Shown piece by piece: positions 1 to 42,305 of a stretch of 42,305 bases of DNA. The translations under genes were made by a program, and so were the position numbers. How positions within the stretch are numbered: the first letter of the stretch is position 1; each line of letters begins with the position of its first letter. Origin of the DNA: Planctomycetota bacterium (GTDB lineage: Bacteria; Planctomycetota; B15-G4; JADJEK01); assembly GCA_016213895.1 (NCBI GenBank), contig JACQZJ010000170.1, positions 1-42,305 of the forward strand, written 5' to 3'. The notes beneath the pieces were generated by a model. That model worked only from the letters and a program-made list of their open reading frames with translations, was not told the origin of the DNA and did no database searches.

Positions 1-1
1 C

Positions 2-700
2 CTGGCGGAGGTGCTGGCGCGGCGGGCCAAGGAGCTGCCGCCGCCGGTGCAGATGTGCGACGCCCTGTCACGGAACACCACGCCGCCCCTGAAGACGGTC
101 CAGGGCAATTGCGTGGCCCACGGCCGCAGGAAGTTCGCGGAGGTGGTGTCGCGCTCTCTTGAGGAGAGCCGCCACGTGCTCGAAACCGTGCGCGAGGTGT
201 ACCGGAACGACGCGGCGGCCAAGAAGCAGGACATGTCGCCGGAGGAGCGCTTGCGGTTCCACCAGACGCGGAGCAGGCCGCTCTTGACGCCGCTGCGGCG
301 CTGGATGCGGCAGCAGATCCGGGAGAGGAAGGTGGAGTCGAACTCGGCGCTCGGCCAGGCGCTCGTGTACATGGACCGGCACTGGAAGAAGCTCACCCTC
401 TTCCTGCGCGTGCCGGGAGCGCCCCTCGACAACAACATTTGCGAGGCTGCGCTGAAACGGTCGATTCTGCACCGCAAGAACAGCCTCTTCTACAAGACGC
501 AGCACGGGGCGAACGTGGGCGACCTCTTCATGAGCCTGATCCACACCTGCGCCTTGCAGAAGGTGAACGCCCTCGACTACCTGACCGAGCTCCAGATCCA
601 CGCCCGTGAACTCGCCCTCCAGCCGCAGGCCTGGATGCCCTGGAACTACCGGGAGACGCTCGCGGCCGCTGCCGCCGGCCAGAACCCTCAGCCCGTCTAG
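2..700 (+). CDS. IS66 family transposase, C-terminal part (cut by window start)
   Basis: The reading frame is open to the left edge, so the true start lies outside the window; a GTG at 11 is only an internal codon. The segment carries the late part of the IS66 DDE transposase domain: a GNCVAHGRRKFAE block, then LDNNICEAALKR, which holds the last catalytic acidic residue, then HRKNSLFYKTQHGA and the short basic and aromatic tail. IS66 transposases are normally about 500 residues long, so roughly half is visible. No accessory IS66 genes and no terminal inverted repeat could be identified downstream. The next gene looks 5'-truncated, which suggests that this element or a deletion beside it broke a resident gene. 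The family call is firm; whether the element is intact cannot be judged. Confidence 0.9.
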   Translation: MAEVLARRAKELPPPVQMCDALSRNTTPPLKTVQGNCVAHGRRKFAEVVSRSLEESRHVLETVREVYRNDAAAKKQDMSPEERLRFHQTRSRPLLTPLRRWMRQQIRERKVESNSALGQALVYMDRHWKKLTLFLRVPGAPLDNNICEAALKRSILHRKNSLFYKTQHGANVGDLFMSLIHTCALQKVNALDYLTELQIHARELALQPQAWMPWNYRETLAAAAAGQNPQPV

Positions 701-750
701 CGGCCGGCGCTCCCCGCTCCTTCCAGCGCTCGCAGAGCACGTCGAGGCCG

Positions 751-1194
751 GTGACGGCCCCGCGCGAGGGTCATCCGATCAGGAATTCCGGCGGCGCGCA
801 GGCCTGCCGGAAGGACACGGTCGGACTGGTGTTCGCCTACAAGAGCGACGACGACTACTGCGCGCTCTTCGTGAAGCGCTTCGACGGAAAGCCGGGCTTC
901 CTGATGAGTCATTACGTCGATGGCCAACCGACTCCGTTCGGCAAGTGGATCGAGCAGAGCGACACCGTCGTGGGCGAGGATGTCCCTGGGTGGCCGCTCG
1001 CGCTCGAGCGCCACGGCGACACGATGTGCTTCGCTATCGGCGAGTTCGCCTGGTCCTTCGTACCCGCGCAGGATCTGGATTTGACTGGCTCGGTCGGCCT
1101 CTTCTGCGACGACCAGGAAACGAACAAGGCGAGCGCCGAGGCGAGCCGGCTGGATATCGAGGAACTGCCGGCCGCGAAGCCGAGCGACGACTGA
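751..1194 (+). pseudogene. Jelly-roll (LamG-like) domain protein, probably 5'-truncated
   Basis: The frame starts at GTG 751 with no good Shine-Dalgarno sequence and codes for up to 147 residues. The segment DTVGLVFAYKSDDDYCALFV, followed later by LDLTGSVGLFCDD, resembles the second half of concanavalin-like or LamG-type jelly-roll domains. In those domains a strand reading 'dTVGLvFrY.d.dnYya' is followed by a closing 'GrVGLf' strand. The first half of such a domain and any signal peptide are missing. The gene begins only 51 bases after the IS66 transposase stop. My inference is that it is the 3' remnant of a secreted or surface protein gene disrupted by the element. It could instead be a short intact gene. 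A hairpin repeat follows its stop codon after 33 bases. Confidence 0.5.
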
Positions 1195-1227
1195 GCGACT
1201 CGGGCCGGAAGCCCAGCCCTTGTTCCA

Positions 1228-1292
1228 CTGAGCCTCTCCGCAGGAGAGGCTCATCTGGAATTCGCGATTCTCAGGTGGATTGCTTGAGCTTG
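1228..1292 (+). repeat. Hairpin-containing dispersed repeat, copy 1
   Basis: A 55-base core (1228-1282) matches the reverse complement of 9967-10021 without gaps at 47 of 55 positions by hand count, and weaker similarity extends to about 65 bases. The core opens with a hairpin whose arms TGAGCCTCTC and GAGAGGCTCA pair perfectly around a 5-base loop. A conserved non-palindromic tail follows, ending near GGATTG. Both copies sit shortly downstream of a stop codon and in the same orientation as the preceding gene. No T-run follows the hairpin, so it is not a standard intrinsic terminator. Confidence 0.8.
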
Positions 1293-1356
1293 GATGCTCG
1301 GGTTGGCGCGGGCGGCGCGAGCGGCTTCCGCGACGACCTGCTAGCATCGGAGCGCC

Positions 1357-1647
1357 ATGAACATGACCCCGACCGAGATCGTCGTCCTCCTCATCGTCGC
1401 CGCGGTGTGCGGCGGCATCGGCCAGAAGATCGCCGGCCGCGGCAAGGGCGGCTGCCTCACCTCGATCGCGCTCGGCTTCATCGGCGCGCTCCTCGGACCG
1501 CGCCTCGCCGAGATCCTCGGCCTGCCCGAGCTGTGGATCCTGCACGTGGGCGACACGCGCTTCCCGATCATCTGGTCCATCATCGGCTCGGCCCTGTTCG
1601 TGGCCATCCTCGGCTTCATCAGCGGAAGGCGCTCCGGCAGGAGCTGA
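1357..1647 (+). CDS. GlsB/YeaQ/YmgE family small membrane protein
   Basis: This 96-residue protein is made of three hydrophobic segments: residues 7-24 (IVVLLIVAAVCGGIGQKI), about 33-48 (SIALGFIGALLGPRLA), and about 70-90 (IIWSIIGSALFVAILGFI). The glycine-rich first segment and the IALGFIGALLG block are typical of the 'transglycosylase-associated' GlsB/YeaQ/YmgE family of inner-membrane proteins, often stress-linked and of unknown biochemical function. ATG 1357 has a weak GGAG about 7 bases upstream. The protein is slightly longer than the usual 80-85 residues because of an insertion between the second and third segments. The next gene starts 13 bases after its stop, so the two are probably co-transcribed. 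Confidence 0.75.
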   Translation: MNMTPTEIVVLLIVAAVCGGIGQKIAGRGKGGCLTSIALGFIGALLGPRLAEILGLPELWILHVGDTRFPIIWSIIGSALFVAILGFISGRRSGRS

Positions 1648-1660
1648 TCGGCAGGCTGCG

Positions 1661-2143
1661 ATGAAAGAGAAGCGTCTCGCCAGGCAGTTCAACCTCGCGG
1701 TGCGCACCATCGAGATGAACACCAAGGACCTCAGCGACACGGAGACCTTGCGCCCGCCTCCGGGCGGCGGCAACCCGCTGAACTGGATCCTGGGGCACGT
1801 GGTCTACGGCCGCAACCGGATGCTGCAGATGATCGGCGCGCCCGAGGTGGGCGGCGGCGCGCTCGAGGAACTCTACGGCCGCGGCACCGCGCCGCCGCCC
1901 TCGCACAGGGCCTTGCCGCTCGCCAAGCTGCTCGCGCTCTACCGCTCCACGCAGGAGCCGATCCTGCGCTTCATCGAGCAGGCGGACGAAGCAGCGCTCG
2001 ACCGGCCGATCGAGACGCAGAGCGAGATCCTGGGCAGCACGGTGGGCGACGCCCTCTGCGCCCTGATCTGGCACGAGGGCTACCACGCCGGCCAGATCGG
2101 CACGCTGCGCCGCTTCGCGGGCAAGCCCGGCGCCATTCCGTAA
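1661..2143 (+). CDS. DinB-like four-helix metal-binding protein
   Basis: This 160-residue protein matches the DinB/YfiT-like superfamily. These four-helix bundles usually bind a divalent metal through three histidines and in some branches act as bacillithiol- or mycothiol-dependent transferases. The three expected positions are visible: H46 in NWILGHVVYGRNRML, and H138 and H142 in WHEGYHAGQIGTLRR. The closing HEGYHAGQIG motif is highly characteristic. It starts 13 bases after the GlsB-like gene. A second, diverged member of the superfamily is encoded at 38994-39506. The substrate cannot be inferred from sequence. Confidence 0.8.
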   Translation: MKEKRLARQFNLAVRTIEMNTKDLSDTETLRPPPGGGNPLNWILGHVVYGRNRMLQMIGAPEVGGGALEELYGRGTAPPPSHRALPLAKLLALYRSTQEPILRFIEQADEAALDRPIETQSEILGSTVGDALCALIWHEGYHAGQIGTLRRFAGKPGAIP

Positions 2144-2172
2144 GGCGCGCCGCCGCGAGCCCCGCGGCGCGA

Positions 2173-2289
2173 GGCGAGATCCTGCCCGCGCCCGAGATCG
2201 TGGACGTCGCGCCGACGGCCCTCTCTCACCTCGGCGTGGAGATCCGCGCGGAGTGGGGCCTCGACGGCAGGCCGGTCGGACTCGAGTGA
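2173..2289 (+). other. Possible C-terminal coding remnant
   Basis: In the 170 bases between two convergent genes, one frame gives a sensible 38-residue tail (EILPAPEIVDVAPTALSHLG and onward) ending at TGA 2287-2289, with no start codon or ribosome site. It reads like the end of a lost gene, but I cannot assign a family. Coding-like frames also arise by chance at this GC content, so confidence is low. Confidence 0.2.
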
Positions 2290-2313
2290 GGGCCCGGTCC
2301 GGGAAGGGCCGCG

Positions 2314-2661
2314 CTACCTCCGCATCAGGATCACGACGACCACGAACAGGCTGACCAGCAGGACGACGCCTCCCAACAAGAGCGGCTGGCCCGGGTCGAA
2401 GCGGCCGCCGCCCCGCTGCACGAAGAAGAGAAGCCCGGCCAGGACCAAGACCCCGGCCCCGAGCGCCGCGATCACGGTTGCACCCAACCCGCCCTCGTCC
2501 CTGCGGAGGTTGGCGGCCGCGATGTGCAGGGCCTGGCGCACGTCGCGCGCGTTGAGGTTGGGATCCCTCTTCAGGGACTCCCTCAGCAGCTCGGTGAGCC
2601 TCTCGCCCAGCTCGACGGCCCGGCGCGAGGGCGGCGGCGGGGGCGGCATAAACACGACCAT
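2314..2661 (-). CDS. Small two-helix membrane protein, unknown function
   Basis: I chose the ATG at 2661 because AGGAG lies 8 bases upstream; the frame runs further upstream to 2733 but without an SD. The 115-residue product has a proline run (MPPPPPPSRR), then a soluble helical part with ESLKRDPNLNARDVRQALHI, then two transmembrane segments: ATVIAALGAGVLVLAGLLFF and LLLGGVVLLVSLFVVVVILM. It ends with two arginines. No family is recognised. The helical part could be a short protein-interaction segment facing the cytoplasm. The gene converges with the DinB-like gene and lies downstream of the secreted esterase on the same strand, 119 bases away. Confidence 0.6.
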   Translation of the reverse strand: MVVFMPPPPPPSRRAVELGERLTELLRESLKRDPNLNARDVRQALHIAAANLRRDEGGLGATVIAALGAGVLVLAGLLFFVQRGGGRFDPGQPLLLGGVVLLVSLFVVVVILMRR

Positions 2662-2780
2662 GGCTGATGCTCCTCTCGGCTCGGGCGAAAGACCGTTGCC
2701 GCGGTCCCTGCGCCCGAAGCCCGAGTATCCCACAGCCGGCCCGGTATTCTCCGAAGTTGCCGCCGCCCGCGCGGCCGCTC

Positions 2781-5090
2781 CTACGGGACAAGGACCGCGC
2801 GCTCGCTCCGATCCGAGAGGACGACCTGGCCGCCCCCCGCGTCCAGGGTCGCCGCCTGGAAGAAGAGCGCCAGGCCGGTCACTTCAGGCGCGTCCGGCAT
2901 GACCGCGGCGAGCGCCGCGCGTCCGTCGAGGCCGAGCGCCCCGCTCGCGAGCGTCAGCATGACCTGGCTGTCGAGCAGGAAGGGCACCACCGCGCCCGCC
3001 TGCTCGAAGAAGCCGGGCCGCGTCGCGAGGAAGAGCGCGAAGGGCTGCGAGCCAGACGGCCCGGCCATGCTCATGACGAAGGGATCGCCCGGCCGCAGGT
3101 GGCCCACGTCGAGGAGGAAGGCCGAGCCCGAGCGCAGGGCGCCCTCGTTGTCCTCGATGGCGAGCGTGCGCCGCGTCTGCAGCCCGAGCAGGTAGCCCGC
3201 GCCTTGCAGCACCTGCACCGCCAGGGACTCGTCTCCCTCCACGGCCGCGTCATCGACCAGGCTGACCAGCACGCGCACCGTGCTCTGCCCGGACGGCACG
3301 GTCACGACCGCCGGCAGGGGCGCGTAGTCCGCGCCCGCGGCCGCGCTGCCAGACACGGCGAGCTGGACCTGGACCGCGCCGGTGAGAGGCGCGAAGCGCG
3401 TCACCAAGAAGGACGCGGCCGCGCCCGCGGCCTCGGACGCGCGCGGACGATCGAGCGACACGCACACCAGCGGCTGTGTGTTGGCCTCGTCGTCCCGGAT
3501 CATGGCGTCGGCGCTCGCGGCAGCGCCGAGCGCGTAGCCGGCCGCGCTAAGCACGTCGAGCAGCAGGTACTCCGAGACCTCGAACTCGGCGTCGTCGAGC
3601 ACGCTGACCGGCAGGTCCGCGGTGGAGGCGCCCGCGGGAATCACCGCGGCGCCGCCGAGCGGCGCGAAGTCGGCGCCCGGCCGCGCGCTGCCGCGCACGC
3701 GGTACTGGACCGTGAGCGGACTGGCCGTGGAACCGCTGCGCTGGAAACGGAAGAGGATGTCGTCCGACGCGCCCTCTTCGCCGCGGCTGTCGGTCGCTTC
3801 CACCGTCACCACGGGCCTGCCCGCGGCGGACTCGTCATCCACGAGCGCGAGCGCCGCCTTGGCCGCGGCCGCGTCGACGCGGTAGCCCGCGGAAGGGCGA
3901 AGCTGCAGCACGATCGGCTCGTCCGCCTCGACGAGTGAGTCGTTGAGCGGCAGAACGGCAAGGTCGAGCGAGGCGGCGCCCGCTGGAAGGATGGCCGCGC
4001 TGCCCAGGGGGAAGTAATCCACTCCCTCGAGCGCGCTGCCCGCGAGCAGAAAGCGCACCGCGAGCGCGTCGTCCAGAGGACCGCTGCGGGAGATGCGGAA
4101 GGCCGCGCTCGAGCCCGCCCCTTCGGAGAGGCTCGGGGCGAGCGCGCTCGTCGAGACCGTGTTCGCCGGCGCGGTCATGAGCTGCTCGTCGAAGAAGGCG
4201 CGCGCCTCGTCCACGCTGAAGCCCGCGCCGCCGTGCCCGCCGTTCTGGACCGCGACCAGGCGGTAGTCGAGCCCGAAGCCGCGCTCTCCCGCGACCTGCA
4301 GGCGCTCGCTCTGGTTGAAGGGGATAAGCGGATCGGCCGTGCCGTGCACGATCAGCATGGACGGATCGTCCTGGCTGAGGAAGGTCTTCGGGTCGGCGCT
4401 CGCGGCCAGGATCGGCAGCTCCTGGATGGGGCCGCCCAAGAGCTTGGACTCGGGGCACTGGCCAGACTCGTCGCCCAGGCTGCAGGGCGAGGCGTCCATC
4501 CACAGGAAGTCGCTCGCGCCGAACCAGTTGACCACGGCCTGCACGCGGCTCGAGAAGCCCGTGTTGCCGCCGGTCGTGCCTTCCAGATCGATCGTCTGCG
4601 CGCCAAGCGTCACCGTGCCCACGTCACCGAGCGTGCCAACCATCGCCGCCAGGTGGCCGCCCGACGAGCTGCCCCAGACCCCGACGCGGTTCGCGTCGAG
4701 CTGGTACACGGCCGCGTTCTTGCGCAGCCAGCGCACCGCGCCCTTGCAGTCGTGGATCTGCGCCGGCCACGTGGCCTGGCTGCTCAGGCGGTAGTCGATG
4801 CTGGCCAGGGCGTAGCCCTGATCCGCGAGCGGCTTGGCCGTGGGATTGGCCTTGCTGCCGCTCTGCCACCCTCCGCCGTGGATCCACACCACCACCGGGA
4901 ATGGCGGCGCAACGTTGCTCGGGACGTAGAGGTCGAGCTTGAGGTCGAGGGGGCCTTGCGCGGTCTGTACGGATCCGTAGACCAGGTCCGCGGCCACGGT
5001 GTAGTTTTGCGCGGCCGCGACGCCCGGAAAAAAGGCGAGGCACACCATTGCGCCGCGCACGAGACGAGCTATATAGATTGGTTTTCGCAT
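2781..5090 (-). CDS. Secreted alpha/beta hydrolase with Calx-beta repeats
   Basis: The 769-residue product has a signal peptide at residues 1-28 (VCLAFFPGVAAAQ) and a BD-FAE/carboxylesterase-like alpha/beta hydrolase domain at about 30-305. HGGGW (71-75) forms the oxyanion hole, GSSSG (140-144) places nucleophile S142, D253 lies in HGTADPLIPF, and H286 lies in NGGHGGAG. Three Calx-beta repeats follow at about 315-650, each with a 'G.Dy.pl..a..ip.G' core. A C-terminal all-beta domain ends with GLDGRAALAAVMPDAPEV and FFQAATLD, a pattern I associate with Planctomycetota extracellular proteins. It probably de-esterifies an external polymer or lipid while the repeats provide spacing or attachment. 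The ATG at 5090 has AGAAGAGAG just upstream. The gene is divergent from the quinone oxidoreductase gene. Confidence 0.85.
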   Translation of the reverse strand: MRKPIYIARLVRGAMVCLAFFPGVAAAQNYTVAADLVYGSVQTAQGPLDLKLDLYVPSNVAPPFPVVVWIHGGGWQSGSKANPTAKPLADQGYALASIDYRLSSQATWPAQIHDCKGAVRWLRKNAAVYQLDANRVGVWGSSSGGHLAAMVGTLGDVGTVTLGAQTIDLEGTTGGNTGFSSRVQAVVNWFGASDFLWMDASPCSLGDESGQCPESKLLGGPIQELPILAASADPKTFLSQDDPSMLIVHGTADPLIPFNQSERLQVAGERGFGLDYRLVAVQNGGHGGAGFSVDEARAFFDEQLMTAPANTVSTSALAPSLSEGAGSSAAFRISRSGPLDDALAVRFLLAGSALEGVDYFPLGSAAILPAGAASLDLAVLPLNDSLVEADEPIVLQLRPSAGYRVDAAAAKAALALVDDESAAGRPVVTVEATDSRGEEGASDDILFRFQRSGSTASPLTVQYRVRGSARPGADFAPLGGAAVIPAGASTADLPVSVLDDAEFEVSEYLLLDVLSAAGYALGAAASADAMIRDDEANTQPLVCVSLDRPRASEAAGAAASFLVTRFAPLTGAVQVQLAVSGSAAAGADYAPLPAVVTVPSGQSTVRVLVSLVDDAAVEGDESLAVQVLQGAGYLLGLQTRRTLAIEDNEGALRSGSAFLLDVGHLRPGDPFVMSMAGPSGSQPFALFLATRPGFFEQAGAVVPFLLDSQVMLTLASGALGLDGRAALAAVMPDAPEVTGLALFFQAATLDAGGGQVVLSDRSERAVLVP

Positions 5091-5221
5091 CTCTCTTCTA
5101 CGTCATGGGTTAGAGAAACTGACCCTGTTCTATACGGCGGCGCGCGCGCAAGGTTCCGCGCAACTTCTCACTCCCGCGCGAGTGGGCGCCCCTGCCGCGA
5201 GAAATCAAGGAGGAAGAAGGC

Positions 5222-6196
5222 GTGGTCCAGCGCGTTCGCGTCGACAAGGTGGGCGGACCCGAGGTCCTGCGCTTCGAGGACGCGGAGCTTCCCCGGCCCG
5301 GGCCGGGCGAGGCGCTCGTCCGCCACACCGCCATCGGGCTGAACTTCATCGACACCTACCACCGCTCCGGGCTCTACGAGCTGCCGCTCCCGGCCACGCT
5401 CGGCATGGAGGCGGCCGGAAGGGTCGAGGCCGTGGGGCCGGGAGTCGCCGTGGTAGCGGCCGGGGACCGGGTCGCCTACGCCAGCCCGCCGGTGGGCGCC
5501 TACTCCGAGGCGCGGATCATGCCCGCTGACCGCCTGGTGAAGCTCCCCGACCACGTGTCCGACCGCGCGGCCGCCGCGGTCATGCTCAAGGGCATGACGG
5601 CCGAGTATCTCCTGCGCCGCACCTACGCGGTGCGGCAAGGCGACACGATCCTCTTCCACGCGGCCGCGGGCGGAGTGGGCCTCATCGCCTGCCAGTGGGC
5701 GCGCCACCTCGGCGCAGAAGTCATCGGCACGGCCGGCAGCGACGAGAAGGCGGCCATCGCCCGCGCGCACGGCTGCGCGCACGTGATCGTCTATACGCGC
5801 GAGAACTTCGTGGCGCGCGTCAAGGAGATCACCGGCGGCAAGGGCGTGCCCGTGGTCTACGACTCGGTGGGCAAGTCCACCTGGGACGGCTCGCTCGACT
5901 GCCTCAGGCCGCGCGGCATGCTGGTCTCCTTCGGCAATGCCTCGGGCGCGGTGCCGCCCTTCCAGCCGGTCGTGCTCTCGCAGAAGGGGTCCCTCTACCT
6001 GACGCGGCCCACGCTCATGGCCTACACCGCCCTGCGCCAGGACCTCGAGGAGAGCGCGCGGGCGCTCTTCGACGTCATGCGGACCGGCGCGGTCAAGGTG
6101 GAGGTGCGCCGCACCTACGCGCTGAAGGACGTGGCCCAGGCGCACCGCGACCTGGAAGCGCGCAAGACGGTGGGATCGAGCGTTCTTCTGCCCTGA
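5222..6196 (+). CDS. qor: NADPH:quinone oxidoreductase (zinc-free MDR family)
   Basis: The 324-residue product matches QorA-type medium-chain reductases that move electrons from NADPH to quinones in the cytosol. The N-terminal GroES-like fold shows GGPEVLRFEDAELPRPGPGE and IGLNFIDTYHRSGLY, the standard Qor signature. The Rossmann part has AAAGGVGLIACQWARHLGAE for NADPH binding. There is no structural zinc cysteine cluster, as expected for this branch. Length is normal. The start is GTG 5222, supported by AAGGAGG about 9 bases upstream. It is divergent from the esterase gene, with 131 bases between the two starts that must hold both promoters. Quinone specificity is inferred from family only. 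Confidence 0.9.
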   Translation: MVQRVRVDKVGGPEVLRFEDAELPRPGPGEALVRHTAIGLNFIDTYHRSGLYELPLPATLGMEAAGRVEAVGPGVAVVAAGDRVAYASPPVGAYSEARIMPADRLVKLPDHVSDRAAAAVMLKGMTAEYLLRRTYAVRQGDTILFHAAAGGVGLIACQWARHLGAEVIGTAGSDEKAAIARAHGCAHVIVYTRENFVARVKEITGGKGVPVVYDSVGKSTWDGSLDCLRPRGMLVSFGNASGAVPPFQPVVLSQKGSLYLTRPTLMAYTALRQDLEESARALFDVMRTGAVKVEVRRTYALKDVAQAHRDLEARKTVGSSVLLP

Positions 6197-6216
6197 CGCG
6201 CTGGTGCGCCGCGCCC

Positions 6217-7596
6217 TCAGCCGCCGCGACGCGCGCGCCAGGCCTTCTTGATCTTGTTGATGCGCCGCTTCAGCGAGAAGCGCGGCATCAGCGCCTGCAG
6301 CTCCCGGTACTTGTCTTCCAGCTCACGGAAGAGGGTCTCCAGCTCGGCGTGGCGCTCTTTCCAGGCGCGCAGGTCGCTGTCGTCCTTGAAGGGGCTCTGC
6401 GCCGCGAACTCGAACATGCAGAGCATGGCCGCGGCGTCGTGCGGGGGCGCCCCGCCGCGCCGCCTGCCGCTCTCGCAGGCCTTCTGGTAGCAGGCGAGCG
6501 TGCCCTCGAGGCAGCGCTTCCAGGTGAACTCCGCGGCCCGCTCCCGGCCGCGCGCGACCTGCGCCGCGACCTCGGGCCCGCCGTCCAGGAGCTTCTCCAT
6601 CAGCTCCTTCAGCTCGCCCGCGGCACCGGGCGTGAAGTAGATGGCGCCGGCGCCGCACACCTCCGGGATCGACATGGCGCGCGCCGCAACGACCGGCACG
6701 CCGAGGGTCATGGCCTCGAGCGGCGGCAGGCCGAAGCCCTCCTCGCGCGACGGATAGAGCAGTCCGCGCGAGCCCTGCATCAGGGCCTTCACGTCGCGAT
6801 CGTCGAGCCGGGCGAACCAGCGCACGCGCCCTTCCAGGCCGAGCCGCCGCGCCAGCTCGTCCAGCGTCTTCCCCTTCTCGACCGGGCCGCGCCACACGCG
6901 CTCGCCGGCGCAAGCGAGCAAGACCGGCCGCTTCACCTGCGCGAGGGCGAGCAGCGCCGTTCGGTGCTCCTTGTGCGGGTAGTCCTTGCCCACGGCGACG
7001 AAGTAGTCGCCGGACAGGCCGAGACGGGCGAGGCGCTCTCTGACCTCGCCTGGCGCGAGGGGCTCGCGCATGGCCGGATCGACCGCGAGCAGCGCCACGT
7101 CCACGCGGCCCGCGCCCGCGCCGAGGTCCGCGACCGCCTCGCGGCCCGCGGACTCCGAGTGGGAGAGGATGCGGTCGGCGTGGCGCGCCAGCTCGCAGGT
7201 GAAGCGGTGGTAGAAAGCGTGCTCCTCCCTGCTCCGGTGATACTCCGGGTGGCGGTTGAGGATCGCGTCCGTGACCGAGACCACGGAGGCGCGCGCCAGG
7301 GCGAGCAGCAGGAGGTCGCGCGGCCTGCGGTCGGGGAAGAAGGTGAGGTGGTAGAGGTCCGGCCGCTTGGCCGGATCGGGATCGAGCAGGATGGCCTGGA
7401 TGTCCTCGGTGGTGGCCACCTCGAGCGGCTCGACGCGCTCGGGCAGCTTCGCGGCGAGGCCCGTCCCGGCCTCCACGAGCGCCCTGAGGCGCGTCACCCG
7501 CGCAGAGCCCGCCAGCTCGCGCAACAGGTTCCACTGCACGCGCTCGAGCCCCGACGTCGAGCGATGCAGCAGGCGGGCGTCGAAGAGGACGTGCAT
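6217..7596 (-). CDS. Glycosyltransferase family 4 (GT-B)
   Basis: I place the start at the ATG at 7596 (MHVLFDARLLHRSTSGLERV), because that is where the GT-B fold begins; the upstream frame to 7863 is arginine-rich and unlikely to be coding. The 459-residue protein shows the N-terminal Rossmann strand with LLHRSTSGLERVQWN, a middle VAVGKDYPHKEHRTALLALA, and the nucleotide-sugar motif YPSREEGFGLPPLEAMTLG with the EX7E pair. A basic, helical C-terminal tail includes LEDKYRELQALMPRF and ends KKAWRARRGG, which could dock on the membrane. Enzymes of this type build exopolysaccharide or O-antigen-like glycans. It stands alone, converging with the oxidoreductase gene; no other polysaccharide genes are visible nearby. 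Acceptor and donor are unknown. Confidence 0.82.
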   Translation of the reverse strand: MHVLFDARLLHRSTSGLERVQWNLLRELAGSARVTRLRALVEAGTGLAAKLPERVEPLEVATTEDIQAILLDPDPAKRPDLYHLTFFPDRRPRDLLLLALARASVVSVTDAILNRHPEYHRSREEHAFYHRFTCELARHADRILSHSESAGREAVADLGAGAGRVDVALLAVDPAMREPLAPGEVRERLARLGLSGDYFVAVGKDYPHKEHRTALLALAQVKRPVLLACAGERVWRGPVEKGKTLDELARRLGLEGRVRWFARLDDRDVKALMQGSRGLLYPSREEGFGLPPLEAMTLGVPVVAARAMSIPEVCGAGAIYFTPGAAGELKELMEKLLDGGPEVAAQVARGRERAAEFTWKRCLEGTLACYQKACESGRRRGGAPPHDAAAMLCMFEFAAQSPFKDDSDLRAWKERHAELETLFRELEDKYRELQALMPRFSLKRRINKIKKAWRARRGG

Positions 7597-7818
7597 GGTC
7601 CGGCAGCTGCTCCGGCAAGGGCGTGGCTCGGGATTACAGCCCGCGCGCGCGGTTGGGGCAAGGAGTACGCGCCCGGCCGGCGAATCCGCCCGCGGTCCCT
7701 CCCCTTGCCGCGCGGCTCGGCCGGGAATCCGCCGCGTCGCCCGGCGCGCGCCACGCGCTACGATACGTCGCGCTCCGCGAACGCATTCGCTGTCCTGGAG
7801 GATCCAGGGGGCCCCGTG

Positions 7819-8214
7819 ATGCTCACCAAGCACCTGTGCTCCCCGGCGACTCTCGAGGCCCACGCGCGCGCGGCGGCCGCGGCGGCCGCGCCCGGCCCGC
7901 TCTTCGCGGACGCGGAGCGGGAGCGGCGCGTGTCGGCCATGCGGGCGTCGATCGAGGAGATCGCGGGCGCCCTGGACAGATTGGGAAGAGGTTCACCCTG
8001 GGACGGCCAGATGAAGGTGAGCGACGACTTCCTGGGTCCCCTGTTTCGTGAGTATTACCGGAAGCTCGGCCTCCCCAATCTGATGGCGAAGAAGAGCTTC
8101 CATGAGCTGGCTGAGCAAGTTCCCCTCGAGGAGATCGATCCCGAGGTCCGCGAGAAACTCGACGCCATCGCCGAGGTCGCGGCCGCTGCGGAGGCGCGAA
8201 GGAGCGAGGCCTGA
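7819..8214 (+). CDS. Small soluble protein of unknown function
   Basis: The start is ATG 7819, immediately preceded by an in-frame GTG, with GGAGG about 21 bases and a G-rich run about 10 bases upstream. The 131-residue product has an alanine-rich helical N-terminus and a hydrophilic second half with DDFLGPLFREYYRKLGLPN, ending in a short acidic then alanine-rich helix (EVREKLDAIAEVAAAAEARR). No signal peptide, membrane segment or catalytic motif is seen and I recognise no family. The coding call rests on the length of the frame, its typical third-position GC bias and the lack of a better frame on either strand. The 222 bases upstream, up to the glycosyltransferase start, hold no other gene. 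Confidence 0.55.
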   Translation: MLTKHLCSPATLEAHARAAAAAAAPGPLFADAERERRVSAMRASIEEIAGALDRLGRGSPWDGQMKVSDDFLGPLFREYYRKLGLPNLMAKKSFHELAEQVPLEEIDPEVREKLDAIAEVAAAAEARRSEA

Positions 8215-8253
8215 GCCGCGCCAAGCGGATCAGCGCCTGGCGCCTTTCAGCCT

Positions 8254-9666
8254 TCAACGCAGGTAGCCCAGGCTCCGCAGCCGCTCCTTCTCGTTCTCGC
8301 TGAGATCGAGGGAGTCGGCGATGGTGAAGCCGCCGTCGGCGACGAGGGCGGAGGCGCGTTCGAGCAGTTCCAGGAGCTGCGTCTTGAGCTGCGCCGCGAC
8401 GTCGGGGTGCTCCTGAGCCACGTTGCGCGTCTCGCCGAGATCGGTGCTCAGGTCGAAGAGCAGGCTCCTGGCCTGGTCCGGCGAACGGCTCACGGCGTCA
8501 GTATCCCGCAACACCCGCGGGCCGTCGAAAGTCCCCTCCGCGCGCATTCCGGTCGTCTCGTCCACGGCGCCGCTGTAGTCGAGGACGAGCTTCCACTCGC
8601 CCACTTGCACGCTGTCGGCGATGTGCCCGGGCCGCAGCGCCAGCTCGGCGAGCGCGGGCATGCCGCGCGGCGCGCCCTGCCCCCGCATGGCCTGGAGCAG
8701 GCTCGTGCCCTCGTTCACCGGCGGCAGCGGCAGGCCGAGCAGGTCGAGGGCCGTGGGCAGGACGTCGACCAGGCGCACGACCTCGCCGACGCGCCCGGGC
8801 TGGATCCCCGGCGCGCGCACCATGAACGGCACGCGCAGCGCCTCGCGGAACAAGGTCCAGCCGTGGTCCTGGAAGCCGTGCTCGCCGAACTCCTCGCCGT
8901 GGTCGGCAGCGAACACGACCGCCGTGTCGTCCGCCAGGCCCAGCTCCTGCAGCTCGTCGAGCACGCGGCCCACGTGGTGGTCGGTGAAAGCGATCTCGCT
9001 GTCGTAGCGGCCCGAGGGAGTCGACAGATCGAAGCCGCTCTTGAAGCCATCGTGCACCCGGTAGTTCCGGTGCGGATCGAAGTAGTGCAGCCAGAGCATC
9101 CAGCGCTGGCCCGAGTCCTCTTCCTTGATCTGTCTCAGCCAGGCGATGCCCTTGTCCGAGATCAGGTCGGAGGTGATGGCGTCGTTGAGCCGCTGAAACG
9201 TCCCGCGGCCGTTGACCACTCCCTCGTTGACCACCAGTTCGTCGTCGAAGTGCGCGAAGCCCTGGTTCATGCCGTGGCGCCCGCTCAGGAACACGTGGTT
9301 GGTGACCGCGGCCGTGAGGAACCCGGCTTCCTGGACCATCTCACCCAGGGTCGGGAAGGACGGGTCGAGGACCGAGTCGTAGCGCACGCACCCGTGGGTC
9401 GACGGGTAGAGCGAGGTCATGACCGAGGCGAGGGAGGGCAGGGTCCACGAGGACTGCGCCTGCGCGTTGTCGAAGACCACGGCCTCGCGCGCCAAGGCGT
9501 CGAGGCTCGGCGACGTGGCCACAGCGTAGCCGTAGATCCCCAGGCGATCGGCGCGCAGCGTGTCGATGGTGATGAGCAGCAGATTCCGGGCCTGGGGCGG
9601 AGGATCCGCGCAGCCCGCCAGCAGCCAGCCGAGGGCAAGAAGCGGCAGCAGGCGCGAGCAGCACAT
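8254..9666 (-). CDS. Sulfatase-like lipoprotein lacking the formylglycine motif
   Basis: I chose the ATG at 9666 because it gives a lipoprotein signal (LLALGWLLAGC, lipidated C19). The mature part begins with LLLITIDTLRADRLGIYGY, the first metal-binding motif of the sulfatase/alkaline-phosphatase superfamily (D35). Active type I sulfatases need C/S-x-P-x-R, whose Cys or Ser becomes formylglycine. Here the aligned segment is SWTLPSLASVMTSLYPSTHG, with T75 at the nucleophile position and L79 in place of the conserved Arg. AADHGEEFGEHG supplies later metal ligands. The protein is therefore more likely a phosphohydrolase or phosphotransferase of the superfamily, or an uncharacterised branch, than a classic sulfatase. 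It ends with SENEKERLRSLGYLR, a tail common in this branch. It is expected to be membrane-anchored and extracytoplasmic. Confidence 0.85.
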   Translation of the reverse strand: MCCSRLLPLLALGWLLAGCADPPPQARNLLLITIDTLRADRLGIYGYAVATSPSLDALAREAVVFDNAQAQSSWTLPSLASVMTSLYPSTHGCVRYDSVLDPSFPTLGEMVQEAGFLTAAVTNHVFLSGRHGMNQGFAHFDDELVVNEGVVNGRGTFQRLNDAITSDLISDKGIAWLRQIKEEDSGQRWMLWLHYFDPHRNYRVHDGFKSGFDLSTPSGRYDSEIAFTDHHVGRVLDELQELGLADDTAVVFAADHGEEFGEHGFQDHGWTLFREALRVPFMVRAPGIQPGRVGEVVRLVDVLPTALDLLGLPLPPVNEGTSLLQAMRGQGAPRGMPALAELALRPGHIADSVQVGEWKLVLDYSGAVDETTGMRAEGTFDGPRVLRDTDAVSRSPDQARSLLFDLSTDLGETRNVAQEHPDVAAQLKTQLLELLERASALVADGGFTIADSLDLSENEKERLRSLGYLR

Positions 9667-10032
9667 GAGAAGACCATCCGATCCGGCGGCGCAGCGTCCC
9701 CCCGTGGCGGAGAGGCGACCGAGCGAGCTGCCAGGCCGTGTAGCTCGCCAAGTGCGCAAGGCAACCCTCGAATCCACGTCACCCCGGGCGATGCCGCCCG
9801 CGGAGGACCCGGATCAGGATGTCCGCTGCGAACCGCCGGCGCCCGAGCGTGCCACGCCCTGCACCCACATCGCAGGCTACCGCCCGCAACAGAGTTTCAA
9901 GACGGACGCCATGCCCGGGCTCTCATCGCGTCACGCCGACGAAGTCACGGGTGTCGCGAGTTCAGACAATCCGCCCGAAAGTCGTGAACTCCAGCTGAGC
10001 CTCTCTTGCGGAGAGGCTCAGCGCAGGCGTCG
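9667..10032. other. Intergenic region with repeat copy 2, no gene seen
   Basis: This 366-base stretch lies between two minus-strand lipoprotein genes. Its right end holds the second copy of the hairpin repeat (9957-10021). The remainder has no frame with a plausible start and ribosome site, and no clear promoter. It probably contains the promoter of the sulfatase-like gene. Confidence 0.5.
9957..10021 (-). repeat. Hairpin-containing dispersed repeat, copy 2
   Basis: On the minus strand this copy begins 11 bases after the stop codon of the lipoprotein gene at 10033-10599 and runs in the same direction. The hairpin arms CTGAGCCTCTC and GAGAGGCTCAG pair over 11 bases around loop CGCAA. The core 9967-10021 is 85% identical to 1228-1282 with no gaps, and seven of the eight differences are transitions. 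The hairpin arms are unchanged between copies; variation sits in the loop and tail. Confidence 0.8.
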
Positions 10033-10599
10033 CTAGCCGCCGAAGCCCACCGGGTTCGGGCCGCTCAGCAGGTAGACCGCCGTCTTGTCACCAGAGGTCG
10101 ACACGTTGATGAGGTGATGCAGGAGATGCCACGACGTGTGCTTCTGGCTCATGCCGCACATGGAGTGATCCATCTCATGCACCATGGCCAGGTGTCCCCA
10201 GAGCACCGAGCCGGCCAAACTGCCGTCCATCCTCACGCCCTTGGCGTCGAAGCTGGCCCGCTCCTCCGAGACCCAGACCATTGAGAGCGGCCCGTAGCCG
10301 CGCGTCTTCTCCACGCTGTAGAGCGTACCGTGGCCCGGCATGTCGTGGACCGTCACCGAACCGCGCTCCCAGTAGGCCAGGAGGCCGAGCGGCCAGAGGT
10401 CGGTCTTCTCGATGACCAGCTCGCTTCCGGAGGCGCCGCCCGCGCGCGCCGCGGCGACCTCCTCCTGGTAGCGGGCCAGCGTGGCGGCGTCCAGGTCTCC
10501 CACGAGGTCGACGTTCTTGAACGAGGCGGCGCCTCCGTCGAAGGTGGAGCAGCCAAGGGCGGAGACGAACGAAAGGGCGAGGAGAGACGTGCGGATCAT
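10033..10599 (-). CDS. Lipoprotein of unknown function
   Basis: The ATG at 10599 has GGGAG 8 bases upstream; a TTG one codon earlier is less likely. The first 17 residues (MIRTSLLALSFVSALGC) form a lipoprotein signal with a clear lipobox and lipidation at Cys17, so the 188-residue product is probably anchored in a membrane and faces the periplasm. The mature part contains HDMPGHGTLYSVEKTRGYG, and the C-terminal half is rich in His and Met (GHLAMVHEMDHSMCGMSQKH and then TSWHLLHHLINVSTSG). That could bind a metal, but no known motif is matched. I recognise no family. The gene is flanked by the histidine kinase gene upstream and repeat copy 2 just downstream. Confidence 0.7.
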   Translation of the reverse strand: MIRTSLLALSFVSALGCSTFDGGAASFKNVDLVGDLDAATLARYQEEVAAARAGGASGSELVIEKTDLWPLGLLAYWERGSVTVHDMPGHGTLYSVEKTRGYGPLSMVWVSEERASFDAKGVRMDGSLAGSVLWGHLAMVHEMDHSMCGMSQKHTSWHLLHHLINVSTSGDKTAVYLLSGPNPVGFGG

Positions 10600-10681
10600 C
10601 AAGAGTTCTCCCGAGGGTTGCAGCGGTGGAAGGGAACCAGTTCCGAATCGCTGGCTATAGCACGGGCCGCGCCCGCCGCCA

Positions 10682-13258
10682 TCAGATGCCCAGGATCTCG
10701 CGCACCTTCTCGGCGAGATCGCGCGCGCCGTATGGTTTCTGGATGAAGCCCGCCAGCCCCTTGCCCGTGAACCTGCTGGTCGCGTCCTGCTCGTCGTAGC
10801 CGCTCGAGAGGATGATGGGCACGTCTGGCCGGATGCGGCGCAGCTCGCGGAAGGTCTCGTCGCCGCCGAGCAGCGGCATGGTCATGTCCAGCAGGATGCC
10901 GCGGATGCCGGCCGCGCGCGCGCGGAAGAGGTCGACCGCCCTCTGCCCGTCCTCGGCGAGGAGCACGTCGAAGCCGGCGCGCTTCAGGCTCTGCTCGGCG
11001 AGGAAGCGCACCGTGGCCTCATCGTCCACCACCAGGATGGTGCCCGCGCCGCGCCACGGCGCGCGCGCCTGCGCGCGCACCTCGAGCGACGCCGCCGGCT
11101 TGGCGGACGCGGGTAGGAGCACGCGGAACGTCGTCCCCTGGCCCGGCGCGCTGTCGATCTTGATGGCGCCCTTGTGGCCGCGCACGATGCCCAACACCGC
11201 GGCCATGCCCAGGCCGCGGCCCTGGAACTTGGTGGTGAAGAAGGGATCGAAGACGCGCGCCCGCGTCTCCGCGTCCATGCCGCAGCCGCTGTCCGCCACC
11301 TCGAGGAAGACGTACTTCCCCTCGGCCAGGCCGGCGTCCGGGAAGAGACCAAGAAGGTAGCCGCGATCGGCGGCCATCGCGCCCGTGCAGATGCGGATCA
11401 TGCCACTCTGGTCGCCGAGCGCGTCGGACGCGTTGGTGATCAGGTTCATGACCACCTGGCGCACCTGCGTGGGATCGCCCTCGACGGGCGGCAGGCCGCG
11501 CGCGAAGTCGAACTCGAGGCGCGCCTTCTTCGAGATCGATGCCACCAGCAGGTTGGTCATCTCCTCGACCAGGCTGTTGAGCTGGAAGACCTGCACCTGG
11601 AAGCGGCCGCGGCCTGAATAGGCGAGCATCTGGCGCGACAGCTCGGCCGCGCGCAGCGCCGCCTTCTCCACCTCCTCGAGCAGCGGCCGCGCCGGCGCGT
11701 CCGGCGCCAGGTCCATGAGCGCCATGCCGGTGTTGCCGAGGATGCCGACCAGCAGGTTGTTGAAGGCGTGCGCGATCCCGCCGGCGAGCACGCCCAGGCT
11801 CTCGAGCTTCTGCGCGTGGCGCATCTGCGACTCGAGGCGCTGGCGCTCCTCCTCGGCGCGCTTCCTTTCCACGCCGAGCGCGATGCGGTCCGCGACCAGG
11901 GCCAGGGCCTGGATGGCGGCGTCCGTCAGCGCCTGGCGCGAGAACATGGCCACCACTCCCACCAGGCGCTCTTCCACGAGCAACGGATGGCCGGCGAACG
12001 CGATCACGCCCTCGCGCCGCGCCCACTCCTTGTCGTGCATGAGGTGGTCGCTGCTCACCGAGTTGGTGAGGTGCGGGCGGCGCTCGAGCGCGACCTGGCC
12101 GACGCGGTAGCGGCCTACCGGGATGCACGCGTACTCGCCGTCGAGGCGCGTCTCCAGGCCGGCGCTGGCTTGCATCTCCAGCACGTCCCCGCGCGCGTTC
12201 AGGGTCCAGATGCGCGCCAGGGCCGCGCCCAGGTGGCGGACCATGCCCTCGGCGCAGCGCTGCAGGCCCTCCTGCAGCGAGCCGCCCTGGGCGATGGCGA
12301 AGCCGACGTGCTCGGCGAAGGCCTCCATGCGGGCGCGCGCGCGGCGCTCTTCCTCGGCGCGCACGCGTTCGGTGATGTCGCTGGTCGAGACCAGCACGCC
12401 GGCCAGAGCCTCCTCGCGGCCCGCGGCCACGGTGAGGCGGCGGCTCACCACGCGCCGCTCGCCGTCGAGCATGCGCACCGCGCCATCCGTGGCCACGAAG
12501 GACGCGCCCGAGGCGATGGCGGTCAGCTCCCGCTTGAACAGCTGGCGGTTCTCCTGCCCCAGGATCCTCTCCAGTCCGGCGACGAAGTCCGCCGCGTCCC
12601 GCGCGCCGTAGAGCGCCACCGCGGCGCGGTTCACGCCGGTGACGCGCACGCGCCGGATGCACTCGTCCACCTCCTGGGGATGATCGCCGAAGAACGCCTC
12701 GAAGTCGCCCACGCCGGCGCCGCGCAGCTCCTCGAGGCGCGCGCCGACCGCGGAAAGGTCCTCTTCCCAGAGGGCCACCGGGGACTCCTCGAACAGCCGG
12801 CGGTAGCGCCTCTCGCTCGCCTCCACGGCCTGCTCGGCGAGCCGGCCGGCGGTGACGTCGCGGATGAAGCCCTCCAGGTAGGCGAGCGCGCCGTCGCGGA
12901 ACACGCCGGCGCCGACCTCCTCCAGCCAGCGCCATTCGCCCGAGCGGTGGCGGATGCGGTACACCAGGTGGAACGGCTCGCCCTGGGCGAGCGCGGCGTC
13001 CACCAGCGAGAAGATCCCGGCCGCGTCCTCCGGGTGGTAGAGCTGGACGAAGCTGATGCGGTCGCTGAGGAACTCCTCGCGCGTGTAGCCGGTCAGCTCC
13101 TCAACCGCGTCGTTGAGGTACAGCATGCTGTAGCGCTCGTTGTTGCGGCAGAGGTAGATGACGCCGGGGATGTTCTCAGCCAGAAGCGAGAAACGCTCCT
13201 CGCTCTCGCGGAGCGCCTGCTCGGGGGCCAGGGAGAGACCGCCCTCGTCCGGGCTCAT
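10682..13258 (-). CDS. Hybrid sensor histidine kinase (PAS, PAS-like, GAF, HisKA, HATPase, REC)
   Basis: The 858-residue soluble kinase has a PAS domain at about 15-145 (NDAVEELTGYTREEF, then a PAC motif ending FIRDVT), a second PAS-like region at about 150-300, and a GAF-like domain at about 315-470. The dimerisation/phosphoacceptor helix is GGIAHAFNNLLVGILGN with H497. The ATPase domain shows MNLITNASDAL (N box), DSGCGMD (G1) and GRGLGMAAVLGIVRGHKG. A C-terminal receiver has DDE at its start and phosphoacceptor D791 in ILLDMTMP. The usual H-box HDFNN reads HAFNN here. It has no membrane segment, so it senses a cytoplasmic signal or is recruited to a complex. No response-regulator gene is adjacent; the fused receiver probably passes phosphate to an unlinked phosphotransfer protein. 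Confidence 0.93.
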   Translation of the reverse strand: MSPDEGGLSLAPEQALRESEERFSLLAENIPGVIYLCRNNERYSMLYLNDAVEELTGYTREEFLSDRISFVQLYHPEDAAGIFSLVDAALAQGEPFHLVYRIRHRSGEWRWLEEVGAGVFRDGALAYLEGFIRDVTAGRLAEQAVEASERRYRRLFEESPVALWEEDLSAVGARLEELRGAGVGDFEAFFGDHPQEVDECIRRVRVTGVNRAAVALYGARDAADFVAGLERILGQENRQLFKRELTAIASGASFVATDGAVRMLDGERRVVSRRLTVAAGREEALAGVLVSTSDITERVRAEEERRARARMEAFAEHVGFAIAQGGSLQEGLQRCAEGMVRHLGAALARIWTLNARGDVLEMQASAGLETRLDGEYACIPVGRYRVGQVALERRPHLTNSVSSDHLMHDKEWARREGVIAFAGHPLLVEERLVGVVAMFSRQALTDAAIQALALVADRIALGVERKRAEEERQRLESQMRHAQKLESLGVLAGGIAHAFNNLLVGILGNTGMALMDLAPDAPARPLLEEVEKAALRAAELSRQMLAYSGRGRFQVQVFQLNSLVEEMTNLLVASISKKARLEFDFARGLPPVEGDPTQVRQVVMNLITNASDALGDQSGMIRICTGAMAADRGYLLGLFPDAGLAEGKYVFLEVADSGCGMDAETRARVFDPFFTTKFQGRGLGMAAVLGIVRGHKGAIKIDSAPGQGTTFRVLLPASAKPAASLEVRAQARAPWRGAGTILVVDDEATVRFLAEQSLKRAGFDVLLAEDGQRAVDLFRARAAGIRGILLDMTMPLLGGDETFRELRRIRPDVPIILSSGYDEQDATSRFTGKGLAGFIQKPYGARDLAEKVREILGI

Positions 13259-13373
13259 CGCGGATCGTGCTCCAGGAGGCTGTGGCGGAAGAGCATGAAC
13301 GGCGTGTGACGCGCGCAGTCTAGCGCGCGCGTCCGCCGTGCCAGGCCCCTTTTCCGCGCGGGTGCGCCCGCGC

Positions 13374-14603
13374 TCAAAAGTCGTTGACGCCGCCGCCCGA
13401 AACCGTGTTGTCGCGCCCGCGGTTGTTGTCGGTGGGAACCGCGCCGTCGATCAGGCCGTCGCCGTTCTTCGCCTCGTTCCGCTCGAGCCAGGTGAGTTGG
13501 CCCAGGACCTGCACGCCCTCGCCGCCGTTGTTCTTCATCTGGCAGTCGCGGATCTTGGTGCCGATCACGCCCGCGGTGACGTAGATGCCGTGCCCGCCGT
13601 TGCTGTTCGCGGTGAGCGAGAGCAGGTTGGTCCCGCCCTCGGTGAGGCGCAAACCATCGTTCAGGTTGCTGTTGAAGACGCCGCCCTTCACGGTCGCGCC
13701 CAGGCCGCCGCCGAGCAGGCCGTAGGTGTTCTGCTTGGCCGTGCAGTTCTGCAGCAGGACCTGGGCGTCCACGGTCGTGTTGTCCAGGTTGAAGCCGGCG
13801 TTCGTGTTGCCGTTCGACTCGCAGCTCAGCAGCCGATGGCCGGCGCCCTCCACGAAGAAACCGTCCAGACCACCGCCGCCCGCGACCGTCCTCTTCACGT
13901 AGTGGCCGTTGCCGCGCAGCGTGATGACCCCGGGGTGGCTCGCCCACTGCCCGCCGGTCGCGATCGCGGTGCAGCCGCTGAGCATGCAGTTCAGCGCCTG
14001 GCTGGTGAGCACGATGCCGCTGAGGCCGCAGGCGCTGGCCTCGCAGTTCGTCAGCTCGTGGCCGAAGCCGTCGAGGAAGAAGCCGTAGCCCGCCATGTCC
14101 GAGAAGTCGCACTCGGTGAAGCACACGCCGAGCACGGTGACGCCCGAAACGACCACGCCGATGTCGTCGCCGGCGACTCCCTGCACCGAGGCCACCTCGA
14201 TGTTGGCCGACTGGCCGTCGATGCGCAGCGCGGCCGCGCCGTCGATGGCGCTGCCGCTGTTGAGGGTGAGGTTCTGCAGCACCACGTTTTCCGAGCCCTG
14301 GATCAAGACCGCTGGACCTCCCTGGCCAACGATCCGCGCCTGGCCGTCGCCGCTGCGCTTGATCGTGAGCTTCGCCTGGCCCGGCAGCACGGCGCTGGCC
14401 ACGGTCACGGACTCGTTATACGTGCCCTTGGGGATGAGCACCGTGTCGCTCGTGTCGGCGTTGGCGAGCGCCTGATCCACGGCGTCCTGGATCGTGACGA
14501 TCGCGCCCTGGCCCACGGTGATCTGTTCGGCCGAGGCGCCGCCGCAAAAGGCCAGCGCAACACCGGCTCCGAGAAGCGAGATCTTGATCGAGTTCTGAGT
14601 CAT
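13374..14603 (-). CDS. Secreted right-handed parallel beta-helix protein 1
   Basis: The ATG at 14603 is preceded by AGGAG at 8 bases. The 409-residue product has a signal peptide (residues about 1-25, ending GGASA) and a pectate-lyase-like N-cap, with TIQDAVDQALANADTSDTVL and IPKGTYNESVTV. Many imperfect turns of 20-25 residues follow, rich in 'G..l..C...'-type steps such as GIVLTSQALNCMLSGCTAIA and NTYGLLGGGLGATVKGGVF. This is the NosD/PbH1 repeat pattern. Such proteins bind or cut polysaccharides; no lyase active site can be picked out, so an adhesin or binding role is as likely as enzymatic activity. It ends SGGGVNDF, with no anchor. Confidence 0.85.
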   Translation of the reverse strand: MTQNSIKISLLGAGVALAFCGGASAEQITVGQGAIVTIQDAVDQALANADTSDTVLIPKGTYNESVTVASAVLPGQAKLTIKRSGDGQARIVGQGGPAVLIQGSENVVLQNLTLNSGSAIDGAAALRIDGQSANIEVASVQGVAGDDIGVVVSGVTVLGVCFTECDFSDMAGYGFFLDGFGHELTNCEASACGLSGIVLTSQALNCMLSGCTAIATGGQWASHPGVITLRGNGHYVKRTVAGGGGLDGFFVEGAGHRLLSCESNGNTNAGFNLDNTTVDAQVLLQNCTAKQNTYGLLGGGLGATVKGGVFNSNLNDGLRLTEGGTNLLSLTANSNGGHGIYVTAGVIGTKIRDCQMKNNGGEGVQVLGQLTWLERNEAKNGDGLIDGAVPTDNNRGRDNTVSGGGVNDF

Positions 14604-14920
14604 GTGCGGTCTCCTATCCTGCCCCCCTCTTCCTTAAGAACCGGGGAATGCAGATTTCCACGCAGGGGCACAGTCCACCGCATTATAGCCGGGCGCCAGG
14701 GACAGGTAGCGGCCAAGCCTCGCTGCCCGCCCTTGTCGAGGGGACAAAACCGTCTTGGGGCAACACGACCCAAGCCCTTTCCTCATCGGATTTTGCGGCG
14801 CGAGCCTTAAGCGAGAAGCCTCGCCCCCGACAATAGTTCGCCGGGTCGATGCGGCGCGCGCCCGGACGTCCGGGGCAGAACCGTTGCGGCAGGAGAAGGT
14901 CGCCGGGCAGAATCATCGCC
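14604..14920. other. Divergent intergenic region between beta-helix 1 and the mannosidase
   Basis: These 317 bases separate two divergent secreted-protein genes. A TATAAT box on the minus strand at 14682-14687 is the only clear regulatory element. On the plus strand GGAGAAGG (14892-14899) precedes the mannosidase start but sits 21 bases away. A frame extends upstream of the mannosidase ATG to 14849 but it is arginine-rich and not convincing. No other gene is seen. Confidence 0.5.
14682..14687 (-). promoter_or_regulatory. Candidate -10 box (TATAAT) for beta-helix 1
   Basis: A perfect TATAAT on the minus strand, 78 bases upstream of the ATG at 14603, stands out in otherwise GC-rich sequence. 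No convincing -35 hexamer is present at 16-18 bases spacing, so an extended -10 or activator-dependent promoter is possible. Confidence 0.4.
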
Positions 14921-17900
14921 ATGATCACGAACCCGTTGCTGCTCCTCCTGTCCCTCGGGCTCGCCGCGCCGCAAGAGGACACCTGCCTGCTGTTCGCGGC
15001 GAACTGCCTGGCCAAGGGAGAAGACAACTTCTTCCTTTATCAGGTGTTCTCCGAGCGGCCGCTCCAGATCAAGGAGGGCGACCGCCTCGCGTACGAGATC
15101 TTCCTGCCGCCCTCCACGTTCCCGCCGCGGGGCGGCGTGGACATCACCTTCGACGAGGGGTGCCTGCGCGACTCGGGCGCGCGCGATCAGATGGAGATTC
15201 GCGCGCACGGCGACGCCCTGCTGCCGGCCGCGGTGGGCCGCTGGCTCGAGCGCCGCATCGATCTCTCGCACCTCGCCGGCCGCACCGTTGCCTCGTTCGA
15301 CCTCCAGGCCGAGGGGGACGAGTGCGGCGCGCACGCGCAGTTCATCGACAACGTGCGCATCCTGCACGGCGACGGCGCCGAGACGGCGATCTATCGCGAC
15401 GGGCCGCCGGAGGCGAACCGCGTGCACTTCCTGACCGGCTACAGCGAGCGCGCCGTGCTGCAGCCGATCGCGCGCGCGCGCGTCACGAAGGAGGCCGACT
15501 TCGCCGCCCTGCTGGACGAGGCCGGGCAGCGCCAGCAGATCCACTGGCAGTACCAGCGCCTCGAAGAGGACGTGCGCCTGGCCGAGGCCTTTCTCGAGGC
15601 GGACGGCCGCGGCGACCTCGTGGCGCAGACGCGCGAGGTCCTGGGTCTCGTGCCCGCGCCCGACGCGTTCTCCGGCAGCCCGGCCGAGTACGCGGCTCTG
15701 GTGCACGAGACGCTGCACCGCTTCGATCACGCGCACGCGGTGATGCAGGCCTACACCGGCCACCTCGTCGGCCACGCGCACATCGACTTCCAGTGGCTCT
15801 GGGAGTGGCCCGAGGGCGTCGAGGTGACGCGCCAGACGTTCGCCCAGGCGTGCCGCTTCATGGAGGAGTTCGCACCGTTCACCTTCACGCAGTCGAGCGC
15901 CGCTCTCTACGCCGCGATCGAGGAGCACTTCCCCGACCTGTTCGCCGAGGTGCGGCGCCGCGTGGCCGAGGGGCGCTTCGAGATCGCCGGCGGCCGCTGG
16001 TGCGAGGGCGACACGAACATGATCTCGGGCGAGTCGCACGCGCGCCACTTCCTGCACGCGCAGCGCTATTTCCGCGAGAAGTTCGGGCGCACGGCCACGG
16101 TCGGCTGGGAGCCGGACACCTTCGGCCACGTGTGGACGCTGCCGCAAATGCTGCGGCTCGCAGGCATCGAGTCCTACTACTTCAGCCGCGCCGGCAAGGG
16201 CATCCCGCTCTTCTGGTGGGAGGGCCCGGACGGCAGCCGCGTGCTCGCCTTCGACGAGCCCGCCACCGGGTCGTGGTACAACTCAGGCATCGGCGAGAGC
16301 CAGATCGAGGAGCTGCTGAGCTTCCGTCGCGCGACAGGCCTCAGGGACCTGATGTGGGTCTACGGCGTCGGGAACCACGGCGGCGGCCCGACGCGCGAGC
16401 AGATCCTCACGGCGCTCGGCTGGCAGGGCGAGAGGGCGCGGCCGGCGGTGCGCTTCGCCACGGCCGGCGCGTTCTTCGCGCGCCTGCGCGAGCAGAACCT
16501 CTCCGCCATCCCCGTGGTCAAGGACGAGCTGAACTTCGTGTTCAGCGGCTGCTACACCACGCACGGCGACGTCAAGCGCCTGAACCGCGACGCCGAGGCG
16601 GCGCTGGTCGCGGCCGAGACGGCGGCGCTGCTCGCCGCGGACACGGGCTGCCCGGCGCCGCGCGCGGACCTGGCGCGCGCCTGGAAGGACGTGCTCTTCA
16701 ACCATCACCACGACACGCTGCCGGGAACGAGCATCCATCCGAGCTACGAATACACGCGCCTGCTCTTGCGCGGGGCGATCGAGCGCGCGCGCTGGATCGA
16801 GGCCGCGGCGCTGCGCCACGTGGCCCTGCGCGTGGAAGACCCGGGCGACGGCAGCGGAGTGCTCGTGTTCAACCCCCTGGGCTTCGCCCGCCGCGGTCTG
16901 GTCGCGGTCGATCTGGGTGAAGACGAGACCGAGGCCTGGCCGGCCTTGGCCGGACCGGGCGGCGCGCTCGCGCCGGCGCAGCTCGTGAGCGGCGCGGACG
17001 GCGGCCGCAAGCTGCTCTTCCTGGCCGAGGACGTTCCCGCGTTCGGCCACGACGTGTGGCGCGCCGCGGCCGAGGCGCCCGCCGCCGATCTCTCGGTCCT
17101 GGAGAACGAGAACGAGATCGTGCTCCGGAACAGCGCGCTCGAGGCGCACGTGGATCGAGGCAGCGGCGAAGTCGTGCGGCTCGTCGATCGCGCAAGGGAG
17201 CGCGAGGTGCTCGCAGGCGGACGGCGCGGCAACGTGCTCGAGGCCTTCATGGAGAAGCCGCACGAGATGAGCGCCTGGGTGATCGGCGAGATCGGCGAGG
17301 TGCTGCCGGTCGAGACCGAGGAAGGCGCGATCGTGATCGAGTCCGGGCCGGTGCGCGCGGCGGTGAAGGTGGTGCGGCGCTTCCGCGGCTCGCGCATCAC
17401 CCAGTGGATCCGCCTGTGCGCGGGCGCGCGCCAGCTCGACTTCGAGACCCTGATCGACTGGCGGGAGCAGGGCGGGGCGGAGCAGCCCGCGCCCATGCTG
17501 CGCGTGGGCTTCCCGCTCGCCGCGGGCGAGTTCGAGGCGCGCTACTCCCTGCCCTTTGGCGACAAGGCGCGGCCGGCGGACGGCGCCGAGGTGCCGGCCC
17601 TGACCTGGGCGGCGCTCGTCGGGCCGCAGGGCGGGGCCGCGCTCTTGAACGACTGCAAGCACGGCCACGGCGCCACGACCGAAGGCGTGCTGCGCCTCAC
17701 GCTGGCGCGCTCGTCGTACTCGCCCGACCCGCTGCCCGATCAGTACGCGCAGCGCGTGATCTTCAGCCTCTTCCCGCTCGGCCCGGACACGGCCGCAGTC
17801 GAGGCCACGCGCGCCGGCTTCGAGCTGAACGCGCCGCTCGTGGCGCAGCGTGTTTCGCGCAGCGCGATCAACCCATTCGTTGGTGATGAGGAGCGTGCAG

Positions 17901-18178
17901 ACCTTCCTGCGCGGCGCTCGCTCGCGACCTTGATCGGCCTGGACAGCGTGATCCCCACCTGCCTGAAGCCGAGCGAGGAGGGCGCGGGCGTCATCCTGCG
18001 CCTGTACGAGGCGGGCGGAACGCCGGCGCGCGGCCACGTGATCCTCGGCTTCCCGGCGGCAACCGTAGAGGCCGTGAACCTGATCGAGGACCCGCTCGGC
18101 GACAAGGAAGAGGTCGTGGGCGGCGAGGTTTCCGTCACGCTCCGGCCCTACGAGATCCTCACCCTGCGCTTCGACTGA
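14921..18178 (+). CDS. Secreted GH38 alpha-mannosidase
   Basis: I chose ATG 14921 because it starts a signal peptide (ITNPLLLLLSLGLAAPQ). The mature protein begins with a beta-sandwich-like region (to about residue 165) not present in the shortest GH38 enzymes. The catalytic (alpha/beta)7 barrel follows, with zinc ligands H287 and D289 in GHAHIDFQWLWEWPEG, nucleophile D399 in WEPDTFGHVWTLPQ, and the histidine cluster H595-H597 in NHHHDTLPGTS. The C-terminal half is the all-beta mannosidase region. At 1085 residues it is a full-length enzyme. It should hydrolyse alpha-mannosides outside the cytoplasm by a retaining mechanism. Neighbouring beta-helix proteins may work on the same glycans, although nothing in the sequence proves co-regulation. 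Confidence 0.93.
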   Translation: MITNPLLLLLSLGLAAPQEDTCLLFAANCLAKGEDNFFLYQVFSERPLQIKEGDRLAYEIFLPPSTFPPRGGVDITFDEGCLRDSGARDQMEIRAHGDALLPAAVGRWLERRIDLSHLAGRTVASFDLQAEGDECGAHAQFIDNVRILHGDGAETAIYRDGPPEANRVHFLTGYSERAVLQPIARARVTKEADFAALLDEAGQRQQIHWQYQRLEEDVRLAEAFLEADGRGDLVAQTREVLGLVPAPDAFSGSPAEYAALVHETLHRFDHAHAVMQAYTGHLVGHAHIDFQWLWEWPEGVEVTRQTFAQACRFMEEFAPFTFTQSSAALYAAIEEHFPDLFAEVRRRVAEGRFEIAGGRWCEGDTNMISGESHARHFLHAQRYFREKFGRTATVGWEPDTFGHVWTLPQMLRLAGIESYYFSRAGKGIPLFWWEGPDGSRVLAFDEPATGSWYNSGIGESQIEELLSFRRATGLRDLMWVYGVGNHGGGPTREQILTALGWQGERARPAVRFATAGAFFARLREQNLSAIPVVKDELNFVFSGCYTTHGDVKRLNRDAEAALVAAETAALLAADTGCPAPRADLARAWKDVLFNHHHDTLPGTSIHPSYEYTRLLLRGAIERARWIEAAALRHVALRVEDPGDGSGVLVFNPLGFARRGLVAVDLGEDETEAWPALAGPGGALAPAQLVSGADGGRKLLFLAEDVPAFGHDVWRAAAEAPAADLSVLENENEIVLRNSALEAHVDRGSGEVVRLVDRAREREVLAGGRRGNVLEAFMEKPHEMSAWVIGEIGEVLPVETEEGAIVIESGPVRAAVKVVRRFRGSRITQWIRLCAGARQLDFETLIDWREQGGAEQPAPMLRVGFPLAAGEFEARYSLPFGDKARPADGAEVPALTWAALVGPQGGAALLNDCKHGHGATTEGVLRLTLARSSYSPDPLPDQYAQRVIFSLFPLGPDTAAVEATRAGFELNAPLVAQRVSRSAINPFVGDEERADLPARRSLATLIGLDSVIPTCLKPSEEGAGVILRLYEAGGTPARGHVILGFPAATVEAVNLIEDPLGDKEEVVGGEVSVTLRPYEILTLRFD

Positions 18179-18225
18179 ACACGGCCGCGCCCTGCCCCCA
18201 GAGCCAAACCCGTAACACCTTGTTA

Positions 18226-18236
18226 ATCAACGCTTT
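18226..18236 (+). promoter_or_regulatory. AT-rich candidate regulatory site upstream of beta-helix 2
   Basis: The stretch GTTAATCAACGCTTT is unusually AT-rich for this region and lies about 145 bases before the beta-helix 2 start. A related ATCAACCGCCTTTTT occurs on the minus strand about 100 bases upstream of beta-helix 3. The match is short and may be chance. Confidence 0.25.
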
Positions 18237-18370
18237 GGCGCGACCACAAGGCGAAAGGTCCTCTTCCGCACCCAGTTCCTGAAGAAGATCGCGGATTCTC
18301 CGAGACGGCCGGGCCGCTTTCCGGATCAGGCGGACAGAACGCACAAGCACCTGACCCAGGGAGCACGACC

Positions 18371-19447
18371 ATGAACCGCTCGACCACCTTCTTCCTCTCC
18401 TGCTCGCTCGCCCTCTCCTTCGCCGGCGTGGCCGATGCCGCCAACATCCTCGTCCCCCAGCAGGCGCCGACCATCAATGCCGGTCTCGGCATGGCCGGCC
18501 CTGGCGGGACCGTGACCGTGGATGAGGGCACCTACCACGAGAACGTGGTCATGGCCTTCGACAACCAGACGCTCCGCGGCGACGGCAACGTCAAGGTCGA
18601 CGGCGGCGGCCTGACCGGCTTGGTCGTCCCCTTCGGCATCACCGGCTCGGTCATCGAGGACATCCAGTTCCGCGACTGCTCGATCGGCATGCTGATCGGC
18701 GGCTCGGACACCGAGGTCGACGACTGCAAGGTCAAGAACACCACCTCGCACGGCATCCTTGTCGTCGCCACGAGCGTCACCATCGAGGACACGAGCATCA
18801 AGGACGTCGCCCTGCACGGCGTCTACCTCGCCGTGAATGGCTGCGTGGTCTACGAATGCACGATCGCCCGCACCGGCGACGCCGGCGTGCTCGTGCTCGG
18901 CGACTTCAACTCCATCCTCGGCACCACCATCAGCCAGACGGCCACCCAGGGCATCCAGATCGGCGACGACGCCGATGACGCCGACGGCAACCTGGTCCAG
19001 CTCTGCGACATCAGCCTGACCGGCTGGGATGGCATCGAGCTGCGCAGGATGGCGTCCGGGTGCACGATCAACGAGAACGAGATCTACGACACCACGTATG
19101 ACGCCATCGACGTGAACTGGCTGAGCGACGGCCACTCCATCACCAGGAACGTCATCCACAACGCCGACGACCACGGCATCGAGGTGGACGGCCCGAACGC
19201 CTCCATCAGCCGCAACAAGGTCTACGGCTCCGGGGACGACGGCATCTACCTCGACAGCGACGCGGACAACGGCATGTACTTCAAGAACAAGGTCATGTTC
19301 TCCTGGGACGACGGCTTCTACGTCGCGGGCACGGGCAACACCTTCACCAAGAACAAGGGCAAGTTCAGCTTCGGGCTCGACCGCAACTCCTTCGTCCCCA
19401 TGGCCGCGAACATCTACGTCGACAACGTCTTCCTCACCTCGAACTAG
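18371..19447 (+). CDS. Secreted right-handed parallel beta-helix protein 2
   Basis: ATG 18371 has GGGAG 8 bases upstream. The signal peptide spans residues 1-23 (FAGVADA). The N-cap NILVPQQAPTINAGLGM, then GPGGTVTVDEGTYHENVV, is followed by PbH1 turns such as DNQTLRGDGNVKVDGGGLTG and DTTYDAIDVNWLSDGHSITR. The turns alternate 'G..i...v' and short N or D loops. At 358 residues it is a compact helix with no extra domain. The many aspartates at turns (GDDADDADGN, DSDADN) could bind calcium. No catalytic residues of pectate lyases are recognisable. It is a paralogue in fold of the products at 13374-14603 and 26890-28515. A strong hairpin ends the transcript. Confidence 0.87.
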   Translation: MNRSTTFFLSCSLALSFAGVADAANILVPQQAPTINAGLGMAGPGGTVTVDEGTYHENVVMAFDNQTLRGDGNVKVDGGGLTGLVVPFGITGSVIEDIQFRDCSIGMLIGGSDTEVDDCKVKNTTSHGILVVATSVTIEDTSIKDVALHGVYLAVNGCVVYECTIARTGDAGVLVLGDFNSILGTTISQTATQGIQIGDDADDADGNLVQLCDISLTGWDGIELRRMASGCTINENEIYDTTYDAIDVNWLSDGHSITRNVIHNADDHGIEVDGPNASISRNKVYGSGDDGIYLDSDADNGMYFKNKVMFSWDDGFYVAGTGNTFTKNKGKFSFGLDRNSFVPMAANIYVDNVFLTSN

Positions 19448-19473
19448 CCTCCCCTCCCTGCTTCCTGGCAGAA

Positions 19474-19524
19474 GAGCCGGGGTGCGCCGCCTGTGCCGAG
19501 AAGCACGACGGCGCGCCCCGGCTC
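19474..19524. terminator. Bidirectional terminator hairpin
   Basis: The arms 19474-19489 and 19509-19524 pair over 16 bases with a single G-T wobble (GAGCCGGGG against CCCCGGCTC at the base). The hairpin lies between the convergent beta-helix 2 and CarboxypepD_reg genes. No T-run follows on either strand, as is common in GC-rich genomes. Confidence 0.6.
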
Positions 19525-19593
19525 GCTTGCAGGGGCAGCCTTGGTCGTGCGGGCGGCGTGCGTGCGGGAGACGGTTCGCTGGAATCACCCAGC

Positions 19594-22500
19594 CTACGGC
19601 GCGGCAGCGAGCGTGACCTCCGCGGGCTCTTTGCCCGCGATCACCTCGACCGTGCGCGTGGCGCCGAGCGCCTGCACGGAGAAACGGCCGAGCGGCAGGC
19701 CGGCGAACCGGACCTCGCCGTCCTCGCCCGTGGCCGCCTGGCCGGTGCTCGTCGTGAGCGCACCGGCCGCGAGGTACTCCGCCGACGTACGGCCCGTCTC
19801 GAGATCAATGAGCGTGACCGGCGCTCCCGCGGCCTTCTCGCCCGAAGCGCCGCGCACCTCCACCACCAGGTCGCCGAGACGCCGCAGCCGGAGGTTCACG
19901 GATACGGTCTCTCCCGCTCTGCACGCCGCCTCAATCCAGTCTGGAAAGAGCCCAATCTGCGACGCGCGCGCACGGTAGCGGCCTTCCGCAAGACGCGCGA
20001 AACGCGCCGTGCCGCTTTCCGCCGTCTCCTGCGCCGGCCACGACAGCACCGGGCCCTCGGCCAGGTGCTCCACATCGACACGCGCGCCCGGAAGCGCCGC
20101 GCCCGCGCTGTCCACCACGCACACCGCGAGCACCGCCTCGGGCGCGAGATCGAGGTCGAGCGGCGTCGGCGCGCTCCCCTCGTCAACGCGCGCGCCTTCC
20201 CAGAAGCGCGTCGCATAGCCCTCGGCCTGGGCGAGCACCCGGTACTCCCCGGGCGAAAGCCCCAGCACCTCGTACTCTCCCTCCGCCCGCGACGCCCCGC
20301 GCGCGTACGGCGCCGCCGAATTGTCCGCCCCCTGCCGCCGCGTCTCGACGCTCCCGCCCGCGATCCCCTTCCCCTCGCGATCCGTCAAACGCCCGCGGAA
20401 GCCCGTTTCCGCCAGCAGGAAGTCCAACTCCAGCGCCTCGCCCGCCACCACGTCCGCCACCCGGGCGATCTGAACGTTGATCGATGGATCGAACTCGACG
20501 AGCTGGAACAGACGCCGGCCCGCCGGCAGGGAAGCGAATTCGTACTCGCCGTTCGGGGTCACGCCGGCCCTCACCAGGTCGCCGTCTCCCTCGAGCGGCC
20601 GCGAGTCGATCGTGTAGGTCTGATTCGGGTCCAGGGGACGGCTCGCCACCACCGTGCCGAACACGCGGCCGCCTGCCGGCAGGGAGAAGACCTCGGCCGG
20701 TCGAAAGGAAGACCGAGACCCACACCCTCTCGGGATAGAGCCCGTCGAACCTCACCGCATCGGCGCCCTGCGCGGCCGCGCTCGCTCGCGGCTGCGCGCG
20801 GCCGAGGACCTGCACCTCGAAGCGCAGAAGCGAGCCGCCCTGCTGATCGAGCACGCGAACCTCGAGCGACGCAGAGCGCATCAGCTCGATGCGGCGTAAG
20901 GCCTCGTCCCGCGCGCCGCCCTGCTCGACAGCAACAACCTGGCGCGCGTACCCGTCCGCCTCGACGAGCAGGGAGATGCGGTCCCTCTGCGAGATTGGAC
21001 CGAACAGAAACGACCCCAGGCCGTCGGTCTGCGCGCCGAGGGGAAGCGCACCGCAGACCTGGCCCTGGCCATCTACGTCCGCGAGGCGCACGGACGCGCC
21101 GGCGACCGGCGTTCCCGCCTGCGCATCAACCACGGCGCCGCGCAGCATGTCGCCGCGCTCCATGCGGATCTCGATCGGCTCGCCGCGCTGGCCCGGCGCC
21201 ACCGGCACGAAGTCCAGCCTGCCGGGCGCGAAGCCCTTCACCAAGGCGTCCAGGCGATACTGGCCCTGCGGCAATCCCGTGAACAGGAACTCCCCGCTCT
21301 CCGCATCGGCGTCGACCCACTCCACCGCCGCCCGCCAGCCCGAGTCGTCCTCGGTGAGCGCGCGCACGCGCGCTTCCTCGAACAACGCGCCGTCGCCGAC
21401 GACGCGGCCCGCCAGCTCGCCGAACGGCACAAGGGTCAGCTCCATCTCCTGCCCCGGCCGCACGCCGTGCGCGAAGGCGTCCTCGAAGCCGGACAGCCGG
21501 GCCATCACCATGTAGTCGCAGAGCGGATCGAGCAGCGGCAGGCGAAACGAGCCGTCCTCCTTGGATCGCGTCAGGCCGAACCAGTCCGTCGTGTCCGTTC
21601 GCCACGCCTGCAGCAGCACTCCGGCCAACGGGCCGCCGCCGGCCATTGCCGCGCGCCCGCGCAGCACGCCCTCCGGGGACAGCTCGATGGAGACGCTGCG
21701 CCTTTCGCCCCGCGCCAGGGCGTCGAACCTCCTGATCCACATGGCGAAGCCCGGCTGCACCACACGCAGCGAGAACGGGCCCGCCTCGGCCCGCATGCGC
21801 ACCGAAAAGCGGCCGAGCGCGTCCGTGCTGCCCCAGCCGCAGTCCTCCTCCACGTACGTGTCCTTCAGGAAGAACCCATTGATCAGCGCTCCGGCGGCCG
21901 GCCGTCCCGACGCACCTTCGACCACCACGCCCTCGACCTCGGCCGCGGGGTGAACGACGATCTCGACGTCTTCATCCTTCGGCGCCATCACGACCTTCAC
22001 CTCGGAGGAACAGCTCGGGTGGTCGACCTGGATGTGGATGTAGGTGTCCGGAAGCCCGTTCACCTCGAAGCGCCCCGCCCCGTCGGTCAATGCCTCGCTG
22101 CAATGCAGCATGCCGCACACGCGCTCCGGCTCGAGCTGCAGGCCGTTCTCGAGGTAATCGCCGTAGACCGAGCGCCGGGCGGTAATGCGCACTCCGGGGA
22201 GCGGCCCGAATCCCGCCAGGCGGATGATGCCGCGCAGCGAGCAGCCTCTGCGGCAGTCGAGCCGCACGGGCTCCAACGGCGGCCGTTCGACCAGCACGCC
22301 GGCGGGCTGGCCGCCTTCCGCGGCAGCCGAGAAGAAGGCCGGCAACAGGTCCGCGGCCACCTCCGCCAGGTTGTCCTCGCCGGTGGCGACGCACCGTCCC
22401 AGGGCAAGAGCGACGTCCGGCGGCAGCCCGAGGTGGGTTGCGGCGAAGCGGCGGACTTCCTCGGTCCAGGGAAGAACGAGCACGGTGGCGTTCGGCGCGG

Positions 22501-22756
22501 GCTTCCCTTCCAGAAAGACCGCGCACTCCACTGCCGGCGGAGGCGCGTCCGCGCGCGCGGGTTGTTGCGAATCCGCTTGCGCCAGCGGTTCGGGGTTCTC
22601 GGAGAGGCCCGCCGCGCCGGGCACGGCGCTCGCCGTCGCGCCTTCTACCAGCTCCGCGGCGCCCTGCTCCCCTCCTCCGCGCACGGCCCACCATGCGGCC
22701 ACGACGCTGGCTCCGATCACAAGCGCAACCGCTGCCCAGGAAACGAGGCGTCGCAT
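19594..22756 (-). pseudogene. CarboxypepD_reg repeat protein, membrane-anchored, with a frameshift
   Basis: The gene starts at the ATG at 22756 with a membrane anchor (WAAVALVIGASVVAAWWAV), followed by a linker rich in Ala and Pro. A long series of carboxypeptidase-regulatory-like beta-sandwiches of 70-90 residues follows, with repeated hallmarks 'GxV.da.g.pvagA.V...' and 'G.f.f..l..g.y.l.a...G'. The first frame makes sense down to LYPERVWVSVFLS at about 20705. The domain series then continues in another frame (RPAEVFSLPAGG, later DREGKGIAGGSVETRRQGAD) to the stop at 19594. Removing one T from the T3 run at 20704-20706 restores VFLRPAEVFSLPAGG, giving about 1053 residues. This is a true frameshift mutation, an assembly error, or less likely a programmed +1 shift at CTT-T. 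The gene lies 19 bases after the small exported gene in the sigma-factor operon. Confidence 0.8.
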
Positions 22757-22775
22757 GCCGTCCTCGCCCTTCGCT

Positions 22776-23006
22776 TCAGCGACGCGCTGCGGTCACCGCG
22801 ATACCTGCGCCTCCCGGCGGAACCACCGTAGCCTCCCAACGCTGCCCGGCGGGCTGCGTCTGTGCCACTGTCGAGCTGGCCCTGGTGCCGCCCTTCGGTT
22901 GATCGGCGGCGCCAGCGCCGCCGGCGGCGGCCTCGCCTTGCGCAAATCCCAACGCCACCAGGAACCACGCAGAAAGGGCCAGGATTCGTCTTCGCGGGTG
23001 CTTCAT
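22776..23006 (-). CDS. Small exported protein of the sigma-factor operon
   Basis: The start ATG at 23006 overlaps the TGA of the upstream gene (ATGA), with GAGGTGA just upstream, indicating translational coupling. The 76-residue product has a signal peptide (RRRILALSAWFLVALGFAQG) and a short mature part of about 50 residues, low in complexity and without cysteine, ending with QRWEATVVPPGGAGIAVTAA. I recognise no family. Its place between the TPR/HEAGH protein and the CarboxypepD_reg protein suggests an accessory part of that surface system. Confidence 0.6.
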   Translation of the reverse strand: MKHPRRRILALSAWFLVALGFAQGEAAAGGAGAADQPKGGTRASSTVAQTQPAGQRWEATVVPPGGAGIAVTAARR

Positions 23007-24022
23007 GAGCGAGTCACCTCTTCCAATGCGCCGGCCATGCTCGGCCCCAGGCACGAAACCACGTGGTCGTAGCTGTCCCTACTATCGGCTCTGATGCGGG
23101 TCCAGAAAAGCTTGTCCCGCAGCGCCTGAACGCGGAACCCTCGAAGCTCAGCACCACCACCCCGTCCGACAGCGTCGAGCGCGTCGACGTACTGCCTGGA
23201 CTCGCGCACCTCGCCAGCGAGCAGAGAATGGAGCAGCCCGTTGTAGGCGAGCCCGGGCAGTCCCGGGCAGAGTCGCTCGGCGGAGCGGTTCAGGACGACG
23301 GCCAGGTCAGGACGTCCGTGCGCCGCCCACAGGCGCGCGGCGCCCTCCCAGGCGAGGGCCTTGTTCTCGAGAGAGGCCGCGCCAGCGGCGTAGCGCTCCC
23401 ATTCGTCCGCGCGGAAACCCGGTTCGTCTTGCTCACGAATGAGAAGGAGATACCAGCGAGCCGTCTCCGCGGGGTCCACCAGTCTCGTGGTTTCCAGGAG
23501 GAGCTCCCGGGCGGCGCAGAGCAGAGCATCCCGATCGCCTGCGCCCGCAGGCGAGACGACTTCGTGGAGCCAGCGGCGGCGCAAGGCGTAGTGCCCAGCC
23601 TCGTGCAAGGCCGCGGCCACGTGCTCCATCGCCTCCATGCGCCGCGTGGCCTCGGCCTCGCGGGTGCGGTGCCGCTCCGCGTCCACCAGCCACATCTCGC
23701 CGCCGATGGCCCGGTTGACGTACGCCCGCCCCAGGTCGAACAAGACGCCCGCGAGGCCGCGCGCGAAGTGGCGCGCAGCCTGGGCGATGGGCCGCGCCGC
23801 CGTCGGCCGGCGGCCACGGCGCCCAGCACGCACCGCTACCGCCCCTGCCTCCATCGCGTTCACCGCCTCGGCCACCGCCAGGAGCGACGCTTCCGCCAGC
23901 GGATCGCCGCGCAGCACCTCGCGAGCGCGCGCGCTCTCCAAGATCGGCTCCGGTCCCGCGAGCAGCTCCGGAAGGTGCCGGATCAGGTCCCGGCTGTCGA
24001 AGGGAGGCCGATCGTCAGGCAT
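23003..24022 (-). CDS. Helical-repeat protein with an HEAGH motif, unknown function
   Basis: The 339-residue soluble protein starts inside the end of the sigma-like gene (8-base overlap), so the two are translationally coupled. It is almost wholly helical; the second half, with WYLLLIREQDEPGFRADEWE and AARLWAAHGRPDLAVVLNRS, resembles degenerate TPR hairpins. Residues 140-144 read HEAGH within AAALHEAGHYAL, matching the HExxH zinc signature of metallopeptidases, although no further ligand can be assigned. No signal peptide or membrane segment is present, so it is not a classic anti-sigma factor. It may bind the sigma-like protein or act as an adaptor. I cannot name a family. Confidence 0.65.
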   Translation of the reverse strand: MPDDRPPFDSRDLIRHLPELLAGPEPILESARAREVLRGDPLAEASLLAVAEAVNAMEAGAVAVRAGRRGRRPTAARPIAQAARHFARGLAGVLFDLGRAYVNRAIGGEMWLVDAERHRTREAEATRRMEAMEHVAAALHEAGHYALRRRWLHEVVSPAGAGDRDALLCAARELLLETTRLVDPAETARWYLLLIREQDEPGFRADEWERYAAGAASLENKALAWEGAARLWAAHGRPDLAVVLNRSAERLCPGLPGLAYNGLLHSLLAGEVRESRQYVDALDAVGRGGGAELRGFRVQALRDKLFWTRIRADSRDSYDHVVSCLGPSMAGALEEVTRS

Positions 24023-24722
24023 CCTCGGCCTCCTCTCCGTCCAGGCGCAATGGCCCTTCTTCCATCCCTTCTTCTTGCTTCGCGCCCTGCGCCGCCAGGC
24101 GCTCCATCTCCTCGCGCACGCGCTCGACGATCTGCTCCAGGATGAACTCGAGGCGCTCCTGGTGGATCCCGGTGATCCGCGCCACCTCGCCCACGGCGAG
24201 CCGCTCGTGCCACGCGAGCCACGCCACGCGCCGCGCCTCGTGCGGCAGCCGGTTCAACGTCCACGACATCGTGTGCTGCACGAACTCCTGGCGCGTCGCG
24301 TCCCGCGCCAGCGCCGGCACGACCAGGCCCCGATCGCTGCGCGCGCGCTCCGCCACGTAGCGAAGCACGCTCTCTGCCCAGGACGCGAGCGGCCGCTGGC
24401 GCGTTCCCTCCAGGCAGCCGACGAAGAGCGCCACGATCACCTCGTCCGCGATCCCGGCCGCATCGAGATGCAGGTGTTCGCGCAGGCACAGCTCGCGCGC
24501 CATCTCGTTCAGGCGCTCGCCGAGCAGCACGGCTAGGCCGTAGAGCACTTGGTTGCCCGGGATGCGCTCGACCTGGTCGAACAGGATGTCCGCCAGCTCC
24601 TCGGGGTCTGACGCCCGCGCGCCGTCGAGCGAGGGAACGCCGTCGAGACCGCGCAGGATGCCCTTGACCACCGCGATCCCGGGTGGGCCAGACGCCGCTC
24701 TCTCGACGCGTTCGGGCTGCAT
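24015..24722 (-). CDS. ECF sigma-70-like factor
   Basis: I chose the ATG at 24722 (GGAG 5 bases upstream); the frame runs on to 24836 without an SD. The 235-residue product has a diverged region 2, with LGERLNEMARELCLREHLHL and SWAESVLRYVAERARSDRG. A better-conserved region 4 follows: LNRLPHEARRVAWLAWHERL, then AVGEVARITGIHQERLEFIL, the helix-turn-helix for the -35 element. A charged tail ends EEGPLRLDGEEAEDA. The spacing of the two regions and total length suit ECF sigma factors. It heads a four-gene operon ending in a membrane-anchored repeat protein, an arrangement I expect in Planctomycetota. It probably controls that operon. A weak region 2 leaves some doubt. Confidence 0.7.
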   Translation of the reverse strand: MQPERVERAASGPPGIAVVKGILRGLDGVPSLDGARASDPEELADILFDQVERIPGNQVLYGLAVLLGERLNEMARELCLREHLHLDAAGIADEVIVALFVGCLEGTRQRPLASWAESVLRYVAERARSDRGLVVPALARDATRQEFVQHTMSWTLNRLPHEARRVAWLAWHERLAVGEVARITGIHQERLEFILEQIVERVREEMERLAAQGAKQEEGMEEGPLRLDGEEAEDA

Positions 24723-24884
24723 CCTCTCTCCGAACTCCCGCCGCGCCCCCAGCCCGGCGAAAGCGCGCCCCGGGTCCCGATGCTCCTGGTCCCCGAGCAC
24801 GCAGGAGATTCCAGCGCGCGGGCCGGGGGCTGTCAACGCCTGCGGCTATGATCCAGGGCTCCGGACCCGCCCGAAAGGCAGTGC

Positions 24885-26150
24885 ATGGCGAAGCCCCGGC
24901 GCAACCGTACCTCGAAGAACCGGCCGCATCCCGGACAGCGCTCCGCGCCCGGCGCCGGGCAGGCGCCGGTCGAGATGGCTCGGCCGGGCACGCGCGAGCC
25001 CGTGTTCTGCCCGCACTTCGGCCCGTGCGGCGGCTGCCAGCACCTCGACATGCACTACGACGCCGAGGTGGCGCGAAAGGCGCGCGCGCTCGAGGAGATG
25101 GTGCGCGCCGAGCCGGGCCTGAAGGACGCGCGCGTGCTCGAACCTCTTGCCGCGGCCGAGCCGCTCTTCTACCGCATTGCGCTCAAGGTCCCCTTCGGCA
25201 CCTCGCAGCTCGGCCCGACCTGCGGCTTCTTCCGCCCGGGAACGCACAGCATCGTCGACCTCAGGGCCTGCGCCATCCAGCACCCCCTGCTCACCGAGAT
25301 CCTGCTGCGCGCGCGCTCTCTCTCCGCGGAGCTGCGCGTGCCCATCTATCAGGAATACCGCCACTCCGGATTGCTGCGCCACCTGCTCGGCCGCGTCGCG
25401 CCCGGCACCGGCCAGGCGCTCGTCGGTCTCGTGGTCAGGAAGGGCGGCGCGCCGCCGATCCGCCGCCTGGCGCAGGCGCTCTTCGAGGAGTTCCGGCCGC
25501 GCGGGCTCATTGGCGTGGTCGAGAACGTCAACCCCGAGCGCACCAACCTGGTGGCGGGCGAGCGCAGCAAGCGCCTGTGCGGCACGCCCATCCTGGTGGA
25601 GGAGCAGGACGGACTGCGCTTTCGCTCCTCGATCACCTCGTTCGTGCAGGTGAACGCCGCGCAGGCCGCGGCGCTCTTCGCCGAGGTGCTGCGCCAGCTC
25701 GGCGACCTCGCCGGCCGGCACGTCTGCGACCTCTACTCGGGCTTCGGGCCGATCGCGCTGCGCCTCGCCCGCGCCGGCGCGCTGGTGAGCGCGATCGAGC
25801 GCAATCGCGAAGCGGTGCGGGACGGCGCGGCCGCGGCCGACGAAAACGGCCTGCGCGAGCGCATGCGCTTCCTCGCGGCCGACGCCCTCGCCGGCCTGCG
25901 CCGCGCCGCCTCGGGCGGCATCGACGCGCTGGTCGTCGATCCGCCGCGCCGCGGCCTGCAGGAGCCGCTCATCGACCTGATCTGCGACCTGCCGCTCCAC
26001 CGCATGGTCTACGTGTCGTGCAACCCGGAGACGCACCTGCGCGACCTGGCGCTCCTCGCGCGCGCCTTCGACGTGGTCGAGCTGCGGCCGGTCGATCTCT
26101 TCCCGCGCACCGCGCACCTCGAGGTCGTGACTCTCCTCGAACGCCGCTGA
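24885..26150 (+). CDS. RNA m5U methyltransferase, RlmC/RlmD (TrmA) family
   Basis: The 421-residue protein has all the hallmarks of SAM-dependent uracil-5 methyltransferases acting on 23S rRNA. The [4Fe-4S] cysteines are C42, C48 and C51 in CPHFGPCGGCQHLD, plus C129 in RACAIQ. The SAM loop is DLYSGFGPIALRLARAG. DALVVDPPRRGLQEP follows, then the catalytic cysteine C379 in VYVSCNPETHLRDLALL. The usual N-terminal TRAM domain of RlmD is missing; only a short basic leader precedes the cluster, as in RlmC. It is read divergently from the sigma-factor operon. Which uridine it modifies cannot be told from sequence. Confidence 0.92.
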   Translation: MAKPRRNRTSKNRPHPGQRSAPGAGQAPVEMARPGTREPVFCPHFGPCGGCQHLDMHYDAEVARKARALEEMVRAEPGLKDARVLEPLAAAEPLFYRIALKVPFGTSQLGPTCGFFRPGTHSIVDLRACAIQHPLLTEILLRARSLSAELRVPIYQEYRHSGLLRHLLGRVAPGTGQALVGLVVRKGGAPPIRRLAQALFEEFRPRGLIGVVENVNPERTNLVAGERSKRLCGTPILVEEQDGLRFRSSITSFVQVNAAQAAALFAEVLRQLGDLAGRHVCDLYSGFGPIALRLARAGALVSAIERNREAVRDGAAAADENGLRERMRFLAADALAGLRRAASGGIDALVVDPPRRGLQEPLIDLICDLPLHRMVYVSCNPETHLRDLALLARAFDVVELRPVDLFPRTAHLEVVTLLERR

Positions 26151-26171
26151 TCGGCGGAGCACAGCCGCGCC

Positions 26172-26356
26172 ATGAACATCGCGCTCATCACCGACGTCTT
26201 CCCGGGAGACGACGCCGAGGAGCGGCTCGTTGCTCGGCTCGAGGAGGCGCGCCGCAAGGGCGCGACGCTCGCCCTGCTGCCCGAGCTGCCGCTCCAGTGC
26301 GGAGCGGCCTCCACGCGCGCGCGTGGCGCGACATCGAGAACGAGAACCAGGCCTGA
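26172..26356 (+). pseudogene. Remnant of a carbon-nitrogen hydrolase (nitrilase family)
   Basis: The ATG at 26172 opens MNIALITDVFPGDDAEERLV and ATLALLPELPLQ, which is the N-terminal strand, helix and catalytic-Glu strand (LPELPL) of nitrilase-superfamily enzymes. After about 45 residues the homology continues only in another frame, as RAWRDIENENQA before a TGA at 26354-26356. A two-base change in the CGCGCGCG run near 26319 would account for the shift. The catalytic Lys and Cys parts are absent. It follows the methyltransferase gene by 21 bases and is probably a decayed gene end left after a deletion. Confidence 0.5.
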
Positions 26357-26434
26357 TCGCCCCGTTCTCGCCGCCGGCGCGGCAGGAAGGACCGCGGCGC
26401 GCTATCTCGTGCGCACCGAGCCAAGGAGGCAGCC

Positions 26435-26866
26435 ATGCAATCGCGATTCCGGAGCGTTTCCCTGTTCCTCGTCCTGCTCGCCGCCCTCGCCGCCGCCGTG
26501 GCCGCGGGCGAGCTTCTCGCCTCGGTTCCGACCATCCGCGGCAAGGGCAAGGTCAAGAAGGAGCTCGAGTTCCAGGTCCACTTCCTCGCGGTCGCTACCG
26601 GACAGCCGGTCTACAGCGTGCCCGCGGGCAAGACCCTCGTGATCACCGACGTGGTCGTGGCCAACGACTCGGCGGCGACAGCCGGCCTGTTCCGCATCGA
26701 CGACGGCTCATCCGATCCCCTCCACCCCCACGTTCGAGTGCCGGCCGGCGGCACCACGCATCTCGCCTATATGACTGGGCTGGCCGTGCCTGAGGGCACG
26801 CAGGTGTACGCCGCGAACCACGGCTCCACCATCCTGCACGTGCGCCTGGCCGGCTACCTCATGTAG
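26435..26866 (+). CDS. Small exported protein, paralogue A
   Basis: AAGGAGG lies 5 bases before ATG 26435. The 143-residue product has a signal peptide (residues 1-30, SLFLVLLAALAAAVAAGELL) directly followed by SVPTIRGKGKVKKELEF, a block nearly identical in paralogue B at 38511-38936. The rest looks all-beta, with VPAGKTLVITDVVVANDS, TTHLAYMTG and a closing LHVRLAGYLM. The 'vPaGkt.vITDvvv.NdS' pattern resembles small jelly-roll proteins. Hand alignment gives about 65% identity between the paralogues over their whole length. Function is unknown. It converges with beta-helix 3, 23 bases apart. Confidence 0.8.
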   Translation: MQSRFRSVSLFLVLLAALAAAVAAGELLASVPTIRGKGKVKKELEFQVHFLAVATGQPVYSVPAGKTLVITDVVVANDSAATAGLFRIDDGSSDPLHPHVRVPAGGTTHLAYMTGLAVPEGTQVYAANHGSTILHVRLAGYLM

Positions 26867-26889
26867 CCGTCGCGCGCCCGCTTGCCTGC

Positions 26890-28515
26890 TCAGTCGATCT
26901 CCGGAGTCTGCGCCCAGCCGCCCGAGCTGAAGGTGTTGCCGGTCTGCGTGCCCGTTCCGTCGTTCGCCAGGTCGCGGCGGCTGCCCTTCATGAAGTTGCC
27001 CTGGACCGTGCTGTTCGTGCCGCTGTTCTCGATGCCCTCGCCCGCGCACCCCGTCACCTTGTTGTCCTCGACCGTGTTGCCCGTGCCGCTCTGCACGTCG
27101 ATGCCGTCCACCCGGCACGCGCTCACGTCATTGTCCTCGATCAGGATGCTGTTCCCGTTCACGCGGATGCCATCCGCGCCGATCTCCTTGACCTTGTTCT
27201 TGCGGACCGTGTGTGCGCCGCCCCTGACCTCGATCGCGGCATAATCGCCGCTCTCGCCCGTGCGCGTCACGGTGTTGCCCTCGATCATCACTCCCGTCGA
27301 CGAGGCGTTGGCGAGGTTGATGCCAGCGTCCGAGCAGTACGAGATGTTGTTCCCCTGGATCAGACCCACTGTGGCCGCACTGGAGACGTAGATCCCCGCG
27401 GAATCGTCGAAGCAGTGCCGGATCGTGTTCTTCAGGACCTGGAAGTCGCTTCCATTCACCCACAGGCCTTCGCCGTTCGTGCAGTCGATCATGTTCTTCT
27501 CGATGAGCAGGCCGTTGCCGAGGGCCTCGATGCCCTCGTCATCGATCTTGCGCAGTTCGTTGCCCGCGATCGTGGCGTTGTCGCCCTGGTGATCGATGCC
27601 GTAGGAGTTGGTCGCCTCGATCTTGTTGTCCAGGATCTTCGCGCCCGGGCACGAGGACGTCTCGATGCCGTTGTCATCGCAGGTCGAGAGCGTGTTCTCC
27701 CTGATCACGCAGTCCGTCCCGCCGGACACGTAGATCAGGTCGCCGTAGGCGCCGAGGACCTGGTTCTTCTCGATCCGCGCCCCCGCGCCCGTGACGTCGA
27801 TGCCCGCGCCATCGAGGTCGTAGAGCTTGTTGTTCTGGATCAGAGCGTCGTTGCCGGTGATGGTGATGCCGTCATCCTCCGACACGTAGACCGCGCACTT
27901 GGTCACCTTGGCATCGTTGCCGACGATCTGGATGGTTCCGCCGTCGTCGTTCAGGATGGTCACCTTGCTGACCGTGACGCCGTTGCCTGCGACGTAGATA
28001 CCGCCGTCCGTGCCCAGCAGCTTGCAGTTGAGGATCGTCGTGCCGTCCCCGCTCGTGGCGCGGAGGCCGCCGCTCTCGCAGTTGATGATGGTGCAGTCCT
28101 TGACCGTGAGCCCGGCCGCCGTGCTGTAGATGCCGTAGCCGAAGGGCGGCGGCGCCACGACCGGCTTGGCGTTCTGCACCGTGAACTTGCTGATCGACAC
28201 GTTGGCCGAGCCGACCTGGATGCCGTTGCCGGCGCCGGCGCCGCCAGCCGGCCGCGCCTCGATGATGACGTTTCCCTTGGCCAGGAGCTTGAGGCCGTCC
28301 TTGCCGGCCGGAATCACCACGTTCTCCTGGTAGAGACCGCTCTTCACCACGACCGTGTCGCCTGGACCCGCGGCCGCGACCCCCGCGCCGATCGTGGAGA
28401 TGGCCCCAGCCTGGGAAACGGTGATGGTGGCGGCTCGCCCAGCGGCCGCGAGCAGCAGAAGGACGGCGGTCGCGCAGGGCACGATCACGAACCGGGTCAG
28501 TCGTTGGCGCGTCAT
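26890..28515 (-). CDS. Secreted right-handed parallel beta-helix protein 3
   Basis: The start is the ATG at 28515, preceded by AAGGAG; the frame upstream to 28674 is not convincing. The 541-residue product has a signal peptide (PCATAVLLLLAAAGRA) and then TITVSQAGAISTIGAGVAAA, GPGDTVVVKSGLYQENVVIP and about 18 PbH1 turns. Characteristic turns include DNKIEATNSYGIDHQGDNAT and GNSILIEDNDVSACRVDGID. It is the longest and most regular of the three beta-helix proteins in the window. The asparagine-rich turns (N..I....) favour a NosD-like fold. No anchor or extra domain is present. A carbohydrate-binding or carbohydrate-cleaving role is plausible, but no active site was found. Confidence 0.87.
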   Translation of the reverse strand: MTRQRLTRFVIVPCATAVLLLLAAAGRAATITVSQAGAISTIGAGVAAAGPGDTVVVKSGLYQENVVIPAGKDGLKLLAKGNVIIEARPAGGAGAGNGIQVGSANVSISKFTVQNAKPVVAPPPFGYGIYSTAAGLTVKDCTIINCESGGLRATSGDGTTILNCKLLGTDGGIYVAGNGVTVSKVTILNDDGGTIQIVGNDAKVTKCAVYVSEDDGITITGNDALIQNNKLYDLDGAGIDVTGAGARIEKNQVLGAYGDLIYVSGGTDCVIRENTLSTCDDNGIETSSCPGAKILDNKIEATNSYGIDHQGDNATIAGNELRKIDDEGIEALGNGLLIEKNMIDCTNGEGLWVNGSDFQVLKNTIRHCFDDSAGIYVSSAATVGLIQGNNISYCSDAGINLANASSTGVMIEGNTVTRTGESGDYAAIEVRGGAHTVRKNKVKEIGADGIRVNGNSILIEDNDVSACRVDGIDVQSGTGNTVEDNKVTGCAGEGIENSGTNSTVQGNFMKGSRRDLANDGTGTQTGNTFSSGGWAQTPEID

Positions 28516-28666
28516 GGGACGGTTCTCCTTGAGTCTTCGCCGCAGGCGGTGTGGCCGGGTCATGCTCCCCAGAGCGCGCTTCGCGTCCGCTTGCTTCGCG
28601 GAATCTACAAAAAGGCGGTTGATCCGTAACCCCTCCCGCGTGAGCACGACCTTCCGGGTAGACGAA

Positions 28667-29081
28667 ATGTCCACCCCGGGGGCCCCCGCCTTGTCCGAGA
28701 CCGATTCACCGCGCGACGACTTCGACGGACCCTGGAAGGAGGTACTCGAGCGCTTCCTGAAGCCGGCCCTTGCGCTGCTCGCGGCCAGGCGGAGCAGGGA
28801 CGGAGAGCAGCGGCCATACTGGAAGGTCAGGCTCGTGCGCCGCCTGCTCGATCAAGGTCTCTCCCGGGAGGACATCCGCCTGCTCTTCGGAGAGAGGCAT
28901 CGAGAAGGAGACGCGCCGGTCGATCCTGCAGGTCCTCGAGGCGCGCTTTGGGCCGGTTCCGGCGGGTATCGTGGAGGCCCTGGCCGATCTTCGCGACCTG
29001 AAGACCCTCGAGAGCCTGACGAGAACCGCGGCGATTGTGCCCGACCTGGGCGCGTTCACCCGTGCGCTCGGCGCGGTGTGA
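28667..29081 (+). pseudogene. Remnant of an Rpn-type nuclease / putative transposase gene
   Basis: Three pieces of one known protein type are strung together. From ATG 28667 comes an N-terminus with SPRDDFDGPWKEVLERFLKP, then YWKVRLVRRLLDQGLSREDI. After a frame change near 28890-28910 comes GIEKETRRSILQVLEARFGP, with a C-terminal helical tail to TGA 29081. In intact Rpn/'DUF4351' PD-(D/E)XK proteins these parts are separated by the nuclease core and a long linker. Both the 'PDIH..IDWS' nuclease part and the segment before GIEK are gone. It is therefore a deletion derivative with at least two lesions. Families of such genes are common in Planctomycetota and cyanobacteria. Confidence 0.65.
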
Positions 29082-29092
29082 GGCCGCGAGCG

Positions 29093-30277
29093 CTACAGCG
29101 CGGCGATGATCGCGTCCGCCATCTGCTCGGTCGAGGCCGCGCCTTGCGCCACGGCCGTGGCGCCGCCCGGCAGGCGCAGCATGTCGTACGTGCGCACCTT
29201 GCCTTCGGCCACGACGCGCGCCACGGCGTCGCGCACGCGCATCGCCTTCTCGCCTTCGCTCACGTGGTCGAGGAGCATGGATGCCGACAAGATCATCGCG
29301 ATCGGGTTGGCGATCTGCGGCTCGAGCGCGGCGTACTTCGGCGCTGAGCCGTGCGTGGGCTCGAACACCGCGGCCTGGTCGCCGATGTTCCCGGAACAGG
29401 CAAAGCCCAGCCCGCCGACCAGCCCGGCGAAGGCATCGGACAGGATGTCGCCGAACAGGTTGGTGGCGACGATCACGCCGCACTCCTCCGGGTTCTTGGT
29501 GAGCCACATCATCTGCGCGTCGATGTTGGTCGAGCAGAGCTCGATGCCCGGGCACTCGACCGCGACCTGGCGCGCCGCCTCCTCCATCAGGCCGGATGTC
29601 TCGCGCACCACGTTCGGTTTCTCGCACACGGTCACGGACCGGCAGCCGTGCCGCTCCGCGTGCAGGAAGGCGGCGCGCGCGATGCGCTCGCAAGCGCGGC
29701 GCGTGATGACGCGCACCGAGAGCGCGATGTCCCGGCCCGACACCGCGGCGAACGGCTTGAACTTGGGATGCAGCGCGAGGCTCTGGCGCACCTCCGCCGG
29801 CGGATCGGTCCACTCCACGCCCGCGTACAGCCCCTCGGTGTTCTGGCGGAAGATGACCACGTCGACCTGCGGCTCCTCGACGCCGCCGCCTGGCGCGCGG
29901 CGCACGAAGTTCAGAGGGTTGCCCGGGAACGAGCGGCAGGGACGCACGCAGACGTCCAGGTCGAAGAGCTGGCGCATGCGCACGATCGGGCTGCTGTAGG
30001 AAAGCCCCTGGCCCTTGAGTTCCGGCCTGAGCTCGAGCGCGGCCTGCACCTTGGGCTTGGACGTGATCGCGCCGAACAGGCCGAGCTTGTGCTCGGCGAG
30101 CAGATGGATGGTGCGCTCGGGCAGCGCGTCACCCTCGTTCACCCAGCACGCCCAGCCCACGTCGGCGTGCACGTAGTCGGCGTCGAAGCTGATTGCGTCG
30201 AGCACGCGCAACGCCTGTTCGAGGACCTTCGGGCCGATCCCGTCCCCGGGCATCAAGACCACCGTGCGTCGCGCCAT
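29093..30277 (-). CDS. Isocitrate/isopropylmalate/homoisocitrate dehydrogenase family enzyme
   Basis: The 394-residue enzyme starts at the ATG at 30277 with AAGGAGGAGAGG upstream, 15 bases after the aconitase-like gene. VVLMPGDGIGPKVLEQALRV opens the family fold. SSPIVRMRQLFDLDVCVRP carries substrate arginines, VIFRQNTEGLYAGVE the next substrate loop, and CEKPNVVRETSGL the catalytic Lys. VATNLFGDILSDAFAGLVGG supplies metal aspartates, and FEPTHGSAPKYA lies in the cofactor loop. Such enzymes oxidatively decarboxylate a 2-hydroxy tricarboxylate with NAD(P)+. The partner hydratase is of homoaconitase type, so isocitrate and homoisocitrate are both candidate substrates. An insertion around HPKFKPFAAVSGRDIALS makes it longer than typical LeuB or Lys12. 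The family is certain, the substrate is not. Confidence 0.9.
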   Translation of the reverse strand: MARRTVVLMPGDGIGPKVLEQALRVLDAISFDADYVHADVGWACWVNEGDALPERTIHLLAEHKLGLFGAITSKPKVQAALELRPELKGQGLSYSSPIVRMRQLFDLDVCVRPCRSFPGNPLNFVRRAPGGGVEEPQVDVVIFRQNTEGLYAGVEWTDPPAEVRQSLALHPKFKPFAAVSGRDIALSVRVITRRACERIARAAFLHAERHGCRSVTVCEKPNVVRETSGLMEEAARQVAVECPGIELCSTNIDAQMMWLTKNPEECGVIVATNLFGDILSDAFAGLVGGLGFACSGNIGDQAAVFEPTHGSAPKYAALEPQIANPIAMILSASMLLDHVSEGEKAMRVRDAVARVVAEGKVRTYDMLRLPGGATAVAQGAASTEQMADAIIAAL

Positions 30278-30292
30278 CCTGCCTCTCCTCCT

Positions 30293-32215
30293 TCAGGTGC
30301 CGCTGGCCGCCAGGCGGGAGCGCACCAGGTTCTCCACGCCGCCTGCGATCACCAGCCTCTGAGGAACCTCGCTCAAGGGCGGGAAGAAGAAGGCCCTCCC
30401 GCCGTAACGGACGCTCCCGGCAGCGAAGTCGATCTCGACCTCCGCGCCGGGGATGATCGTCTTCCGCCCGGCCGCGAGCGCGACGCCCTCCGCCTCCTTC
30501 AAGCACGCGACGAAGGCCGGCGACTCCACGCAGATCAGGCCGTTGTTGAGGGCGTTCCTCAGGTAGGTCTGCGAGAAGCTCGCGGCGATGAGGGCGGATA
30601 CGCCGCGGGCCTGCAATGCCGTGGCCGCCTGCTCGCGGCTCGAGCCGCTGCCGAAGTTCTCGCCGCAGGCGAGCACGTCTCCGGGCCGCGCGCGCGCGGC
30701 GAACTCGGGGTCGTAGCCCTGCATGAGCACGCTCGCCATCTGCTCCCGGCTCACGTCCTCGCGGTAGGTGTAGTCCTTGCCGTAGATCAGGTCCGTGTTC
30801 AGGTCGTCCTGCGGAACGAAGACCAGCCGGCCGGCAAGCCGCGCCGGGAAGCCCTCCAGCACGCGCGCCGGCGCTGGGGGCGCAGCCGGCGCGTCGCGGA
30901 ACGCGATGTCGCGCGCGGGCACGTGCGCCGGCCAGGTCGCCGGCGCCGCGATGAAGCCCTTCAGGGCCGAGGCGGCGACGACCGCGGGGCTGGAAAGGAA
31001 GCAGCGCGCGTCGCGCGCGCCCATGCGTCCCTTGAAGTTGCGGTTCGTGGCGGAGATGCCGGTCTCGCCCGGCGCGAGCAGTCCGGCGCCCAAGCCGATG
31101 CACGGCCCGCAGCCCGGCGGCAAGGGCCGCGCGCCCGCGTCGAGCAGATCCTGCCACACGCCCGCGGCCTCGGCCCGCTCCTGGATCTCGCGGCTCGCGG
31201 CCGCCACGTAGAACTCGACCCTGGCGGAGACCTTCTGGCCGCGCAGCACGCGCGCGGCCGCCGCGAAATCGGTGAAACGCGCGCCCGCGCACGAGACCAG
31301 ATACGCCTTGTCCACGGCGACGCGGCGCGCTTCCATCTCGGCGATCGGCGTCAGGACGCGCACCGAGTCCGGGCCGAGCACGTACGGCGTGACGGCCGCA
31401 AGATCGAGGACGATGCGCGCGGCGTAGTGCGCGTCCGGGTCCGGGCCCAGGGCGGCCGCGTCCTCGGCAGCTGCGCCGCGGCGCGCCTCGCGGCTCTCGA
31501 GATACGCGCGCGCCGTCGCGTCGGCCGGGAACCAGGCCGCGAGCGCCCCCCACTCGGTGGACATGTTGGCGATGGTCAGGCGCGCGTCCATGTCCAGGCT
31601 CTCGAGGCCCGGGCCGGAGAACTCGAGCGCCGCGTTCCGCACCTCGCCGCGCGTGTACAGGCCGCAGAGCGCGCTGATCACGTCCTTGCCGCTCGCGCCT
31701 TCCGGGAGCGCGCCCTCGAGCACGACCGCGACCGTGCGCGGGACCTGCCACCAGAACTCGCCCGTCGCCCAGATGGCGGCCGCGTCCGTGCGCACCACGG
31801 GCGTGCCGGCCGCCGCGAGCGCGCCGTACATGTTCGCGTGCGAGTCCGAGGCCACGACGAGCGCGCCCGGGACCACGTACCCGCGCTCGATCATCAACTG
31901 GTGGCCGATGCCCGCGCCCGCCGCAAAGAAGTCCAGGCCAGGCGCGCGCGCGAATTCCTCGATCGCGCGGTACTTGTCGCGGTTCGCCGCGGACCGGTTC
32001 TGGATGTCGTGATCGAGGACGATGACCGGCTGCGACGGATCGCGCATGCGCGCGGCGCCGAGCGCGGCGAACTTCTGCATCACCGCCGCGGTGTTGTCGT
32101 GGGTCAGGACGTGGCGCGGCCGCAAGGCCAGGTAGTCGCCGGCCTGAAGCGGCCGCGCGCCGGGCCCACCCACGCGATGCGCCGCGGCGATCTTCTCGAT
32201 GACCGTCTGTCCCAT
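30293..32215 (-). CDS. Fused aconitase-family hydratase resembling fungal homoaconitase (Lys4)
   Basis: The 640-residue protein joins large and small aconitase parts in one chain. Its landmarks match what I know of fungal Lys4: GQTVIEKIA at the N-terminus, then PRHVLTHDNTAAVMQKF, AGIGHQLMIERGYVVPGALV and VVASDSHANMYGALAAAGTP. AAAIWATGEFWWQVP and TIANMSTEWGALAAWFP follow. The [4Fe-4S] cysteines are C309 (YLVSCAGAR), C369 and C372 (GCGPCIGLG). ISATNRNFKGRMGARDA and then the swivel domain with FGSGSSREQAATAL complete it. It should reversibly hydrate a homoaconitate-, aconitate- or related cis-acid. It sits between the HD-like gene (39-base gap) and the dehydrogenase gene (15-base gap). No homocitrate synthase or other lysine gene is near, so the pathway is open. 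Confidence 0.85.
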   Translation of the reverse strand: MGQTVIEKIAAAHRVGGPGARPLQAGDYLALRPRHVLTHDNTAAVMQKFAALGAARMRDPSQPVIVLDHDIQNRSAANRDKYRAIEEFARAPGLDFFAAGAGIGHQLMIERGYVVPGALVVASDSHANMYGALAAAGTPVVRTDAAAIWATGEFWWQVPRTVAVVLEGALPEGASGKDVISALCGLYTRGEVRNAALEFSGPGLESLDMDARLTIANMSTEWGALAAWFPADATARAYLESREARRGAAAEDAAALGPDPDAHYAARIVLDLAAVTPYVLGPDSVRVLTPIAEMEARRVAVDKAYLVSCAGARFTDFAAAARVLRGQKVSARVEFYVAAASREIQERAEAAGVWQDLLDAGARPLPPGCGPCIGLGAGLLAPGETGISATNRNFKGRMGARDARCFLSSPAVVAASALKGFIAAPATWPAHVPARDIAFRDAPAAPPAPARVLEGFPARLAGRLVFVPQDDLNTDLIYGKDYTYREDVSREQMASVLMQGYDPEFAARARPGDVLACGENFGSGSSREQAATALQARGVSALIAASFSQTYLRNALNNGLICVESPAFVACLKEAEGVALAAGRKTIIPGAEVEIDFAAGSVRYGGRAFFFPPLSEVPQRLVIAGGVENLVRSRLAASGT

Positions 32216-32254
32216 CGCGCCGCTCCGTCTGGACGGCCGGCGAGCCCGCCCGCG

Positions 32255-32797
32255 TCAGCGCGGGCCGCTCTTGAACGGCAGGAAGCTCATGAGCCCGGCG
32301 TGGCGCACGATCGTGGCCTCGATGCTGCGGTTCACCAGGTCCCCCTCGCTGGAGTGGGCGGCAATGACGTGGCACACGGCCTCGGGCACGCCCGCCTCCA
32401 TGGCGAGCGCCACGCCGGTAAAGGGATGGCGCAGGGCGCTGCGGCGCCGGCTCGGGCGCGCCTCGCCGTCCGCCTTCTCGTACTCGAGCAGGAGGCCCAC
32501 GTCCGCGAGGATGGCGCCGGCCACGACCGCATCCATGTCCACGGCCAGGGCGCTGCCCAGGAACTGCTGCATGGCCTCGGCCGCGCGCCGCGCGATGTGC
32601 ACCACGCAACGCTTGTGCTCGAGGAAGGTCGCCGGGCACTCGGGCACGAGCTGGGTGAAGGGGATCTCCTCCAGATCGTCAGGCTTCAGCGGACTCTGGT
32701 GGAAGGCCCGCACCCAGGTCTCGAGGACCTTCTCCCTGAGCCCCGCGTCCCGGATCCACTCGAGCTCCGGCCAGAGTCTCCGCACGTCTTCTCTCAT
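32255..32797 (-). CDS. HD-domain-like protein with a degenerate HD dyad
   Basis: The 180-residue protein has the helical layout of HD/HDIG phosphohydrolases: [19 protein letters not shown] (first ligand His), then [15 protein letters not shown] where the HD pair is expected. [20 protein letters not shown] and [10 protein letters not shown] follow for the later ligands. The central His of the HD pair is replaced by alanine (A98-D99), so metal binding would be altered. It is encoded 52 bases after the cydB remnant and 39 bases before the aconitase-like gene. I believe similar HD-like genes travel with aconitase and isocitrate-dehydrogenase-like genes in other bacteria. Its role could be regulatory or it could process a pathway intermediate. 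The catalytic call is uncertain. Confidence 0.65.
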
Positions 32798-32849
32798 TCA
32801 CGCACCCTCGCGCAAGCCAGCCCGTCGAGTCTACGCTTTCCCGCGCGCG

Positions 32850-33795
32850 TCAGTAGCTGTCCTCGCCGAGCCGCACCTTGCCGCGGAAGGTCCAGTAGAT
32901 CGTGGCCGTGTAGGCCAGCACGAAGGGGAAGCCGATGGCGACGATGAGCAGGCCGATGCCGAGCGTCTTCTCGCTGGACGCCGCGTCCCACATGGTCCAG
33001 GAGAGCGCCGGGTCGTTGCGCGCGGTGATGATGTTCGGATAGGTGGCCACGGCGAAGAGGAAGACCAGCGCGGCGATGGTCGCGCTCGAGCAGAGGAAGG
33101 CCTGGCCGTACTTCTTCAGGAACATGGCGCGCGGGATGTTGGCGATGGCCAGGACCGCGGCCACGGCCGCGCCCGCCGCCCAGGGGTAGTGCTCGAAGTT
33201 CCGCGTGGCGGTCGGGACCTCGAGCACGGTCATGATCGTGGTGAGCATGTAGAGGGCGAGGAACACGCCCCACGCGTGCCAGGTCAAGCGCCCGAGGCGC
33301 TCCTGCACCGCCCCCTCGGTCTTCAAGAACAAGTAGATCGCGCCGTGCATGGCAAAGGCCCTTCTCGTCGAGCGGCAGGCCGAGCATGCCGTTCCCTACG
33401 GCCACGCCGAAGAGCAGCGTGGCCACCAGGCTCGAGAGGAAGAAGCCGAAGTCCCAGACGCCGCGCCAGGCCGCCGAGTGCAGCTTGCCGCGGAACTCGA
33501 GGCTCACGGCGCGGAGGATCAGGGCGAAGAGCAGGAGCATGAAGGCGACGTAGAACCCGGAAAAGATCGTGGCGTAGCCTTCCGGGAACATGGCGAAGAG
33601 CGCGCCGCCGAAGGTCACCAGCCAGACCTCGTTGCCGTCCCAGAGCGGGCCGATGGAGTTGACGAAGAGGCGCTTCTCGCCGTCGCCTTGGGCCAGCGGA
33701 TGCAGGATGCCCACGCCGAGGTCGAAGCCGTCCAGGATGGCGTAGCCCGCGAGCAGGACGCCCATGAGGATGAACCAGATCAGGTGCAGGTCCAT
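32850..33795 (-). pseudogene. cydB: Cytochrome bd oxidase subunit II with internal deletion and frameshift
   Basis: The ATG at 33795 opens [20 protein letters not shown] and continues normally through [20 protein letters not shown] to [12 protein letters not shown] near 33356. The family then continues in a different frame from [15 protein letters not shown] (33350) to the stop at 32850, with [16 protein letters not shown] and [20 protein letters not shown]. The segment that normally separates these blocks, roughly 25 residues ('ftG....lnpyallvGlltla' in type), is missing. Its loss removes one membrane helix and shifts the frame. The join sits at GGCCTTTGCC, which could be a fused CTTT repeat. 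Without it CydAB oxidase could not assemble normally. It starts 6 bases after cydA and would be co-transcribed with it. A misassembly is the main alternative. Confidence 0.85.
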
Positions 33796-33801
33796 GGCCG
33801 C

Positions 33802-35361
33802 CTACCTTTCGTTTCTCTCGGTGAGGTGGCTCGCGCCGCCGGCGAGCGCGCCGGCCGCGTCCAGAAGCCCGCCCGCGGCGCGCGCGCCGCCCGCCTCGCC
33901 GGGCGGGGCCGGGCCGGTCTGGATCTTGTGGTTGAGCAGGTAGATCCACAGCCCGAGGAGCAGGGCGTACATCGCGCCGAAGAGCGCGAGCGACCCGAGC
34001 ACTTGTTCGGCCGTCACGATCTCGCTGACCGCGTCGGCGGTGCGCAGGCCGGCCACGACCTCGCGCGCGCCGCCGTCCTGCAGGGAGACGCGCGCGGTCT
34101 CGTAGCGCACGAACCCGTCCTGGTCGAGAAGCGGCGCGCCGGCAGGGTCGCGCAGCACCGGCGGATGCACGATCCACGGCTGGCGGCCGACCTCGGCCGC
34201 GGCCCAGCCGAGCTGGTTCGCGGCCACGGGCCCGATGACGGCGAAGACGAACACCCACAGAAGCCAGCGCGTCTCGAACAGCCGGCCGCGCCAGCGCAGG
34301 AACGACGCGTAGAGGGTGAGCGCGACGAAGAGCACGCCGAGCGCCACCATCACGTGATAGGACACGAAGGGAACGAGGACCGGCGGGCGGTCCTCGGGCC
34401 GGAAGCGGTCGAGGCCGAAGACGGGCTCCTCCGCGTCGCCGTGCACCAAGAGGCTCAGGCCGCCGGGGATGGCCACGTTCAGGGCGATCCTCTTCTCTTC
34501 CTCGTCGGGCAGGCCGAAGAGCGATAGGTCGGCGGGGCCGGTCTGGAACAGGCCCTCGAGCGCGGCGAGCTTGGCCGGCTGCTCGGCGGCCACGTTGTCC
34601 GCCTGCAGGTGGCCGCTCGCGAGCGCGGCCAGGCTCGCGAGCGCGGCGAGCGCCAAGGCGCCGGTGAAGGAGCGGCGCGCGAACTCCTCGTGCCGCTTCT
34701 TCAAAAGGTACCAGGCGCTGATGCTCATGATGAAGAAGGCGCCCATGATGAATGCGCCGATCCACACGTGCACCAGGCGGTGCACGGTGGAGGGGTTGAA
34801 GACGAGCTGCCAGAAGCCCGTGATCTCGGCGCGCAAGACCGGCTCGCCGTCGATGAACCAGGGAGCGCCGTTCCGCACCGCCTGCACGATGTGGTGGCCG
34901 GCCGGAGTCTGCTGCCAGGAGTTGGCGACCACGATCCAGATCGAGGAGAAGATCGCGCCGAGCGCCACCATCAAGGTGGAGAAGAAGTGCATGCGCCGGC
35001 TCACGCGGTCCCAGCCGAACACGAGCACGGCGAGGAAGCCCGACTCGAGGAAGAAGGCGAAGATCCCCTCGGCGGCGAGCGCCGAGCCGAAGACGTCGCC
35101 GACGAAGCGCGAGTAGACCGCCCAGTTGGTGCCGAACTCGAACTCCATGACGATGCCCGAGGCCACGCCGATGGCGAAGTTCAGGGCGAAGATCCGCGTC
35201 CAGAAGCGGGCCGCGGCGTGGTAGACCGGAAGCCTCGTCCGCAGGTACATGCCTTCCAGGTAGACGAGCACCACGCCCATGCCGATCGCGAGCGGCGGGA
35301 AGAGATAATGGAACATGATGGTGAAGGCGAACTGCAGGCGGGACAGGAACACGACGTCCAT
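33802..35361 (-). CDS. cydA: Cytochrome bd ubiquinol oxidase subunit I
   Basis: The 519-residue subunit starts at the ATG at 35361 with GGAGGAG upstream. Haem ligands are visible: H18 (IMFHYLFPP), H198 (RLVHVW; H194 precedes it in STVHRL) and M338 ([10 protein letters not shown]). Conserved glutamates lie in [15 protein letters not shown] and [11 protein letters not shown]. The short Q-loop has [20 protein letters not shown], and the signature GRQPW is present. Instead of running straight from GRQPWIV to LRTADAVS, the protein carries an extra segment of about 40 residues ([19 protein letters not shown], then [12 protein letters not shown]), predicted on the periplasmic side near the quinol site. 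The enzyme reduces O2 with quinol at low oxygen. Its partner cydB next door looks damaged. Confidence 0.95.
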
Positions 35362-35474
35362 GCGAGGACTCCTCCGGCCAGAGGCGCGGGAAGCTTCAGA
35401 CTAGGCGGCGGCGCCCGCGCCCGCAACGCCTTCGCCGGCGCGGCCAAGCGCCGCGGCCCACGCAAGGAGGCAAC

Positions 35475-38400
35475 ATGAAGCGATCCGCGTCTCGATCCTC
35501 TCTCGCCCTGCCGGCCGCGCTCGGCGCCCTCGCTGCCGCGGCCCTGCTTCCTGGCGTGGCCCGGGCGGATTCCGGGCTGGACCAGGCCTCCCTCAAGGCG
35601 GTGCGCGCGGCGGCGCTCTGGGTGGCGGAGCAGGCCAAGCGGCTCCCGGAAGGGACCGGCGTGGTCTTCCCGGAGTACGCCGAGTCGCCGGAGGAGACCG
35701 GCGCGCCGCTCTACTCGGGCGGAGCGGGCGTCTTGATCTTCCTCGAGAACGCGGGCGCGCTCCTCGAGGACGAGGCGCTCCGCGCGCTCGCCGACCGCAC
35801 GGCCGCGGGCCTGCTCGGCTTGGCGCGCGAGACGGAAGACGGCCGCCTCACCTGGGCCGCGGACAGCCCCGGCGCGGAGGCGGCGGGCCTCTACACCGGC
35901 GACCCGGGCATCGGCCAGGCCTTCCTGGTGCGCGCGAGGATCCGCGGCAGCAAGCAGGACCTCGAGGTGGCGGCCGAGGTCGCGGCCTGCCTCGCGGCGC
36001 GCGTGAAGAAGGAGGGCGCCGAGACGTGCTTCGGCGGCTCGTTCGACATCATCGCCGGCGCCTCGGGCGCGCTCCTCTTCCTGCTCGAGGCGCATGAAGC
36101 GCTCGGCGATTCGCGCTTTCTCGATGCTGCTCTGGGCGCGGGCCGCTGGCTCGCGGCCGAGGGCCTGCCAGGCGACGGCACCCGCTCCAACAAGGAGCGC
36201 TCGCTCTGGTGGCCGCCGGCCAAGGGCGAGGAACGCCACTACCCCGGCTTCTCGCACGGCACCGCGGGCACGGCCTACGCGCTCGCGCGCCTCGCGGCCG
36301 CGAGCGGCGACCGCGCGTGCCTCGACGCCGCGCTCGCCGGCGCGCGCTGGCTGCTCGAGAACGGCAAGAGCGAGAACGGCGGCCTGTGCTGGCACCACTA
36401 TTCGCCGGGCCACGAGGACCGCTTCATGGAAGGCTGGTGCCATGGCCCATCCGGCACGGGCCGGCTGTTCCTCCTGCTCGCCGACCTCACCGGGCAGAAG
36501 GAGTTCGCGGAGGCCGCGCGGCGCTCGGCCGCCTGGATCATGAAGAAGTGGCCTGACCCGGGCGCGGCGAGCTCGGAAGCGCGCTTCTACTCGCCGAGCC
36601 TCTGCTGCGGGGCCGCGGGCGTGCTCGACTTCTTCGTCGACCTCCACCGCGCCACGGGCGAGCGGCGCTACGCCGCCTACGCGCGCGAGGTGGGCGCCTA
36701 CCTCGAGCACCTGGCGAAGCCCGACGGCGCCGGGCTCAAGTGGACCAACTACGACCGGCCGGACGAGCAGGGCGTCATCTACCACGGCGTGAGCCTGATG
36801 ATCGGCACGAGCGGCGAGGCGTTCGCCCTGCTGCGCCTGGCCACGCTCGGCCTGAAGGAGGACCCGATCCGTCATTTGCCCGACCGGCGCGTCACGGCCG
36901 GCCGCAGGATGGGAGCGCCCCCGGCGCCGCCCCTGCCGCGCGAGGAAGAGGCGGCCGAGAAGGCGCTCCAGGTCGAGGTCGAGACTCCGGAGCACGGCCA
37001 CGGCGGCGACGGCTACGTGGTGCTCACCAACCGCTCGCGCAAGGGCGATCCCTTCTTCGAGGCCGCGAGCGAGCTCTGCAGGTGGCGCGGCGGCAAGCTC
37101 GTCACCGACTTCGATCCGGAGGCGCCGGAGCGGGTGATCCCGCTGCTGCGCGAGGCGGGCGCGCGCCACGTCGCGCTCGTCCTGCCCAAGGAGGACATCG
37201 ACACCAACACGCAGCGCCGCTTCCTCATGGCCGCGGCGCGGCTCGACGAGGACATCTTCCTGGACGTGGGCTACGGCTTCATCACCGGCACGAAGGAGAC
37301 GGCGCCGCTCGACCTGGTGGCGCGCGCCAAGGCGCTGGAAGAGCGCGGCAGCGAGAAGCGCTGGATCGGCACGGGCGTGGCGAGCCAGATCAAAAGCGTG
37401 GTGTACGAGGGCGCGGGCGACCCGGCCGCGCAGCTCGCGGGCTTCAGCGGCCGCTCGATCTACTGGGGCTCGCTCGAGTCCGATCCGGAGGTGCTCGACT
37501 TCGTCAAGCGCGAGCTGCCGGAGATCGAGGGCGGCGGGTTCGTGGACTTCGGCGGCTGCGGCGATCCCGAGGGGATCTGGCTCTTCTCCGATCAGCGCAA
37601 CATGCAACACGAGAAGCACTGGCCCTTCGACCCGAAGAAGGTCGGCCACGACCCGAAGGGCGAGATGCCGCGCATCACCGCGGACCTGATCCGCCTGATG
37701 CACCTCGAGAACACCGTGGTGTTCACGGGCGTCTGCCACATCGGCACGCTGCATCGCGTGTTCGTCGAGGGCGACATCGTCTCGACCTTCGGCACGACCT
37801 CGGGCCACACCGAGTACGTGATCCCCGAAGGGAAGAGCGTGGCCGCGGCCATGCTCGACACGGGCGTGGCGGCCTACATCTGTCCGATCGGCCCGAACCA
37901 CGGCTACCGCACCCTGCAGGAGAGCCAGGAGGCGTTCGAGCGCCAGCTGTCGCTCGGCGACGTGCTGCGCTCCACGTACGACGACATCGCCGTGGCGCAG
38001 GGCAAGCAGCCCGAGCTCGACCTCTACGTGCCGGGCAAGGACGACGTGGACGCGGCGCGCGGCGCGGCCATGTACGGCGGCGGGGCGAACCGCACGCTCT
38101 ACGGCGATCCGGCGCTGAGGCCCTTCCGCTTCGAGATCGAGCCCGCGGTGGCGGTGACGCGCGCGCCGCTTGCGGGCGCGGGCCGCGGCTTCCAGGTCGA
38201 GGCGCGCGTCCTGCACCAGGACTACTGGCAGTGGAACATGTTCACGATCGACGGGAACGCGGAGCGCATCCGCGCGCTCGTCGCGCTGCAGCAGGACGAC
38301 GCTGAGCGCCTCACGGTCACGGCGAGCGCGCGGGACGACAAGGGGGCGGCGATCCAGCTCGGCCGCCTCGACGCGCACGTCGAGTGCATGGACGGCGGGC

Positions 38401-38492
38401 GCGTGCTGCACCTGCAGGCGGCGGCGCCGCGGGGGCTCGGCCTGGGAGAGGTCGGCTCCAGGGCGTCGTTCGTGGTGCGGGAGCGCAAATAG
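35475..38492 (+). CDS. Secreted fusion of a LanC-like cyclase domain and a gingipain-like C25 domain
   Basis: AAGGAGG precedes ATG 35475. The 1005-residue protein has a signal peptide (to about residue 31, LLPGVARA). Residues 32-470 form a LanC-type alpha/alpha barrel: YSGGAGVL (from 80), FDIIAGASG with D191, GFSHGTAG with H261, W321-C322 in WCHGPSGTG and C377-C378-G in SLCCGAAGVLDFF. These correspond to D141, H212, W283-C284 and the second zinc pair of NisC; Cys replaces the usual His, as in the CCG cyclases of the ProcM type. After a linker, residues about 515-880 resemble C25 peptidases: VVLTNRSRKGD, VVFTGVCHIGTL with C754, AAMLDTGVAAYICPIGPNHG and LYGDPALRPF. The equivalent of the catalytic GHG reads GGCGDPEGIW (C695). 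A C-terminal beta domain follows. The substrate is unknown and no precursor peptide is nearby. Confidence 0.8.
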   Translation: MKRSASRSSLALPAALGALAAAALLPGVARADSGLDQASLKAVRAAALWVAEQAKRLPEGTGVVFPEYAESPEETGAPLYSGGAGVLIFLENAGALLEDEALRALADRTAAGLLGLARETEDGRLTWAADSPGAEAAGLYTGDPGIGQAFLVRARIRGSKQDLEVAAEVAACLAARVKKEGAETCFGGSFDIIAGASGALLFLLEAHEALGDSRFLDAALGAGRWLAAEGLPGDGTRSNKERSLWWPPAKGEERHYPGFSHGTAGTAYALARLAAASGDRACLDAALAGARWLLENGKSENGGLCWHHYSPGHEDRFMEGWCHGPSGTGRLFLLLADLTGQKEFAEAARRSAAWIMKKWPDPGAASSEARFYSPSLCCGAAGVLDFFVDLHRATGERRYAAYAREVGAYLEHLAKPDGAGLKWTNYDRPDEQGVIYHGVSLMIGTSGEAFALLRLATLGLKEDPIRHLPDRRVTAGRRMGAPPAPPLPREEEAAEKALQVEVETPEHGHGGDGYVVLTNRSRKGDPFFEAASELCRWRGGKLVTDFDPEAPERVIPLLREAGARHVALVLPKEDIDTNTQRRFLMAAARLDEDIFLDVGYGFITGTKETAPLDLVARAKALEERGSEKRWIGTGVASQIKSVVYEGAGDPAAQLAGFSGRSIYWGSLESDPEVLDFVKRELPEIEGGGFVDFGGCGDPEGIWLFSDQRNMQHEKHWPFDPKKVGHDPKGEMPRITADLIRLMHLENTVVFTGVCHIGTLHRVFVEGDIVSTFGTTSGHTEYVIPEGKSVAAAMLDTGVAAYICPIGPNHGYRTLQESQEAFERQLSLGDVLRSTYDDIAVAQGKQPELDLYVPGKDDVDAARGAAMYGGGANRTLYGDPALRPFRFEIEPAVAVTRAPLAGAGRGFQVEARVLHQDYWQWNMFTIDGNAERIRALVALQQDDAERLTVTASARDDKGAAIQLGRLDAHVECMDGGRVLHLQAAAPRGLGLGEVGSRASFVVRERK

Positions 38493-38510
38493 AGGCGAAC
38501 GGCGCGGCGG

Positions 38511-38936
38511 CTACCTCAGGTAGCCGGCCAGGCGCACGTGCAGGACGGTGAAGCCCGTGTTCCCGGCGTGCACCTGCCTGCCCTCAGCCACGGCGATCCC
38601 CGTCAGGTATGCGAGATGCGTGGTGTTTCCTGCCGTCACCCGCACGAAGGTATTGAGCGGTTGAAACAACTCGTCAAAGATGTTGAACAGGCCGGGCGTC
38701 GTTGTCGAGTCATTGGTTACGACCATGTCCGTGATCACGAAGGTCTTGCCCGCCGGAACGGTGTACACCACCTGTAACGCCGAGGGCTGGAGGAAGGGGA
38801 TCAAGAACTCCAGCTCCTGCTTCACCCTGCCCTTGCCCCGGATGGTCGGAACCGAGGCGAAGACCTCGTTCACAACGACAGCGCCCAGGAGGGCGGCGAA
38901 CAGGACAAGAAACAGGGAAATGCTGCGACTGTGCAT
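38511..38936 (-). CDS. Small exported protein, paralogue B
   Basis: The ATG at 38936 has GGAGG 4 bases upstream. The 141-residue product has a signal peptide (SLFLVLFAALLGAVVVNEVF) and the conserved block SVPTIRGKGRVKQELEF. VPAGKTFVITDMVVTNDST, TTHLAYLTG and the closing HVRLAGYLR follow. It aligns with paralogue A (26435-26866) over its whole length with a two-residue gap. The nucleotide sequence is also clearly similar around the SVPTIRGKG block, so the duplication is not ancient or the block is under strong constraint. It converges with the LanC-C25 gene, 18 bases apart. Function unknown; expected outside the cytoplasm. Confidence 0.8.
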   Translation of the reverse strand: MHSRSISLFLVLFAALLGAVVVNEVFASVPTIRGKGRVKQELEFLIPFLQPSALQVVYTVPAGKTFVITDMVVTNDSTTTPGLFNIFDELFQPLNTFVRVTAGNTTHLAYLTGIAVAEGRQVHAGNTGFTVLHVRLAGYLR

Positions 38937-38993
38937 GGGGCCTCCGTGACGCTTCCCACTTCGAGATAGCGCTGGCGGAGGTCTTGTGCCGAA

Positions 38994-39506
38994 CTATCCC
39001 GGCTTGATCATGTCCGTCTCGTCCGCGGTCGAGCCGTAGACCTGGGGAAGCGGCACGTCCCGGAGCCGCAGGTAGACGCTGAGCTGGCCGCGATGGTGGA
39101 TATGGTGATTCACCGTGAACATGCGGACCACGGCGACGCGGGGCATGGAGAAGAGCTTCTTGGCGGCCGTGGTCATGGTCCAGGGCGCCAGCATCTTCTT
39201 GTCCGGCACGCCGCGCAGAACCGAAACGCCCTGCGCCACGTTCTTGTCGAAGGCGTCGAGCAGTTCCCGCTTGCTCGCCGCCACCCAGGGAACGTGCCTT
39301 GCCGGATCGAACTCGAGCTCGTCCTGCGCGACAATGCTCGCGAGCCAGGTGAAGGAGTGGGCGATGTGCGAGGCCAGCTCGCCAAGCGACATCGACTTGG
39401 CGTGGGGCTTCCAGCCGAGCTGTTTCTCGGGCACGCGCTCGAGCATCCTGCGCGTGGTGGCCGCCTCGCTCTCGAACTCCGCGATGATCGGGTCGACGAT
39501 GTCCAT
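38994..39506 (-). CDS. DinB-family metal-binding protein
   Basis: The 170-residue protein starts at the ATG at 39506 with AGAGAGGA upstream. It shows the DinB four-helix pattern: LGWKPHAKSMSLGELASHIA with H47 or H50 as first ligand, and MFTVNHHIHHRGQLSVYLR with two of H134, H135, H137 and H138 as the others. VPLPQVYGSTADE at the end is typical of the family. This is a cleaner family member than the product of 1661-2143 and the two are not close paralogues. Members act as metal-dependent thiol transferases or damage-induced proteins; the actual reaction is unknown here. It lies 57 bases upstream of paralogue B on the same strand and could share a transcript with it. Confidence 0.88.
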   Translation of the reverse strand: MDIVDPIIAEFESEAATTRRMLERVPEKQLGWKPHAKSMSLGELASHIAHSFTWLASIVAQDELEFDPARHVPWVAASKRELLDAFDKNVAQGVSVLRGVPDKKMLAPWTMTTAAKKLFSMPRVAVVRMFTVNHHIHHRGQLSVYLRLRDVPLPQVYGSTADETDMIKPG

Positions 39507-39659
39507 GTTCAGTCCTCTCTGCGGCGAACACGGCCACGAGACAGGCTTCGGGCTCGGCTGTCAAGACGCGGGCAGGGCAACGCGGCTGAGGCGGCGACGC
39601 CCGGCTCAGGAAGAGCGCGCGCCGCGACGTGCGTTGTCCGCCGCCGCGGCGCGCTGCGA

Positions 39660-39761
39660 TCATCCGATGATCGAGAAGACGACCCAGGCGTACAAGAGCA
39701 TGAGCGCGACGAAGACGTGGACGTCGCGGATCAGCCCTTGCTCGTGGTGGTTCGCGCGCAT
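39660..39761 (-). CDS. Very small single-helix membrane protein 1
   Basis: The ATG at 39761 has a near-perfect AAAGGAGG 5 bases upstream, the best ribosome site in this area. The 33-residue product begins with a polar, His-containing stretch (RANHHEQGLIRD) and ends in one transmembrane helix (VHVFVALMLLYAWVVFSIIG). It is coupled to the 39-residue gene upstream, 19 bases away. I recognise no family. Subunits of about this size stabilise respiratory oxidases (for example CydX), but these genes are 4 kb from cydAB and share no motif I can verify. Confidence 0.6.
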   Translation of the reverse strand: MRANHHEQGLIRDVHVFVALMLLYAWVVFSIIG

Positions 39762-39780
39762 GGCGCCTCCTTTGTGAACG

Positions 39781-39900
39781 TCAGATCGCTCGGAACACGA
39801 CGAAGAGAACCAGGAATGAGAGAATGGCCAGGACGACCGCGACCTCGGCAGGGACCCTGCCGCCGCGGACAGCACTGGTCGAATCCTGCTGCCTGTTCAT
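39781..39900 (-). CDS. Very small single-helix membrane protein 2
   Basis: The ATG at 39900 is preceded by GAGGAGGT at 7 bases. The 39-residue product has a short polar N-terminus (MNRQQDSTSAVRGGRVP) and one hydrophobic helix (AEVAVVLAILSFLVLFVVFR). The frame is open far upstream (to 40326) without a convincing start, so a longer protein with a C-terminal anchor cannot be ruled out. The strong ribosome site and the tandem arrangement with a second small membrane gene favour the short form. Confidence 0.55.
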   Translation of the reverse strand: MNRQQDSTSAVRGGRVPAEVAVVLAILSFLVLFVVFRAI

Positions 39901-40370
39901 GGGCTCGACCTCCTCAAGACGCGCGTCTTGCCACTCCCTGAAAGCCCTCGGACTGGGTCCTGCCTGACTCGTGCGCAGCGGAATTCGCACGAGTCGACGC
40001 CTCCCCGCGACCGCGGCCGCGCACGAGAAGCTCCCCGGCACGCACTCGGCCGGCCGCCGCGTCTCCATGCGCGCGCCCTGCACCCAGACGCCGCCCGCGG
40101 GGCGGACGATGCCGTCCTCGAGCACCGCGCCGGCGCAACCCCGCCCGTGGAAGAGAGCAAGGTCGGTCCGCGCTTCGCCGACCTCATCCGGAGCCGCAAG
40201 CGCGCCGCTGCGTTGCGTGGCGCGGGGCCGAAACCCATGCCCGCGCGCGGTCAGTCGCTGCGCTGGGGCGTGCGAAGAAGTCCCCGCTTGCAAACCTGAC
40301 AGGGTCAGGGCGCCGGTGGCCTTCATTGGGGAGAAGGCAAGAGGCTCAGTTCACCGAAAGGAACCCCGCC
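39901..40370. other. Region without a confident gene
   Basis: These 470 bases lie between the tiny membrane-protein genes and the next plus-strand gene. On the minus strand the frame of the 39-residue gene extends upstream with fairly sensible content (GIVRPAGGVWVQGARMETRR and SPRAFREWQDARLEE), which may be a decayed gene. No start codon with a ribosome site supports it. Promoters for the divergent small genes must lie here; none is obvious. Confidence 0.35.
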
Positions 40371-40556
40371 ATGAAGTCCAGCACAGCCGTCGCTCCCACG
40401 CGGAACCGCAGCAGCGGGGATGTCCGCGAGACGAGGCACGTGGAGGAGGCGGTGACCGACGCGCCGCGCCGCGCCGAGCAGATCGCCGAGGCCGAACTCG
40501 AGCACGACAAGCACGACCAGGAGAAGGGCCCGCGCGCCCGCTACCAACTCGACTGA
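40371..40556 (+). CDS. Small charged protein of unknown function
   Basis: ATG 40371 is preceded by AAAGGA at 8 bases. The 61-residue product is hydrophilic throughout, with a charged helical middle (HVEEAVTDAPRRAEQIAEAE) followed by LEHDKHDQEKGPRARYQLD. No membrane segment or cysteine is present. A GC-rich hairpin 13 bases after the stop ends the unit. I recognise no family. The coding call rests on the ribosome site, the clean amino-acid composition and the terminator. Confidence 0.5.
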   Translation: MKSSTAVAPTRNRSSGDVRETRHVEEAVTDAPRRAEQIAEAELEHDKHDQEKGPRARYQLD

Positions 40557-40569
40557 TGCAACAGCGACC

Positions 40570-40600
40570 GCGGCCCTCTGGACGCGCCCAGAGGGGCCGC
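40570..40600 (+). terminator. Terminator-like hairpin after the 61-residue gene
   Basis: The arms GCGGCCCCTCTGG-type (read GCGGCCCTCTGG) and CCAGAGGGGCCGC pair over 12 bases, with one bulged G, around a short loop. It is followed by CATCTT rather than a T-run. A very similar hairpin follows the next gene. Confidence 0.6.
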
Positions 40601-40616
40601 ATCTTCCGCCCAAGCT

Positions 40617-40633
40617 GGCCATTGCGAATGGCC
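40617..40633. other. Perfect 7-base inverted repeat
   Basis: GGCCATT, GCG, AATGGCC forms a perfect palindromic site upstream of the gene at 40754. It could be an operator or a small attenuating hairpin, or may be chance. The 197 bases between the two small genes hold nothing else recognisable. Confidence 0.3.
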
Positions 40634-40753
40634 CCTGTTCTCCGGTCCCCACAGTTCCTCCACGAATATCTGACAGAAAGACGAGGTCGAGGGTGATGCA
40701 TGTGGTGACGCAAGAAACACGACAGAGGCGTGGACCGGACGAGGAGCGCGCCA

Positions 40754-41101
40754 ATGAGACTGTTCGAGAGCGCAGGGAACCACGGCGAGGCGCCCTGGGA
40801 CTTGAAGCGCGAAGCGAACCTTACAGCGGTTCCGTACGGATCGCGGACGGAGTTGACGGGGTTCGGTGCGCGCACCTCGACAGCACGCGAACTCCTGGTC
40901 CAATTGCCCCAGCTCGCAGCTCGGTCGCGCACAAGAGAAGGGAGGCATCCGACGATGGATGCTGAATCGCGTGGCATGCTCAAGGCAGAGCGCCCGATCG
41001 GCGGCGCTCGCCGCGGAGCTTTCCAAAACTCACTGACAGGAAGCGCTCCCACGCGCGCTTCCCAATACGACGATATCCAGCAGGCCCGGGCGAAGGGCTG
41101 A
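40754..41101 (+). CDS. Small protein of unknown function with two possible starts
   Basis: ATG 40754 has AGGAG 9 bases upstream and gives 115 residues. An internal ATG at 40955 has an even better GGAGG at 9 bases and gives 48 residues (MDAESRGMLKAERPIGGARR and onward). The product is polar, with no membrane part or known motif. Its codons end less often in G or C than those of neighbouring genes (for example ACA, GCA, GCT, CAA), which argues either for a weakly constrained or acquired gene, or that only the short form is real. A hairpin follows the stop after 10 bases. Confidence 0.4.
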   Translation: MRLFESAGNHGEAPWDLKREANLTAVPYGSRTELTGFGARTSTARELLVQLPQLAARSRTREGRHPTMDAESRGMLKAERPIGGARRGAFQNSLTGSAPTRASQYDDIQQARAKG

Positions 41102-41111
41102 CGCGGGGAAC

Positions 41112-41144
41112 GCGGCCCCTCCGAGAAGCTCCCGGAGGGGCCGC
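41112..41144 (+). terminator. Terminator-like hairpin
   Basis: The arms GCGGCCCCTCCG and CGGAGGGGCCGC pair perfectly over 12 bases around a 9-base loop. AACCTCTT follows. The stem closely resembles the one at 40570-40600. Confidence 0.65.
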
Positions 41145-41185
41145 AACCTCTTGCCGGCCTCCGCCCCTTCTGAAGGACATGATCC

Positions 41186-41662
41186 ATGAGCCCTCCAGAG
41201 CTACCCGACGCCAACGGAAACGGACCTCCGGCCACGCTCGTCCTGACCGGCGCCGACGGCGCCGGCTTCCTCGTGCTGCCGCTCGCCGGCGGCACCTACA
41301 CCATCCACCTGGACAGAAGGCACGTGCGCTTCGTCCAGGTCCTGAAGAAGGCCCTCGCTCAGGACGCCTCTCTGCCGCCGGAAACGCGCGGCTGGAGGAG
41401 CGCCGAGCTGCTGCTCATGGCCCTCCGCAAGTACTTCGAGGAGACCTTCCTCGAGGACCTGCAGACGATCCACCGCTACGCCAGCGACATCAACGCCAAG
41501 GCACGCCGAGTCGTGCGGCGGCGCCTCAAGGCCGGGGAGCTGCCGATCGAAACGCGGCGCGCGCTCGGCTTGCGCATCTGGCAGCGCGGCATCGTCATCC
41601 GGAGCCCTCTCGAGCGCCAGGGCGAACAGAACGGCGAGGAGTCCGCGGAATCCGAGCGCTAA
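41186..41662 (+). CDS. Soluble protein of unknown function
   Basis: ATG 41186 is preceded by GAAGGA about 9 bases upstream. The 158-residue product begins with a disordered Pro/Gly stretch and a short beta-rich part (ATLVLTGADGAGFLVLPLAG). A long helical part follows with ELLLMALRKYFEETFLEDLQ and the basic segment INAKARRVVRRRLKAGELPI. An acidic tail (EQNGEESAESER) closes it. The basic helix pair could contact nucleic acid, but no known DNA-binding fold is recognised. Codon use matches the genome. It converges with the TPR-like gene, with a hairpin between. Confidence 0.6.
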   Translation: MSPPELPDANGNGPPATLVLTGADGAGFLVLPLAGGTYTIHLDRRHVRFVQVLKKALAQDASLPPETRGWRSAELLLMALRKYFEETFLEDLQTIHRYASDINAKARRVVRRRLKAGELPIETRRALGLRIWQRGIVIRSPLERQGEQNGEESAESER

Positions 41663-41668
41663 CGGCGC

Positions 41669-41688
41669 GGCGGCCTCGCGCGGCCGCC
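41669..41688. terminator. Hairpin between convergent genes
   Basis: GGCGGCC, TCGCGC, GGCCGCC is a perfect 7-base-pair hairpin lying between the stops at 41662 and 41692. It may serve both directions. It is short, so support is modest. Confidence 0.4.
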
Positions 41689-41691
41689 CGC

Positions 41692-42303
41692 CTACAGCCT
41701 CCAGAAGTCCTCCGTAACCCCCTCGGGCATGCCGCCGCTCACCCAGCAGCGCCAGCGCGCGAGGATCCTGTTGAGCAGCGGGCAGCGCCGGCGGTGCAGG
41801 GCCGGGCGGCGGCGGCGCAGCGCGTCGACCTGGACACGGTTCGCCTCGGCGCTCTGGCCGGGGCCGGTCAAGCGGGCCTCGAGCAGCAGGGTGCGCACCA
41901 GACCGATGACATTGCCCTGGTCCACCTGCAGCGCCTTGGCCTTCTCGAGCCACGCGAGGCCGCTCTCCTGGCGCCACTCGAGCTTCGCCAGGCTCGGGTA
42001 GGTGTAGTCCGCCAAGAGACCGAGGTGCCCGTGCCGCTCGCTCAGCTCCCGCGCCTCGGTCAAGAGGGCGCGCGCCCGGCGCGGGTCGCCGAAAACGCGG
42101 TACGCCTCGCCAAGGGTGCCGAGCAGCTTGCCGCGCTGCCGGGGATGGTGGTGCATCATCTCCAGCGAGCACGCCGCCTCTTCCAGAAGCGCGCGCGCAT
42201 CCTCGAGCCCGCCGGCGTGCAGCCAGGCCTCCCCGGCGATTTGCAGGAACCGCGCCACGCGGAGTGCTTCTGGCGGCGCTCCCTCGGCCCGGGCGGCCTG
42301 CAG
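41692..42303 (-). CDS. TPR-like helical repeat protein, C-terminal part (cut by window end)
   Basis: The frame is open to the right edge; a GTG at 42258 is only an internal codon. The visible 203 residues contain tetratricopeptide-like hairpins, for example AWLHAGGLEDARALLEEAAC, LGTLGEAYRVFGDPRRARAL and LAWLEKAKALQVDQGNVIGL. A basic C-terminal tail (DALRRRRPALHRRRCP) ends in SGGMPEGVTEDFWRL. Such tails and repeats occur at the end of large planctomycete or myxobacterial Ser/Thr kinases and of tetratricopeptide-containing regulators, but the N-terminal part that would decide is outside the window. Confidence 0.7.
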   Translation of the reverse strand: MQAARAEGAPPEALRVARFLQIAGEAWLHAGGLEDARALLEEAACSLEMMHHHPRQRGKLLGTLGEAYRVFGDPRRARALLTEARELSERHGHLGLLADYTYPSLAKLEWRQESGLAWLEKAKALQVDQGNVIGLVRTLLLEARLTGPGQSAEANRVQVDALRRRRPALHRRRCPLLNRILARWRCWVSGGMPEGVTEDFWRL

Positions 42304-42305
42304 CG

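Follow-up and report, generated by a model that had tools for sequence, protein, structure and literature searches.

The fusion gene and its surroundings

The analysed window, a stretch of 42,305 nucleotides, is the entire contig C142 of a 5.5 Mb planctomycete assembly that is 95.5 % complete. Its forward strand carries an unbroken open reading frame (P0001, 35475..38492, +; ATG at 35475, stop codon ending at 38492, GC3 0.95) encoding a LanC and C25-like fusion protein of 1005 amino acids, the architecture of which is kept in ten genomes. A likely ribosome-binding site, AAGGAGG (35464..35470, +), lies 4 bases 5' of the start codon. The N-terminus, MKRSASR-SSLALPAALGALAAAALLPG-VARA followed by DS, resembles a Sec signal when judged by eye, and together with the low pLDDT at residues 1-31 it points to a predicted signal peptide (residues 1-31; 35475..35567, +) cleaved between VARA and DS; the N-termini of relatives also contain signal-like stretches (by eye). 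The LanC domain (residues 36-470; 35580..36884, +) follows, then a linker (residues 471-495; 36885..36959, +) with pLDDT below 50 at residues 476-493, the C25-like, gingipain-fold domain (residues 496-890; 36960..38144, +), and a C-terminal beta-sandwich (residues 892-1003; 38148..38483, +) whose strands are seen in the predicted models. A preliminary description of the locus had recognized one open frame in which a LanC-type barrel and a C25-type domain follow a signal peptide, and its coordinates agree with ours. The full-length model reached a pLDDT of 89.2; owing to its pTM of 0.61, the predicted placement of the two domains relative to each other is uncertain.

The fusion gene is solitary. 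Upstream lie cydA and cydB (cytochrome bd oxidase) on the opposite strand, and downstream, also on the opposite strand, a gene for a small secreted protein, so that beside the fusion neither a precursor peptide nor a transporter was found, as had been noted before together with the lack of an adjacent LanB gene. The small secreted protein belongs to a family (ASVPTIRGKGKVK...) that is repeated in the genome, with copies in the window at 26435-26866 (+) and 38511-38936 (-); in the congener L001 members are encoded at 3453-3914 and 4106-4528, and the family adjoins the fusion in both congeners. The copy at 38511-38936 (-) has no Pfam match; considered as a possible substrate, it was rejected as a thioether precursor because it is cysteine-free.

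Clustering of the open reading frames of about 50 loci revealed no recurrent gene next to the fusion. Single neighbors included an AAT-type amide hydrolase relative in genome G146 (L040:3474-4682) and, in genome G162, a TPR-CHAT protein whose N-terminus resembles a signal (L035:4239-7772), each close behind the fusion on the same strand, and in genome G108 a neighbor with a sub-threshold match to DUF6252.

The LanC half

Pfam LANC_like (PF05147) matches residues 77-456 with an E-value of 3e-36 and 125.2 bits against a cut-off of 23.2, whereas the NCBIfam models of LanL, LanM and LanKC match through the cyclase part only and far under their cut-offs, the class IV LanL cyclase domain being the nearest. 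The best 20 PDB fold matches of the full model are all LanC or LanCL proteins or LanC-containing synthetases, including LanCL2, MadC, CuvL, GCR2, LanCL1 and NisC (those with a single domain have a TMt of about 0.70), and sugar epimerases, GH76 and GH127 rank behind them. Comparison of predicted structures, proposed in the preliminary description, thus placed this half with NisC, LanCL and MadC, and the C-terminal half with RgpB.

The active-site positions named at the outset were all found where they had been placed. The predicted active site comprises Asp191 (36045..36047, +), which we take to be the position of NisC Asp141; His261 (36255..36257, +), at the catalytic acid position of LanC proteins corresponding to NisC His212 and LanCL1 His219; Trp321-Cys322-His323 (36435..36443, +), with the first zinc ligand and the equivalent of LanCL His277; and Cys377-Cys378 (36603..36608, +), the second and third zinc ligands. 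None of these positions, that of His323 included, varies among the full-length same-order fusions (9/9, six families), and Asp191, His261, Trp321-Cys322 and Cys377-Cys378 are near-invariant across a wider LanC alignment. A role as catalytic acid has been described for the LanC histidine at the position of His261 (PMC9934072).

Since Cys322 and Cys377-Cys378 are invariant, the predicted zinc triad of the fusion is Cys-Cys-Cys, of the CCG type, and the notion of NisC-like zinc ligands finds no support, the third ligand being cysteine instead of histidine. The CCG class is linked to promiscuous LanMs with a wide substrate range (PMC10027976), and the same zinc class has been named CCC (PMC11251773). 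The position of LanCL1 His277 is always histidine in eukaryotic LanCLs and mostly tyrosine in bacterial LanCs (PMC9934072); judged by its sequence, His323 follows the eukaryotic LanCL pattern. The kept ligands suggest that the barrel would bind zinc, and its residues together with the families it resembles predict thia-Michael activity.

The C25-like half

The C-terminal half was assigned solely through fold and profile-profile comparison. Sequence searches of Pfam, NCBIfam and the PDB returned no family for it and no solved relative by sequence profile, and Pfam Peptidase_C25 (PF01364) gave no match to the fusion protein even at an E-value of 10. The model of this half (pLDDT 90.6, pTM 0.92) has gingipain RgpB as its best PDB match (4ief_B, E 5.8e-10, prob 1.00), followed by the Craspase TPR-CHAT protein and then separase, with the anti-sigma factor DdvA (8rot) among the weak matches. 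When a profile of 12 true planctomycete C25 peptidases was compared with the C-terminal family, hhalign gave a probability of 96.2 % (E 2.4e-9). True C25 peptidases occur in 62 of 119 Planctomycetota genomes, with five matches in the genome of the window itself.

In the profile alignment, the catalytic histidine of C25 peptidases (GHG) falls on Cys695 (37557..37559, +) and the catalytic cysteine on Cys754. The histidine position is occupied by cysteine in five and by asparagine in four of the nine fusions. Cys754-His755 (37734..37739, +), with Cys754 at the nucleophile position, is constant over 22 C25-like members, in which cysteine or asparagine takes the histidine position; Asp697, Arg708, Asn709 and His715-Trp716 (37617..37622, +) are also invariant. 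GHG is retained only in the reverse-order protein of locus L047 (GGHG...YACHTG) and in one C25-like gene of locus L110 (GGHGSP). The motif YGDPALRPF, previously reported at the end of the domain, is present at residues 876-884 (38100..38126, +), and its GDP is common to true C25 peptidases.

The C25-type domain claimed earlier therefore stands as far as the fold is concerned, and falls short in the PF01364 profile and in the His-Cys dyad, neither of which was found. A working gingipain-type peptidase is unsupported because the dyad histidine is replaced by cysteine or asparagine throughout the same-order fusions. As far as the alignments can tell, the domain is a divergent C25 relative and not a canonical gingipain. 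The loss of the catalytic histidine could mean that it is dead; the strict retention of Cys-His, Asp697, Arg708-Asn709 and His715-Trp716 says, at the level of conserved residues, that it is not simply decaying.

Recurrence of the pairing in Planctomycetota

In a survey of 392 Planctomycetota genomes, several of them fragmented MAGs, 47 contained matches to the fusion protein. A single frame with LanC followed by the C25-like domain was found in ten genomes from six GTDB-type families (G000, G179, G108, G162, G271, G131, G210, G115, G146 and the contig-truncated G288), nine of which provided the full-length proteins for residue and divergence comparisons. A scan of a large collection, which reaches close relatives only, returned two relatives, both from planctomycete MAGs: L001 (DYIW01000106.1; 87 % in the best segment), from a congener, and L002 (JAIOPE010000132.1; 53 %). 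Beyond Planctomycetota, the search consisted of this close-relative scan, and the pairing may not be limited to the phylum.

The reverse order, C25-LanC, was found in G132 (L047), G146 (L069 and L111), G115 (L112), G233 (L113) and G288 (L114), and probably also in G124 (L048); the C25 part of L069 has a weak Pfam match (E 0.021). Both orders are present in G115, G146 and G288. In two genomes, G233 (L042) and G271 (L110), LanC and C25-like domains are encoded by separate neighboring genes on the same strand. The fusion is thus a recurrent planctomycete family, with the pairing in at least a dozen genomes, rather than an isolated oddity, and the preliminary suggestion that a pairing conserved across genomes with retained zinc ligands would support the architecture is borne out by the ten same-order genomes and by the invariance of the ligands in nine fusions.

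Several arrangements at these loci deserve mention in their own right. L110:1-7004 (G271:C566) contains a same-strand row of LanC, C25-like, LanC (with an internal stop) and C25-like genes, the last of which keeps GHG. In L069, a gene for a C-terminally extended C25-like protein (8235-10256) abuts a gene for C25-like and LanC domains (10256-13768), the LanC part of which is of the CHG type; the two share one base if the stop codon is not counted. A similar arrangement exists in G124 (L019, L048), divided by contig ends.

Parallel divergence of the two domains

When the nine full-length fusions are compared in all 36 pairs, LanC-half and C25-half identities correlate with r = 0.94. Compared with the congener L001, dN and dS are 0.098 and 0.226 for the LanC half (dN/dS about 0.43) and 0.049 and 0.127 for the C25 half (dN/dS about 0.39); in this comparison both halves are under purifying selection, and the C25 half is the slower one (91 % identity between congeners, 84 % for the LanC half). 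In the LanC tree, the fusions form one clade with three LanC-only proteins and the LanC encoded by the neighboring gene in G233 (97/95), while the reverse-order proteins form a separate clade (100/99).

The reverse-order paralogues L111:2950-6429, L112:2745-6560, L113:2-3241 and L114:4354-7239 have lost both sites. The zinc ligands are missing: L111 and L114, from which this was read, have GWSYG in place of GWCHG and lack the CC pair. The C25 cysteine motif is also absent in 4/4. As these four are closely related, the double loss may be a single event; the joint disappearance of both sites fits a coupled function. A short open reading frame resembling the exodeoxyribonuclease VII small subunit (by eye) lies close by in L111, L112 and L114. 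The recurrence of the pairing in several arrangements provides strong association evidence that the LanC and C25-like domains act on a common substrate.

Search for a lanthipeptide pathway

The genome of the window contains a single LanC domain, and hence no LanM, LanKC or LanL within the 95.5 % complete assembly. LanB was not found in this genome or in 12 other genomes with the pairing, in a search that detected the positive control G192, so that its absence, first described for the vicinity of the gene, extends to the whole genome; in the phylum LanB is uncommon (5/246 genomes, one of them sub-threshold). A profile search found neither a dehydratase nor a kinase domain in the fusion protein. 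Earlier, 3052 unclassified LanC-like proteins were reported, 1392 of which remained after filtering (PMC7268733). No published description of the LanC and C25 architecture was found in the open-access literature, in line with the initial remark that a described system of this kind was not known.

Proposed function and alternatives

The explanation we favor, and hold somewhat tentatively, is that the protein is an exported two-domain zinc enzyme of thiol addition or retro-addition, the altered C25 domain of which holds or handles a peptide substrate. What was computed is the architecture, the two folds, the conserved residues, the recurrence of the pairing, the in-step divergence of its halves and the absence of LanB; the export, metal, chemistry and substrate that we infer would be as follows. 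The fusion protein would be exported by Sec, and its LanC barrel, given the conserved ligands, would bind Zn via Cys322, Cys377 and Cys378. The barrel would activate a thiol and add it to an alkene, e.g., dehydroalanine or dehydrobutyrine, of a peptide or protein, with His261 acting as the acid and His323 stabilizing the enolate; alternatively, it might run the reverse elimination. The C25-fold domain, which has lost the dyad histidine and kept Cys754-His755, would not be a classical gingipain and would most likely recognize and hold, or covalently handle, the same polypeptide. No known lanthipeptide dehydratase or synthetase was recognized in the genome, so the electrophile would have to come from elsewhere: from exported proteins that undergo beta-elimination, whether spontaneously or by an enzyme, or from foreign peptides. 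Several points count against this explanation: the LanC-only relatives in the clade of the fusions, which imply that the C25 half is not always required in cis; the lack of a conserved neighboring partner; the uncertain placement of the two domains relative to each other; and the lost C25 histidine, which could just reflect a dead domain. A bolder version, in which a dehydratase-free extracytoplasmic thia-Michael machine combines the LanC barrel with a re-wired C25 domain (Cys-His, not His...Cys) and makes or breaks thioether bonds in proteins that are either exported or foreign, strikes us as doubtful.

The C25 half could instead have peptidase or transpeptidase activity through a rearranged site in which Cys754 acts with His755 or His715, and the LanC domain would modify its product. 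The invariance of Cys754 and His755 in 22/22 members and the slower change of this half between congeners speak for such activity, but the general-base histidine is replaced by cysteine or asparagine, and we regard this as unlikely. A defensive role, in which the enzyme opens the thioether rings of competitors' lanthipeptides by retro-Michael reaction or caps dehydroamino acids with thiols while the opened peptide is bound or cut by the C25 domain, would need no dehydratase of its own and would suit the predicted export of the protein; LanC enzymes are capable of the retro-Michael reaction (PMC9934072), and the CCC site is tied to a wide LanM substrate range (PMC10027976). However, resistance or immunity genes do not recur beside the fusion, which leaves this role rather unlikely.

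Quite unlikely, in our view, is the maturation of an exported RiPP, with rings closed outside the cytoplasm by the cyclase and a leader removed by the C25 domain. A cyclase and a protease-fold domain do share one chain, and unclassified LanC-like genes with RiPP-type neighbors have been noted (PMC7268733), but the genome has no known lanthipeptide dehydratase, an adjacent precursor candidate is absent, the neighboring small secreted protein being cysteine-free, and the C25 histidine is lost. A glycan-active role for a repurposed alpha/alpha barrel, similar to the Cys-Zn glycosidases of GH127 and not involving thiol addition, is very unlikely: the weak GH127 profile match (E 8e-4) amounts to 18.9 bits against a cut-off of 24.9, compared with 125 bits for LANC_like, and GH127 HypBA1 appears among the lower fold matches only, behind 20 LanC proteins, while the LanC histidine and aspartate are invariant. 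That an assembly or sequencing join produced the frame, a reading to which the separate neighboring genes in G233 and G271 might lend some color, has a practically negligible chance and is refuted by the same-order fusion in ten independent assemblies from six families, so that neither of the two outcomes named beforehand as fatal, a fold unlike LanC or a join of two genes, was encountered.

Comparison with known systems

Known LanC enzymes either partner dehydratases in the cytoplasm or are eukaryotic glutathione transferases. The fusion has the fold, zinc ligands, catalytic histidine, aspartate and W-C-H in common with LanC and LanC-like proteins (PF05147: NisC, MadC, the cyclase domain of the LanL CuvL, LanCL1/2), but differs from them in its predicted export, its C25-fold partner, the absence of a dehydratase from the genome and the cysteine as third ligand. 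It shares the Cys-Cys-Cys triad with the CCG-type LanM cyclases ProcM and SyncM, in which this triad is linked to a broad substrate range; unlike them, it has neither a dehydratase domain nor precursor peptides, and it is predicted to be exported. With the eukaryotic LanCL glutathione transferases it shares W-C-H (the His277 equivalent, 9/9 fusions) and, as we propose, intermolecular thiol addition without a dehydratase of its own, whereas LanCL, which has a Cys-Cys-His zinc site, acts intracellularly. The alpha/alpha barrel and the Cys-Zn site also occur in the GH127 beta-L-arabinofuranosidase, which is a much weaker match in sequence and fold, the fusion keeping the LanC residues. Peptidases of family C25 (gingipains R and K, PorU) resemble the C-terminal half in their fold, cysteine at the nucleophile position and beta-sandwich after the core, and they are exported, as the fusion is predicted to be. 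In contrast to them, the fusion domain lies under Pfam detection, has cysteine or asparagine in place of the histidine, and carries an extra invariant histidine after the cysteine as well as WLF..RN..HW motifs.

The recurrent LanC and C25-like pairing without the usual partner enzymes suggests an undescribed extracellular peptide chemistry. If our explanation is true, thioether chemistry would also take place in the periplasm or extracellularly; on the bolder version, LanC chemistry would reach beyond the cytoplasm and the gingipain fold would have a new catalytic variant. Some of the 1392 LanC-like proteins reported as "unclassified" (PMC7268733) might belong to this family, which could also yield promiscuous cyclases or de-cyclases able to work without a leader peptide.

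The C25-like domain is also found in another context, that of anti-sigma factors with clan-CD-like exported parts. In L049:7426-10302, L050:9135-11912 and L051:8629-12018 the same domain is fused to zf-HC2 and a weakly matched TPR, whereas the fusion of the window has neither zf-HC2 nor a sigma partner. A clustered family resembling ECF sigma factors (by eye) occurs near C25-like genes at seven loci (L023, L042, L049-L053), and these neighbors, together with the zf-HC2 fusions, suggest a sensor role of the domain. At L053:6388-10968, a frame of 1526 amino acids contains two tandem C25-like copies.
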